Positions 1 to 64,000 of a stretch of 64,000 nt of DNA are shown piece after piece. A program made the translations under genes and the position numbers. Every line of letters starts with the position of its first letter. The stretch's first letter is position 1. The stretch is taken from assembly GCA_033032175.1 (NCBI GenBank), contig CM065331.1:6262370-6326369 (forward strand). Reading direction: 5' to 3'. The stretch comes from Saturnia japonica (lineage: Eukaryota > Arthropoda > Insecta > Lepidoptera > Saturniidae). Below the pieces are notes generated by a model, which ran no database searches, had not been told where the DNA came from, and was given only the letters and a program-made list of their open reading frames with translations.

Positions 1-194
1 TATTTGTTTGTATTTTAGGGAAATAATTTAACATTGCGTTTTTTTCTGTTAAAAAGAGCGGGAGTGGGGAGGAGGCATGATAACTTTCGCACCCCGGGGC
101 TAAATATGCTTAAGACGGCCGTGGGAATAATTTTGTCGTTTTGACGAGTAATGTATAGAGACTTTGTTATCATTTAATAAATAATAGTTTAACA
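1..194. other. Unassigned AT-rich DNA
   Basis: I see no gene, structured repeat or RNA in this stretch. Confidence 0.4.
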
Positions 195-910
195 AAAAGC
201 TAAAAAGTTCACTTTTATAGAAAAGTAGCAGTTTGCCCGCGGCTCCGCACGCGTTCATAGTTACGCAGTAGTTATTTACATCACGTAATCAAGACGGGTT
301 CTTCATACAAACTTTCACCCAAGTTTTATTTGCACCATATGTGGAACAACACAATGAAATAGTTTACTCGTAGCACAACTGTATAATCCAGATAATTCAC
401 AATAGGTATATCGCTTAGAATATATAAACTCCCGCGAGCCGCGATTGACAGCACACGTCATATTTCTATCATAAAATAAAAGAGTAAATATGCCGTAAAG
501 CTTAGTTAAAGAGTTTAAAAACACTTCAGCCAATTTTAAAAAGAATATTGAACTATCATTTCATAGGTAAGTATTTGAAATACAATACATTTCTTATTTA
601 AGTATAACAATGTCAATAAATCAACAAACGAGATTGACAATCAAAAAATTGTTTGGTATGGCAGCCGATTCATTTTACCGTTATCGCGCATGCGCATTTG
701 GTGTCCCCATACTTTGTTCATAGAAACGTCAATATTTTATTTTTATGCTTAAAGTTTTATTTTCGCTAGAATAAGTACTCTATATCCTTTCCCAAGGTCC
801 AATCTATCGTTATAGGTACCAAAATTCATCATAATTGGTTCAGCAGTTTAGGCGTAAAAAAGTAACAGACACACAGACAGAGTTACTTTCGCATTTATAA
901 TATTAGTATG
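195..910 (+). repeat. Interspersed repeat, RTE/Helitron-like
   Basis: The segment opens with a GC-rich tract typical of lepidopteran repeats (gcccgcggctccgcacgcg) and ends with the motif tttataatattagta that terminates many such copies. Before that end, near 830-880, is a phrase of the 'cagcagttt...gtaacagacacacagacag' type. It contains no long open frame. The class is an inference from memory of similar repeats, and the middle could be a separate insertion. Confidence 0.4.
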
Positions 911-1254
911 AATGCGACAAAAAAATTAAAAATAAATTTTAATAAAATTTGAATTAAGAATAGTGTAAAAAAAAATTAAGAAAAAACCGTATTTTATTGT
1001 AAAAAAAGCGTGGGGTGCATGGTGTTAATATTTATAATTATTGTATTGACAGAAACGAGTAGAAGGATTATTCACTTTGATAATGTCTTTAAAAACACCC
1101 CAAAGTTTTATACAATAAAACACATTTTTTTTTTTTAATTTATACGCTTTTCTTAATTCATATTTTCTATTTTGATTTGCTATAAAAGCCTGCTTTTTAG
1201 TTGCTTTTTTTTCAACTATTATTTATTTTAAATTTTTTACTTGGAGTTTCGTGA
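911..1254. other. AT-rich DNA without visible gene
   Basis: Homopolymer-rich AT sequence leads into the tandem array. I see no coding or RNA feature. Confidence 0.4.
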
Positions 1255-1745
1255 ATGCTGATTATCCTAGTAAGGATAACGGGTCTAACTGCTTGAAATA
1301 TTGAATTTTCATTGGTCCTTGATTAGTATGCCAAATTTAGTTAGATTTTCGCTAATTAATTCTGATTATCCTAGTTAGGATAATGGGTCTATATGTTTGA
1401 AATATTGAATTTTCATCGGTCTTCGATAAGTATGCCAAATTTAGTTGGATTTTCGTTTATCCTGAATATCTTATTAAGGTTAACGGGTCTAACTGTTTGA
1501 AATATTGAATTGTCATTGGTCCTTGATAAGTATGCCCAATTTAGTTGGATTTTCGCTCATCCTGATTGTCCTAGTAAGGATAACGGGTCTAACTGTTTGA
1601 AATATTGTACTGTCATCGGTTCTAGGTAGGTATGCTAAATTTAGTTGGATTTTCGCTCATTTTGATTATCCGAGTATGGATTACGGGTTCTAACTGTTTG
1701 AAATATTGAATTGTCATCGGTCCTTGATATGTATTCTAAATTACT
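1255..1745. repeat. Tandem repeat, about 100-bp unit, 5 copies
   Basis: The marker gggtct recurs at 1281, 1385, 1485 and 1585, with a variant at 1685, giving periods of 104, 100, 100 and 100 bp. Each unit carries a near-palindrome of the form tatcctagtaaggata and the phrase gtatgccaaatttagttgga. Copies differ by scattered substitutions. It has no coding content. It may be a local minisatellite or the core of a larger repeat. Confidence 0.85.
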
Positions 1746-2689
1746 ATTTAATCCGACGTTTTGAAGGGGGTCAAAACCATTTCAAACTAAGTGAAATCGG
1801 CCCAAAGCAAGACAAATATCAGCAATAGCAACCAAAAGATTTAATGAAATGACAAATTTCGATACTCCTAATGTTGTGATTGATACAAAAAAAAAAAACA
1901 AAACTCTTGTATACTTCAGTTCTATTAATAACCAATATTCAAGTTGTTTTATCAAGGAGAATCTTAATTAACTTACAAAATTAACATAAATATATTTTCG
2001 TGGATTACTATATCCTGGCAGTAGTCCTTGGAGAGGAGAGGGCGAGGTGAGAGTCAGTACATAAGTAGAAGACTGAATATGCTATCTACTGAGACTTTTC
2101 CGGATCAAATGTTTACAGAAAAAGTTTTTATATCACTTGATGTACTCTGTAGGTAAAGCAAATAAAATAAAAATCATTTAAAAATAGAATGACAGAATTC
2201 AAAATTGTAGCTCTCTCAAAACGTTGGATTTTATATATTTGTAATATACCAATGTAAATTTAACAACAAATATTAATGTGGACACTTTGCCGAAATACTG
2301 AAAAATATACCTATCACTGTTTCTCTTGAGAAAGAATAATAATATAATTTCTTAGTTATGTATTAGGCAGCTTTAGTTTGTTTTTTGTTAGTTTAATTTT
2401 TGGCAGGATATGTTTGCCCATAATTACTAGTTAGTACTTTGAGCATATTTTCGTGAACTGTATGGCTTATAGCTATATAAATATTATACAACTATTGGCT
2501 AACCTAACAAACAGATCACATTACCGATAGTTAGCTGGTAGAAAATGCTTTATAGCATTAAGTTCGCCAGTGTACAAACCAAAAGTGAAATAAAATGTTA
2601 ATTCATTAATTTTTTGCCTCTTAACAGACGTGAAGAGTTCAAATATCTTGGATTCATTATATCGCAAAAGCCTGTGTGGGGAAAGATAT
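1746..2689. other. AT-rich DNA without visible gene
   Basis: I see no convincing exon, RNA or structured repeat over this stretch. Confidence 0.4.
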
Positions 2690-3505
2690 ACATAAATCAC
2701 GACTATGTCCCAACGGGGTAGGCAGAGACCACGTCCTTCCACCTGCTACGATACTTGCATACATCTTTCGCTTCTTCAACATTAATTAATCTTTTCATGC
2801 ATGCTCGTCAGTTTAAAGTACTCTTGATCTAACCTTTCTTCAGAACGTCTTTAATTTGTTCGATGAATGTTCGTCTAGGCCTTCCTCTTCCAACGTTTCC
2901 TTTCACACTCGCATTATAAATTTGTTTAGTCACTCTTCCTTCATTCATCCTCTCTACATGCCCAAACCATCTAAGCATCCCTTTCTCAATCCGTGTGACT
3001 ATATCTTATTTCAAACCACAAAGTTCTCTTATCACACTATTTCTTATCCTGTCATTCAATTTCATTCCTAACATACTTCTTAGCGCTCTCATTTCAACTG
3101 CATTTATTTTACTTTCATGATTTTTCTGCCACACCCAGCTTTCACTTCCGCACATGAGTGTTAGAGCCAACTCTCCTCTATGCACAGCCAAACGAGGTTT
3201 CATAGAAATTCTCTGGGTGCTCATAAAGAAGTATAACGCCCCATTCACCATATTATCGGCATTTACTCTCCTTCCTATATCATTCTCACACTTTCCATCC
3301 CTAATAAACATCGATCCCAATTATACAAATTCACTTACTTGCTTCAGTTCATCGTAACCAATCCGGACTCATACTTCTGTCATGTTCTCTTTCTTATCAA
3401 ACACTAAAACTTTCGTCTTTATTGCATTTACTTTCATTTCCTTTCTTTCCAAAGCTTCATTCATAATAGTCACCATCGCTTGCAAATCCTTAGGCGACGA
3501 TGTAA
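2690..3505 (-). pseudogene. LINE reverse transcriptase C-terminal fragment, decayed
   Basis: Read on the minus strand, the 3369-3566 part gives SSPKDLQAMVTIMNEALERK and KVNAIKTKVLVFDKK, the end of a reverse transcriptase palm/thumb. The 3006-3320 part gives CGSESWVWQKNHESKINAVE and LNDRIRNSVIRELCGLK, the C-terminal segment typical of a non-LTR polymerase. Homology continues in broken frames to about 2690, where the element's 3' end phrase 'ccaacggggtaggcagag' appears. Frameshifts and stops make it non-functional. RTE/CR1-like affiliation is by pattern memory; the clade is uncertain. At about 3500 it abuts a different LINE fragment in the opposite orientation. Confidence 0.75.
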
Positions 3506-3747
3506 GTAAAGACATACACAATAAAATCCAGGCAGCCTGGCTGAAATGGAGATCGTTATTTGGCATTTTATACGGCTACCGTAAGCTAATTAGAGTTAAG
3601 AGCAACGTATACAAAAGCGCAGTAAGACTAGCCCTACTATATGGATCGGAGTGTTGATGGAGGAAGACGGATGAACCAAAAATTCACACCACATGGTATC
3701 ATGCAATTTCGAAAATTGATAAAATGAGAAATGAATATATTAGAGTT
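3492..3747 (+). pseudogene. RTE-like LINE fragment, part 1
   Basis: The plus-strand translation gives DDVSKDIHNKIQAAWLKWRS, then VYKSAVRLALLYGSECW, a stop, and KMRNEYIRV. These are the thumb/C-terminal motifs of an RTE-type reverse transcriptase (the usual family phrase is AAW.KWR...LYGSECW). The homology breaks exactly where a long inverted-repeat element begins at about 3748, and resumes at about 5485. It is a dead copy. Confidence 0.7.
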
Positions 3748-5298
3748 AGATCCCAGAGCGATAAGACACAACTTATTTTCTAAAGCATAGAACTAGAACT
3801 TTCGGTTCTTAGTAGTCTCTCGTGTACTTTTTAATACCTGTACGTTTGTGGAGTTGGCTCGGTGACACCTGCGCAGGTACCAGGTGAGAAAGGTAACTAA
3901 AAATCAGAGTTACTTAACTTAAATTTTAATGAGTTATATTTATATATATTAAGTAGAATATTACTCTGAAGTAATATCAAAAAAGTCAGACGTTTTCCAT
4001 GGGCCAGAACTTTTGTCAGACGGTTTAAAGCTCTACAAAAAAAAATGAACTTAATTTATTTTTAAATGTCTGATTTTTATATATGTTATTAAGATAAATA
4101 TTACAAAGTTACATTTAATCAGTCAGACAAATTGTAATGACCAAACATCCCCTAAACACAAAAATTACTCAACTATGAATATGAGCACGAGAGCACTATG
4201 CGCATGCGCTTCAGAGTAAAATATCTTAATATTTGAAAAATACTTACTGCTTTCAATTTCATATTTTTGCATATCTATTTAAATAAGATGAAATTTTTAA
4301 TTAAAATAATAATGATTTCAAAAGTAATTATATATTATATATTACAGATATATAGGGAAAAATGATTTTTTTTCGGAGCAATTGCCTTACAAAAAGAATC
4401 ATTTTTATTTTATTTTAAAAAAAGATATCAATTGTAATAATTTTAGTAAAAAAATTAATTATGATGAATTAATGAAATAAATTGATTGTCTCTTAATCAT
4501 CTTCATCATCGTCATAATAATCATTTGAATTTTCATCATTAAGTACATCACGATACTGTCCACTCAAATCATCATCCTCATCGTCACTAGTTATATTGTT
4601 TAACATTTTAAAGATGCTTCCGAGGATTCTTCCATATTCTCTATTGAAAATAACTTGATATCACTCACAAATCACACGATATAACTGACAAAAACATGTT
4701 GTCTCATAAACCTGAATATAGAACTGTACTGTATACTATACAGTGTGTGCACCTGGCATATACACATACACAAACAGTAAACTGAAACAGATTGTGGATG
4801 TAAGAAGGGAAAACCGAGTTACCATGGATGTCTCACTCGCTTTGAAACGCATGTATAGTGCTCTCGTGCTCATACTCATAGTTGAGTAATTTTTGTGTTT
4901 AGGGGATGTTTGGTCATTACAATTTGTCTGACTGATTAAATATAACTTTGTAATATTTATCTTAATAACATATATAAAAATCAGACATTTAAAAATTAAT
5001 TAAGTTCTTTTTTTTTGTAGAGCTTTAAAGCGTCTGACAAAAGTTCTGGCCCATGGAAACGTCTGACTTTTTTGATATTACTTCAGAGTAATATTCTACA
5101 ATATATATATAAAAATCAGTCATTAAAATTTAAGTTAAGTAACTCTGATTTTTAGTTACCTTTCTCACCTGGTACCTGCGCAGGTGTCACAGAGCCAACT
5201 CCACAAACGTACAGGTATTAAAAAGTACACGAGAGACTACTAAGAACCGAAAGTTCTATGCTTTAGAAAATAAGTTGTGTCTTATTGCTCTGGGATCT
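3748..5298. mobile_element. Long inverted-repeat (foldback-type) DNA transposon, non-autonomous
   Basis: The left arm 3748-4207 and right arm 4847-5298 are near-identical inverted copies of about 455 bp, starting agatcccagagc and ending gctctgggatct, around a 640-bp loop. Inside the arms a short motif (gtcaga/tctgac) recurs, as subterminal transposase-binding repeats do. The element interrupts an RTE fragment, which shows that it inserted. I found no clean target-site duplication, so the superfamily is undetermined. The loop holds only a 37-codon acidic frame on the minus strand. The arms could fold into a very long hairpin RNA if transcribed. Confidence 0.85.
4493..4606 (-). other. 37-codon acidic open frame in the transposon loop
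   Basis: The frame starts with ATG at 4606 and stops at 4493. It reads MLNNITSDDEDDDLSGQY and ends NDYYDDDEDD, so about 40 percent of residues are acidic. It may be the residue of an acidic terminus of the parent element's transposase. It is too short for homology, and chance (GAT repeats) is the main alternative. Confidence 0.35.
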
Positions 5299-5342
5299 TG
5301 GACTATATCCGTGGTTTATGTCTTCTTTCTATATATAATTTT

Positions 5343-5485
5343 TTAGTAGACTTTTAGTATATAACATAAGATAAATTAAATTATTTATTTTAGATGTGTT
5401 TTTAATCTAATACACATTTTATTATAAAATGAACTAAATATCGTAATTTTTTTTATTAATAACATAAATTAAAAAAATCTACTAA
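5343..5485. repeat. Possible 143-bp MITE with ttagtaga ends
   Basis: ttagtaga at 5343-5350 is matched by its inverted copy tctactaa at 5478-5485, with weaker similarity continuing inward. It sits between the long inverted-repeat element and the point where the RTE homology resumes, which is consistent with a second insertion. The terminal match is short, so this is tentative. Confidence 0.3.
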
Positions 5486-5740
5486 GGTACACGAAAACAT
5501 TGCGCTGGTACGGAAATATTGTGATCAAGCGAGATAATGACCATATGACCAAGAGTCATGAATACAGAAGGCGGAATAAGAGCGCGTCGACGACCACCAA
5601 AAAATTGGCTATGAAGAATTAAAAATTACATGATATCGAGTAACATAACAAAAGAGACAGCCCACAACAATTCGGTGTGGCGCAGCAATACTAGGAGGGA
5701 TAACCCCAAATAAATTGGGATAATAACCAGGAGAAAGAAG
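5485..5740 (+). pseudogene. RTE-like LINE fragment, part 2
   Basis: The plus strand gives TLRWYGN followed by a frameshifted DNDHMTK segment and an ARRRPPKNWL-like stretch. These are the C-terminal motifs that follow NEYIR in RTE-type polymerases (typically LRWYGHV). It is therefore the continuation of the 3492-3747 fragment. Several stops and frameshifts are present. Confidence 0.65.
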
Positions 5741-6164
5741 AGAATTCAAATAATATATAATATACAATCACATTAAATTCTTTGTTAGTACGTTTGAATG
5801 AGTTTCATTTCAATTATATTTAAAAGAATTTGATGAAATAATAAAATTCTTCGATTCCAGAAGTGCTAAGTTTATTTATCATAATAAATTCAATAAAAAA
5901 TCAATGTCCTTTATAAATTTCAACATATATTATTATTATTAAAAACTCAGTTACTTTTTCATGAAATAAAATATCAATCTTAAGTATTCAATTTTTTTAA
6001 ATGAAATTATTTACATAAGAAATATATTTTCATGATCTATTGTAAAATTAAATTTAGTTTTGCAGTATTGTTAAGTTAACTTTTTTTAAATCGTGTATAG
6101 GTATAGTATAGCATTATGACCACAATCTCACCCTCAACTTAATTGATAATGTTTCCCAAGATGG
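5741..6164. other. AT-rich DNA without visible gene
   Basis: I see nothing that can be supported here. Confidence 0.4.
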
Positions 6165-6255
6165 TTGTTTTTTTTCGATCTGACCTTACTGTTACCCTGA
6201 GGGGCCCTATCCAAAAACAGAGCCGCTTAAGGCTTTTACAGCTTTACCGGGCTTG
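6165..6255 (-). mobile_element. 3' tail of the Jockey-type LINE family
   Basis: A poly-T run (poly-A on the minus strand) is followed by ggggccctatccaaaaacag and a 'ggcttttacagcttta' phrase. This is the same 3' end as the element at 61.2-64 kb. The copy is 5'-truncated to under 100 bp and abuts a SINE body on the right. Confidence 0.7.
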
Positions 6256-6400
6256 GGGTGGTTGGGTATCTGCCACCCTCGAGTTAAAAATCTACCGCCA
6301 ATCACCTATAAGTTTGTTCCGACGGCTGTACTTGAGAGCTAGTTTCCTCCATTAAACTTAATATGTTACCATCTTGGGCTACATACTTAAATAAAAAACT
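6256..6400 (+). mobile_element. SINE family B body/3' part
   Basis: It contains gttaaaaatctaccgccaat and atgttaccatcttgggctac, both of which match the full-length SINE at 50466-50787. It lacks the tRNA-like head and is diverged. Confidence 0.6.
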
Positions 6401-7599
6401 CCATTATCAATCATAGTGAACTCCTGGTTACTAAGTAAGTAAGTAAACACATGAAGGTTAAAAATAATGTAGATAAGTTTATAATTTGTTTACTTTTGTA
6501 TTATTACTGATACGAATATTGAACTCCGGGTTTTTGTTTAATTTAGATATAATATTAATGACTGCTTATTTTCTTTAAGCTTTAAATTAATTAAATTTAA
6601 TACGAAAAGGATAATAAAAACAATATTCCAAACTTTTCGTGATATGATTATCACAATGAAAAATAAACAAGGTAATAATGTATCTTTTATTTGCCTCCTA
6701 TATACCTATTTTATATTCACAAGTTGTGCCCTACGGTTTCACCAGTGTTAAATTTATTCGACAAACCTTCTTCTGTGTAGATGCTACCGCATCTCTGAAG
6801 TCTTTTGCTCACACTTTTCGTACTTGAGGCATTTAACGTGAAGTGAACAGATGAAAAATGTTGATTTTTCCGAATGCATTAATTTATGTCTATGTTATAC
6901 CTGTCTGTATATGTCTTTGGCCTAGATATAAAATATGTTTATAGTATAAAGTCTGGTTAAAGAGGTAAACGACTTTGAAGTGTTGTCCAACTGGTAGGTA
7001 TGCACTACTTCTAATCCCATTAATCAATTCTATAGAAGGTTACAATAAAATAAATTATGCAATGAAATTTATACTCCATGCAATGAGCCTTTTAACTGCA
7101 TTTTTGGATTTATAAGGAAAATGGGCGCAGAAGACATTTTAGGAGCTAGAACAGTTACAGTGACAAAGCGCGGCCGTCGGAGCTAACACGACCTAATAAT
7201 CAATTTGATTTTTTTCCTAATATTATTAAATAACTTTATTGTATTTTACTTACATGCTTAAAATTACAACTATACAAGATAATTATATAGTAATGAGGAT
7301 TTATAAGGCTTATTTACATTTTTTACAATTTTATAAGCTGCCCAATTATTCTTGCCTTTTATGATAATACCTTTAGTAGTCGGAACGGAGTCGTAGAATT
7401 TTTTGTACCTGGAATTGTCACTGTAGAGTTAAATCTGCATCCATAAAACATCAGTTATCTTCAAATTCCTCTTTCCAAGAAAAATAAATATTAGGTTCTG
7501 GTATAGATGGTATGATAATGATACAGTGGTCATTAAACAAAGCCTTCACGTTGTACGCGTGGGCTAGCTAAAGAATTAAAGTCCTTAATCATTTTTTTT
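6401..7599. other. Non-coding DNA with weak repeat traces
   Basis: Near 6715-6780 there is a Helitron/LINE-like phrase (gttgtgccctacggtttcac) that resembles pieces near 18.9 and 23.0 kb. I see no gene in the remainder. Confidence 0.35.
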
Positions 7600-8040
7600 T
7601 AATGTAGTACAGGTATATCCTTGGTCTCGATCTTACCTGATGGTAAGTAAAGATGAGGCCGACGATGAATCGCCTTTACATATTAAATGCCTATTCACTC
7701 TTCCTTTGACCACGGAAGAAGAGGTGAATGGGAAAACAGACGCCGGGAGTGAATTCCGCTCCTCTGCTGTTCGCATAATGAACGACGAAGCGAAACGCTT
7801 CGTGCGAATCGGGGAATTTCCACAACATAAGAGTGGAAACCCTCACGGCGTCTAGTTATCCTATGGTGGAACGAGTTGGGCGGAACTAAATCGTGCAAAT
7901 CCTGTGCACACTCTCCAAAGTGTAACCTGTAAAACACTGAGAGGCAAGCTACCTTACGTCGATGCTCTAGACTGAGTATGTTTACCGTCATCAGTGCTTT
8001 ATCGCCAACATTCGATGAGCTCGGCGTTTAATGGAATCAA
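7600..8040 (-). pseudogene. LINE reverse transcriptase C-terminal fragment (Jockey/CR1 type)
   Basis: The minus strand reads LEHRRKVACLSVFYRLHFGE, then a CAQDLHDLVPP and FHHRITRRREGFH segment. A frameshift follows, and an EWNSLP-like / SVFP-like end is recognisable further on. These are conserved motifs of the C-terminal region of a non-LTR polymerase common in Lepidoptera (SLEHRR.VA...FYR...GEC). About 98 codons are open (7991 to 7695), then the frame shifts. A broken LDSIKRRAHRML-like stretch lies upstream. It is a dead fragment. Confidence 0.75.
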
Positions 8041-8763
8041 GAGTAGCCAGCTGATTTTTGGCTGATTCATGTCAAAGGTGACAACAGTATTCCACACATG
8101 ACCGTACCTATGCTTGATTATAAGCTAAGAAGCTATTTAGGTATGAAATACCGCCTAGCCTTGAAGAGGATCCACAATTTCTTGGCACCGGTTTTCGCCT
8201 TTAACAAATTTAACTCATTACACATAATTTATACGATAATGCCTGAAGAGATATTCTCGTTGGAGCAATTAGGCCGTGATGATGTCTGAGACTAGTGCCC
8301 AGTTTTACAAAATTAGCCAGGCTACAGGTGACTGTAGGGAAGGTTGGAAGCCACTAAAGGATATCATAAACAAACAGATATCATATTTTCAGTAATTGAC
8401 GATTCACTTTGCTTAGTCGCCCGATGGTATTCTATGATTTGTAGACAGCAGAGTATTCTTCTAACAATAAATATTTTTTCTTTATTATTAACATTTACAG
8501 AAAAGCTGCTATGCATAAAAATGCATTTCGCTTAAGTCAGACTCATCGTAACAGAACGCTACTATCTTAGCAAAATAACATTTATTACTAAACCATAAAT
8601 AATTAGTTGTTCTCTGCTTAATTATTCTATCGTTTATTATTATGTTTAATAATAAGATGCAATTGATTAGAACCGACTAACCGCCTCATCAGTGTACGTA
8701 TCACGTAATATTTTATCATGCATGTATATTACGTCTAATATATAATACGTCAACAACATACCA
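8041..8763. other. Unassigned non-coding DNA
   Basis: Two 63-codon plus-strand frames (8098-8289 and 8344-8535) exist but show no recognisable domain, signal peptide or splice context. I regard them as chance. Confidence 0.35.
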
Positions 8764-9008
8764 TCATGCCTGTATTCCCCGAAAGGTTATGCAGAGGTGT
8801 ACTAATGTACACCCACAGTTCGCCGAGTATGTTTTAGGTACCATGTGATAGGGGGCGAGCCTATTGCCATTAATCTGGCACTAAGCCAAACTCCGAGCTG
8901 CTATTGAGGACATTCATAGAAAACACCCAATAACACTTTGCTCGACCTGGGAATCGAACCCAGGACCTCGATCATAGCAGTCGCGCTTACGACCACTGCG
9001 CTAACGAC
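8764..9008 (-). mobile_element. tRNA-derived SINE, family A
   Basis: On the minus strand the copy has the tRNA-like head with a B box (gggttcgattcccaggtcga) and an A-box-like region with the 'taagcgcgactgctatgat' phrase. The body follows (cggagtttggcttagtgcc, ctcgccccctatcacatgg) and the 3' part reads as 'taacctttcggggaatacag'. Sister copies lie at 10313-10570, 38758-38995 and 49283-49497. Confidence 0.8.
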
Positions 9009-9401
9009 AACAACAAAAAACAATTTTTAACAAAAAAGAATATCAACTTCAATTATTTTGAAGAATTTCCTTCAATTCACTTCAATTCAAATTCAAAGTC
9101 CAATGCCAACTAAATTTAAAATTTAGTATACATTGAAGTATCCTCTATCCAACAAAAATAGAATCATCCAAATCGGTGTATAAACAAAGAAGTTATAGCC
9201 GGACGTCCATAAAAATATATACATTCGAATTGAATAACCTACCGTCTTTTGTTGAGGGTTGTTTAAAAGCAACCAATTAGGTCTTGCCTCCTACCTGATT
9301 ACTTGAACTGAAAATATAATTTATATCGAAATACTATGAAAATAAAAGATAAATAAAAGATAGAATATTTTATTAATTGTTATTAATATAAATCCTTATT
9401 A
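9009..9401. repeat. Interspersed repeat remnant
   Basis: The 9050-9250 part (ccaacaaaaatagaatcatc, then 'aagttatagccggacgtccataaa') matches a repeat also seen near 20.9-21.05 kb and 60.0-60.15 kb. It is likely a Helitron- or LINE-type tail. There is no gene. Confidence 0.4.
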
Positions 9402-9407
9402 TTTATT
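9402..9407 (-). promoter_or_regulatory. Polyadenylation signal of the protease-inhibitor gene
   Basis: AATAAA on the minus strand lies about 125 nt beyond the stop codon at 9529-9531. Between them is a phrase (aatgccttaggcattaagtc) that I recall as recurrent near transcript 3' ends in Lepidoptera. Confidence 0.55.
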
Positions 9408-9528
9408 TACACACTATGCGTTAAATACGCAATGGCGGACTTAATGCCTAAGGCATTCTCTGCCAGTCAACCATTAGGTGATGCATTATATTATTATATG
9501 CATTATTATAGTCATTCGTTGTTTTACT

Positions 9529-9646
9529 TCAGCCACTAATGCAAGTTTTCTTACATTCAGCTTTGGTCTCGAAATTGTTGGAGTTACCTCCACAACCACC
9601 ATATGTGAAGAGTTCACACTTTTTCGTTTCCGTATTATATCCATAC
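9529..9646 (-). CDS. Inhibitor exon 5: C-terminal half of the Kunitz domain and stop
   Basis: The acceptor is ttatcttttcacag. The exon completes the Arg codon and encodes [20 protein letters not shown], then [18 protein letters not shown] and TGA. It holds four of the six Kunitz cysteines with normal spacing and the hallmark YGGC and NNF motifs. Confidence 0.9.
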
Positions 9647-12600
9647 CTGTGAAAAGATAACTTTGAAATACATTTTTTTTTTAGCTTCATTTCAGTTTTA
9701 ATGTAATCTTATAAGACTACAAACTTCAAATCTCTCCAATGAACATGTGTGTGAAGGACAACATCGCGATGAAATCATAGAATGGTTGTAGGGTATTTTG
9801 TAATGACCGCCTGGCAAGTTGAAAATCTATTGCCGAGCACATTTATGTGCGTTTCAGCAGCTGCACTTAAAAGCCCGATTCCTCACTAAAAGTGTCATAA
9901 TCTTGGGCGACATCGTCACTTAAAATCAGGTGAAATTGTTGCCATAACGAAAAAAAAAAATATTATAAGGGTGCAAAAAGATAAGTTTATAAAATCAAGA
10001 TCAAATTGAAAATCAAAATCAAAAAACCTCCAATTGATAGTTCGTGATCACTTCTAACTTATAATATACTTAATTACCTGGTTATATTTGCGTCACATTT
10101 TCCCGCAACAATTGGTTTTAAACATTGCGATGGGGGCTCTGAAAATTATATAGAATGCTTATTTATATTATATGTTTCTTTTAATTCGCGATGGTCGAAT
10201 ATTAGGAATAATGGAATAACAATATAGTGTTCCCCGATTACAAAGTTGACAAACAAGCGGACGGCCCTCCTGATGGTAACAGGTTACCATAGCCTATGAA
10301 GGTTCGTAACACATACCTATCACGCCTGTATTCCCCGAAGGGTTAGGCAGAGGTGTACTAATTGTACACCCACAATTCGCCGAGTATGTTTTTTGGTCCC
10401 ATGTAATGGGGGCGAGCCTATTTACCATTAATCGGGCACGAAACCAAACTCCGAACTGCTACTGAGAATTTCATAGGAAAAACCCAATAACACTTTGCTC
10501 GACCAGGGATTCGAACCCAGGACCTCGCTCATAGCAGTCGCGCTCACGACCACTAGGCTAATGAGGCTAACGTAACACCAGAGGTACAACTTAAGCGTTT
10601 CTGACATTGAATGATCATTCCCCAATAAGCTCTGAACTCCCTACTCACCGCGGGAACACAATATAACTATTTAGCTGCAATTTTCTGTAGGGCGGAGGTC
10701 TTGAAGGTATTTCACCGGTCGTGATGCACCAAGTAGAAAAAAACTCTTAAATTAAAAACTTCCCTTAGCCCTACCTACTTCTTTTAAAAATGTCGTTTAA
10801 CGATGAACATCTTGAGAAATACACTGTACAATACAATACAATACAATACAATACAATACAATACAATGTAAAATATTACAATTGTACAAATGTACAAACT
10901 GACACAACTGATGCCATGCGTTTCAATCAATAGCTTCGGTGCCCTCAAGCGAAAGCGGGCACTGATGCATTGGATCTAAACAGGTTTTAATACTTTCAAA
11001 AATTTTGTAGCTATCATCATCATGATCAAAAAATCAATGTCGACTCAGTGGTGGCGTCAATCTATGTGAGTTCGAATCCCTGCAATGAGCCTAAGTTTTT
11101 ATGTTATGACTTACTAGGACATGCCATCTTGGTACACTCAGCATGTCCAGACGTGCACGAGCAAGTGTTGCAATCATCCTTCCACGTCGTGCCCGGAGCA
11201 CAAGTCCTATACGGATCTGGAAATAACCACATCTATATTATTATTAGCTTATAAAAATTGGAAACCTTTTCTCCATTAATTCGTATCTTATTTCTGCTGA
11301 ACCAATCTGAGCATACATAAACGCAGCTACTCTCCTCAGAGCTCAGTCAGAATGTTCTCGAAACGATAAATAATGTTAAGGAACATTCCATCAAAAATTA
11401 TTTCGCTTCGCGTGTTTTTTTAATCGTTCGCTTAAAGGGAATGGAGTTTTTAGGGTGTTACCAGTCACTATTGAGTTCGGTTGACCAGTAAGGTAAATAG
11501 TTGAGTATTGTGAGAGACACATTGGTCACAAAAGTGTTAAAGTTTTGCTATTTTTAATGCAAATTTGAAGACGATTTCAATGGAGTTTCGAAAATTTCTA
11601 TTATAGGCATTACGGAGCAGTGTTTACTAGTTACTTACGTTAAGCTTGTAACTAAGTCAGTGTTCATTCTATACGTTGGTTAGATCTAAGAGCCAAATGT
11701 CCAGGAACATTAGACATGTTTTGTTATATGCATATTTTTAGTTTTGGATTGTATTTAGTATATTTTGGAACACATTGGTGTTGATTATGGTTTAGGTTGA
11801 TAGAGGTTTGGTCTCCGATTATAACGCTATCTCTCATTAAATGGTAAGGTTACATGATCCAATTTAGTTGGTAATCCAACCTAAAATTTACAGGGTATTT
11901 TGCTTACGATCCATCCCACTGAGTATAAAGTGTCAATAGGTGTTCCTTTGGGTACCTCAGATCCCTGCTTAGTAGCAACCTCAATACAATGTGTTTCTCC
12001 GTCACTTCATATTGTCTTGGCATATTCATATTCATATTGAATCAAGATTTGGCGATAGCGCGGCGATAACTCTAAATGGATTTTCATTTCATATTTGATC
12101 GCAAATATGTCACTAATTGCTATAATGGACAGTGTAGGTTCAGTAACAAATGCGCTGTCAGAAAGGTCTATTGTGTTTGAGTCAAGGGTCCTGCAAATAA
12201 GGATTCCGACAACGCTGCTTACAACAAGCCACCAAATCATTTCAGAGGGCTTACAATAGAACGAATATCCAGTGCGTCATCCGTTTTCACCAGAAACTAG
12301 TGGAGCATCCGACTACATATTGAAGCTATATAGTAGAATCTAGCCAAATCCGTATGCTGAAGTAGGTATGGTATGGCTGTAGTATCATATTGGCAAATAG
12401 TATTAAAAAAATACTTAGCATTAGTTTTCCTTTGGCTGTCGCTCTCTGGCCAAAATCCTGTCTACCCACATGATTTAGGACTAGTTGATGTATTTCGCTT
12501 AAGTTGCTTAGCGATAATTTTATACTTGACTCTTATAGTATTTGACAACCCTTTGAAAAGTAATAGATTGTTAATTTAATATGCTTAAAAAAATAACATA

Positions 12601-15600
12601 CCATGTTCATCTCCTACACACATTGCACGAGTGCACCCTGGCTTTCCATCAATAGTACACATGCAATTGTTGCATTGGCTTCTCCAAGAGCTCCCAGGTT
12701 TACATAGCTTACCAGACGGGAACCCGGCCTCCTTCGGAACTGAAAATAATTTCATCGTCAAAATTATTTTAACATCTATGGTATATATCCAGAAAATTTT
12801 AATATTTGATAAATTCTTGACGAAAACAAGAAAAGAAGTATTATACGCAAGGATATAATAGTAAAGTCTGTCTCTTTAATTATTGTTCCTCAAAAGTGTT
12901 TTTTTTTTTGTACCAACACTTTATCTCCTTTAATTCTTCATCATAATTAACTTTTCCAATATCATTTTAAAGGTTAAATTAATTAATTTGTTAATTCCAC
13001 GCTATTAACATTACATTGATAAATACTTTAAAACCAACACGCAGATGCGCTATCTATGAACTAACTCTATATTTAACCAACATTTCAGCCGATACATTGT
13101 TTACATTTTTTAATAATATGCGAAATACACGCTAGTAACTCAATTTTATTTCTTTTGAGTTCTATTTCTCTTTCTTTTTATTTCCACGAGAGCAATTACG
13201 ATATTGCATATTATTTTCTCGATAGCTTCTAGTGATCACTCCTCGAATGCAGAGTAAAATTTAGACAGTTCTTTAATTTAGTAAGACAGATCGTGGATCC
13301 CAATAGTTTGCAACGGAATACCTGTACAGCGACGAACTAAATTGAAGAATGATCGCGAACAAAAAGTAAAAGCAATTGTATGAAACAGTTGACTAATGAT
13401 GATATTGGCATAAAAACGATAGCAGTCAATTTGGATATTCTATGGTTAAAGAACGTAGATAATATCTGTAAGACGTCAAGTGAGATTTGACGTTAAAAGG
13501 CAAGAAATTCAAAATACATTTAAAATTGCTCATTTAAGCCGCATAAAAAAAATTGCAAAACAAATACAAAATTCATTTATAAAGTTGCTTACTTATACTA
13601 TATTGCTATATTATATTATATAATAAACCGGAAAAGTATTTTATTTGTCGGTTTCTTTATGATTATGTTTATGATTAATCCTTTTTGTGTATGATGAGTA
13701 GGGCCCGGATTAATATGTAAATACATATTTTTAATTTACACGATTTTCGTTCTGCAATGAATTCTCTACATCAATTATCGTGTTTGGATCGTTGAAAAAA
13801 AAATTTTTATTTTCCATATTTTTGCATATTTGAAGAATAAGTACATATTTTAGAAAAAAATATCACAATCATCCATATTTTCAATAAAAATATCATAGAA
13901 CATGAATCAGTTCACAAAAATAGGTATAATTTGTAGGTGTTTGCATTTGGCGCTACTACATGGCCGCGTGGCGCTCTCTCGTGTCGACCGTATATAGGTT
14001 TTTGCGTTTCATTCTGCATTCCCTGTCCCCGCCACCCGCGCTGGCTAGTACCGCGGTGCGGGGGGAGGACACTCGTCAGTCGTTAGTCCGCAGTCGTCCG
14101 TCGCTCAGTAAGGCTAAGGCGACGAATCTATATTCTATACGTACGTGCCGTGTTGAGCTGCTTGCATTGTATTTTTACGTACTCACCTACTACTACTGTC
14201 TACCAATTTAATTTATCATGCCTAAGGATAAACAACCATTGCGGTTAAAATTGAAAAAATATATTGAAGATTTTCCAAGCCAATCGCTAAGTACAGACGG
14301 AAAAGTACTATATTGTAATGTCTGTGAAAAATCTATTTCGTCTGAGCAGCGTTTTTAATATCGCAACATGTATCTACTGCAAAACATAAGGCAAATAATA
14401 CGAGGAAGAATAAATTCAACAACAATTTTTTACTGATGCAATGGCAAGTACTTCTCAAAGTTGTACTTTCTCGAATGAATTGTGTTATGCTATGATATGT
14501 GCGGACATACCTTTATGGAAATTAAACAATCCGACATAAAAATTTCTTAGAAAAATACTCAGGCAAACGTATTCCCAATGAATCCACACTTAGAAAAAAA
14601 TATAATACGTAAGCAATATTTATGAAGATTGTTTAGCTAAAATTCGTGAAGATATACAAGATGGCCCCATATGGGTTGCAATAGATGAAACTACAGACGC
14701 ACAACGTCGTTGCATAGGAAACGTGATTATCGGACGTCTATTTGAAGACAGACCCAGCAAATCCTATTTATTGGCGTTTGAAGAACTTCCGAAATGTAAC
14801 CACCAGACATCAGCAAAGCTTTTTAATGATGCTATGAGTGATTTGTGGCCTGATAGAGTTAAACATGAACGAGTTTTCTTGTTACTTACTGATGCTGCTC
14901 CATATATGGTGAAAGCTGCAGAGGCTCTTAAAGTTTTATATACTAAAATGATTCACGTAACCTGCTTGGCACATGGTGTAAATAGGTTAGCCGAATGCAT
15001 AAGGTTCCAGTTTAAAAATGTTGATAGTTTGGTATCAAATGTGAAGAAAATCTTTCTAAAAGCACCGAGCAGGATCTCCAAATTTAAAGAGATGTATCCC
15101 GGAATACCTTTGCCACCAGAGCCAGTGCTGACACGCTGGGGTACATGGCTAACAGCGGTTTATTACTACGCCGAGCATTTTAATGAAATTAGAACAATTA
15201 TATCTCAATTGGATGACGATTCTGCAAGTATTTTAGACTCAAAAGAATTTCTTCAAGATGAGACTCTCTATAACGATTTGGTCTACATAAAAAGCAATTA
15301 TTGCTTTTTAACACACAAGTTACAAGCATTAGAAAATCCTTCAACACCATTGAATGAAAACCTAAAGATTATTGAAGAAATTGAAAAAAAAGTTTCTGAA
15401 GCGGAAGGCCCCGTTGCTGAAGTGGCTAAACAAAAACTAAAGCATGTTTTGGAAAAAAATAAAGGATTTAATACACTAAAAGAAATTAACAAAATGCTGT
15501 GCGGTAGTTTTGATGGCACTGTAGACGTGGCTTACACGGTTCCCGAATTATGCAGGTTTATGTATGCTCCAGTCACATCATGCGACGTGGAAAGATCATT

Positions 15601-18600
15601 CAGCCAATATAAAGCTATATTTAGACCAAATCGTCAGAGTTTTAATTTTGAAAATTTAAAGATGCACGTTATTGTGTACTGCAACCAATTTAATAAAGCA
15701 AATGTAGGGGAAGTTGAATAAAACTATTTGATTAATTATTTTACTGTTATTTTACTATTACAACAGTAAATAATTTTTCTCAATAAAGAATGTTTGAAAT
15801 GAAACGTATACTCAATATTTTTTCCATATTTTTGATTTTTTGGTCCATATTATATGTACATATTTTTTATTTTTTAGTACATATTAATCCGGGCCCTAAT
15901 GATGAGGAATAGTAAGTATTGCCTATCTATAATTAGACTACAACTCTCAATTAGCCTTAAATATTGATTTTTGTTAAGTAAACCGGAAGTGGAAGCTTTC
16001 CTTGCAGGTTAAACATGTCGGGTATTCTGATTTTCTTGAGAAAATTACATGTTCAGTACTTTCCTTTATTTTCTTTAAGCTATGAATATTTAGGTGTCCC
16101 ATTCTTTGGTTCCATAGGTAAAAATCTTATTCTTCAATATCGGGCATGCATGCATAAGCTTTTCCAGCTATATTAATCCGGTACATGCTGTTGACAATAT
16201 TAGCAGTTGCTACTATCTGATTTTTATTATTCATAATAATACAGCTTGTTTTATCTAATTTTACTTGACCACCACTTTTGATAGTAAGACATACGGATAG
16301 TAGATTGGATTGCAATAACTGTATCATTATATATATCTAACTTCACTCGTCCCAAGCATTGCGCAGACAAATCTTTATTGTTTGTCATTCTTATGTTCTG
16401 CATGATAGAAGTAATCTGTTTTTAAAGTAGACTCCTATGCTTAATCATGTGTGGAAATGCACCAGAACTCACATAACGAGCATATTCTTGGGTGGAAGTC
16501 GCTACAGACACAGCAGCATAAGACGAATGTTTGATTTTTGTGGTGTATTCTTACATTTAGACATACAGTCTGGTCTTTTATGACCATGTTTATTGAGAGT
16601 GTAGCAGCGTGGACCTTTAGCTGTAAATCTTTTTCTGGTTTTCTAACATCCTGTAATAATTTTTCTTTGACATCATTTCAAGATATTTTTATTCTAGAGC
16701 TTTTAATAGCCATTATCATTAGCTGTTAGGAGTCAGGTAGACCAGAGAGCAGCAGTGTGCTTAGCCATTGACGCTTAAGCCTAACGCTTTTATATTTGCG
16801 GGCGGAACTAATTATTTTTTTCACAAATTCCTCTACATTTTGACATTTAGTTAACGTGGTGTTACTGAGATGACGCAGCAAACAAACTCAGTGTATCAAC
16901 CTCGACTCGTCAATACCGGGAAACAAGCTTTAAAATTATATGTGAATCATTAGTTGTGATGAAGACTAAAGGGAGATATGGTGTCGTCACAAAAAACATC
17001 TTTGAGAAATAATATATAGTATCCAACTAAACTCATCAAAGAAGTCTAAGCAACATGTACTAATTTAAATTTTAGGATGGTTCTTCACATTATAACGTTG
17101 TATTTTATTTTTAAAATAATATCTTTGGGTTCTATGATGTAAAAATAACAGCTGTTGTCTTTAACTAAACTTTTTTCTTACAAAATGAAATTTCTAAAGA
17201 AAATATATTTATTGTGAAAGAATAGAACAATTTAATACAAAGTATGGGCTCCTCTGCTATTCAGAACTTGTCGGCAACGATTATTCATTGAATTAATGAG
17301 ACTGTTTATGTCATCTTGCGGTATTTGCCCCCAATGGAATTGTAGCAAATCCTTCAGCTGTTGGGTTGTTGTCGCTCCGTCCAAGTCTTTCAAAACACCT
17401 CCATGGAGCATGTCCCATGCGTGCTCGATGGGGTTGAGATCTGGCGATTGTGCAGGCCAGTGCAATACCCGGATGTTCTCTGTTGCAAAGTATTCAGTGG
17501 TTCGCCGAGCTCTATGTGAACGCGCATTGTCATGCATTAACCTAAAATCGGAGCCAAAGGTTTATGCAAATGGGTAGACATAATAATAATAATAATGGTA
17601 GACATAGGTCTTAGAATATCTTCAATGTAATTTTCAGCATTAATGTTTCCATTTACAAAAACGAGCTCAGTTCGCCTGTTCTTCATAATACCCGCCCATA
17701 ACATAACTGTTGAGCCGCTGTATGGATGAACTTCCTGAACACACCTGAGCCTTTCAGTATTTCCGGGCCGACGATACACTCGCACCCTTCTTGTATCAGG
17801 CTTAAACCCGAATCGCGACTCATCGGAAAACATAATTTTATCCCATTGTTCCTGGGTCTATGTTATGCGTTCTCTACACCATTTATATCGACGAGCGCGA
17901 TTCCCGTGACGTATCGGTGGGCACCTGATTGGGCGTCGAGCTCGTAGGCCGTACTCATGCAGTCGATTTCGTACAGTTTGAGGACTTACATCAACACCAC
18001 TTGAAATTTGTAGCCTCAAACTTATCTCTCGAGCGGTTAACATCGGCTGGCGTCTTGCAGTCAGTTGTATGTACCGGTCTTGCCGAGTGGTTGTACTCAT
18101 TTTACGGCCTGGATGCTGTTCAGCGGGTTCTCCTGTATTATTGTAGCGCTGCCAAAGACGACAAATAACACTTCTATGAATGACAAAATGTCGAGATACC
18201 TGAGATTGATTACTTCCCGCTTGCAATATCCCTACAGCTCTTTGCATTTCATCTGCCATCAAATGACGTCGCTTCATGACGTAAAGAATATCTAACAATT
18301 CAATTTTGTCGCTAACTTTATTTAAATGGTTGGTAAAATTATAATATCAAGACTAAACGTAGCAATTAAAACGCACTTAAATTCAAAAAAATTCGCAGTC
18401 ATTTGAATTTTATGAAAAAACAAAACATAATCAAATATTTTTTTTTACAACCAGCCAGTATGTCAATAATAACAAAAAAGTTTACTTACCTACGCACTTT
18501 GTTTGAGTAAATATTTAGAAATTAATTAATACAAATGGAAAAATTTGTAATATTACGCATGTTGCTTAGATTTTTTTGATGTGTGTACATTATGATATGT

Positions 18601-18726
18601 ATGAAATATTTGAGAATCACCTCAGTCTAAATAATATAAAAATGAAATAAATAAAAATAGTTTATTACCTTCAGCACTACAAATAACAGCGGTGAGAACA
18701 ATTAATAAAACCACAAATTTCGACAT
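9529..18726 (-). CDS. Secreted two-pacifastin plus Kunitz protease inhibitor (5 exons)
   Basis: The spliced CDS is the minus strand of 18669-18726, 12602-12739, 11115-11216, 10078-10138 and 9529-9646: 477 nt, 158 residues. All introns are GT-AG; phases are 1,1,1,2 and match at every junction. Residues 1-18 are a signal peptide ([18 protein letters not shown]). Residues 32-60 and 71-98 are pacifastin domains with the array C-x9-CN-x-C-x-C-x(2-3)-G-x3-CT-x3-C. Residues 105-155 are a complete Kunitz domain (six Cys, YGGCGGN, NNF). By family knowledge the pacifastin P1 residues are R57 and K95, suggesting trypsin-like targets; the Kunitz P1 is D115, which is unusual. There are 18 cysteines, so nine disulfides are expected. 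The likely role is secreted inhibition of serine proteases (immunity, cuticle or silk); the target is unknown. Additional exons in the 5.9-kb intron 1 cannot be excluded, though phases need none. Confidence 0.85.
9740..9960 (+). mobile_element. SINE family B body in intron 4 of the inhibitor gene
   Basis: It contains the phrases aaggacaacatcgcgatga, gcaagttgaaaatctattgc and aaatcaggtgaaattgttgc followed by a poly-A run. These match the 3' two thirds of the full-length copy at 50466-50787. Confidence 0.7.
10078..10138 (-). CDS. Inhibitor exon 4: N-terminal half of the Kunitz domain
   Basis: The acceptor is ataattttcag and the donor is AG|gtaatt. The 61-nt exon encodes [19 protein letters not shown] plus the first two bases of an Arg codon. 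The spacing C-x8-C and the GKC.A.I.R pattern align with BPTI residues 5-20. The residue after the second Cys (P1) is Asp. Confidence 0.85.
10258..10740 (+). repeat. Interspersed repeat family E, split by a SINE
   Basis: The left part (acggccctcctgatggtaac, tagcctatgaagg) ends at 10312. The right part resumes at about 10571 (cgtaacaccaga, then ctccctactcaccgcgggaa, tattctgtaggg-like and ttcaccggtcg). Other copies are near 26.3, 30.2, 40.5 and 46.5 kb. It has no coding potential. Confidence 0.7.
10313..10570 (-). mobile_element. tRNA-derived SINE family A with 8-bp target duplication
   Basis: The 258-bp insertion sits between two copies of cgtaacac (10305-10312 and 10571-10578) inside repeat family E. 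The minus strand has the tRNA-like head with B box gggttcgaatccctggtcga and the family A body. The duplication and the interrupted host repeat show retroposition directly. Confidence 0.85.
10827..10868 (+). repeat. Pentanucleotide microsatellite (acaat)n
   Basis: About eight perfect units of acaat lie in intron 3 of the inhibitor gene. Confidence 0.95.
11046..11104 (+). mobile_element. SINE family B head fragment beside exon 3 donor
   Basis: It contains gtgagttcgaatccctgcaa, the B-box region of SINE B, and 'gagcctaagttttt'. It ends about 10 bp from the exon 3 splice donor at 11114. Confidence 0.65.
11115..11216 (-). CDS. Inhibitor exon 3: second pacifastin domain
   Basis: The acceptor is ggttatttccag and the donor is A|gtaagt. 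The exon is 102 nt and again symmetric phase 1. It encodes [22 protein letters not shown] and CTKMACP. The predicted P1 is Lys. A SINE fragment begins about 10 bp beyond the donor. Confidence 0.87.
11881..12240 (-). pseudogene. Unrecognised secreted-type frame with one in-frame stop
   Basis: From ATG at 12240 the frame encodes a hydrophobic N-terminus ([17 protein letters not shown]), then a 60-residue segment including [23 protein letters not shown] at 12007-12009 interrupts it. Reading on in the same frame gives 41 further sense codons ([35 protein letters not shown]) before TAG at 11881. I do not recognise the family. It could be a decayed secreted or envelope-like protein, or an exon with chance extension. 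It lies within intron 2 of the inhibitor gene on the same strand. Confidence 0.3.
12241..12601. other. Intron 2 remainder, unassigned
   Basis: It includes a 68-codon plus-strand frame (12373-12579) with no recognisable motif. I see nothing else. Confidence 0.35.
12602..12739 (-). CDS. Inhibitor exon 2: first pacifastin domain
   Basis: The acceptor is attattttcag and the donor is G|gtatgt. The exon is 138 nt, phase 1 on both sides, so it is a symmetric shuffling unit. It encodes [16 protein letters not shown], a TIDGKPG linker and CTRAMC. The Arg after CT is the predicted reactive-site P1. Confidence 0.85.
12740..13690. other. Left part of intron 1, unassigned
   Basis: AT-rich sequence lies between exon 2 and the hAT element. 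I looked for CNxCxC or Kunitz-like patterns on both strands and found none. Confidence 0.4.
13699..15898 (+). mobile_element. hAT DNA transposon, 2,200 bp, with 8-bp target duplication
   Basis: The ends are inverted repeats: tagggcccggattaatatgt at the left and acatattaatccgggcccta at the right. They are flanked on both sides by atgatgag (13691-13698 and 15899-15906), the 8-bp duplication typical of hAT elements. The perfect duplication suggests a fairly recent insertion. The element carries one broken transposase gene on the plus strand and sits in intron 1 of the inhibitor gene, antisense to it. Confidence 0.95.
14218..15721 (+). pseudogene. hAT transposase, CGGBP1/BED-type N-terminus, broken
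   Basis: ATG at 14218 begins a BED-like zinc-finger segment ([16 protein letters not shown]) that hits a stop at once because a base is missing in a T run near 14350. Further frameshifts and stops follow up to 14605. From about 14606 to the TAA at 15721 the frame is open for 370 codons. The catalytic core is present: [10 protein letters not shown] (first Asp), [10 protein letters not shown] (second Asp), [14 protein letters not shown], and [18 protein letters not shown] (the Glu and the hAT dimerisation signature). The layout, with a short zinc finger and then a compact hAT core, resembles the family that gave rise to vertebrate CGGBP1. Full activity is unlikely because the DNA-binding part is disrupted; internal initiation would give a core lacking it. 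Confidence 0.85.
16127..16725 (-). pseudogene. Ty1/Copia retrotransposon gag-pol remnant
   Basis: The minus strand first gives a zinc-knuckle-like [14 protein letters not shown], in which the second Cys of CCHC is replaced by Leu. After stops it gives [27 protein letters not shown] and [15 protein letters not shown], the Gag-pre-integrase segment of Copia elements (usual phrase NLLSV....F...C.I). No LTRs are visible. It lies in intron 1 of the inhibitor gene. Confidence 0.65.
17030..18585 (-). mobile_element. Tc1-like DNA transposon (DD34E)
   Basis: Terminal inverted repeats match over about 40 bp: catcaaagaagtctaagcaa at 17034 and the inverted partner ending ttgcttagatttttttgatg at 18582. 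Both ends are flanked by TA (17028-17029 and 18586-18587), the Tc1/mariner target. The 1.56-kb element encodes one broken transposase on the minus strand. Its right end lies 83 bp from the splice donor of inhibitor exon 1. Confidence 0.85.
17232..18298 (-). pseudogene. Tc1-like transposase, broken
   Basis: The N-terminal 146 codons (18298 to 17858) hold the paired-type helix-turn-helix region ([20 protein letters not shown], then [19 protein letters not shown]). A TAG at 17858 interrupts the frame just before the catalytic part. Without a frame change the frame resumes as [13 protein letters not shown] (first Asp), with [13 protein letters not shown] following. A (taa)n expansion near 17580-17595, flanked by a duplicated ggtagaca, breaks the frame a second time. 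The final part holds LMHDNARSH (second Asp) and [12 protein letters not shown] (Glu); 34 residues separate them, hence DD34E. It ends at a natural stop at 17232. Confidence 0.88.
18669..18726 (-). CDS. Inhibitor exon 1: start codon and signal peptide
   Basis: ATG at 18724-18726 is preceded by aagaa. The 19 codons encode a hydrophobic leader ending CSAE. The donor is G|gtaata at 18668, phase 1. The right end of the Tc1-like element lies only 83 bp into the following intron. Confidence 0.75.
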
Positions 18727-18894
18727 TTCTTATTATGTTGTGGTCGAAACACAAAAAAATATCGAATACACATGTATACTACAGTCAAGTCATTTAAATA
18801 AATATTCTTATCAAAGAAATACTTAATTAACTTACACTTTATATTAAACATAAAAATATTATCAGAAGTTAATAAACCAAGATAATGTATATCT

Positions 18895-19200
18895 ATACTA
18901 ATACTAGCTGTGCCCCATGGTTTCACCCGTGGTAAATTGATTGACCTACTCTTCACTGTACTAGTTGTTCTAACTTTCCATAGTTTACTAGAGTTTTCCA
19001 GTTTGATTGACGTCCATTGTTACTGCTCTAGTCCTTAGAGTCCTAGCGTGAACCTATATAGCCTATATATAAAACTTTTTTTATAAATAGGCTATAAAAT
19101 CCAAATAAGTACTTTTTTTTTAATATATGACTGGTAGTTTCAGGGATTAACACATTCAAACAAACAAACAAACAACAAAATCAACTATCTCTACTACATA
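18895..19200 (-). repeat. Interspersed repeat, Helitron/RTE-like
   Basis: It starts ctagctgtgccccatggttt and ends with aaacaaacaaacaa and an AT-rich tail. Similar pieces lie near 23.0, 29.1, 30.5 and 45.1 kb. It is upstream of inhibitor exon 1 and probably bounds the promoter. The class is uncertain. Confidence 0.5.
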
Positions 19201-19560
19201 TATTAATAGTACATAATTTGATATATATGTATATTAATAAATGTCTAGTCATGTATGTACATGTAATTATAAATTTCCTGATAGACGTACTATTTAAAGG
19301 ACACTGATCACAAAAGCCCTATGATTTTATTTATCTGTCTGTTTGTATGTTCGCATTTAAGTCAAAAACGGTTTGAGCGATTCTTATGAAATTTTGTATA
19401 CGGGAAGCTTATGTAATTAGTCAATTGATAGGTTATATGTTTTATAGGTTAAGAAGCACATGATCATTGCAGGGATTCGAACTCAGGTCGGAAAATCATT
19501 GTTTTAAATTACAAACTTTTCTTCAAAACATTTTGGCATTATTGATTTGTTTTCTTTTAG
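19201..19560. repeat. Repeat tail plus SINE B scrap
   Basis: 19300-19440 (ctgtctgtttgtatgttcgc, acggtttgagcgattcttat) resembles 34.0-34.2 kb. A SINE B head remnant (cattgcagggattcgaactc, minus) lies at 19467-19486. There is no gene. Confidence 0.4.
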
Positions 19561-19703
19561 TTGCCAACCAACTGCCGTTAGACGTGCAGCCAAGCATAAC
19601 AGTGACTACCAGCGTTCGATTGTTGATCTATCTTTGGCTGTTGTTGTATTCGGATTGTACTGTGGTTACCATCTGACACGAACGTTGCCCAGCTATTTGT
19701 TTT
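19561..19703 (+). other. Candidate terminal exon of an unknown gene
   Basis: A strong acceptor (gatttgttttcttttag) is followed by a 47-codon frame ending TAA: CQPTAVRRAAKHNSDYQRS, then IVDLSLAVVVFGLYCGYHLT, a possible membrane span. I do not recognise it and see no upstream exon. A second frame over the same bases is also open, so chance is quite possible. Confidence 0.2.
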
Positions 19704-20097
19704 AAAAAGCCAAGCGCAGATTATAGAGTAAAGGTCACTTTTGCGTTATGCTGTATCAGTTTCATGGTAAAACAAAGTATGTTCCTTAGTTCGAGGGTAA
19801 AGCCAGGTTAAAGCGGTAACACATTGATGCCTACTAGAATCATTATCAATCACAGTGCATGCCCGGTTAATATGCAACACACTAATAAAATAAGTTAATG
19901 TAGCAAAGTTTAAATTGTTTTACAAATATTTTTTTATAAATGATAGCGTTGTTTTTTTTTTTCTTAAAGATAAATAATTGTTATATATCTTCCTTATTTT
20001 AATTGTATTCTTTTTTAACGTTTTTTTCCTGTTTACAAAAATCTCAATCTCATTGAAAATGTAATGAACCCTGACACAAAAAACCTATTTATTGAGA
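19704..20097. other. Unassigned non-coding DNA
   Basis: I see nothing beyond homopolymer tracts. Confidence 0.4.
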
Positions 20098-20191
20098 CAG
20101 TCCGGTGTTACCCCCAAGTCCGGTGAAGCTGTAAAAGCCGCAGCGGCTTTAGGGCCCCTAAGGCTAACAGTGTAGTCAGTTCTAAAAAAAA
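20098..20191 (+). mobile_element. 3' tail of the Jockey-type LINE family, plus orientation
   Basis: It carries cccccaagtccggtgaagct, gcagcggctttagggcccct and a terminal poly-A. This is the reverse orientation of the tail at 61.2 kb. It is a severely 5'-truncated copy. Confidence 0.7.
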
Positions 20192-22999
20192 AAATGCATT
20201 AGCTCGACATCTTTGCTGTTAGTTGGTGAGGAATAAATTATCTTGCATACTCTAGCTAATGCTGAAGCATCAGGTCAAGTTTTCCATGTTTTTCTAATAT
20301 AATTGAATTAACATAATTTATAAATTTCGACTCGATCAGACCATTTTTTAGTAGAATCCAGATATACAAATAGAGAGATTTTTTTAATGTCATATGCATG
20401 GTCAGTTTCTTACATTTCCATATCGGAGTAGAAGTGAGCAAGCAGAGAGTTATCTAACTACACTTTTATCGAAATTAACTTTATTGCTTTGACAAATAAA
20501 GCGATATTATTGTGTTTCAAAAAAAAAAAAAAATAAAGCAGATAACTGCACTTAAATTTTGAAAACGTCAGCAACGGAATATCTTAGATAACTTATTTTC
20601 TTACTTTTTCACATTAATTTAAAGAGCCGAGGTTTTAGTAACAGACTCAAAAGATTAATATTGTATCAATGTATAACATGTTAAAAAATTTTACTGCACG
20701 TAAAAATATACTGACGTTTTTGTCGAAAAAAAATCACTAAATTTTATTTCATTAGTATTTTATTCGTTATCCAATTCTTCCTCTTCACCATCGATATACA
20801 GTGTATGGTATAAAAATATTTTCTTTAGTGCCATTATCCGGAGACAGAAAAATTCTTCAAACTTCAATGATTTTCAAAAGTTTCCTGGTGTTATCTTCGA
20901 AATCTAAGGTCTAACGTCAATGAAATGGAAATGGGACCACCCTTGAGGTATCCCGTTTCCAGTGAGGAAAGAATAATCTAAATCAGTTCAAAAGCAATCA
21001 CGTTATGACGGAACATCCATAAAAAATACATTCGAATTAAGAACCTCCTAATTTTTTCGAACTTTGTTAATATAAATAGAAGAATTATTATTGTGTATAA
21101 ACTGTACATTAAACGCTGCTCGTATTTCATCTCAAATAGTAATTTAAATATTTACTTATGTAATCAGTACAGGTGTCTGTCGTTGATTCGATACCGCGTC
21201 TCTAATTACATGTATACATTTTGAGTTCTGCATAATCCGTTGTTATTTAGACCTGACCACCCACTTAATAACGTTTAGTAATATAAAACGGCTTTGTAAC
21301 CAATATTCAATAATTTACATACATTTTCAAATTGATCAATTGTTAATAGGCTTACAGCATAGTAATATAATATTAAAATAATAAATTATTTGATTCCCAG
21401 ACTTATAAAAAAAACGGTTATGTTTTTCGAGTGTATATATTATGTCCATTTCTTTGACACGCCCTGTAAGCAAAATGACTTGATGGATTTTAGCATACGA
21501 GGTGTCGTTTGATCAGTATTAATTGTTGGAGTGACATAGGCTATATAATATTTAAATATAACATCTGGGAATCAATTAAAAAGCAAAAATAGAAAAATAT
21601 ATTTTATAAGTCAAGAGTTTTTGTTGCAGTCTACTTTTTTGTGTCCTTTTAAATATGCTTTCCAACTATGTTGTGGTTAGTATAGATATATGGGTTAATC
21701 AACTTGTTAACCTATACTATGCTGTCTCTGGCATATTACTATAAATATGTACTAATTGAGACACAAAAGTAAAATTACAATAATTGTAGGTATCTAAGAA
21801 TATTAGACACAACGGGAAACTTGATTGCGTTCTCAAAAATCTTTCTATAAAATTTAATGGTAATTTACGATACGTTACATCAGCTTAATAAAAACAGAAA
21901 TATAACAAAATAATAGGCGGTAAAATTTCATTATAAATGAGCTCTTTGTTTGTCGTTTGCAATTGCAATTGCGATTATTTTTTATCATAGAGCTAGAGAG
22001 CATGCTATAGGTTATCGTGTGTACAAAGTAGCAATAAAGCAAAAGTTTATAAATAAAAAAAATCTCTTATAAGAGCCCCTTGCAAAATGCGTGTACTTAG
22101 TTGCCTTTAGAAATTGGATGGATTGGAAATGAATTAGAAAAGACATGGATGAGATTCTTTGACTTTATGTAAATTCTAACTTCCGTTCTGTTCCGTATGG
22201 ACGCGACGGTGTCCTTTTTTCGAATAACTATAGTAATAACAAAATAATCTAACCTCTCCTTAGAGTGTGTATATTAGTTGATTGACACATATGTCTTAGT
22301 GTGTTCAGGTTTCCTTACAACGTATCCTTTCGTAATCAGCCGATGGTTTTACCAATTCAATTTAAATTAGTAAATATACGTGAATTTCGAACTATGATTC
22401 CTTTAAAACCATAGATGTAGTAAATCTATGTTGAAAACCAAACAAGCATGTTTTTTGCTTATTTAAATTTAGACAGCCGAACAATCATTATGCTGTCAAG
22501 AAAAAAATCGTGACCGTTTATCGGAAACTGCTTCGTCATGTGAAATAGTGAATACCGGTTTATGTTTTGGAATATAATTTATCAATATCAAATTTTCTAT
22601 AATAAACGTCGATAAGGTCAATAGATGTTATTCTCTAATCTAGCATTTATGAGTGTCAGTTCAATACTATATAGCTACGGTTGTTTCCCGCTAAGTCCTG
22701 GTGTTTACCCGACTGCGAAAAATCTATGTCTATTTCTGTGGTACGCTTCTGTAGGATAAACAGCTTGAAGAATTTTAGCATACAAGGTGTCGTTAGATTT
22801 GTCTTATTTGTTGAAGTGATATAGGCTATATAATATTTAAGTAAGACGTTTAAGAATGAAATTAAAAAAAAAAACAAACAATCAACTATTTTTTTTACCT
22901 TTGAATATATTTTAAAATTTAAAGATGTGTGTCATATGGGTTACTTCTAGTATCAATCTTTTTAAGTACATGGCAAAGTTCTAGTTATGTGGTTTAGAT
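20192..22999. repeat. AT-rich stretch with paired repeat remnants
   Basis: 20620-20700 (gtaacagactcaaaagat) recurs at 41.87 kb. 20880-21060 matches the repeat at 9.1 and 60.1 kb. 21490-21600 (ttagcatacgaggtgtcgtt, ataggctatataatatttaa) recurs at 22770-22850. I see no exon that I can support. Confidence 0.4.
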
Positions 23000-23180
23000 T
23001 CTAACACTAGCTGTACCCCATGGTTTTACCCGTGTTTTTATCCGACAAACACTGCGCCGCCAAGGCACCAGTGTAGCCACTTCCGACTTACTTAACAAAA
23101 ATCCATATTTAAGGCTAGCCGAGAGTTGTAGCCTAATGTAAGATTAGCGTGTTTAAACAATAGTCCGGTCAATTTAGACC
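23000..23180 (-). repeat. Interspersed repeat, same family as 18.9 kb
   Basis: It begins ctagctgtaccccatggttt and includes the phrase aggctagccgagagttgtag. It is a partial, diverged copy. Confidence 0.45.
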
Positions 23181-23617
23181 AAAAAATGAGAGTGAAGTTA
23201 CATAAAGTCCCAACAAGCTGAATTTCAGTGAAATTGTTCAAAATATAATTATAAACAATGTCTAGAAGTTCCCCATCAAAGTCAAATTCAATACAAAAGT
23301 CGACCTTCACCACCAAACCACGTGGCGTGAGAATACAAAATAAAAATCAATAACTACCTCAACGCATAAAATAACCAGGTTATTAAAAAAAAAAAACAAT
23401 CCAAACAGATGCATCAATAAATAAAGCATTTGATGTCAATAGGGGATCGGAAAAAAAAATTATGGTCTTCGATGCTACCTGAATCGGGTTTCAATGAATG
23501 AATGAAATTCGGCTTCGAAGTCGTATATAGGTTTTTATTTTTACGATTTGTTAATTATGCCACGCGGTTTCACTCGCGCTATGTGTTCTTTGGAATTTTT
23601 ATCAAATAAGCGGTCGC
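23181..23617. other. Unassigned non-coding DNA
   Basis: A Helitron-like GC-rich phrase (tatgccacgcggtttcactc) occurs near 23558. I see no gene. Confidence 0.35.
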
Positions 23618-23812
23618 CCAATAATCGAATTTTGACCAGCGACTTTTTAATCATAGACTATTTTCTGTTTGACATTTACAGTATTTGGCACTATTCGGGT
23701 TAGTTTTCTACACTCCTTCTGCATATAAACTTTAACCATGCCAAATCTCAGTCTTCCGTGCAGGCAATACGCCTATAAAGGGGTACAAAGTTTTTGCTTC
23801 ACGTATTATAAT
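23618..23812 (+). repeat. Repeat family D, internally deleted copy
   Basis: It opens with a tattttgaccagcgactttt-like phrase and closes with aactttaaccatgccaaatc and ttttgcttcacgtatta. Longer copies at 37586-37936 and 49711-50056 have about 150 bp more in the middle. Confidence 0.7.
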
Positions 23813-23924
23813 GATGATGATAATGGATAGCTTATAGAACTTTAGGATAATATAGCTTGTTATTAGGACAAGATGCTAACTAATCAACCTATGACGTATG
23901 ATTTTTATACTCATTGCTGGTGTT

Positions 23925-24452
23925 AGGGCTTTTTCTAATGCCCGCCTAGCTAGCTACCAATCTCAAGTTGAAAATAAATCGCCAAGCATTATCACGATTG
24001 TTTCGGCTGCTGCACTTGAGAGATAGAAAAGATAGAAAATTATTAAAAATACCACGTAAAAATATCTTTTATGGCAGGCGTACCATTTCTTTTACTATAT
24101 CTAATGCTATAAATTAAATACCAATGGACGTTAGAGATTCAATAAATAGCAGAAACATTAAATACAAACTCAAAGATTACTACGTGAGCTCGTTGTATAA
24201 GTATATTAAATTACAATGAACTATTAACTGAATTACAAACAGCAACGCGTTGAATAAAACCTCAGACCATAGCTTGCTAAGACAAAACCCAGAGGCTTAA
24301 TAGAATGCATTTATCTAAAGTTTGTAAAGAAATTTATTAGTAAAAATAAATAAATACGAACTAGGCTTATTGTGCTACCATCTTGGACTACATCGTCGCT
24401 TAAGATCAGGTGAGTTGGTGGATATAACACTAATCCTATAACGATAAAAAAC
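23925..24452 (+). mobile_element. SINE family B pieces (body 23925-24010, 3' end 24363-24452)
   Basis: The first piece holds gttagggctttttctaatgc and a 'tctcaagttgaaaataaatcgcc' phrase. The second holds gctaccatcttggactacat and taagatcaggtgagttggtg. About 350 bp of unrelated AT-rich DNA separates them, probably a later insertion. Confidence 0.6.
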
Positions 24453-26261
24453 AAGTTCACACGCGGTGAAAGTGCATGCTTGAAAAAACATAAAAATATC
24501 TTCTTAAAAAAATAATCTAAATCAGTGGTACTCAAATTATCATCAACTCGTACTGTACATACAACAGTGCGTACAAAACTGTTCGTCACACCGCTAAGCC
24601 AATTCGATGACGACCGTATTCGTGAAAATGATGACTTGCATTAGCTGTCTATTATTATTCTACTTCTTTCTCTAGCAGGATAAATCATATAGATTTCATT
24701 TATCTGTTATTATTGCCCCTTTTTGTTTTATCGCGTTTAGGTTACAAAGTTACCAAAGAAGTTTTCAAAATTGGTATCTCTAGATAGCCTAATTTATATG
24801 GTGAGTATCGTAGCACCAGCTTCAATCAATCATAATAAATTAGTAAGCCGATAACTTATTTTATAAACACCGAACTTGTATTTTTGCCTAAAACTTACCA
24901 ATGAAATTTTATAAGTAGATACGGCATTCACGCTCTTTACATGCCATCGTGAATGGTGGGCAATTACCCTCAGTTCACTTTCGACTTGGTACCGGCGTGA
25001 ACGAGAAGAAACTTTTATTATTTTTTGACAAAAGAGTTTCCGCCTCACGTTGTGATTTCCTATCTCTTTTGTTTCAACATGCTGATAACAAAATTTGTAA
25101 CATTTTCAAATTGCATTTAGTTCGAGTATAACGCGTCTTTTTATAAAACGTCATTGGCACTTACCATACAAATGTAAATGTTAATATGGCCGCCGTGAAA
25201 AGTATGCATTTTCGACTTGTCAACGTATTCACGCTTTGTACGAAACTATTATTTTACCAAAATTTTAATTCGACATTTACGACAAAAAATAGTTGTTTAC
25301 GTTAGAACAAATTTTGTCTGTTACACGCTCGTGAGTTGTGGGTTGACGATAATGTTTTTTGCTCCACGGAACACTTAAACGCCGTGACCGTGGGGGTAGG
25401 CAGCGGTTGGTGACGAGGCTGAGTCATTTAAGGTCAAGCTTAATAGACAAATATTCATAAAATATCTTCAACGCGACGCGCCGCGCCCTTCCTGATACTA
25501 AGTAATTCTTACTAGGTAAAAAGGTACACAAATCTATACAATTAAATGAACACAAACTTTACCAATTCTAGGCTCATATGATTATTTGCAACCAATTTTT
25601 TTTTTTAATTACATTTTTGTCTGTCTGTCTATTTGTTTATCAGGGCTAATTCCAGAAACGGTTAAATTTTAACAATACTTTCGTTGGCAAGTAGAGGGTT
25701 TTATAAAGAGTAGAATGATTAAGTTCTCCATATGAGCTAAGTAGTAATGATATTACTACTGTAAAAAGATAACCTATTTTTAATCCAGTTATGATACATA
25801 GTTACAGTAGGTTCACGTGAACAAAATGACATGCACCAACTAGTCCTGGTTTGGGCGATTGGGAGGCCCTTGCCCACCAGTTGAATATTTGCAGGATTAT
25901 TTTTGTTTTTTTTTTTTTCAAATACACAAGAATACCTTCAGAAATACTATATTTTTCATAACCACCATCTTAATACATAACATAACGAGTTAAGCGAATG
26001 TGTTACCTGTAAGCCATTAGTAGTATTAGTAGAAAATAAAAATTTATAATAGAAAATTAATACGAAGTACAAAAGAACTTCCTCTTAACAAATTCGTGGG
26101 TCAACCGGTTTCACTTGACCGCTTCTGTCACTTTACCATACAAATTGTGATATTTATGTGAGTCGAGAAACTTGCGCGAGTTACCGGCCCGTCCTTGAAC
26201 GTTCGTGTAATCTCATTTTAGCCGATTCTAGGGAAATTCTAAATTAGATTATGGTTTAAGT
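24453..26261. other. Long stretch without a supported gene
   Basis: 25610-25760 holds a repeat phrase (ctgtctgtctatttgtttat). 25848-25900 holds an RTE-like tail (aggcccttgcccaccagttg). Short frames at 24311-24589 and 24949-25131 show no domain. I see nothing else. Confidence 0.4.
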
Positions 26262-26515
26262 CGTACAAAACAAGTAAGCGGCTACTGTAGCCTATTGACG
26301 CTTATAAAACTAAATATATCACTAGCACATTGCCAACCTTGACCTTAACCCAAAGTGTTCTGAAAATCTTACTCTCTGCAGGAACGTACCACAAGGTTGA
26401 TTAAGTGCAATCTTCTGCAGAGTGGAGGTATTCCACCAGTCGATCTGCCCCAAATAGAGAAAAATCTACAAAGAAATTTCTCTGTACCCCACCTCTCTTT
26501 GGTTCGGCTGTCTGG
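26262..26515 (+). repeat. Repeat family E copy
   Basis: It contains agcggctactgtagcctatt, gtggaggtattccaccagtc and aaatctacaaagaaatttct, matching the copies at 10.3-10.7 and 40.5-40.8 kb. Confidence 0.65.
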
Positions 26516-26790
26516 GATATTGTTACGGTTGTTAATTTATGTTGAAAACAAATAATTTAAACCAATAAAACAATTATTATTTCTTATAGAATACTCCATC
26601 CATAGCCTTTAATTTTAAGAAAGATATCACTTATTAATGTCCCAAAAACTCATGTTTCAAGTCCATTATGTTTACAATCAAATTCCCAGATATGATAGCC
26701 TTCACGTGCACAAAGATAGTCTTGAAAGGTTTCAAAGATATCACGATCCCTAATAGTGATGAATATAACAGATTATTGATAGAAGAAAAT

Positions 26791-26796
26791 TTTATT
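26791..26796 (-). promoter_or_regulatory. AATAAA overlapping the stop codon of the MICOS-like gene
   Basis: On the minus strand the last codon and stop read AAA TAA and continue AAT, so AATAAA spans the stop. It is the only canonical signal I see close downstream. If used, the 3' UTR would be only about 10-30 nt. Confidence 0.4.
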
Positions 26797-27592
26797 TCGG
26801 TGGGCACACGTTAGCTTTTCTAGGTTTAGGTGGTGATGGCAGATCATCCCTGCAAGGCAGCCGTTCCCTTAAAGTAAATTCTTTTCCACATGTCGAATTG
26901 TATACCGCTATAGCCAACTTCCCACCATGGTAAATAAATCCTCTAAACGCTTCATCAGTCTCCTTGGGAAAGCATAACGCACCTGCTGCCAAAGTCCCGA
27001 GACTCGTGAAAAATAGACGACGTGGTATCCCTTTTCCTGATCCAAGGTAGTAACCAGTCACTCCTCCAAAAACTACCATGGCTTGCCTCAAAATCAAGTT
27101 ATCAGAATGTCTCATAAACTTCTTAAAATTGTTCTTATTCTCCTTCAATGAATTACATATTTCATTTTTCATCCCACGTATCTCACATTTCATCTCGCAG
27201 TACGAGGTTTGGGTTGACCTTCTTAAAGAACAGACGTATGGGAAGAGGTATTCATGAATTAATTTGGTATTGACTTTAGGACACTTATCTTTATCGGCTA
27301 AATAATCTTTATATTCATAATGTGGACTTTTGTACAGAGGTAGGTCTGTGTATTTCATTGGCGGAGGTTTCTCTGGTGGCGTCGGAGTATTTGCTGCCTC
27401 GACAGAAGGTATCAAGCACAATTTAGCACCAATCAGAATTGCTTTTAGAGCATTTATCCAAAGTCTACCGAGCACATAAAAGTCACCATAGCAGAGTCTT
27501 GTTAGGGACTTTTTCATTTCATCTTTCGATGCGAATATTTCTTCTTCATCATCTCCATTTGTGTTTGCCGATGCTTCTATTTCTAATGGCAT
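26792..27592 (-). CDS. MICOS MIC26/MIC27 (apolipoprotein O)-like protein, intronless
   Basis: This is an uninterrupted 266-codon frame from ATG at 27592 (context ataaaATGcc, A at -3) to TAA at 26792. An acidic N-terminus precedes a hydrophobic segment at about residues 48-65 (ALKAILIGAKLCLIPSVEAA), which resembles the N-terminal membrane or presequence region of the family. A Pro-rich linker and the phrase DLPLYKSPHYEYKDYL (83-98) match the LP.Y..P motif. Residues 168-209 carry the family core: a Gly-rich membrane span (GGVTGYYLGSGKG), then RRLFFTSLGTLAAGALCFP. The family shapes mitochondrial cristae junctions in the inner membrane. The assignment is by motif only. The Cys-rich middle (103-146) and Cys/Pro-rich tail are atypical, and the lack of introns suggests a retrocopy or divergent paralogue. 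Confidence 0.65.
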   Translation of the reverse strand: MPLEIEASANTNGDDEEEIFASKDEMKKSLTRLCYGDFYVLGRLWINALKAILIGAKLCLIPSVEAANTPTPPEKPPPMKYTDLPLYKSPHYEYKDYLADKDKCPKVNTKLIHEYLFPYVCSLRRSTQTSYCEMKCEIRGMKNEICNSLKENKNNFKKFMRHSDNLILRQAMVVFGGVTGYYLGSGKGIPRRLFFTSLGTLAAGALCFPKETDEAFRGFIYHGGKLAIAVYNSTCGKEFTLRERLPCRDDLPSPPKPRKANVCPPK

Positions 27593-27989
27593 TTTATTAT
27601 TTTATATTTCATTGTGATTTGAAATGTTTACGATTAATTTTGACAATGACGTATCATTTGGAAAATGACAGTACGTTTTAAAAAGAGTTCTAGGTTGTTA
27701 ATTTTTTTCTATAAATATTAACTTTTTGTTTTGGCAATTGCAAAAGTGCAAGCATCAGACGCATTTTGTTGACTTTTTTAAAATCCTGTTCATTGCACTC
27801 TTGAAGAAACTTCTATATAAGTGTCATTGAAAAACCTCAGCAAGAAGCTCATTCTACATTCGGAGCGTTCGTGGCAGTAAATTCTCCTGAAACCGTATAG
27901 ATTTTAATATATCATGTTGAACACAACCCATTATAAAAACGAAAGAACGCACAAGGAGACGAAGTCTTATTCTCTGGAAATTTCTTTCT

Positions 27990-28190
27990 ACTTGGTGTGC
28001 CACCACCCAAATAACTCTTTATTGTATACCTGCAGTGAGTAGGGTTTCCAGGGCTCCATTGAAAAGAGCGGTTGAAGGTCAGCAAGACGCAAGTCACAGT
28101 TACCTTTGGTGGTACAAGCATTATGACTACGGTAAAATCTTACCAGCAGCGAGGACGTACACTTGTATATGCGACCTTAGTTATATTAAA
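27990..28190 (-). repeat. Decayed repeat family E copy upstream of the MICOS-like gene
   Basis: It contains gtgagtagggtttccagggc and a tacggtaaaatcttacc phrase that resembles the minus orientation of family E at 46.55 kb. Similarity is weak. Confidence 0.4.
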
Positions 28191-29059
28191 AAATAGGCTT
28201 GACACTCGATTTTAGGATCATCAATAATTCTCACAGCTCGTCTTTGAGTCGATTGAAATAAAAATACCCAAAAAAAAATGTGGAACTAACAAAAGCTACT
28301 TTGTCTCGAGCGCGTCGAATACCAAAAGAAAAAAGTCGTAGGCGTAGATAATAAAATATCAGACCACTATAAACAGGCAATATTTCTTTTACGGTTCGTC
28401 ACTTCTCAGCGACTAAAGCTGCGGGGCCGTCGTAAAAACAACCGAAAAGCACTTCCCTAGATAACTAACGTCCATTTTACGTTGTACCACAATAATAAAA
28501 AAGCCTCTTATCTCTAGATTAAGACATATGATACTCGCGTGACGTCACAACAGATAATTCTTGACACGTTACAACCGTCGCAATGCAAACGAATCTTTAT
28601 TTAAATGAAAATACTGTTTTTTTTTTTAATAATAAACTTTTACTATATTTTTGTTACGTTGCACTGTGGTTTTTACGAGTGTTTTTAATTCACCGTTTGC
28701 TTTATACATTCGGGTTGAAAATAAACCCTGGTAATACAGGGATTGTAGGCGTATCTATTTCCTGGTACACATATCAGCTGTCTATGCTGGTACGGAATAA
28801 TACCAATTTTCAATATCGATTAATATAGTATGTGTTTTGCTCACTGAGGAGCTAAAAAAGATGGTCGTCGTAAATTTGGACACTGATAAGCTAAAACAAA
28901 AAGGTCCTCCCGGGAAGACGGAACTGAACCACTGACATGCTGGTATTTGCTATTTGCTTTTTTTGCCAACTTTGAAATACCAACTTTTAGCGACATTTGT
29001 ACTAGGATTTTTGGGCTACTGGCGGGTGTCCTTGGCGTGATAAAGTTGTAGTTGTTTTT
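28191..29059. other. Unassigned non-coding DNA
   Basis: An 81-codon plus frame (28583-28828) has hydrophobic stretches but no recognisable family or splice context. I see nothing else. Confidence 0.35.
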
Positions 29060-29340
29060 TTATCACTTACTAACTTTGTCCTACGGATTCACCCACGTTA
29101 AATTTGGATTGCACATGCCTGTTTCGAACAGAATATTATTAAGATAATTACTTGCCTACAGATTGCCAGATTGAGTGACTTTATGGTCACTGATCCGCTC
29201 TTAAGTATGGTAGCGTGATGTTAGATAGCCTATAGCTTTCCTAGATAAACAGGCTATAAAATAAAAAGTTATTGGTAGTTCCAGAAATTGATGCGATCAA
29301 ATGCACAAACAAACACAAAACAGGATACTGACAATAACAA
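29060..29340 (-). repeat. Interspersed repeat, same family as 18.9 kb
   Basis: It opens ctaactttgtcctacggatt and includes gatagcctatagctttccta, with an 'aatgcacaaacaaacacaaaac' phrase near the end. It is a diverged copy. Confidence 0.4.
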
Positions 29341-29504
29341 TAGTAACAAGGACTGCTGACAGAAGAGAAAACTCAATTTTGAATTTTTAAATCAATAGTC
29401 TAAATTATTGCAGAGCATATCGGTGACGTGAATTCACAAGATTTTACCCATCCAAAAGTTAAACACGCATATGATACAGTCGAGTATATACAATTTATTA
29501 GTTA

Positions 29505-29508
29505 TTTA

Positions 29509-29565
<57 letters not shown>

Positions 29566-29575
29566 ATGTGCATGT
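29505..29575. repeat. Microsatellite (ttta)n-(ta)n-(tgta)n
   Basis: Short ttta repeats are followed by about 20 ta units (29520-29559) and an imperfect tgtg/tatg tract. Confidence 0.95.
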
Positions 29576-30164
29576 ATGTGTGTACGCTAGTCCGATGCAA
29601 GCGCAATAAGTCACGAGCATGTCGAGGTCATCGGTGATGCGAAGGTCACACGTACCCATAAGTTTTTCCCTACCAAAAATCGCTCAATGCGGCTAAAGAA
29701 CTGTTCACTTCAAATACAATCATTGAGTTTTATTATTACTTTTAGCGTTACGGATTTTCAACACCCTCAAGCCAAATCGGCATTAGATTATTCCCTACCA
29801 CCATGCTATGGTGTTTTTAGACGCAGCGTCCGGACCACTCAGCTATCTTTGCTTCGAGATTTATTTTAATTTTATTAGTACCGTTAGTTTAATGTTGTCT
29901 TTAGAATCTTATGACGCTTTTTATGTCAAAGAACTGGAATAAAAGGTTTATAATGTGTCTACGTGTGGTAATGTAGGAATTTTTAATGATATTAACATGT
30001 CCCTTATGAGTCATTTTATACATAATTCGGTGTCATGAAATGACTAAGTTTAGGTAGTTGTTAAAGTTTTAAGTTTTTCCTTGATACTTGTTTTTTAACA
30101 AAAAATATGGTACATATTCAAGCATACGACCGCTACCCAATGAGCTCTATGATACTACTCACTA
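29576..30164. other. Unassigned non-coding DNA
   Basis: I see no supported feature. Confidence 0.4.
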
Positions 30165-30245
30165 ACTAACACAAGGTTCTGTAGAGTGGAGGTATTCCAC
30201 CAGTCGGACTAACCCGAGAGTAGAGAGAAATCTACAAAGAATATA
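30165..30245 (+). repeat. Repeat family E fragment
   Basis: It contains gtggaggtattccaccagtc and agagaaatctacaaagaata, as in the other family E copies. Confidence 0.6.
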
Positions 30246-30299
30246 TTATATTACTATAATAAATTACGTATATAATATAGTACGTTTTATAGTACGGCC

Positions 30300-30640
30300 A
30301 AATGAGGGTGATAATAATAATATCAGCCTGTAGATATCCCATGTCTGGGCAAAGGTCTCTTTCCAAGGGAATGTACGAGCTTAAAAGACCACTCCAGCCC
30401 ATGAAGAATTGGCGATTTCAAAAACTGAGATATCAACCTATACTAATATCATAAAGCGGAAAAGTTTTTTGTTTGTTTGTTTAAACACACTAATCCCTGG
30501 AACTAACTGTCGGATTCGAAAAATTATTTTTGCATATTATAGCCAGTCTTCAGAAATAGTATAGGCTATTTAAGATTAGGCTAAAACTCTCAGATACGAT
30601 AAGTCTGAAGTCGAGGCAGTCCCGAACTGCTTTATCCGCT
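30300..30640 (+). repeat. LINE-tail-like piece followed by a Helitron/RTE-like repeat
   Basis: 30320-30390 (atatcagcctgtagatatcc, gtctgggcaaaggtctcttt) is a common lepidopteran LINE-end phrase. From 30440, tatactaatatcataaagcg, gtttgtttgtttaaacacac and an 'aaactctcagatacgataag' phrase match the inverted copy at 45.0-45.2 kb. Confidence 0.5.
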
Positions 30641-31209
30641 TGCACTGGCGTAATCGGTAATGATACAGAAGTACAATGTTCTAGAACAATATTGGCCCTT
30701 AATATGTCTAAAAAAAAGTCAGCCTCAGCAGTCAGTCAGTATGCCTATCTCATAAACATAAGCCACAATAAGGTTTTTTATGACAAAGATCTGTTGAAAA
30801 TTAAAAAGTGATTTATTAGCATTATTTTTAGACATGGTATAATTCCTTAGGAACAAAAGTTACTTCATCATAAAGACAATTTTATGAAGTTAAATTTTGC
30901 TCTTTAGAGTATGCTATTTGGACACATAGTTTGGAGATAATAAAAAAATATTAATTTGTACTTGCGAGAAGAACAATTATGATAGACTGTAGGGTGCGTT
31001 GATGGCGCTGTGATAGTCGGATAAAATTAACACGGTTGAAAGCGTGAGGCACATCTAGTAGTTCTATATTTTCTCCCACATACAGTAGTACCACAAGAAC
31101 ATTTATCAAACGTTCAAATTTCCTCACGATGTTTCTCTTCATCTTGAGCCGATACTGTTTGTTACCAATGGATATTAGTAAATGTACGCGAATTTCGAAA
31201 TATTCGTTG
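30641..31209. other. Unassigned non-coding DNA
   Basis: I see no supported feature. Confidence 0.4.
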
Positions 31210-31275
31210 GTACATGCCCGGGTTCGAACCTGCGGACATCGATTCTAATATTCCGCCGATCTAACTGCCTTATTA
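31210..31275 (-). mobile_element. tRNA-like SINE head, separate family
   Basis: The minus strand has a B-box sequence (gcaggttcgaacccgggcat) and an upstream region resembling a tRNA A box. It matches neither SINE A nor SINE B closely. Confidence 0.4.
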
Positions 31276-31289
31276 ACCCAACGGTCGCA

Positions 31290-31401
31290 AGCGCCAATGC
31301 TATACTCGTCTTGGGTTTGATTCACAGGTCGAGCAAGTGTTACTGAGTTTTTCTATAAAATTCTCTGTAGTCGCTCGGAGTTTGGCTTTGTTCCAGATTA
31401 A
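31290..31401 (+). mobile_element. SINE family A partial copy
   Basis: It contains aggtcgagcaagtgttactg, tttctataaaattctctgta and cggagtttggctttgttcca, the head/body junction of SINE A. Confidence 0.6.
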
Positions 31402-31520
31402 GGGCTCATGTAGACGGCACCATGGACGCGCCGACATCGCACTGCCATCGCTCCGCTGCCGCACCACCGCCGCACCGCCGCCGCACCGCATGATTGCTAT
31501 ATCACTGTACCTTTTTATGT
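31402..31520. repeat. GC-rich ccgccgcac-type tract
   Basis: Iterated gccgcaccaccgccgcaccg sequence stands in an AT-rich setting. Comparable GC-rich segments lie at 34.68-34.97 and 35.15-35.31 kb. It is probably a repeat class rather than coding. Confidence 0.4.
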
Positions 31521-32452
31521 AATACATTGCTAGCCACGAAAATTATACGTATAGGAATAATAAATATGTTGAGTTTAATTTTATTTTATTAACAAAATAG
31601 CCTAATAAGAATAACACTCAGCTGTGTTGTATAAATATCATATGAAGACGTTACGATTCCTTTATGGCGTTTCCAATCACGTCAATACCATACAAAAAAT
31701 CTCAATTTTCCCAAGGAAATATTAAATAAACTAATAATTTTTATCGATAAACCAATATGAATAAATGATTTACTTTAATCTCGAAAATTGTGATGTCTCG
31801 AAAATAATAGTGTACAAATCAAGAAAATATTTGAACCCGACACTGCCTATGCTGATATCAACAGTACAACTCAATTAGACCATTGCATTCGTTCCCGGGA
31901 ATAGCTGTGAAAAAATCGCATCAAATCTTTCTCATGGCAGACATAACCATTTCTCTTTACAAATTTATCTAAGCCATTTTAAAAATAACATCACTCTCTT
32001 AAATCTTAATTACTAAGGTTGATTATAACATGTATTATTTCATGAGCGTGTCGAGAATAACGTGGTATTTTGTTCAAACAGTGTTCGGTACGTGCCATTT
32101 TCTAAATCAGCGAAGTTATTGGCACACGCCGTTTTGAGTTTCTATTGGACGGTGATTATGTTGTACCCTCATAGCATATTTCGCTTAAATTTTATTTTAT
32201 TGTTTGGTGGTACGATACAACAGTTGTGATCAGCTTGGAGATGTTTTTGCGTTTGCATTAGTGTAGCGCTGTAGAGTATAGCATACGTATAGGTGTTTAC
32301 TTAAAAGTACGTCTGTACTTATAGTATACGTTTCTTAGTTGGAGCGCGAGGCACGTGGTAGCTACTAACTAGCGCAAACTGGTTTATTCCGATTTTACTC
32401 ACTGCGTGTATTAAACTACTAGAAATGATAAAACGGCTCTAAACGGATTTAC
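31521..32452. other. Unassigned non-coding DNA
   Basis: I see no supported feature. Confidence 0.4.
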
Positions 32453-32542
32453 CTTTATTGCGTTATAAGACAAAATAAAATTAATCATAAGAAAAAATAC
32501 ATAACCCTTATCGTTTTTCGCTATTAATCAAAAAGAACGTAT

Positions 32543-32760
32543 TTAATAAATAACTTGGTCCTCTAAAAGTCTTTTATAAAGTTTTGCATCGATGCATCGA
32601 TGTTGCCTCTTTTCAGCGACTGTCAAACCTACAGCTGATTTATGATTTTCCATTGTGGCAGCATCGGCGTTCTTTATGGCGCGAAACTCATTTATTATAG
32701 TCAGAGAGCTAATAATGATTACGTCTCTCTCCGCACATTTACTAAACAATATGATAGCTG
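32543..32760 (-). other. Candidate terminal exon of an unknown gene
   Basis: A plausible acceptor (gcaatttttttacag, minus) leads into an open frame reading FSKCAERDVIIISSLTIINE, then FRAIKNADAATMENHKSAVG, ending EDQVIY and TAA at 32543. An AATAAA lies about 85 nt downstream (32453-32458). Codon use looks less AT-biased than the flanks. I recognise no family and no upstream exon. The frame also extends upstream to an ATG at 32818, so it might instead be a 91-residue unspliced frame. Confidence 0.3.
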
Positions 32761-32818
32761 TAAAAAAATTGCATAGATAAAAAATATTGATGAACCCAAT
32801 CCTACAGGTTTTGCGCAA

Positions 32819-33999
32819 TGACTGAGATGTTTTCCGAACCGTTAGTAGTGTTCATTCAAAAGCGCCTTCTTAAATGAATAAATAATTTTTTAATTTTGAT
32901 TGAAATCTTTCTATCTGCATAGTTTTAGTGCTGGTTTATAACCTGACTGGTTTGCAATGACCATGTATATGGTGAAATCGGTCATAGTGATTTCTTCAGA
33001 ATAGCGTTACATATCCAGTTTCTATTTACGCAAGCCGGCATTACAGTGGCGACTGGAGATGGATTGTTCATGTCTCAGCGGCCGCGTCTGTTTTTCTTGA
33101 TCACTTTGGCTTTCTACCATAATTAAAATTTATACAAATTGATGTGGTTCTTTGTAACATCCAGAGTACATATAGTAGATAGTTTAATTAAGTATAAAAA
33201 TAAGTTGCAGTCTCTTTTCTTACAAATGGTTATCGAAGCCACGATGATATCCTACGAAATGTATGGGTAAAGTTGTTTGTGACTCTAACCTCATTTGGTG
33301 CTATAAAGTTTATTGATACTTTTAACAAACAGGATCGATTAGCATGAACATTTTTTGTGTGTTAATTGTCCATTTTCTTGCTGTCTGTACACATAAAAAA
33401 ACTATAAGTGAAGGTCTAAATATCTCAACATATTAAGGATAGTCTCTTCAGAAAGTTATCATGTAGCTACAACGGTCAACCTTACTTAGATACTCTTACT
33501 AACCCATCAAAAAAATTATCTCTGTATATTAGAATTAATAAACCTAAACTTAAAATCCACTGCTAATTAATCTAAAAGTAAATATATAAATTTCATATCA
33601 TCTTATGTAGCAAAATGAATTTATGTAAAGGTTATGAAAATATAGGTTTTCTGTTATTAAAAATAATTTTAATTTCGTTTTAATAACCATTACTCGCTGC
33701 TAGACTGAAGACGTTAATGACTAAGCGAGACACATAAAATGGAGGATAAGACGCGCGATAAAAAACTTTTAAGTTATAGTTTTTAAAAGATTATAGTTTT
33801 TTTGTTGAGTTATTGATGATTAATATGCGATTTTTATTATTGATCTTTGACTTCTCGATCATTATTTTTGAGTTTTGACTAATTAAACTATACAATAGTA
33901 GTATGTACCTACCAGCACAATAAATACTAAGAATGATGTATAACTATTTTAATAATAAATCTTTTGTTATATGCGTAATACTATTTTTTTTTTTCAAAT
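32819..33999. other. Unassigned non-coding DNA
   Basis: I see no supported feature in this AT-rich stretch. Confidence 0.4.
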
Positions 34000-34380
34000 T
34001 TCCTGTTAAACGTCTGTCAGTCTGTTTGTATGTCCGCATTTAACTCATTTAACATAAATGTATTGATCGATTTTTATGACATTTAGTACACGAAAAGCTT
34101 ATGTTATTCCTCAATTGATAGGCAATAAGAATTGCCAATAATACTTTTAGAAATCCTTAAATTAAACAAATAAATTAATAATTGATTAATTCTTAACCGA
34201 TTTTGGTGAAATTCTGTATACTCGAAAATATAGTTAGTTATTCCTCAGTTTATTTTAATTTTGGATTGATACTATAAGAATTTTCAATAAAATGAGTATA
34301 GGTAAAATCGTGAGAGGAAAATAATTATTCGTAGTAAATGCGTGCGGAGCCGAGGGGCACAGCATGTAGAAATAATCAAA
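34000..34380 (+). repeat. Interspersed repeat, Helitron-like
   Basis: It contains gtcagtctgtttgtatgtcc and acgaaaagcttatgttattc, and ends with ggagccgaggggcacagcat. The first half matches 19.3-19.44 kb. Confidence 0.45.
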
Positions 34381-35809
34381 GGTTGGAAAAAATCTTTAGC
34401 AGACATTTATATGCTTGACCAAAATCACACTCAGATGCAAAGTTACTTATGTACTCCACACAAAAGCCACCCCCTATTCTGCATTCAAGCCCAGGAACAG
34501 TAGGGCTTAGGCTCTTGAATCCAGCCCAATGAGATTAAACTACGTAGAAGTCTATTAATGACACTTCCATAGATAAAATAATGTCAGTTGAATTACAAGT
34601 TTTACTATGAGGAGCTTATTATTTATCAGTAATAAAAAAAAATTATACGTATGAAAAGTTGAGTCAATTATTAAGGTAGGACCGCACTGAGTGGAACTGC
34701 ACTGCAGCGAAGCACGCGGTGCGACAATTTCAAGCATATTTTGTGAAAGTTGGACGAATGTGGCTTAATTTAAAATTTACTATTAATTTTTTTGTTCTTT
34801 ATAAGTTTAGCGGTTGGCTACTATCTCACCTGATGTTAAGTAACAATGTGGTTTAATGTTACTAAAAGTGAAAATTCACTTTTCCGGCGCAGTAGTGGAG
34901 CGGCGCGGCAGAGTTGGGTCCCGGAGAATATATGCCGCACCGCGCCGCTCCGCCAAAGTGCGTTTTGTCATTAAGCCTAGTGGGGAAACTAGCTCTCTAG
35001 TAGAACTATCATTTCTATGAGAATTTCTTTCTAAATGTTGTTTATGCTAGTAGATACCAGTCATGTAAATTCGTTTTGGAGGTGATATAACTCTTTTAAA
35101 AGACCTATGATTAGAATGACGCGCAGTATTACACATCTTGCTATACCGTGGTAGCCGCAATGGAACTGCGTGACGCGGCACGGCGCCGTTTAAGTTGGTC
35201 AGTTGATTTACATTGTCGCGTAGTTCCGCTGCCGTGTAGTGCATTCTTTGTTATACGATTTCATAAAAAGAATATTTGGCAACGACGCATCGCCCCTGCA
35301 GCGCAGTTCTCTTCTCAGTGTGTTCTTACCTTTATTCGCACTTTAGCAGCAAAGGTGTGATAAATGTCTCAGAGATTTAAGGCAAACAATAGGTACATCA
35401 TTGATGTACCTATGTTTGTATTTACATATCAATATAAATTTTACATTACATCTTTGTTGGGCACTTAATTTTATACCGTGCGATTGTCTTGGATGAGTGA
35501 AAATATATCCATATTATCTGACTTGACCTGTATTTTCTGTAGTGCGTAATGCATTTCTTTGTCCTTACATTGTGGGCTTGCGTTGTATTATACATGCGCG
35601 CATAAAACGTTTTGTTCCGTGTCAAACTTATGACGCGTATCATTTATTGTATAGGGTTGTCATTAAAAAAATATGTTTTATATTTATGTCTAGATTAAAA
35701 TATATCTTACGCAAAAAGTTTGCAGTTTTTGTTTGGAGCGAATTTTGATTGCTTTTATTTTATTACATCTGATGTAATTTTGTTTATTATTTATAGGTTA
35801 AGGATATGT
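34381..35809. repeat. Mixed stretch: GC-rich segments and a SINE B scrap
   Basis: 34796-34860 (minus) holds the SINE B 3' phrase (tatctcacctgatgttaagt). GC-rich segments at 34880-34970 and 35150-35310 (gcggcgcggcagag, ggcacggcgccg) look like members of one repeat class. There is no supported gene. Confidence 0.35.
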
Positions 35810-35945
35810 GACGATGTGGCTCTTGATGGCAACACGCTAAACCTAGTTTGGAGACTACTAGAGCATATATGTGGGTTCTTGGCGACATATTTAAAACTTG
35901 AGGGTGGTAGCTAACTAGGCGTATATTAAAAAATGCCCACTTCAC
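35810..35945 (-). mobile_element. SINE family B partial copy
   Basis: It contains acttgagggtggtagctaac and a tgtgggttcttggcgacata phrase, as in the 50.5-kb copy. Confidence 0.55.
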
Positions 35946-36839
35946 CGAAAGCTCAGGGTCAGTGCAGATATTCGATATCACGTCCTTACATGCTACTAAT
36001 GAGCCACAATTGCTTCATATCAGAGATATAGGACATCCACGGAACAGTGCTGTCCGACCGAGATTTGAAGATCCATCGATATTGATTAGTATCTGTCATA
36101 AAAACTATTAAAGAACTGAAATATTTTGAGTAGAAATAATAAACAACTCGATGCAATGAAGCGAGATACAATTTCTGATAAGACCATAAGCATGGTGGTC
36201 ATGATCGAGAAAAACTTAATACTTCCAAGATACCAAATCAAATTTCAAACTACATTTTTAGTCCCAAATAAAAAATCATAAGTATGACTCGTCGACGGTG
36301 AACAATCGGAAAACAAAAAAATATTGTATAGGAAAACTGAGTTTACTACAATACCTCGTTGATAATTTTACGTGTTTATGCTAAGAAATAGACAACAATA
36401 AACAAAAGGCAATAAAATATTTCCACGTTACTGGCAGCCCTGATGTTTGAACGCATAATAAAATGCAAAGACGCGTTCGATGCCAAAGAGTAATAATATG
36501 ATAGATAAAGTACTTTATTAATTCTTTTTAAACGTGAAATAAGCCCTCTATTTACCTATATATGGTTGTTACTATGTTGATAGGATATGCCGCTATTTTT
36601 TTATCAACTCGTTCTTTTTTACCACGATCTTGCTTGATTTTAAATGATGAGATGATAATCCGCTAAACTTATGAGTAGGTTTTGGCTTTCGAGTACAGCT
36701 TACGGAACATACTGAAAGGCCCTTGTGGACAAATTTTGAACTTGAAAGTAGTAGCTGGATAGTAGATTGGATTAGTAAATACCTTATCACCATTATACAG
36801 ATTGATCATATTGTTTTTTTTTCATCGACACGTTATTTG
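35946..36839. other. Unassigned non-coding DNA
   Basis: I see no supported feature. Confidence 0.4.
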
Positions 36840-37200
36840 AACGTGCTAAAATTGTGCCATTATCCCTTTGATCGGTTGTTGAGCAGGTAGAGTGTAATGG
36901 GTCGAGTGACGTTCTGATAACTGAGACACCTTTTTTACATTGGGAAATCCTGCATGGGATCAACCCCCAGAGAGAGACTCCCCTGGAGAGCGTTATGCTG
37001 GTCTCTTACCGGTTAAAACCCCGCGGAGTATCGGCGCGTATGTGAGACATGGTCTCGGGCTGGCGGTTAGCATTCACCACTACCATGCCCATTCGCTCGA
37101 TTCACCCGTAGATGTTGAGACGACGGGGATAAAAAGAGGTTGGGCACAAAATTTCTTTGGAGATTCTTCTCTAGTTTACTCATAAAGTGGAGAGCCCGTA
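36840..37200 (+). repeat. GC-rich segment of unknown origin
   Basis: 36940-37185 is an 81-codon open, GC-rich stretch (ccccagagagagactcccct, gttaaaaccccgcggagtat). Its composition contrasts with the AT-rich flanks and looks like the tail or UTR of a LINE. I do not recognise the protein it would encode. Confidence 0.3.
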
Positions 37201-37399
37201 GCTGTAACCTATTCAAAGCATCGAGAAGGTATTGGGCGTATCCTTTTCAGCAATGCAAACAATATTCCATGTACGACCAAAATTCAGCCTTATAAAGAAG
37301 GTTCAGTTGGCCGGGCGTGAAAAAGCATCGCACGATGTTCAAAATGCTCAGACACTAGTTCTTTTATGATCAACCTTCGTCATCAAACGTCTTTAAGAA

Positions 37400-37570
37400 A
37401 CCATAGCACGATGATAGGGAATTTTGTACAGCCTACCTGTAAAGAACCTGCTGGTACATTCAAATTGAAAATCTATAGACAAGTACCTATAAGTGTATTC
37501 CGGCAGCTCCACTTAAGATCCAGTCCCTTCATTAGGCTTAGCGTGTTACTATATTGGGCCAAATCGCGTA
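37400..37570 (+). mobile_element. SINE family B partial copy
   Basis: It contains ttgaaaatctatagacaagt, gtgtattccggcagctccac and ttaggcttagcgtgttacta, the SINE B body. Confidence 0.6.
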
Positions 37571-37585
37571 TTTACTAATCACTAG

Positions 37586-37936
37586 CGATCGCCCTAAGAT
37601 CGAATTTCGACCAGCGACTTTTTGATCATCGACTATTTTCTGTTTGACATTTACTGTATTCATAAACAATGAGTATTATCTACATCACTTGCTGTCCTTT
37701 TTCATTGAGTGACAATGTCAATATTTTGAGGGTCTAAGTTCAATGGCACTGATCGCATTAGTATTCGTAGTATTAATTTATTTAATTTAATATATTAGTA
37801 ACTGATATTATAGATACATTTTAGCTTTCTGCACTCCTTCTCCATATAAACTTTAACCATGTCAAATCTCACAGTCTTCCGTACACGCAATATGCTTAAA
37901 AAGGTACCAAAGCTTTTGCTTCACGTATTAATATAT
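37586..37936 (+). repeat. Repeat family D, full-looking copy
   Basis: It runs from the 'gaatttcgaccagcgactttt' phrase to ttttgcttcacgtatta and includes the central part missing at 23.6 kb. Its inverted relative is at 49711-50056. Confidence 0.7.
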
Positions 37937-38757
37937 AGAAAAGGTGAGGTTATAGCCCTTTGGCCTTTGCTAAACCTATAATAAATTAAAAAAACTCAAT
38001 TATTGTTAAACAATGTTTGAAAACTTCGCAAATAATATATATTTGGCAACTCGTCAAACTTTCGAAGTACTTAAGCCTGTAACTAAAGAACTAACTTGAG
38101 AACTTTTATCGAATACTCGAGGAACACTGAATATCGCTTTACTAAAATTGTGGTTTTGGCAACCCTATTTTATTTGGTTTAACTTCATCAATTGTTTTAT
38201 ACAATCCTGACAAATTAGCCTTACTTCCTTTGATGGTAAGTATTATCTGTCAAAGTAAATTGAAAATTTAAGAATTCTCCACGCAAGTTACCTAATTATT
38301 GAGACCATTCAAATGAGCCCAAATACCATATCACTTCTGTAAGTTGGTGAACAGTTAGAGATCTTGCAAATTGCATCAGGGAAAGGTTGCTTTCTTCTTC
38401 TAATATCATTGAAGTATCAAAATATCTAAATTTCGACTCGTACAGACCAAAAGAAGATACTCATATCTCTTTATCAACTAGAAAATAGTTGATAATCTTC
38501 TAACAGCTGAACAGAATTTCTTGAACCATAGCTAAGAAGAACACTTTATATCGTCACCTTTCAAACAAAATAAACTAGATTAAAATTAGTACAGCCGCTT
38601 GGAAGCTACGATTCCACATACAGAATACAGACACACAGATACACTCTGCTGTTTGCGACGGGGGTTAAAAATAGTACGGTCTTTCGAAAGATGATGCTAA
38701 TATACAAACCTAGCACGAATAAAGTCACTAGCTTGGAATACATGATGTTTCTCACTT
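37937..38757. other. Unassigned non-coding DNA
   Basis: Weak repeat phrases occur near 38560-38660 (acagaatacagacacacaga). There is no supported gene. Confidence 0.4.
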
Positions 38758-38995
38758 CCTCATTAGCCTAGTGTTCGTAAGCACGACTGCTATAATCGAA
38801 GTCCTGGGTTCGAGTCCCAGGTCGAGCAAAATGTTTTTGGGGTTTTCTATGAAATTCTCAGTAGCAGCTAGGAGTTTGGCTTTATGACCGATTAACAGTA
38901 ATAGGCTTACCCTTTATTACATGGGACCTAAAATACACGGCGAACTGTGTACAATAACACTTCTGCCTAATCTTTCGAGGATACATGCGTCATGG
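38758..38995 (+). mobile_element. SINE family A, near full length
   Basis: The head is cctcattagcctagtgttcg with B box gggttcgagtcccaggtcga. The body is ctaggagtttggctttatga and the 3' part is tgcctaatctttcgaggata. Confidence 0.8.
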
Positions 38996-39835
38996 TATAT
39001 TTACCCACCGTCGATTTGTTATCCTGGGTTTTCCGCTTACGACGCTTCAACATTATGTTATTCTTAAAAAGCTGTGCTTGCGACTGCGCTTGCGTGGAAA
39101 ACAGAATGCCGTCGTTCAAGCATACGCGCGAATCATTGTACCCCGTTCACACACATTGTACATTAAAGAGAAAAATACTTATTGTTGGGATCCTTAGAAG
39201 ACTGACGTAGCTGTCGCTGACTTTTTTTGTAGGTCTTTATAATATCTACAATTATGTACTACATTAATTTGACATATCTCTTACAGTTTCCTCAGTGTAA
39301 GCCAATTAAGCGTCTCAAAATCGTCGTATTCCTAATTGATTTACCATTACACATCATCACAGTTTATATTTAATTTATCTTACAAAATATATCTCATACC
39401 ATGGCCAATTATCATAGATGAAATTAAAAAAAATAATTGGATAAGTTGTTTTTGCGTGAAAGGATAGAAACAGACAGACAGAGAGACGTTGAGTTTTATA
39501 TTATGTATAGAAATTTATTTATGGTCGCTTCTGTATAGCTTTTATTCTTTGTCGACAAATGCAAAACATGGTTTTGAATCGATTTTGACTGTATCTTTCT
39601 GTTAGTCATACATACACTGTTATTCTTATGGAAGTATTTCTGTTAAAATATCAGATGATATGATAATCGTATGAGTAAGTGTACGATTTTTTTTATCTGA
39701 TATTATTATTTATTTTGTTAGTTTTAAATTGATTCGTCTGTTTCTACAATCAAGCATAATGAAGTCACTTTAACATGCTACGATAAAAAAATGTGACTGA
39801 GGTTTTAATCAAATGAAAATATCGATATGAAACCA
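38996..39835. other. Unassigned non-coding DNA
   Basis: Overlapping 70-codon frames near 38985-39210 have no recognisable motif. There is nothing else to report. Confidence 0.35.
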
Positions 39836-39935
39836 AAGTATGGTGGTAGGCTTGCTACCATCCTTTAGTTGAGAATCTGTTGCCAAACAGGTGTTTTTCG
39901 GCAGCTGTATTTAAAAGCCAGTCACTCTAGTAACT
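39836..39935 (+). mobile_element. SINE family B partial copy
   Basis: It contains agtatggtggtaggcttgct, gagaatctgttgccaaacag and tttcggcagctgtatttaaa. Confidence 0.55.
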
Positions 39936-39948
39936 TTTTATGCAACTA

Positions 39949-40461
39949 TACCATTTCCATTTCTTTATTTTCTCGATGACAGTTCGAATTTGATAGTTGT
40001 AGTGTTGTGACCAAATAATTAAAGATATCTATCGCATATATTTATTATAATTTGATTTATATATTTTATATTAGATTTTGATTAAAATAAATAACGATTA
40101 CCTGTCGTTATAATTATTTTTTTCGTTGTCGAGTACCTACCTATACCTACTTATTTTACAACAGCTTCGAAAATTTTGAAGAAGTTGCCATTATCAATCA
40201 AGAATTAATACGTGTAACATCTTGTAATGAAATATAATATTAGTTAATAAATTTGTACAAAAGTATCCGGCAGTAGTTTAGTTTCTTACATTTTGTAAAA
40301 AAATATCGGGTCTGTTATCGTGTTACGTTTATCGATATAGCTCCATCCCTATCAGTTTCTCCGACTATTTTAATAAAATAATGCATACATAATGTAAAAA
40401 AGACGCTCGTTCAAGTTTTCACAGGAGCTGTCATCGAGAAAATAGAGAAATGGAAATGGTA
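39949..40461. mobile_element. 513-bp MITE with TACCATTTCC ends and TA target
   Basis: The left end taccatttccatttctttat and right end gagaaatggaaatggta are inverted copies extending about 34 bp (to tctcgatgacag / ctgtcatcgaga). Both are flanked by TA, as in Tc1/mariner-type elements. No coding capacity. A longer inverted relative occupies 55754-56692. Confidence 0.85.
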
Positions 40462-40467
40462 TAAGGG

Positions 40468-40830
40468 GTCAAATAAGCATACGGCCCGCCTGATGGTAAG
40501 TGGTGTTTGTAGCCTATGGACGCTTGTAATACCACAAGTATCACTAGCGAGTTGCGAACCTTGGACCCTCCTAGCAAAAAGCTATTCCGCAGGTCGGACT
40601 GCTCCAAAAAGAGAGAAATCTCCAAAAAAAATCCTTGGGCCCTAACTTTCTTTGAATCCTCTTTCTTCAAGAAGATCTAGAAACCCTACTCACCGTAGGA
40701 ACACAACATAAGTTAATTTGACTGTGATGTTCTGTAGTATATGATATATTGTGGAGGTACTCCAACAGTTGGACTGCCCAAGTACAGAAAAATCTCTATA
40801 GAATTTTTTCTGTTCTGTACCCCTCTTTCT
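40468..40830 (+). repeat. Repeat family E, with partial internal duplication
   Basis: 40480-40660 holds acggcccgcctgatggtaag and tagcctatggacgcttgtaa. The later module (tactccaacagttggactgc, gaaaaatctctatagaattt) follows at 40740-40830, after a first 'gcaggtcggactgctcc' version. Confidence 0.65.
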
Positions 40831-42520
40831 ATTAAGTAGTTTATTCTGAGATCTAAAGGTGGCCTCACACGGTACGTGATATTACAGACAGACGCGGACC
40901 AGCCCGCACCGACGCACCATGGGAAGAGTGTCACATGCACAAGCGCAGACAAATCCGTAGCTTTGGTGTAAGGTGTGACTGTCCATGGTCATCGACCGTG
41001 CGCGATAATCCGCAATACAATTGACCGTCCTTAATATTGTAAAAAAAAAATCTGTCAAACTCAGTAAGAGCGTAATATTTTATAGAAGGATAGAATTTTA
41101 GTTACAACGTGGATATAATATTCGGGATGATGATTCTGTGCTTATATAATTACAATACTATAGACAAAAAAGTCGTTCTATAATAATTTTAATATTTCAA
41201 AGAAACATAACTAAATAATACAAAGTTTAATACAATGCTTATGAAGAGGCGGACCTTGGCGTCCATCAATCAATACGCAGTGCGCCTGAGCCGGCAATCG
41301 TTAACGACTTTAATTACTTGTAACTCAATTATAACGGATCTCTGCAAGACAGAGGTAAAAAACATTTTTTCTTTAAATATATTTTGTCAAATTAATTAAT
41401 TTATTCGGAATTTCAAAATTAACAGTTGTTTCATCTTTCTGCAAAACAAAAAAAATATTATTAGTTATTAAGATTACTCTTAAAATGCAAAATCTGAAAC
41501 TACTCATGAAAAAAAAGAAAAAAGTGAAATGTGAAAAAAAAAACTGAAACGATAAAAAAGATGCAAGTCAAGCCCGCAGACTGTTGTAACCTTAATTCCT
41601 AAACTTAAACCAGCCTTTACCTTTTTACTCTTTTCGAAACACCAAGAAAATAAATATATCGCTGCCGTAGAGGGAAAATTTGTCACAATTAATTGACTTT
41701 ATTGCTTAGACATAAAATATACAGTACGATGTGCCTTTTCGTCTTACTGAAACTCTGATAACTTAGTTTGTCTCGAAATAATTCTAAAAACGACAGTAGG
41801 TAGCCGCAACGTTAGAAATGAAAAAGAAAAAATATAAATATATTTAAAGTTTTTAACGTAAAAGAAAAGAGCCGTGGTCTCAGTAACAGACTCAAAAGAT
41901 AAATATTTTGTCATTGTACCCATACAAATAAATAAAATTTAAGTATCTGTTTGTAATGTCAAAATAACAGCTTTTTACTAAATGCATATGAAAGTATATA
42001 CGGTACCTATATAAAAAAAAGTTTTTTCTACCTTTCTGTTACGGTCTCAAACAATAGAACCAATTTTAACGGGATAGTTACCGGCTAATAGCTGATGCAA
42101 TAAGGAGTAACTTAGGCAACTTTTATCTGATAAATTAGAACAAAATGTTTGCAACCACTGTCAAATATTACTCGTTTTGACTATTGTCTGGCGGCCGTGT
42201 AATATATTTAAATATGTTCCATAACCGCTTTATCTAATTTATGTATATTCCTTTACAAAACGACATAACAACAATTTGTTATAAAAAATGTTTCTTGATT
42301 TAATTCTGATACCTGTATATATTTTATTTTCTCAAATTTATTTCTTCCTAGTAACCCATACCTTAGTTAACTCTTCATAAAAAATATCATTCAAACATCA
42401 TTATAAAGCTTATATTTTCTGCTATAAAAGAGATAAATGATTTATTGTAATGTATTCGTACAAAAAATGGCATAAAACTTTTCCATTAGGAATGCTATTG
42501 ATTTTTTTTTACAAATGTAT
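40831..42520. other. Long stretch without a supported gene
   Basis: A GC-rich segment occurs at 40860-41000. 41870-42150 holds repeat phrases shared with 20.6 kb and 43.2 kb. I see no exon. Confidence 0.4.
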
Positions 42521-42565
42521 CGTTGGCATCTGTGCTGGTTACTGACTGTATCACAGATGCCAACG
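42521..42565. other. Perfect 14-bp inverted repeat (hairpin)
   Basis: cgttggcatctgtg and its exact inverse cacagatgccaacg are separated by 17 bases. It could be a MITE remnant, a hairpin RNA or chance. No poly-T terminator or TE boundary is evident. Confidence 0.6.
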
Positions 42566-42639
42566 CCATGAACGCGCCATCTATTAACAATCTCTTTGAC
42601 TAACATGACATGTGTTAGTTCTTTTTCTTCTTCTTAACT

Positions 42640-42955
42640 TGGCAAATAGACCTTGAAGAACTATTACTGCCATTATCAAGTGAATATAATGTCCTGTCTT
42701 ATGACGATCTCAGTATCCTAACAAGATGGTGGCTCCCTTGTTAGAACTTTCTAGGGAGTTTCTGTGGGATCTCGGAATGATTTCTTTCAGCTTATATTCA
42801 TAATCCACTTCACTTTCGCACAAAAACCAAACTATATCACGCAAAACGCCACCAATATTACATAATATAGGCTCAAAAACCTAAGTAAATGAATTATTAT
42901 AAAAACCGCAACATGTCACTTCAAAATCCCGCCAAAACCCCCCATGTGTTAGTTA
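42640..42955 (+). repeat. Repeat family F
   Basis: It contains aacaagatggtggctccctt, gaactttctagggagtttct and 'acatgtcacttcaaaatcccgcc'. Further copies lie at 54985-55310 (+), 55497-55730 (-) and 46759-47830 (-, interrupted). Confidence 0.75.
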
Positions 42956-43149
42956 GACTGTTTGTATAATAATCGAAATATTCGCACGAGTCAGCTCTTC
43001 TCTCGCGTGTGTTAGATTTTTAATTTTATTTTATATTAAAGTGATTAGTTGTTAAGTTTAAGTATATAAATGATATAACTTAAGTAATTGATAATAATAT
43101 GTTTTAACTATATCTTCTATACAATTAATAAAATTGAAATGTCTGTTTA

Positions 43150-43620
43150 TTATGTCAAAATAACATTTTTTTTACTAAAGGCATATGAAAGTATATACGA
43201 TACCTATATCAAAAAGCTCATTTTTAAAATTTTTGTCTGTCTGTTTGTTCGGGGTAATCTCCGAAACGATTGAACCGATTTTGACGGGACTTTCACTGAT
43301 AGCTAGCTGATGATATAGGGAGTAACTTAGGCTATTTTTATTTTAGTAAAAGAATTAGGGTTATGGTGAATCAATTCGTGCGCTTAAATGACTTATGCTG
43401 AGTAAACCATAAGAGATATAGGAAGTTAATGCAGCACATAATTACAGGCATTTAAAAGACCTACAGAAAAGTCCAGCAGAGTATACATCTATCTTCTAAG
43501 GAACACCCACAATAAGCTTTTTTGACTTTAAAATAACCGGTAGCGGGGGAGCAAGATTCGCTCGGGCATTCTGTAGTTCACATGAGCAAAGCCACGGGCA
43601 CAGCTAGTATTCAATATTTT
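43150..43620 (+). repeat. Helitron-like repeat ending ctag
   Basis: It contains ctgtctgtttgttcggggta, gaaccgattttgacgggact and a GC-rich end acgggcacagctag before ta. The 3' ctag after a short GC hairpin is compatible with a Helitron CTRR end. Matching copies lie at 48.89-49.28 kb and 50.93-51.20 kb. Confidence 0.55.
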
Positions 43621-43951
43621 CAAATAGTTTATAGTCGATTCGGAAGGAATTTAGAGAAGAATCGACAAGAAACTAAGATTCCTGTTTTAAACTAATCTCT
43701 TTACAATAATAATTACCATTAATACACATACAATTCTATATTATAACAATATAAAATTGTCTTCTATATACATTTATTTATTTACAGTTGTATATATTTA
43801 TTGATTAAACACCTTATATTTAGTTTTATATACATTTATCAACATACATATGTGCAATTCTATCACAAACCCACATGTAAAATATATAATAAACTAATAC
43901 GCGCGTACCGGAACGAATAACGAAAGAAAATCCAATAATTGTGAATTCACC
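43621..43951. other. AT-rich DNA without visible gene
   Basis: I see no supported feature. Confidence 0.4.
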
Positions 43952-44243
43952 TGAAGCAATGATGGTGTAGTAATAGCGTGTACTGACGTTACGTCGATCG
44001 ACGTGAGTTCGAATCCCTGCAATGTACCTGAGCTTTCGGTGAAGGAAAACATTGTGATGAAACCATAGCTTGTAGGTGTAGGGCTTTTTCTAATGCTCGT
44101 CTGGATAACTACCACCTTCAAGTTAAAAATCTGTCGCCAATTACCGATAGATTAGGCTTAGCATGTTACCATCTTGGGCCACATCGTCACTTAATATCAG
44201 GTGAGGTTGTGGCCATAGATAAAAACCTATAACGATAAAAAAA
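43952..44243 (+). mobile_element. SINE family B, near full length
   Basis: The head is gcaatgatggtgtagtaata with B box gtgagttcgaatccctgcaa. The body includes gtagggctttttctaatgct, atgttaccatcttgggccac and ttaatatcaggtgaggttgt, ending in a poly-A-like run. Confidence 0.8.
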
Positions 44244-44999
44244 GTGGTTTCCAGGTGTCCTGAGCCTGAGCTCATCAAAACTGGAGAGTGATTGTGACTT
44301 ATCATTCCCATTAAACACTTATAGTAATGCCATACAATGATGAACAGCATTACTTGTTTTAAAATAAAGTTGTTTTTTTCGGACCAAAAAAGCGTACAGT
44401 AAAATCTATAATTAATTATATTTATATGTAGTTACCATTATAATGTTCATTTTATTGATAATAAATTAAATATTATCTATTCTGAATCTTGCCATTCTTT
44501 CTTATACCCGTATGAAAAAAATCGGCTCTGGTAAAAATACCGACGAAGCCAGACCCGCTATTAAAAAGCTATGGGGAGTATAGACACTAGACAGCCTAAA
44601 AGCACTTACTGTTCCTTGCTCGAAGATGTTTGCACTAGTCGGAGGGTTATCTCTATCACGATGAGATGTAAGGAGCAAATATTTAGTTTACCTGGAAATT
44701 TTCGGTTGAAAGTTACCTAGTAATAATATGTTTTTCATCACACTTGCACGTAAACTATATCATAATATACAGGCTATCTTGAATGTAAAGCCCTAAATAA
44801 CTTTTTTGCGCTAACGCTCGAAGGCGCAATGGCTTTTGCAATTGATACCATTTTGCTGCATGTCATTTGGCTGTATGCGTCTTTACGCTTTTTACACTTC
44901 TGACTATTTTTAGATATACTAAGGAGCAATATTGTTGTAGAATATTCTATTTCCGTATCATTAACGACTACGCCAGTGCATGCGGTTAAAACATTTCGG
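44244..44999. other. Unassigned non-coding DNA
   Basis: I see no supported feature. Confidence 0.4.
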
Positions 45000-45210
45000 G
45001 AGTGCCTCGACTTCCGACTTACGTAACAAAAATAAATATTTAAGGCTATCTGAGAGTTGTAACGTAATATTAAATAGCCTATTCTATTCCTCGGGATTCT
45101 AGCTATCATATACAAAAATAATTTTTAGAATTCGACAGGTAGTTCCAGAGATTAGCGTGTTTAAACAAAGCAGCAAAAAAACTTTTCCGCTTTATTATAT
45201 TATAGTATAG
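45000..45210 (-). repeat. Interspersed repeat, inverted relative of 30.44-30.64 kb
   Basis: It contains aagtgcctcgacttccgactt-like and aggctatctgagagttgtaa phrases and ends with a cttttccgctttattatatt tract. Confidence 0.5.
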
Positions 45211-45829
45211 ATAATTCATTCCAGTAATGTGGTTGCAATGAAATGAGACAGCTAGAATGCTTCTTTCCATCCATGAGTAATTAAAAACTTCAACACAAAC
45301 TGTTGACTTAACGTCATCAGAGATTCAGCCGACTAGTTTGCCGCTATAGAAACATGTTACTTTTGCTGTTTTATAACTTTATGAAAAACAACCGCCTATA
45401 ACAAACGGTACTAATGTTTTTACAATTATTTGCTTGCGGCGGCGGTAAATTTTTTACATTCGTGACATTGTGTATTGGTTGACAACTGCAAAGTTATCAC
45501 TTGCTGTGTTGTAGCTCAATAGAAATCATTCGAATATGAAGATTTCTCAAGATATTTCGATTATTACCATTATAATTTGATAGGATAGGGAACTAACTAC
45601 CTTTAAACTTGGTGTTAGCAGTCAGAGCTCACATGTCCACTCCGGAAGATGTTTCTTTAGCTCCTCGGTATACAAGTTCTTTTAAAGAACTTCTTTTGCG
45701 ATTAAACGAGAATTAGTAAAATTAATTAGTAACTTACTAATTTCATAATCGATTATTAATATTAGTAATATTAACCTTGTCTCCGTTATTACGTAAATGT
45801 CTCGCTTATGTAAATCATTAATTATCGTA
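45211..45829. repeat. Non-coding DNA with possible remnant of the 51.2-kb element
   Basis: 45520-45580 (atcattcgaatatgaagatt, agatatttcgattattacca) and 45710-45775 (ttagtaaaattaattagtaa, aatattagtaatatt) resemble the ends of the element at 51222-52594. Similarity is partial. Confidence 0.3.
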
Positions 45830-46080
45830 CATCACTACATTGAATTGTATGATAACGAGAAAGCCGACCGTTTAGCTAGATAGGCAATTTTAAATGGATC
45901 AACATGGTCTTTAGACATAGTATATGAATATTTGAGTTTGCTTTCCTTAGGAAAAAAAATCTTGGTGCATTTAGAAGAAGAATTTTATGAACACGATAGA
46001 TGGTGCTTTGACCGAGTTATTGACTATTGGAAAAGATATAACAATATCTGCTGCACCAGCTAGCTTATTATAACTTTCAA
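45830..46080 (+). pseudogene. Possible LINE RNase H-domain remnant
   Basis: The plus strand gives NEKADRLAR, the usual end of a LINE RNase H domain (GN.KAD.LA), then a stop and a 50-codon open stretch including FYEHDRWCFDRVIDYWKRYN. The match rests on one short motif. Confidence 0.35.
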
Positions 46081-46494
46081 GCGATCTATGTTAACTTGTC
46101 ATGTAACAGTATCGACAAGGCAGATCCTCTTAATTGCGAGATGGAGAAGTTATGACGTTAAAGGAACCATTCCACAAATTGGTTTTCTGCACGTTGCCTT
46201 AATTTATGTCTTTCTATTAACTAAGGATCCGTTTTATAACGGTCCCAGGTTCATAAAAACGTGATATATTTTTTTTAATTGCATAAAATATTAAGTAACT
46301 AGAGTTAATTCTAATTTTGAGTTACATTTTCTTTTAACACAGTTTTTATTATTTGTTGTTTGGCTTTAGGAGTTTGTATTATATGTATGAATGACGCAAT
46401 TCAAAGACATTTCTCTGTGCCTTATATCTTTTTGAACCCCGCTTCCCCAAAGAGAGGTTTTTAAAGAGAGGTAGGGCACATATACATTTCCTTA
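46081..46494. other. Unassigned non-coding DNA
   Basis: I see no supported feature. Confidence 0.35.
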
Positions 46495-46758
46495 CATAAT
46501 ATCGCAGCCAAATAAACTTGTGTTGTGTTCGTGCGTTGAGCAGGGTTTCCAGAGCTAGATGGAGTAGGGCGTCTCAAGCATGGTATTACAAGCGTCTATA
46601 GGCTACGGTAGCCACTTACCATAAGGCGGGCCGTATGCTTGTTTACCCACTTTGTAGTATAAAAGAGGAAATATGGAAACTGGTGGAGATAATGCAATAG
46701 TCGGACTGCCCCCAAGTAGAGAGAATCTACAAAGATATTCGTCTATGTTTAGCTCTGT
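46495..46758 (-). repeat. Repeat family E, two pieces in opposite orientation
   Basis: 46560-46655 (minus) reads gtattacaagcgtctatagg and cataaggcgggccgtatgct. 46680-46750 (plus) reads agtcggactgcccccaagta and aatctacaaagatattcgtc. Confidence 0.6.
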
Positions 46759-47830
46759 TCGGGGAGTTTTTGGCGGGATCTTGAAGTGATATGTCGTGGT
46801 TTTTATTTTTAATTCATTTATTTAGTTATTGACCCTATATTTTTTTTATTTTTATTAATTCATATATTCAGCATGCAAACAGAACAAATACAAAAAGGTA
46901 AAATTACATGTTATCATTTCCACTTAAACAAAAAACAATGCAATCGCTCAGATAATAGGCCTGCCTGACATTTAAAAACATTTAAATAAGGATAACTAAT
47001 AAATTTAGAATCATTACATATTAAAGTTCATATTAAATTATATTATAATGTGTTTATGTAAATTAGTTTTATGGTTTTTAAATACCTGGCAACACTGTGC
47101 AAAGACTACAATATATATACTGGCAACACTGGGTCAAATGTCACACAATATAGTTTTTTTTCTTTTCCTTTTAAGTTCGTTGTAAAATAGTTAAAATTAG
47201 TTATAGTTTTAAAGTATTAAAAGTCAGTTACATAGATAGTGTTTTATTAAATAAATTGTAGTTACGACGAACATAATGATTAAACAAGGAGTGCTTGTAT
47301 GAACTGATTGACTGTGAAAAGATATCTATTGAGTTATTAATCGTGCTTGATTTCTCGTTGTATAACGTTGCCATACGCACAAGAGGGCTATTAAATGCAA
47401 TATTCAGTGTTGTAGTCGGAATGGAAAATATGTGTGGGTATCGCACCGCACGTGTATATGATCTAAAATACAAGTAATTAATAAGAAACGCATCTATATA
47501 ACTATTTACAATTTCGTAAAGAATGAGTAGGTCAGCTATATTTCGCCTCTCTTTTAGGCTTATCATGTTAAAATATTTTAGTCTATTATCATAATTAGGG
47601 ATGGGTTTACAAATACCATTTATTATGCTCAGGTATCTAACAAAACGAGCTTGGACGGATTCTATAAGCTCTATGTAATATTGGCGGCGTTTTACGTGAT
47701 ATAATATAGTTTGGTAGTTGTGCATAAGTGAAGTGGATTATAAATGTAAACCAAGAGCATGCATTCTGGGATCCCAGAAAATTTCCATAGATCGTTCTAA
47801 CAAGGTAGTCACCATCTTGTTGGACGCCAC
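46759..47830 (-). repeat. Repeat family F split by a LINE insertion
   Basis: The left part (gttcggggagtttttggcgg to gaccctatat, 46842) and right part (tatgtaatattggcggcgtt at about 47666 to caccatcttgttgga) together make one minus-oriented family F copy. The LINE fragment sits between them. Confidence 0.7.
46845..47725 (-). pseudogene. 5'-truncated LINE, reverse transcriptase C-terminus still open
   Basis: A T-rich run at 46845 (poly-A end on the minus strand) bounds the insertion on the left. The minus frame 47725-47228 is open for 165 codons: YIELIESVQARFVRYLSIIN, then YDNRLKYFNMISLKERRNIADLL, and FNSPLVRMATLYN near the end. This is the C-terminal domain of a Jockey/CR1-type polymerase (IE..Q..F.RY......Y..RL...L..R). 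The first 15 or so codons, up to about 47670, actually come from the host repeat F. No catalytic core remains. Confidence 0.8.
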
Positions 47831-47867
47831 TTTGTTTATAATCTAATTATAGTAAGTGAGTAATTCT

Positions 47868-47871
<4 letters not shown>

Positions 47872-47901
<30 letters not shown>
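47872..47901. repeat. (ta)n microsatellite
   Basis: About 15 perfect ta units. Confidence 0.95.
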
Positions 47902-47903
<2 letters not shown>

Positions 47904-48889
47904 AAACATTGCATTTAGATAATGCTTTATATTCCAAGTTTACCTAGATAGGTGTCTTTCTTTTTTGTTTATGAAACGCCGAGCACAGCTCGGTCGCCCA
48001 GATATTGTATATTGATATATGAAGGCTTGGAAATATTGACACTGAAAACCCCACTTTGTATATTGGAAAATGTTATAAAAGCTTAAAAACGTTGACACTG
48101 GCATATGTTCTGTTCGGTCATTCGAATATAGGCGCTACAATTACAGATTTCTTTTAAAACATATTCTTCAAATATCTTCTCGATCGCGTTTCCTCTTATT
48201 AGCATACAAAATCACCTGGTGTTTTAAATCATGATGTAACGTCTTAAACAAAGAATATCGATCACGATACGATTTCAAATACAATATTATATTAAACATT
48301 AAATTTCGTTTCATGTGCCGCTTAGACTGTGAGTCAGTGGTAAATATTTACCTTAGTGAACGCCATGCACGCCAAATGTTCCAAACCATAGAAATCATCA
48401 ACTCTCAGAACTGTCATACGATGCGTGAAATGGATATGAAGAGGTTCGCAGCTGAGTGCCTTAAACGCTCGCTCGAAAGTCATGGTGAAGCTGCAAAAGC
48501 TGTCTGAGGCTTCAGTGCTTTGTATAGACAGTCAGAAAAAAAGAGATAGGAAAAGTGAAATGGTACGAATGGTAGTTGCAGTGATTCGTATTGAATTAGC
48601 GACTTATGTTGCTCCTTAAGTGAATGAACGTGACAATGTAATAGATTGTTAGAAAGTGCAAGTGCGACAGGCAGCAGAGCGTCTCAAGCGTTGTGTCAGA
48701 GTACTCCCTTAAAGAACAGTAAAGAATTCTGTTGAACTAGTATTTTTAAAAATAACATTACTTTTCATTGTCTGAAACCTCCCCCTATCACCCTTGGCAG
48801 CTTTGTAAAAAAACAGCTTTTTACAAAATGTATAAAATAATCAAAGTATATATGATACATATAATAAAAAACAAACAATTTTAAAAGTT
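47902..48889. other. Unassigned non-coding DNA
   Basis: A 64-codon plus frame (48313-48507) is unrecognised and Cys/Glu-containing. It has no splice context that I can defend. There is nothing else. Confidence 0.35.
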
Positions 48890-49275
48890 TTCTGTCTGTC
48901 TGTTTGTTCCGGGTAATCTCCGAAACAGTTCGACCTATTTTGGTGGGACTTTCACTGGCAGTTAGCTGATGTTATAACTTGGGCTACTTTTATTTTAGAA
49001 AAAGGATGTGCAAATAATAATAACCGGTCAAGGTAAATCAATTCGAGCGCTTAAATGGCTTACGCTGAGTAAACTATAAAATATATTATATATCAAATCA
49101 TTTTAATACATAATTGTAGACATAGAAAGGACCTTCAAAAAATTCAGGGAGAGTATATGTTTATCTTGTAAGGATCATCCACAATATGCATATAACCGGG
49201 AGCGGGAGTAACACAATTCACGCGTATGCCCGACCGACGGCATTCTGTAATCCTCGCGAACGAAGTCACAGGCAC
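48890..49275 (+). repeat. Helitron-like repeat, relative of 43.15-43.62 kb
   Basis: It contains ctgtctgtttgttccgggta and gggactttcactggcagtta, with a gtcacaggcacagctagta end. Confidence 0.55.
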
Positions 49276-49282
49276 AGCTAGT

Positions 49283-49497
49283 ATAATGATACACCATCAC
49301 GCCTGTATCCCCAAAGTGTTAGGAAGAAGTGTAATAATTCACACCCACAGCCTATTGCTATTAATCGGGCACAAAGCCAAACTCCGAGCTGCTACTGAGA
49401 ATTTCAAAGAAAAACTCAATAACACTTTGCTCGACCTGGAAATCGAACCCAGAACCTCGGACATAGTCGCGCTTACGACCATTAGGCTAATGAGGCC
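49283..49497 (-). mobile_element. SINE family A, slightly truncated
   Basis: It contains acaaagccaaactccgagct, tttgctcgacctggaaatcg and 'cgaccattaggctaatgagg' in minus orientation, with small internal deletions. Confidence 0.7.
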
Positions 49498-49710
49498 GTG
49501 TATCCATATAGGTTATAAATATCTACAACAATATATTACTGGACTACTACCTATATTAAAAAAATATTATAAAATTATTTTTTACACTTATAGGTATAAC
49601 AGTAATATTTATATTAAAATAACACTTCTCAGAGTCCACGCAGACTGGAGCTTCTATCGGACAATAGTTTGTTTGGTAAGACAATCAATATAAATCATCA
49701 TTATATTAAT

Positions 49711-50056
49711 ACGTGAGGAGAAAACTTCGGACACATTTTTAAGTGTATTGCGTGCGTGTGGGATTTGGCATGATTAAAGTTCATATGGAGAAGGAGTGCA
49801 GAAAGTTAAAATGTATTTATAATATCTCTTACTAATATATTAGATAAAATAAATTGATACTGCGAATCCTAACCCGACCAGTACTATTGAACTTAGACCC
49901 CCCCCAAAATACTGACATTGAATTTCAATGAAAAGTGACAGCAAGTGATATAATAATCATTTTTTAGGTTCATACTGCAAATGTCAAACAGAAAATACCT
50001 AGTCTATGATTAAAAAGTCGCTGGTCGAATTTTGATCATTGTGCGACCGCTAGTCT
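49711..50056 (-). repeat. Repeat family D, inverted full-looking copy
   Basis: It contains aagttcatatggagaaggag, ctgacattgaatttcaatga and a 'taaaaagtcgctggtcgaat' phrase, the inverse of 37586-37936. Confidence 0.7.
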
Positions 50057-50465
50057 TAATAAAAGCTTGTACATTATGATTGCCTTCAAACTGATCTGTC
50101 GGCAATCTCTTTGCCTATTTGTAAAATACTTCCAAGAACCAAATATGTATAACAGCAAATATTAAAATTTAATTTTTATCGAAATGTCCTTTCTGTGATA
50201 TTCTTAACACTACGGTAGCATCGTAAAATGCATTACGGTGTTCGAATTAGCGCCTTTAACGGGGTTCGAGTCCCGGGCCGGGTAAACAAGTAATTTCATT
50301 ACCACTGAACCGTCGGGGACGTCTCGGCGACTTAACGACGTGTTACCATTAAACCTTGTGATTAGGGGATTGGGTAGAACGTATAAATTTAATGATTATT
50401 AGAAATTTGAACGTTAATTCAATGATTACAAATGTTTTAATTATTTGCCACGTGCCCAATCTGTT
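50057..50465. other. Unassigned non-coding DNA
   Basis: A tRNA-like B-box phrase (ggggttcgagtcccgggccg) occurs at 50260-50280, perhaps another SINE head. I see no gene. Confidence 0.35.
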
Positions 50466-50787
50466 TTTTTTTAATCGTTATATGTTTAGCGTTGTGGTCA
50501 CAATTTCACCTGATCTTAAGCGACGAGGTGGCCCAAGATGGTAGCATGCTAAGCCATGTGGAAGACTGAGTCGAGTGCAGCTACTGGAACACACCTATTG
50601 GGGTTTGGCGACACATTTTCATTTAGTGGGTGGTAGCTAGCCAGGCCGGCATTAGAAAAAGCCCTACCACCATGCTATGTTTTCATCACGATGTTTTCCT
50701 TTACCGGACGGTCAGGCTCATTGCAGGGATTCGAACTTACGTCGCTCGCGGAGTCCGTACACGCTACCAACTAAGCCATCATTGCTT
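50466..50787 (-). mobile_element. SINE family B, full length
   Basis: On the minus strand the head is gcaatgatggcttagttggt (A box) with B box taagttcgaatccctgcaat. The body is gtagggctttttctaatgcc, gctagctaccacccactaaa, gcatgctaccatcttgggcc and ttaagatcaggtgaaattgt, ending in an A run (ttttttttt on the plus strand). It serves as the reference for the family in this window. Confidence 0.88.
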
Positions 50788-50929
50788 TTGTCCTAATGTT
50801 GGGCAAAGGTCACTTCGTGATTTTAGGATTTTTTTTATTGCATGAAGTTCATGCAAACACTTCTTAAATGAAATATTTTAATAAATGCATATAAAAAATG
50901 ATTTATGGTACTTACAACAAAAAATCAAG

Positions 50930-51200
50930 TTTCAAAATTTGCGTCTATCCGTCTGTTTGTTCCGGGTAATCTCCGAAATGATTGGACACATTTTCACGGG
51001 ATATTTACTGTCAGATAGCTGATGTTAAAAGTAGTAACATAGGCTTCTTATATTTTAGAAAAAGAATTATGGTTCCGTGCAAAAATATACAAAAGTATCT
51101 TTATCTTTAAAATAACTAGCGAACGACCTCTGTGGGTGGAAGTGGGGTCACGATAATACCGATATTCTGTTGCCCAATGCGAGCGGAGCTAGTATAAATA
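50930..51200 (+). repeat. Helitron-like repeat, relative of 43.15 kb
   Basis: It contains ccgtctgtttgttccgggta and a 'tgttgcccaatgcgagcggagctagt' end just left of the 51.2-kb element. Confidence 0.5.
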
Positions 51201-51221
51201 TAAAGATAAACAAATTTAATT

Positions 51222-52594
51222 TAGCGGTGGGCGATTATGAGATTACTAATGTAATCATTCGATTATGAACATATCTCGAGATGTTTCGATTATAGCCATT
51301 AGTAATTACTAATATTAGTATTTCGATGATAAGTGATCATTCATAATCGAAGAACCATTAATAATTGCTAATATTAGTATTTCGATGATGAGTGATCATT
51401 CATAATCGGAGAACCATTAGTAATTGCTAGTATTAGTAATTCGATGATGAGTGATCATTCATAATCGAAGAACCATTAATAATTGCTAATATTAGTATTT
51501 CGATGATGAGTGATCATTCATAATCGGAGAACCATTAGTAATTGCTAGTATTAGTAATTCGATGATGAGTGATCATTCATAATCGAAGAACCATTAATAA
51601 TTGCTAATATTAGTATTTCGATGATGAGTGATCATTCATAATCGGAGTACCAATAGTAATTACTAATATAGTAGTTTGATGATGAGTGATCATTCATAAT
51701 CGAAGAACCATTAGTAATTGCTAATATTAGTATTTCGATGATGAGTGATCATTCATAACCGAAGTACCATTAGTAATTACTAATATTAGTAGTTAGATGA
51801 TGAGTGATCATTCATAATCGAAGTACCATTAGTAATTACTAATATAGTAGTTTGATGATGAGTGATCATTCATAATCGAAGAACCATTAGTAATTGCTAA
51901 TATTAGTATTTCGATGATGAGTGATCATTCATAACCGAAGTACCATTAGTAATTACTAATATTAGTAGTTAGATGATGAGTGATCATTCATAATCGAAGT
52001 ACCATTAGTAATTACTAATATAGTAGTTTGATGATGAGTGATCATTCATAATCGAAGAACCATTAATAATTGCTAATATTAGTATTTCGATGATGAGTGA
52101 TCATTCATAATCGGAGTATCATTAGTAATTACTAATATAGTAGTTTGATGATGAGTGATCATTCATAATCGAAGAACCATTAGTAATTGCTAATATTAGT
52201 ATTTCGATGATGAGTGATCATTCATAACCGAAGTACCATTAGTAATTACTAATATTAGTAGTTAGATGAAGAGTGATCATTCATAATCGAAGTACCATTA
52301 GTAATTACTAATATAGTAGTTTGATGATGAGTGATCATTCATAATCGAAGAACCATTAGTAATTGCGAATGCTTAGGTTACTAATTTGATAAAATTAGTA
52401 ATTATTACGACTGCGTGACCTTTTTTTTAGCTTTCCACTCTCGCCCACCTCTGGATAATTATGAGTGATCAAAGAATTCATCAAAGCATTACGAATGATC
52501 ATTCAATCACTTATAATCGAAATAACTCGAATATGTAAATAATTCTAAATCGAATATCTCGATTATATAAATCATCCATAAACGCCCACCTCTA
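51222..52594. mobile_element. hAT-like non-autonomous element filled with a tandem array
   Basis: The left end tagcggtgggcg and right end cgcccacctcta are inverted (one mismatch). The flanks atttaatt (51214-51221) and atttgatt (52595-52602) agree at 7 of 8 positions, fitting an 8-bp hAT-type duplication. A second cgcccacctct lies internally near 52443. The interior is the 59-bp array. No protein is encoded. Confidence 0.7.
51285..52370. repeat. 59-bp tandem array, 18 copies, higher-order structure
   Basis: The marker agtgatcatt recurs 18 times from 51332 to 52330, spaced 59 or 58 bp. Variant types alternate as 118-bp dimers in the left third (cggag/gctagtatt with cgaag/gctaatatt). In the remainder they form 176-bp trimers (59+59+58: cgaagaacc..tattagtatttcg, ccgaagtacc..tattagtagttag, cgaagtacc..tatagtagtttg). 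Units are rich in short palindromes such as tgatca and taatatta. Confidence 0.95.
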
Positions 52595-52602
52595 ATTTGA
52601 TT

Positions 52603-53364
52603 ACAGATTTGGCTGATGTTACTGGCTTATTAGCGTCCGAAAATGTCAGAGTTACTTTGAAGTTGTGCCTTATTAAAAAAAGATACTTTCCATCAGCTAG
52701 CAAGCATATGACAATATTAACCTACTATACCTCGAATTTTTTTCAAATCTTGCCATCAGATGCGTTCGCAATATTATATCTTTCCTATATCATATTTAGA
52801 CTTTACCCACCATTAATTACCTGAAAATAGTACGCTAGAGATCCCTAAGATCAATTAATTAGAATCTGTTAAAATAAAGGTACATCCAATCAAATATGTT
52901 CAAATATCTCGACGGGCGATCTCCTGCTAATACCGGTGATTCGAGAAAATTAACTTTAATAATATTTCTAAAACGAAGTATTAGGGGCAAATCATATTTA
53001 TATACAGTACTTGTTCAATTTTATTTTTTATATTTAAGCCAACGTTGAATGATTGGGTGGTATAAATAATCACAATAATTTCACAACACATTTTATTGTA
53101 CTTATCGTATTAATTAAAAATATTGTTAAACTCTCTGAAAACTTGGTTAAAGAGAATAAAAATATACATTCCTGCAGGACCGTTGTATCGAATTATTCTT
53201 CAAGACTCGTTGATGTATATAATAGTGGTGTTTGAGAATGACTCCTTCTCAGGCCTTTCGTATACCTCCGCCACGAAATAAATTAAGTGATACCGCTCTA
53301 CATGTTCCGCTTAGCGAAACATCACTACACTAAGTCGCGAATCGAGTGGCGGCAAGTCACTTTT
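52603..53364. other. Unassigned non-coding DNA
   Basis: A 75-codon plus frame (52597-52824) has no recognisable motif. There is nothing else. Confidence 0.35.
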
Positions 53365-54145
53365 CTTTTTTTTTTCGAACTGACTATACTGTTAGCCTTA
53401 TGAGTTCTGGAGCCATTAGAGGCTTTGACAGCTTTACCGGACTTGGGGGTGAGCGCAGAATGCACTAAGCCGCGAAAGTGGGGTAACAAACTCAAGGGTG
53501 CTAAAGTGGCCAAACCTAATCTTAGGCTGTTGCCGTACATGCAAATAAATCGCGATCTAATTACCTATCCTTAAAATTCGATCTAACTATACATATATAC
53601 GTTTTCCTTCCTTCTGGAATATGCATTTAGTAATCTGGTAATTTGGTCTATGTCTAACTAGCCGAAAAGAAAAAAAAAAGTCCCTTACAGAACCTATGTA
53701 GCTGTGTGGTGTACACGTATGTGGTGGCGAGCGGCTGCATGGCTCAAGGGCTCCATGCTGGAGGATCGGACCTAGGCTTGAGTTGCCGCTGGAGAGGGTT
53801 GTCGTGGCGGGTGTACAGGAGAGGAGGAAATGGTGGTTTCGTTGGCGTGGTCGCAAACATGCTTGATTTGAAGAGACGGACGGGTCGGTAAAAATGTTCT
53901 GCGGCCTGCGTTTTGCGTTTAGGGCGGGCGTCTGGGAATGGAGTGTATGTTGCGGTGGATGCCACTAACGAGTTTAGATAGTTTGACGCTCTGTTGAAAT
54001 TGCTCCTTGCGAGAGTTTTTATGGAAGATTGGATCGAAGGAAGTTCCATATCTTTATGAAGGTCTACGCTTCGAACGAACCATGGGGAGCGGCACGTCAC
54101 GCGAACACAGTTGTGTATTAGTATTACATATTCGGGAATCGTCAC
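53365..54145 (-). mobile_element. 5'-truncated Jockey-type LINE, same family as 61.2-64 kb
   Basis: A poly-T run at 53365 marks the 3' end, followed by the shared 3' UTR. The minus frame 54145-53744 encodes PWFVRSVDLHKDMELPSIQS, parallel to PWYVRSVDLHRDMELPSIHA in the larger copy, and continues to the polymerase C-terminus. The frame differs in the tail (133 codons, then stop). Only the last part of ORF2 and the UTR remain. A faint gtcact repeat at both edges may be a target duplication. Confidence 0.85.
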
Positions 54146-54984
54146 TCTCCTACTACTTAAATGTAATCAGTCTTTAACAAATACAATTCGTATAAAAATC
54201 TATTTTTATTAAATACCTACAGAGATTACAATGTATTATTATAGAATTACAGTAAATTTATTATATAATATTTCACAAATTGTAATCAAATAATACCTGA
54301 CCTTTCGAAATATTTCAATCAAATTATACCGCAGCTTATTACCTACTTAGTGTGAGGCGTAAGAATGAATCAAACATAAATAAACATTTTACTCGTATTA
54401 ATCTAATAAAAAGTATTTAATATTTCAAAAGTCAGCAGAAACAAATCAACTTTTACAAGATTTATTAAAAAGATTATTTGAATATGCCAATTACATATCT
54501 TTATGTTATTTCATTACGTAACAAATTATTAATGTATAAAACGTGTTTAAAGATAATTACGTTGAATTAAACGTAAAATTTGTTCGTGTGCATATGTTAG
54601 TATGCATGTAAGACGCTGTATCATTACGATAAAACTTCAAAGCCTAAGTATATTTAAGTAAATTGATATTTATTTTATTACTTGACAAACGCAAAGTTGT
54701 GAATAGTTTTCTAAATAACTAGCGATGTACCGCGGGTCTCCACGCTTTTATATTACTGTTTATATTTTGTTCGTAATTTTATTAACCTTTTTTTACGATT
54801 TCGAAAAGTTATATTGACAATAATTCTTATATCAATTAAAAATCATCTAGCAGTTATTGAGTCAAATCAGGACATACAAACAAATAGACAAAATATCATA
54901 GTCATGATCAATGTCATTTTTATAAACGTCTACCTATCAAAAAAATTCATGTACCTACAGATATATTAATATACATAGATTCTT
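54146..54984. other. AT-rich DNA without visible gene
   Basis: I see no supported feature. Confidence 0.4.
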
Positions 54985-55310
54985 CTTCTTCTTCCTAACT
55001 TGGCAACCGGTCCTCTTTTATGAAGATCATTACTGCCATTATCGAGTGAATTATATTGTCATGTGCTATGACTATTCAGTATTCTAACAAGATGGTGGCT
55101 CCCTTGTTAGAACTTTCTAGAAAGATTTTGTGGGACCTCAGAATGAATGCTTTCAGCATATATTTATAATGCACTTCAATTATGCACAAATACCAAACTA
55201 TATAACGCAAAATGCCACCAATATTACATAGTACAGGGTCAAAAACCTAAATTAATGAATAAAAAATAAAAAACCACAACATGTCACTTCAGGATCTCGC
55301 CAAAAACCCC
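54985..55310 (+). repeat. Repeat family F, plus copy
   Basis: It contains aacaagatggtggctccctt and caccaatattacatagtaca, ending with gtcacttcaggatctcgcca. It is the best match to the 42640 copy. Confidence 0.75.
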
Positions 55311-55496
55311 TACATAGTTTCAAGTAATCACTAGAAATACATAATCAAACCTTATTCGATGCATTTCTAACAAGCGAGCCTTCACCTTGTTATAGCCATG
55401 TCTAAAGATTAGAAAAATAGTAGGAGAACGTACATAGTGGTTTTAACAATTAAATAAAAGTTTATTTGTCTTTAATATTATATATGTACCTATAAC

Positions 55497-55730
55497 AATT
55501 TTGGTGTTTTTGGTCTGATCTTAAAATGACATATTGTGTTTTTTATTATTAGCTTAGGTTTTTTGACCATATATTATGAAATATTGGTGGCATTTTGCGT
55601 CATATAGTTTGTTTATTGAGCATAAGTGAAGTGAATTATAAATATAAAGTACGAGCATGCATTTTGAGATGTCACAAAAACTCCCTAGATAGTTCTGACA
55701 TGAGAGCCACGATCTTGTCAGAAGTCCCAT
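55497..55730 (-). repeat. Repeat family F, minus copy
   Basis: It contains attggtggcattttgcgtca and aagtgaagtgaattataaat. With the plus copy it forms an inverted pair about 190 bp apart. Confidence 0.75.
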
Positions 55731-55753
55731 ACCATACCATTACCATTGTATTA

Positions 55754-56692
55754 TACCATTTCCATTTCTTTATTTTCTCCATGACAGCTCTTGTGAAAAC
55801 TTGAACGAGCGTCTTTTTTACATTATGTATGCATTATTATTTTATAAAAATATGACGTTTACACACGTACAAGGTTATACCAGAGTCGGAGAAACTGATA
55901 GGGATGGAGCTATATCGATAAACGTAACACGATAACAGGCCCGATATTTTTTTACGAAATGTAAGAAACTAAACTACTGCCGGATAATTATGTACAAATT
56001 TATTAACTAATATTATATTTCATTACAAGATGTTACACGTATTAATTCTTGATTAATAATGCCAACTTCTTCAAAATTTTCGAAGCTGTTGTTAAATAAG
56101 TAGGTATAGGTAGGTACTCGACAATGAAACGAAATAATTATAAGGACAGGTAGCCTTTATTTATTTATTTTAATCATAATCTGATGAACCGTCACTACTT
56201 ATTTCATATCGATTGACGACGCTAGTTCTTTTTTTATTGTTGTAAGTATGTAATTATTATTTTTTAAGTACCTACCTACTATGTGCAAAGCAGCATTGGA
56301 ACAGGACGGTAAAGATGGGACTCACCCTGGGCTGCGCTCGTTGTTTGTCTCGCTCTTCCTCCACTGGTACACAACACCAAGTTCTCTAAACACTTTAAGG
56401 AACACACAATGTATTTTAATTTATATAAATGAATGACTTATGTCGGTCGGGCGCTCGTTGATTCGCGCAATGCTCACAATGAATTGACGTGTGACATACA
56501 TACCACAGGGTGGTGGGGGTGAGGACAAAGAGAAAGGCAAGAATAGTCATGTTCAAGGACAGGATGACGCTTTGCACAATTCTAGCCTAAACATCGATAT
56601 TAATTCAGATCGATATTATTACTTATTTGGTCACAACACTACAACTATCAAATTAGAACTGTCATCGAGAAAATAAAGAAATGGAAATAGTA
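55754..56692. mobile_element. 939-bp long form of the TACCATTTCC MITE
   Basis: The ends taccatttccatttctttat and gaaatggaaatagta are inverted copies flanked by TA. The first 460 bp are the inverse of the 513-bp element at 39949-40461. The rest (about 56210-56600) is extra interior missing from the short form, so the short form is probably a deletion derivative of this one. There is no transposase. Confidence 0.8.
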
Positions 56693-57481
56693 TAATTAGA
56701 GAATTTTACGAACGCTTAAGCACATCGACACTGGCAAATGCTTTTTGCGCCGCCAAAACAACAAAAAGAAGAAGAAGAAATATAAGAATTATTTGCGCTT
56801 CATAGACCACAATAAAAGATTAAAGAAATAATTCGCATCTGAGAACTCATCTCTATGAAGTCTTACATACCTTAGTACCAACATTTAACTTTGATAATAA
56901 CCAAAAGAAAAATTTGTCATAACCTCACTACACACATTGGAATTAACATAAACATAAAAAAAAAAACATGTCGTAACATTAAATATTATAAAAATACTTA
57001 TTGTGACGAACATACGGACAAAGTTTAACATCAAAAGTAATCCCAATTTACGGTTACCGCTGTCAAATATTTCCTACAGTGATAATGTTTACGCTTTTTA
57101 GAAAAAAAAACCTACGCCTTCGACATGTGTGAAGTTAATCCGATTGGAAGCAGTACTTAATGTGTGCTGTGGATTCATTTATATTATACTAGTTATGACT
57201 ACCGGTTTCGTTTGCATTGCTATTTAATACAAATGTGTGTTAAACGTTTTTGTTTATAAAAACCAAATCTATCTATACGTTATAAAAATGTATGTTTGTA
57301 TATATTATGTTCTCTATGAACTCCAAAACTGCTGGAGCGATTTTGAACACATTTTCAGACAACTTTCATATTAGCCCAGGGGCTTATCCTGTAAAGTTTG
57401 TATAGATCAGTTAGATTTTTTTCTGAACCACAGGAACTCGTGGCCTATTTTATTAGTCGTTAACTCATTACACATAAAAAT
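56693..57481. repeat. Non-coding DNA, Helitron-like phrases
   Basis: 57270-57440 carries a repeat phrase (aactgctggagcgattttga). I see no gene in the remainder. Confidence 0.35.
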
Positions 57482-57830
57482 CTTGTGTGCGTCTCTTAGT
57501 AATCTTATAACTTCTGAACGACCGCGACTTGACTAATGGAGCTCATATTTACATAATATATTTGTTTTTAGATACGATGGTTTATAGATATGTTAGAATC
57601 TGAAAGTTGTCGTTGCAATCGATCCATTAACTAACGTAAAGAGGAGAACAATATCAGCCGACCTAGATAGTCTTATAAATATAATTCTTGTTTGCGTCTG
57701 TTAGTAATCTTATAACTTCTGAACGAATTGACTGATTGAGCTCATATTCACATAGTATATTTGATTCATAGAGACGATGGTTTACAGCTATGTTAGAATC
57801 TAATAGTTGGCGCTATGATCGACCCATTAG
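57482..57830 (+). repeat. Direct duplication of about 145 bp, period about 205 bp
   Basis: 57482-57630 and 57687-57830 share gttagtaatcttataacttctgaacga-type text, acgatggttta and atgttagaatct with about 80 percent identity. It is a diverged two-copy tandem repeat. Confidence 0.75.
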
Positions 57831-58888
57831 ATACTTGAAATGGCAGAACAATTTTTGTCTGCCCAGATAGATTTATATATAATACTCTCATTGAATATTT
57901 GTTCCTTGTATTTTTGTTACAGTAGTGACGGTACTTTGTCTAATAATAAGTAGGTACAGTATAATCCAAAAACTTAGATCACTTAAAAGATCCCGTAATC
58001 TATCGCGTGACGCTGTTTTCGTGTAGGCCTACAAGACTCTCAGCGGCTTTTTTAAAGTAGCAGGCAAACTGAAATCGATAATCCATCGCCAATCACCACA
58101 GTCATGCTGACCTGCATAAATAGAAACTTTGGTATACATCTTGGCTGATCCCAAAACGCATGAAACAAAAAGGAAATCATTAAAACAGTTTTATCGTTAT
58201 GTGCATGATTGGTCTCAACCTAGTCTGGTACAGATCCCTACCACTGTGCTTGGTTATTGGATATACACCGGCTTATACCAGAACGCGACAAGCCTAAGAG
58301 TGTTACTAATGCGGGTGTTCAATTACCGTGTTCTAACACGCAGCAAATTATTTTATTACATAGATTCCTTTATAGTATAATTTACGACCAAACCAACTCT
58401 ACTGGGAATTTAAACGTGATTTAATTTATAGTTAATGAAAATTCTAATATATATTATTAGAGGCAGTTACTTTCAATTATCGCTTACGTAAATGGGTAAA
58501 ATGGCTTACGACAGATTTATAACAAAGTCCTATTTATAAAGACCTACAACGTAATGGTTAACAATTGGATAAATGGATCAGGTTATAATTGACAAGTTTT
58601 GAAACTAAATGTCCAATTTTAAGGAAGCATTGTTTTACAATTGTTAATGGATGTAAGTATATATTATTAGTAGCTATGAAATTTCTCTGTGTGCTGTAGT
58701 TATAACGGATTATAGGTCAGTGGTAGCACGTTTAGAATTTACTGTATGTGGATTTAATTTTTACAATTAACTTGAGAAAAAGCATGATCATGAAATCATA
58801 TTCCCAGTTCTCCTTTCATAAACGAACTATACACGCTGAGCTCCGAAGCACCAGCTTTACGGTAACCACCATCTAAGTACAAAAAAAA
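57831..58888. other. Unassigned non-coding DNA
   Basis: An 83-codon plus frame (58129-58380) is unrecognised. A weak SINE-B-like phrase occurs near 58070-58100. Confidence 0.35.
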
Positions 58889-58990
58889 GTTACCAGCGTA
58901 TCTTTGCCGTACTGTGAAACTGTGGAACTGCCTTCCAACCAGTGTGTTTCCTACTCCCTGAAGAGACATTTCAGCAGGCTGGTATAATAA
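58889..58990 (+). pseudogene. LINE polymerase C-terminal scrap
   Basis: The plus strand reads LPAYLCRTVKLWNCLPTSVF and then a stop, matching the LWN.LP..VFP motif near the end of Jockey/CR1 polymerases. Confidence 0.6.
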
Positions 58991-59059
58991 TGACGACTGG
59001 CGATAGGTAGTAGATTTTTACGCATTAAAAGAAACGAGATACTGATTGTCAGAGAAAAT

Positions 59060-59475
59060 ACAGCAATTGGCATATCTATAGTTATTTACATTATCTCGAT
59101 CTCCACTTTTATAAATTAGCTGAACTATGGCTTTTTTAAATACTATAGGAAATTTTCCTGTGGTAATAGATCAGTTACAAATATGGGAAATCAGTGGACT
59201 AAGAATTAAAGATGCACACTTGAGGACAAATATAGATATTGAATCCCCACCAGTAGCAAAATTAATTCCAAGATTTCGTATAATTCTTGCAACCTCACTT
59301 TTGTCTGTTTTAAGAATAACCAAGGAGTTTGTAGGCGATAGGCATGCCGATGGATGTGAAAAAATTAATGATCATGCTGAAGCATCTATTTTATCTGACA
59401 TAAGTTTGCCTATTCTAAGAAAAAACCTATTCACAGTATTTATACCAGCTTGTGTATTTTTCGACACATGATGCG
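59060..59475 (-). pseudogene. LINE reverse transcriptase N-terminal-region fragment
   Basis: The minus strand gives RNLGINFATGGDSISIFVLK, SPLISHICN, a stop, and TGKFPIVFKKAIVQLIYKSG followed by DRDNVNNYR. These are the motifs just upstream of the catalytic palm of a Jockey/CR1-type polymerase (usual phrase K...A.G.D.I......G.FP...K.A.V.PI.K.GD). Several stops are present. It is orphaned and opposite in strand to the scrap at 58.9 kb. Confidence 0.7.
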
Positions 59476-61204
59476 CACGCAGCTTTTAATTTTACCGTCT
59501 GTTAAAGGCGTCAAAAAAATTATAACTTCAAAAAATGTTACTTAATAAAAAAATGCTTATCTGCATAAACCAAATTCATGCAGAGACGGAACTTTAGTAA
59601 AAGGCAAAAAATATGCAAGAAAAAAGAATTTTGCTAAAGAAATATAGTATGTATTTTGTTATTGCGTGTTCTAAAGCCATGTAAATTCGGGTCAACGGTT
59701 CTCGTTAGCTATTGTTCACGTTAATATCCTCACCCCACGCGTTTTAGAGGGTTAACTGAACGGTAAATTGTTTTTTCAAATCATAATACAACATAATGAA
59801 CGTGACAGACGTACCTTATATTCTGTAAATGATGTGATACCTTTATTATGCCCATGTTTGGACACAAAGTTATCATTATTTTAAACTATGTTTGAACTAC
59901 GAAAAATAGCGAATAGTATGTAATACCTATGAGGAGCTATGAGCTCGATTTTTAAGACAACTAAAACAGCATAATATTTTATTTTTAACTGGCTTCAACA
60001 AAAGACGGGAGGTTACTCAATTCGAATGTACTTTTTTATGGATAATCAGCCATAACTTCATTATTTATGAACTGATTTGGATGATTCTTATTTTGTTGAA
60101 TAGGGGATACCTCGAGGTTGGTTCTATTTTAATTTTATTGCCATTGGACTTTCAACTTCGAAGATACACAAGAGTACTATTCAAAATCAATGAAGTTGTT
60201 TTTCTTATTTGTTAAAAATTGTCTTGTCTTTTTAATTTCTTACTTAAGCCAGGCACAAATCGATTGGTTTTTAAAAAATATGACATGAATTTTGAGCCAT
60301 TCTCTTTCATTTCAATAATACAACTCATTTGAAAGTATAGATCTTAGGAACAAAATCCTTTGATGAATAATATATGTGTTAATACGTTTCATTGATTTTA
60401 CGTTCGAGTAAAAGATTTAAAAAATAAAGTAAATATAAAATTTTTGTTTACACATAAATCGGGCTCAGCAACTCCTTACACAAATATTTCACGATTTCTG
60501 ATAGTTTCGGATTTGGTCATACAATCCTTCAGAAATCTACTCTGTATAATTTTATTAGAAATTATTAAACATGGACTTCAGATATTTTTAAAACAATTTT
60601 CACCGTTATTACATTTTCAATTCAGTTACTAATGCTGGCAAAGCGTTCGGTACGAACTAGTTTTATTATGAAACAGATACATATTGGTATATCATAGAAT
60701 GAAATCAATTGAAGTGAAAAATGACCGCTATCCTACTCCGCAAAAACTTAATTGAATGGAAAAAGTTTATTGCAGTGGAATGGAGTCGTTAACGATTTGT
60801 TATTTTTTAGTACTATTTTTTTATGTTAAACTGAAGCTTGTTGAACTTATACTTCTTTTGGTACACTTAGTTGAGGGTAAATATAGAGCAGCGCGCAAAA
60901 CGTGTCCGGAAGTGCAACATTATGAAGATGGTAAAATCAATTATTATTATTATAATAATGTGAATTCATTTTCTGACTATTTTGTTTAAAAATAATGTAA
61001 CTTTGGATAAATAGTCATTATTATAAATTAATAATAAATTGTTAAATTGATAAAAAGTTGCATTGACAATTTAAAAAACAACATAAATATGACATTCAGG
61101 GAGGGTAGGTATTCGAGTGTCATTTTCACCACCGGTGCGGTGTGCCAGCTAGTCGTTCGCCGAAACACTCGCCGGATCACTGTCGCGTCTGCCAGATAGA
61201 AACC
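59476..61204. repeat. Long stretch, one repeat remnant, no gene
   Basis: 59990-60200 (agacgggaggttactcaatt, aataggggatacctcgaggt) matches the repeat at 9.1 and 20.9 kb. A 77-codon plus frame at 60756-60989 is hydrophobic and unrecognised. 61090-61208 is a GC-richer flank to the LINE. Confidence 0.4.
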
Positions 61205-64000
61205 TCGCTTTTTTTTTTTTTTAATTGGGCCCTTAGGGGCCCTATCCAAAAACAGAGCCGCTGCGGCTTTTACAGCTTCACCGAACTTGGGGGCGAGCGC
61301 TTAGGGCACTCAGCCGCGAAAGTTTTTGACGACTCGCACGAGGGTGCCAGAGTGGCCGAACCTCGGCTCAGGCGGTCGTCGCGAATGCGAAAAGGTCGCG
61401 ATCTAACTAATTCCCTACTCCTACAAATTCGAGCTAACTAATATATACTCATATGCACGTTCCCTTCCTCCTGGGAGGAAGGAAGGAACCGTGCGTATGT
61501 GTATTCAATAATCGGAATGTTTCTACACTAACTAGCGCTAACTAACTAGCGTAAAAAAAGAAAAAAAAAGGTCCCTCACAGAACCTATGTACCTGTGTGG
61601 TGTGCACGTGTGTATGTTCATACGTGTGTAGTGTTGTATGTAGGTAGCTAAGTGATGCACGTACAGTGTCACTTGTATCGCGCGGGCGGTTGCCTGACCC
61701 AAGGGTTTCACACAGAGGAACGGACCTAGGCTTGGGTTACCGCTAGAGAGGGTGGACGTGACGGGTGTGCTGGAGCGAAATTGACCGCCCGCCCTCTGCG
61801 GAGAGAACGGTGGTTTCGCGGGCGTGGGCGCTGGCACGCTCTGTTTGGAGAGACGGATGTGTAATATTTATTCGAATTTTCGATGTGATCGTCGGGATCA
61901 ATAAAAATATTGCGCGGCCGGCGTTTGCACCGGATGTCCGTGGGTGCCGGAACATAAGTGGCGGCTGTTTTTATTAACGGATTCGCGTGGTTCGACGCGG
62001 TGTCGAAATACGAACGGGAGAGCTGTTTAACGTAGGCATGTATCGAAGGAAGCTCCATATCTCTATGGAGATCTACGCTTCGAACATACCACGGGGCCCC
62101 GGTGAGACGATAGAGGAACCTATTCTGTATCGATTGTAACCGTTTGAAACTCGACTCGGACATATGTGCGAACACGGCGCAACTGTATGTCAAAATTGGT
62201 CGAATACACGTCTTGTAGAGCGTGAGCTTATGTCGCGTGGACATTTTACTCACCGAACACAACAGAGGATGCAACCGGCCCAGGACCCACGCGGCCCTGT
62301 TCCTAACCTTACGGATGTGGGGTCTAAAAGAGAGCCTACTATCTAGGGTTACCCCTAGATATTTGGTCTCTCTTACATACGGAATCGGATTATCATAGAG
62401 CTTAACAGGTTTAAGCTTCCACGGTATCTGTGACGAATCCGCATCGAAGAGCATCGCGGCGCTCTTCGAGGGATTAACGGCTATACGCCACTCGTTAAAC
62501 CACTTCCCGAGAGTGGTCACGGAGCGTTGGACTTTGTGTCTGAGGTGGGATCTATTCCTATCTGAGGCATATAAGACTGTATCGTCAGCGTATAGCCCTA
62601 CCTCGACCTCCGGGAGTCGAGGTAGGTCACTGACGTACAGGTTAAATAGGCTAGGAGCCAGGATCGAACCTTGGGGAACGCCTGAGCGTATTGGACGGGG
62701 CGTGGACAATTCACCTTCCACTCTATAGCGAAAGGTGCGATCTGTTAGATAGTCGCGAATTATTTTAATTAGCCTATCGGGGATTTCAAAGTGATACAAC
62801 TTGTAGATCAATCCCTCGTGCCAGACCTTATCGAAGGCCTTGGCAACGTCGAAAAAGACCGCAAGTGTACGGCGGGGTTTATATAATTCAGCAAAATTAA
62901 ATGCAACGTGCTCCGTGAGGCGGTGCACTTGATGAGTGCAAGAATATCTAGCACGGAAACCGAATTGCTCAGGCGGATAGAGGTCTTTTTCCTCTATTAC
63001 TGACTTTAGACGGTTCAGAAGGATCCGCTCGTACATTTTCCCTAAAGTATTTAGGAGACTGATCGGGCGATAGCTGTCGGGAAGCGACGCGCTCTTGCCG
63101 GGCTTACGGATACCTATGACTATGGCCTTTTTCCAGGCGGCTGGAAAATGGCAGTGGGCTATGGCTACATTGAAGATGCAGACCAAAAGAGCTATGAGGC
63201 GATCGGGAAGAAGTCTAAGTACTTCATTCCTGATCCCGTCGGGACCTGGTGCTTTTCTAAGCTTAAGGCTTTTTATAATGGAAAGAACCTCCTCAGACGT
63301 GACTGGGGACAGGGAGTCTGTCGCGGGGAGCTTATCCAGCTCCCGCACGCATCCATCGATACCCTCGACCCGGTCGGTATTTGCATCGACACTGTTCGGA
63401 GAGCACTGGCTCTCCAAACAAGTGGCGAGGCACTCCGCCTTGTCGCTGCTATCGAAGGCGAGCGGTATACCGGGACCCCTCTCGAGGGGGGGCATAAGAT
63501 AAGAAGCCTCTATTTTGAGGCTGTGAGCTAATTTCCAGTAAGCCAGATGCGACGGCCTTAGCCCTTCGACGAGGGCGTCCCATCTGTGACTTCTGAGTTC
63601 TAATATACGGGCTCTAACCGATCTTTGAAGTGCGCGTAAACGTGCGCGGTTTTCCTCGGTCGGATAGTGGTCGTGGGCACGAGTCGCCGCGTTCTTTTCC
63701 GTCAACAACGCCCGCACGTCGGCAGGGAGTACGAAGCGGCGATCGCTCGCCTCTTCGACCTCTCTCGAGGCCTCTCCGATGCCGGCCTGCAGGTGGTCGA
63801 CCAGGGAATCGATCGCGAGATCTACGTCCGCAACGGACCCCAATACGTCCGGGATCCTATCTAAGCTGGACGAGGACGGCCTGTCCGCAAGATAATGTTT
63901 TAGCTTGGCATAGTCAACCACTTGGACCGAAGGAGGGCTAGAGTCGTCTGGTTGACCTAGCTGCATGATGACCGGACGGTGGTCGGAGTCGAGCTCGTGT
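61205..64000 (-). mobile_element. Jockey-type LINE, apparently recent, 5' end beyond window
   Basis: The 3' end is a 14-base poly-T (61209-61222; poly-A on the minus strand), followed by about 500 bp of 3' UTR and then ORF2. The reading frame is open throughout. Truncated relatives lie at 53.4-54.1, 6.2 and 20.1 kb. The sequence is much more GC-rich than the surroundings. Confidence 0.92.
61726..64000 (-). CDS. LINE ORF2: endonuclease end and reverse transcriptase (partial)
   Basis: The frame is open for at least 757 codons from the window edge to the stop at 61726. The edge shows DSDHRPVIM, the last motif of an APE-type endonuclease, so the true start lies outside; the Met at 63966 is internal. 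The reverse transcriptase follows: KLRKAPGPDGIRNEVL, DSYRPISLLNTLGKMYERIL, FFDVAKAFDKVWHEGLIYKL (palm Asp, near 62830), SGVPQGSILAPSLFNLY and LYADDTVLYAS (catalytic Asp pair, near 62585), then ETKYLGVTLDSRLSF. The C-terminal region includes PWYVRSVDLHRDMELPSIHA. There are no stops or frameshifts in the visible part, so this copy may be active if its 5' half is intact. It acts in target-primed reverse transcription of its own RNA. Confidence 0.93.
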   Translation of the reverse strand, partial: HELDSDHRPVIMQLGQPDDSSPPSVQVVDYAKLKHYLADRPSSSSLDRIPDVLGSVADVDLAIDSLVDHLQAGIGEASREVEEASDRRFVLPADVRALLTEKNAATRAHDHYPTEENRARLRALQRSVRARILELRSHRWDALVEGLRPSHLAYWKLAHSLKIEASYLMPPLERGPGIPLAFDSSDKAECLATCLESQCSPNSVDANTDRVEGIDGCVRELDKLPATDSLSPVTSEEVLSIIKSLKLRKAPGPDGIRNEVLRLLPDRLIALLVCIFNVAIAHCHFPAAWKKAIVIGIRKPGKSASLPDSYRPISLLNTLGKMYERILLNRLKSVIEEKDLYPPEQFGFRARYSCTHQVHRLTEHVAFNFAELYKPRRTLAVFFDVAKAFDKVWHEGLIYKLYHFEIPDRLIKIIRDYLTDRTFRYRVEGELSTPRPIRSGVPQGSILAPSLFNLYVSDLPRLPEVEVGLYADDTVLYASDRNRSHLRHKVQRSVTTLGKWFNEWRIAVNPSKSAAMLFDADSSQIPWKLKPVKLYDNPIPYVRETKYLGVTLDSRLSFRPHIRKVRNRAAWVLGRLHPLLCSVSKMSTRHKLTLYKTCIRPILTYSCAVFAHMSESSFKRLQSIQNRFLYRLTGAPWYVRSVDLHRDMELPSIHAYVKQLSRSYFDTASNHANPLIKTAATYVPAPTDIRCKRRPRNIFIDPDDHIENSNKYYTSVSPNRACQRPRPRNHRSLRRGRAVNFAPAHPSRPPSLAVTQA

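What the first reader, a model, noticed from the sequence alone, without database searches (positions are those of the whole stretch)
9529..18726. Split gene for a signal peptide + pacifastin + pacifastin + Kunitz inhibitor
Seen: five short minus-strand exons with good GT-AG sites and matching phases (1,1,1,2) give a 158-residue secreted protein with 18 cysteines in exactly the pacifastin (twice) and Kunitz spacings. Family knowledge: pacifastin and Kunitz are two unrelated serine-protease-inhibitor folds. I do not recall this architecture as a standard one. Each pacifastin domain sits on its own symmetric phase-1 exon, which is ideal for exon shuffling. The largest single exon is 138 nt, so ORF-based annotation would miss it.
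Basis: partly seen in the sequence, partly recalled or inferred. Interest (0 to 1): 0.88.

Follow-up and report, generated by a model that had tools for sequence, protein, structure and literature searches.

The report
Pacifastin–Kunitz hybrid inhibitor gene
This is a real five-exon gene, probably from a moth, that joins two unrelated kinds of small protease-inhibitor domain in one secreted protein, and it sits in a large, fast-changing cluster of related genes that combines the same kinds of exon in several ways.

Summary
Five minus-strand exons splice in phases 1,1,1,2 to 158 aa; Pfam finds Pacifastin_I twice (7.7e-22) and Kunitz_BPTI once (5.7e-20). The host genome gives the strongest support: contig C28 holds 70 exon-level matches, four of them the gene's own. 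A second gene, 60 kb away on the opposite strand, has the same five exon sizes and 158 residues; 93 of 158 residues and 19 of 19 cysteines are shared. Four more loci place Kunitz exons after pacifastin exons with no signal exon found between. The cluster also holds arrays without Kunitz and Kunitz-only genes, behind similar signal exons. A 2026 survey reports that 155 of 155 short-loop pacifastin proteins are pacifastin-only (PMC13388995); this gene is a counterexample if the joined mRNA is made. One correction: the Kunitz loop has Asp at P1 and an N-glycosylation sequon at P2', so it is probably no trypsin inhibitor; 11 of 13 cluster Kunitz domains have Arg or Lys there. No transcript was seen; separate pacifastin and Kunitz isoforms remain possible. 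New variant of a known kind.

The parts
18669..18726 (-). Exon 1: start codon and signal peptide [19 protein letters not shown], phase-1 donor
   Evidence: similar exons recur in the cluster
18807..18815 (-). TTTGATAAG, a GATA-type element; exact in 11 of 16 upstream regions of cluster signal exons (TGATAA somewhere in 15 of 16)
   Evidence: alignment; counts and position
18792..18799 (-). Place of the TATA box: ATTTAAAT here; TATATAAA in 10 of 16 upstream regions
12602..12739 (-). Exon 2: pacifastin domain 1 (A type), P1-P1' Arg-Ala, symmetric phase-1 exon
11115..11216 (-). Exon 3: pacifastin domain 2 (B type), P1-P1' Lys-Met, symmetric phase-1 exon
10078..10138 (-). Exon 4: N-terminal part of the Kunitz domain with the reactive loop GKC-Asp115-Ala-Asn117-Ile-Thr; phase 1 in, phase 2 out
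9529..9646 (-). Exon 5: rest of the Kunitz domain and stop codon
9369..9407 (-). Two AATAAA polyadenylation signals (9402-9407 and 9369-9374) after the stop codon
13699..15898 (+). hAT-type DNA transposon in intron 1 (hAT by end and duplication length, recalled): inverted ends TAGGGCCCGG, 8-bp target-site duplication ATGATGAG, ORF matching DUF659
17028..18587 (-). Tc1-like transposon in intron 1 (HTH_Tnp_Tc3_2; DDE_3 below cut-off; broken frame) with 30-nt inverted ends

Best explanation
It is a functional gene for a secreted three-headed mixed-type inhibitor (signal peptide, pacifastin A, pacifastin B, Kunitz) and one member of a tandem cluster. Shown: exons, phases, domains, paralogues, and similar signal exons and upstream regions. 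Inferred: the five exons join in one mRNA. Inferred mechanism: the two pacifastin heads bind trypsin-like proteases as canonical, substrate-like inhibitors through Arg-Ala and Lys-Met reactive bonds. There is no dibasic site between domains, so the protein stays in one piece, unlike most multi-domain insect pacifastins. The Kunitz head, with Asp at P1 and a glycan site at P2', is probably no trypsin inhibitor; it targets some other protease or serves as a stable scaffold. The role is most likely defence against foreign proteases or control of haemolymph proteases (inference from the families). The architecture most likely arose by joining exons within the cluster, where arrays without Kunitz and Kunitz-only genes have similar signal exons and the same phase.
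For: Gene model; Pfam; no other such domain in the window. Paralogue H2, C28:6341165-6347696 on +: exon sizes 58/138/102/61/118, 158 aa, 93 of 158 residues identical, 19 of 19 cysteines kept. 121 of 474 nt differ; as many random changes put into the window CDS gave a mean of 3.9 stops and 9.9 lost cysteines in 2000 runs, no stop in 1.45%, at least 3 cysteines lost in every run. No signal exon found between the last pacifastin exon and the Kunitz exon in 6 of 6 such loci: best signal-like score 18-22, against 41-87 for the signal exons found. Block alpha reads as four pacifastin domains plus Kunitz, 242 aa, if a GTTAGT donor is used. Similar upstream regions. Kunitz dN/dS 0.28-0.41 against 7 of 9 paralogues (dS above 1 in three of these, so rough). 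No dibasic site between domains.
Against: No RNA evidence of any kind. Retaining intron 3 gives a stop after pacifastin 2; 17 of 21 B exons listed have such a stop within 8 codons of the last cysteine. Signal exon to Kunitz splicing is phase-possible, and signal-Kunitz genes exist in the cluster. The TATA position of the window gene departs from the commonest form. dN/dS is 0.84 against H2 as a whole, and for the Kunitz part 0.72 (H2) and 0.83 (H3), so these pairs alone do not show purifying selection. Two ATTAAA (variant signals) lie in intron 3, at 10991 and 10185, and the matching gap of H2 and of alpha, beta and gamma does hold AATAAA. One paper says that Kunitz domains with Asp at P1 can inhibit chymotrypsin (PMC9164257, passages).
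Confidence: 0.72

Rival explanations
1. One locus, two products: alternative splicing or intron retention yields a signal-pacifastin-pacifastin protein and a signal-Kunitz protein, and the 158-aa fusion is rare or absent.
For: The acceptors of exons 2, 3 and 4 are all phase 1. In-frame stop just inside intron 3, seen after 17 of 21 B exons. Signal-Kunitz genes occur in the same cluster. Two B exons carry AATAAA directly after that stop (6152845 and 6178906). Alternative splicing is reported for pacifastin genes of Tribolium and Aedes (PMC2689174, passages).
Against: No AATAAA in intron 3 of the window gene, though two ATTAAA; the exon 3 donor CTAGTAAGT ranks 20 of 561; H2 keeps the same kind of donor and acceptor and the same short linker.
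Confidence: 0.2
2. Two neighbouring genes: a pacifastin gene (exons 1-3) and a separate Kunitz gene (exons 4-5) with an unrecognised first exon.
For: Kunitz-only genes exist in the cluster.
Against: No signal-peptide exon found in introns 2 or 3 nor between B and Kunitz exons in 6 of 6 loci; the six Kunitz-only genes with a signal exon found have one of the same MSK type.
Confidence: 0.06
3. A decaying copy that is no longer expressed.
For: dN/dS of 0.84 against H2, altered TATA position, two transposons in intron 1, unusual P1 Asp; the other Asp case lies in a gene whose signal exon lacks the usual GT donor.
Against: Intact frame, splice sites and all cysteines at 121 of 474 nt difference from H2; Kunitz dN/dS 0.28-0.41 against 7 of 9 paralogues.
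Confidence: 0.06

Closest known systems
Insect pacifastin precursors (MEROPS I19; silkworm BmSPI71-73, Plutella PxSPI58)
   Same: Signal peptide on its own first exon and whole domains on single exons (reported for insects), short-loop six-cysteine motif, Arg or Leu type P1 residues
   Different: Those named are listed with pacifastin domains only; nearly 90% of insect multi-domain ones have dibasic cleavage sites, and this one has none between domains
Kunitz/BPTI inhibitors (MEROPS I2)
   Same: Six-cysteine pattern, YGGCGGN...NNF core
   Different: P1 Asp instead of Lys or Arg, sequon at P2', domain split by a phase-2 intron, attached to pacifastin domains
Mixed-type inhibitors such as silkworm BmSPI56/57 and Plutella PxSPI42/44 (Kunitz with WAP or antistasin)
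   Same: Inhibitor units of more than one family in one protein
   Different: None of these is listed with pacifastin; some are large matrix-type proteins, this is a small three-domain protein
'Ancestral' long-loop pacifastin proteins, whose domain network includes Kunitz and Kazal (PMC13388995)
   Same: Pacifastin together with other inhibitor domains
   Different: Here C1-C2 has 9 residues in both domains, the 'Conventional' class, for which the survey reports 155 of 155 pacifastin-only

Membership tests
Pacifastin I19 (domains 1 and 2) | Six-cysteine motif with C-N-x-C and Pacifastin_I profile match | tested here: met
   (77.2 bits, cut-off 27.9); 16 pacifastin-type chains among the solved structures matched
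Pacifastin I19 (domains 1 and 2) | 'Conventional' class: C1-C2 loop of 9-12 residues | tested here: met
   9 residues in both domains (sequence); class definition PMC13388995, section 5
Pacifastin I19, Conventional class | No domain other than pacifastin in the protein (a survey result, not a formal definition) | tested here: not met
   Kunitz_BPTI on the spliced product; survey statement
Pacifastin I19, insect type | Dibasic cleavage site between domains (nearly 90% of insect multi-domain precursors) | tested here: not met
   KK only at 128 and 152, inside Kunitz; figure from PMC2689174, section 13
Kunitz/BPTI I2 | Six-cysteine Kunitz signature and profile match | tested here: met
   (71.7 bits, cut-off 21)
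Kunitz/BPTI I2, trypsin-inhibiting | Lys or Arg at P1 | tested here: not met
   Asp115; alignments
[quoted passage not shown]
   on the spliced model; definition PMC3278429, passages
Serine protease inhibitor | Inhibits a protease in an assay | not testable with these tools
   needs recombinant protein
Expressed fusion gene | mRNA joining exons 3 and 4 | not testable with these tools
   no transcript data

The most novel reading that the evidence does not exclude
A roughly 400-kb cluster in one insect genome builds pacifastin arrays, Kunitz-only and pacifastin-Kunitz inhibitors from one interchangeable set of phase-1 exons behind copies of one promoter and signal exon. New combinations form by exon joining, and reactive sites change fast, including a Kunitz head re-aimed by P1 Asp at another class of protease. 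This would break the rule that arthropod short-loop pacifastins stand alone.
Probability: 0.4. Interest if true: 0.68.

Novelty: new variant of a known kind. Interest (0 to 1): 0.52.

Why it matters
If the joined mRNA is made, it is a direct counterexample to a published 155-of-155 finding that short-loop pacifastins carry no other domain. The cluster shows related loci with and without the join, with similar signal exons and the same phase, so the making of a mixed inhibitor by exon joining can be followed between close copies. The many reactive-site variants make a natural test set for inhibitor-protease arms races.

Tried and rejected
Chance: rejected by profile E-values, splice phases and the H2 paralogue. 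Further domains in the window: none above noise. Separate signal exon for the Kunitz part: none in introns 2 or 3; three weak candidates in intron 1, none of the MSK type. Relatives in protein and contig collections: the protein search found 4 proteins, all Kunitz matches, and no candidate for the pacifastin part; viral and prokaryote contigs gave none. These collections seem poor in insects, so this says nothing about other moths.

My first reading of the A-B-A-B-Kunitz blocks was that the last pacifastin exon ends in a stop and the Kunitz part is therefore separate. One search showed a GTTAGT donor in the right phase there, so the join is possible, but with a weaker donor. I also first took P1 Asp as unique to the window gene; one search found it in one more Kunitz (6577430), whose signal exon lacks the usual GT donor. 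The signal exon of another Kunitz-only gene (6064326) has a weak donor, GTATAA (read; it did not pass the donor filter).

One pacifastin exon (6164225) is damaged. The Kunitz at 6386013 was left out of the tree because my script failed to join its halves. No N-terminal half was found for the Kunitz hit at 5830697, and neither half by my patterns for 5809094; the hits at 5770950 and 5819196 were not fetched. The arrays that I call pacifastin-only mostly keep a donor after their last B exon, so they may have a last exon that I did not find. Taxon checks by family PF03260 and PF05849, and a profile count by PF05375, got no answer.

Full report
What is there. On the minus strand, five exons (18726-18669, 12739-12602, 11216-11115, 10138-10078, 9646-9529) with GT-AG introns in phases 1,1,1,2 give a 158-residue protein. 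It starts with a signal-peptide-like stretch and has 19 cysteines, one of them (C16) in that stretch. Pfam gives Pacifastin_I at 7.7e-22 with two stretches and Kunitz_BPTI at 5.7e-20; four weaker matches (VWC, FnI_RECK and two more) are below cut-off. The solved chains closest by sequence are, for the pacifastin part, locust and other pacifastin inhibitors, and for the Kunitz part, Kunitz domains of SmCI, boophilin, TFPI, bikunin and BPTI. The window holds no other pacifastin or Kunitz exon above noise.

Is it one gene? Three facts point to a single transcription unit: no alternative signal-peptide exon was found in introns 2 or 3; AATAAA occurs after exon 5 and not in introns 2, 3 or 4; and the phases agree throughout. 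Against this, retaining intron 3 would end the protein at CPSKS* directly after the second pacifastin domain, and intron 3 holds two ATTAAA variants. No transcript data were available.

The host genome. The genome search answered once: the window is G000:C28:6262370-6326369 of a 580-Mb assembly with 402 contigs. The spliced protein has 93 exon-level matches: 70 on C28 (28 like exon 2, 24 like exon 3, 18 Kunitz; four of the 70 are the window gene's own), 2 on C23 (one like exon 2, one like exon 3) and 21 Kunitz-part matches on C1, C7, C11, C17 and C22 (tally recounted). The tool scores only the best candidates, so these are lower bounds. The pacifastin exons on C28 span 6.04-6.43 Mb and the Kunitz exons 5.77-6.59 Mb. 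I fetched parts of this, not all. In 287 kb of it, including the window, profiles found 41 pacifastin exons and 8 Kunitz C-terminal exons at E 1e-3 or better.

The cluster is modular. A recognisable signal exon (MSKFVILLIV...) recurs. Pacifastin exons mostly alternate as A-B pairs. The Kunitz domains extracted are split by the same phase-2 intron (9, H3). Three arrangements occur: signal-(A-B)n with no Kunitz before the next signal exon; signal-Kunitz; and (A-B)n-Kunitz. Of 13 Kunitz genes with both halves found, 6 have a B exon as the nearest upstream element found on the same strand (window gene W, H2, H3, alpha, beta, gamma), 6 have a signal exon (two of these with a weak or missing GT donor), and 1 (6386013) lies behind another Kunitz exon. 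For the six joined loci no signal exon lies in the gap: best signal-like scores are 18-22, while the signal exons found score 41-87 and the gaps of four Kunitz-only genes reach 25 by chance. For H3 no signal exon was found in the fetched upstream sequence; two A-B pairs precede its Kunitz, and its first exon may lie further up.

H2 (6341165-6347696, plus strand, 60 kb from the start codon of W) is a full twin: exon sizes 58, 138, 102, 61 and 118, 158 residues, no gaps. It shares 93 of 158 residues and all 19 cysteines with W; the chance that 65 changed residues would spare 19 given ones is 1.8e-5 by a simple draw. Putting 121 random nucleotide changes, the observed number of 474, into the W coding sequence gave on average 3.9 stops and 9.9 lost cysteines in 2000 runs; 1.45% had no stop, and none kept all cysteines. 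Block alpha reads as signal plus four pacifastin domains plus Kunitz, 242 aa, if the last B exon uses the donor GTTAGT; in alpha, beta and gamma that donor departs from the GTAAGT of W, H2 and H3.

Evolution. dN/dS between W and H2 is 0.84 over 158 codons (dN 0.301, dS 0.357, Nei-Gojobori); for the Kunitz part, W against nine others, it is 0.28-0.41 in seven (dS above 1 in three of them) and 0.72 (H2) and 0.83 (H3). So W, H2 and H3 change fast while their frames and cysteines hold. In a tree of 12 Kunitz rows, W, H2 and H3 group with 99/99 support, and alpha, beta and gamma with 100/100, but apart; the joined state needs two changes on the best tree, 6% of bootstrap trees need one, and one origin is not ruled out. 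Among 23 A and 24 B domains listed the P1-P1' pairs vary: Arg-Ala is commonest in A (10 of 23) and Leu-Met in B (11 of 24); 3 A and 1 B were not read because the profile match stopped short or the domain is damaged. W has Arg-Ala in A but Lys-Met in B.

The Kunitz head. P1 of W is Asp115, and Asn117 of the sequon NIT is at P2' (sequence; sequon; P1 by alignment). Of 13 Kunitz domains in the cluster, 8 have Arg, 3 Lys and 2 Asp at P1. The second Asp case (6577430) has a signal exon without the usual GT donor. Recalled, not from a call: an Asp at P1 of BPTI greatly weakens trypsin binding. One paper states that Kunitz inhibitors with Asp at P1 can inhibit chymotrypsin (PMC9164257, passages), which speaks against calling the head inactive. 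I therefore say only that it is unlikely to be a trypsin inhibitor.

Upstream regions. Sixteen regions before signal exons were aligned. TTTGATAAG is exact in 11 of 16 and TATATAAA is present in 10 of 16. W keeps the first and has ATTTAAAT at the place of the second; the second signal exons of alpha and gamma lack the TATA part; the region 6134 fits poorly. This fits a start of transcription just before exon 1 but does not prove it.

Comparison with print. Surveys list pacifastin proteins without Kunitz: silkworm BmSPI71-73 (PMC3278429, passages), Plutella PxSPI58 (PMC5309989, passages), Pteromalus (PMC5691223, passages), Eocanthecona (PMC10545863, passages). Passages of PMC5673224, PMC4393245, PMC7079503, PMC8371367, PMC7693380 and PMC10308649 showed no protein with both. 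The 2009 family paper says that known precursors share a signal peptide followed by one or more pacifastin domains (PMC2689174, section 13). A 2026 study (PMC13388995, section 5 and passages) shows Kunitz in the domain network of long-loop 'Ancestral' proteins and reports that 100% of 155 short-loop 'Conventional' ones are pacifastin-only. Both domains here have a 9-residue C1-C2 loop, the Conventional class. Searches for pacifastin with Kunitz and Lepidoptera, domain architecture, chimeric, silk, same gene, genome, Spodoptera, for the two Pfam accessions, and for pacifastin with tandem, moth and expansion showed, in listings and the passages read, no insect protein with both. That is not proof of absence: supplements and closed journals were not searched, most listed papers were not opened, and PMC10759296 on three gelechiid moths, which mentions pacifastin three times, was seen in the listing only.

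Verdict. A real gene and, as far as these searches show, a new architecture for this class of pacifastin, best read as an expressed three-headed secreted inhibitor in a fast-evolving, exon-sharing cluster. The missing piece is RNA.

Noticed in passing
13691-15906: hAT-type transposon in intron 1 with exact 8-bp target duplication ATGATGAG and an ORF matching DUF659; the exact duplication suggests a recent insertion.
   Followed up: partly
17028-18587: Tc1-like transposon with 30-nt inverted ends (87% complementary) and a transposase broken over several frames, also in intron 1.
   Followed up: partly
26795-27601 (-): Open frame of 269 aa matching Apolipoprotein O, E 9.6e-8; a probable host gene.
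   Followed up: no
61729-63999 (-): 757-aa open frame with reverse transcriptase (RVT_1, E 4.1e-42), at the window's end; a retroelement.
   Followed up: no
G000:C28 blocks alpha (L030-L031), beta (L029, L007) and gamma (L026, L027): Three closely similar blocks, each with two signal exons 337-377 nt apart, four pacifastin exons and a Kunitz pair; in alpha and gamma the second signal exon lacks the TATA region. Possible two-start genes.
   Followed up: partly
L034 (G000:C23:10212501-10217500): A lone pacifastin A-B exon pair on another contig, no Kunitz seen in the 5 kb fetched; possibly a relative of the cluster's founder.
   Followed up: no
B exons of the cluster; intron 3 start at 11114 in the window: 17 of 21 B exons have an in-frame stop within 8 codons of the last cysteine, just inside the following intron, which would allow a pacifastin-only product by intron retention.
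   Followed up: partly
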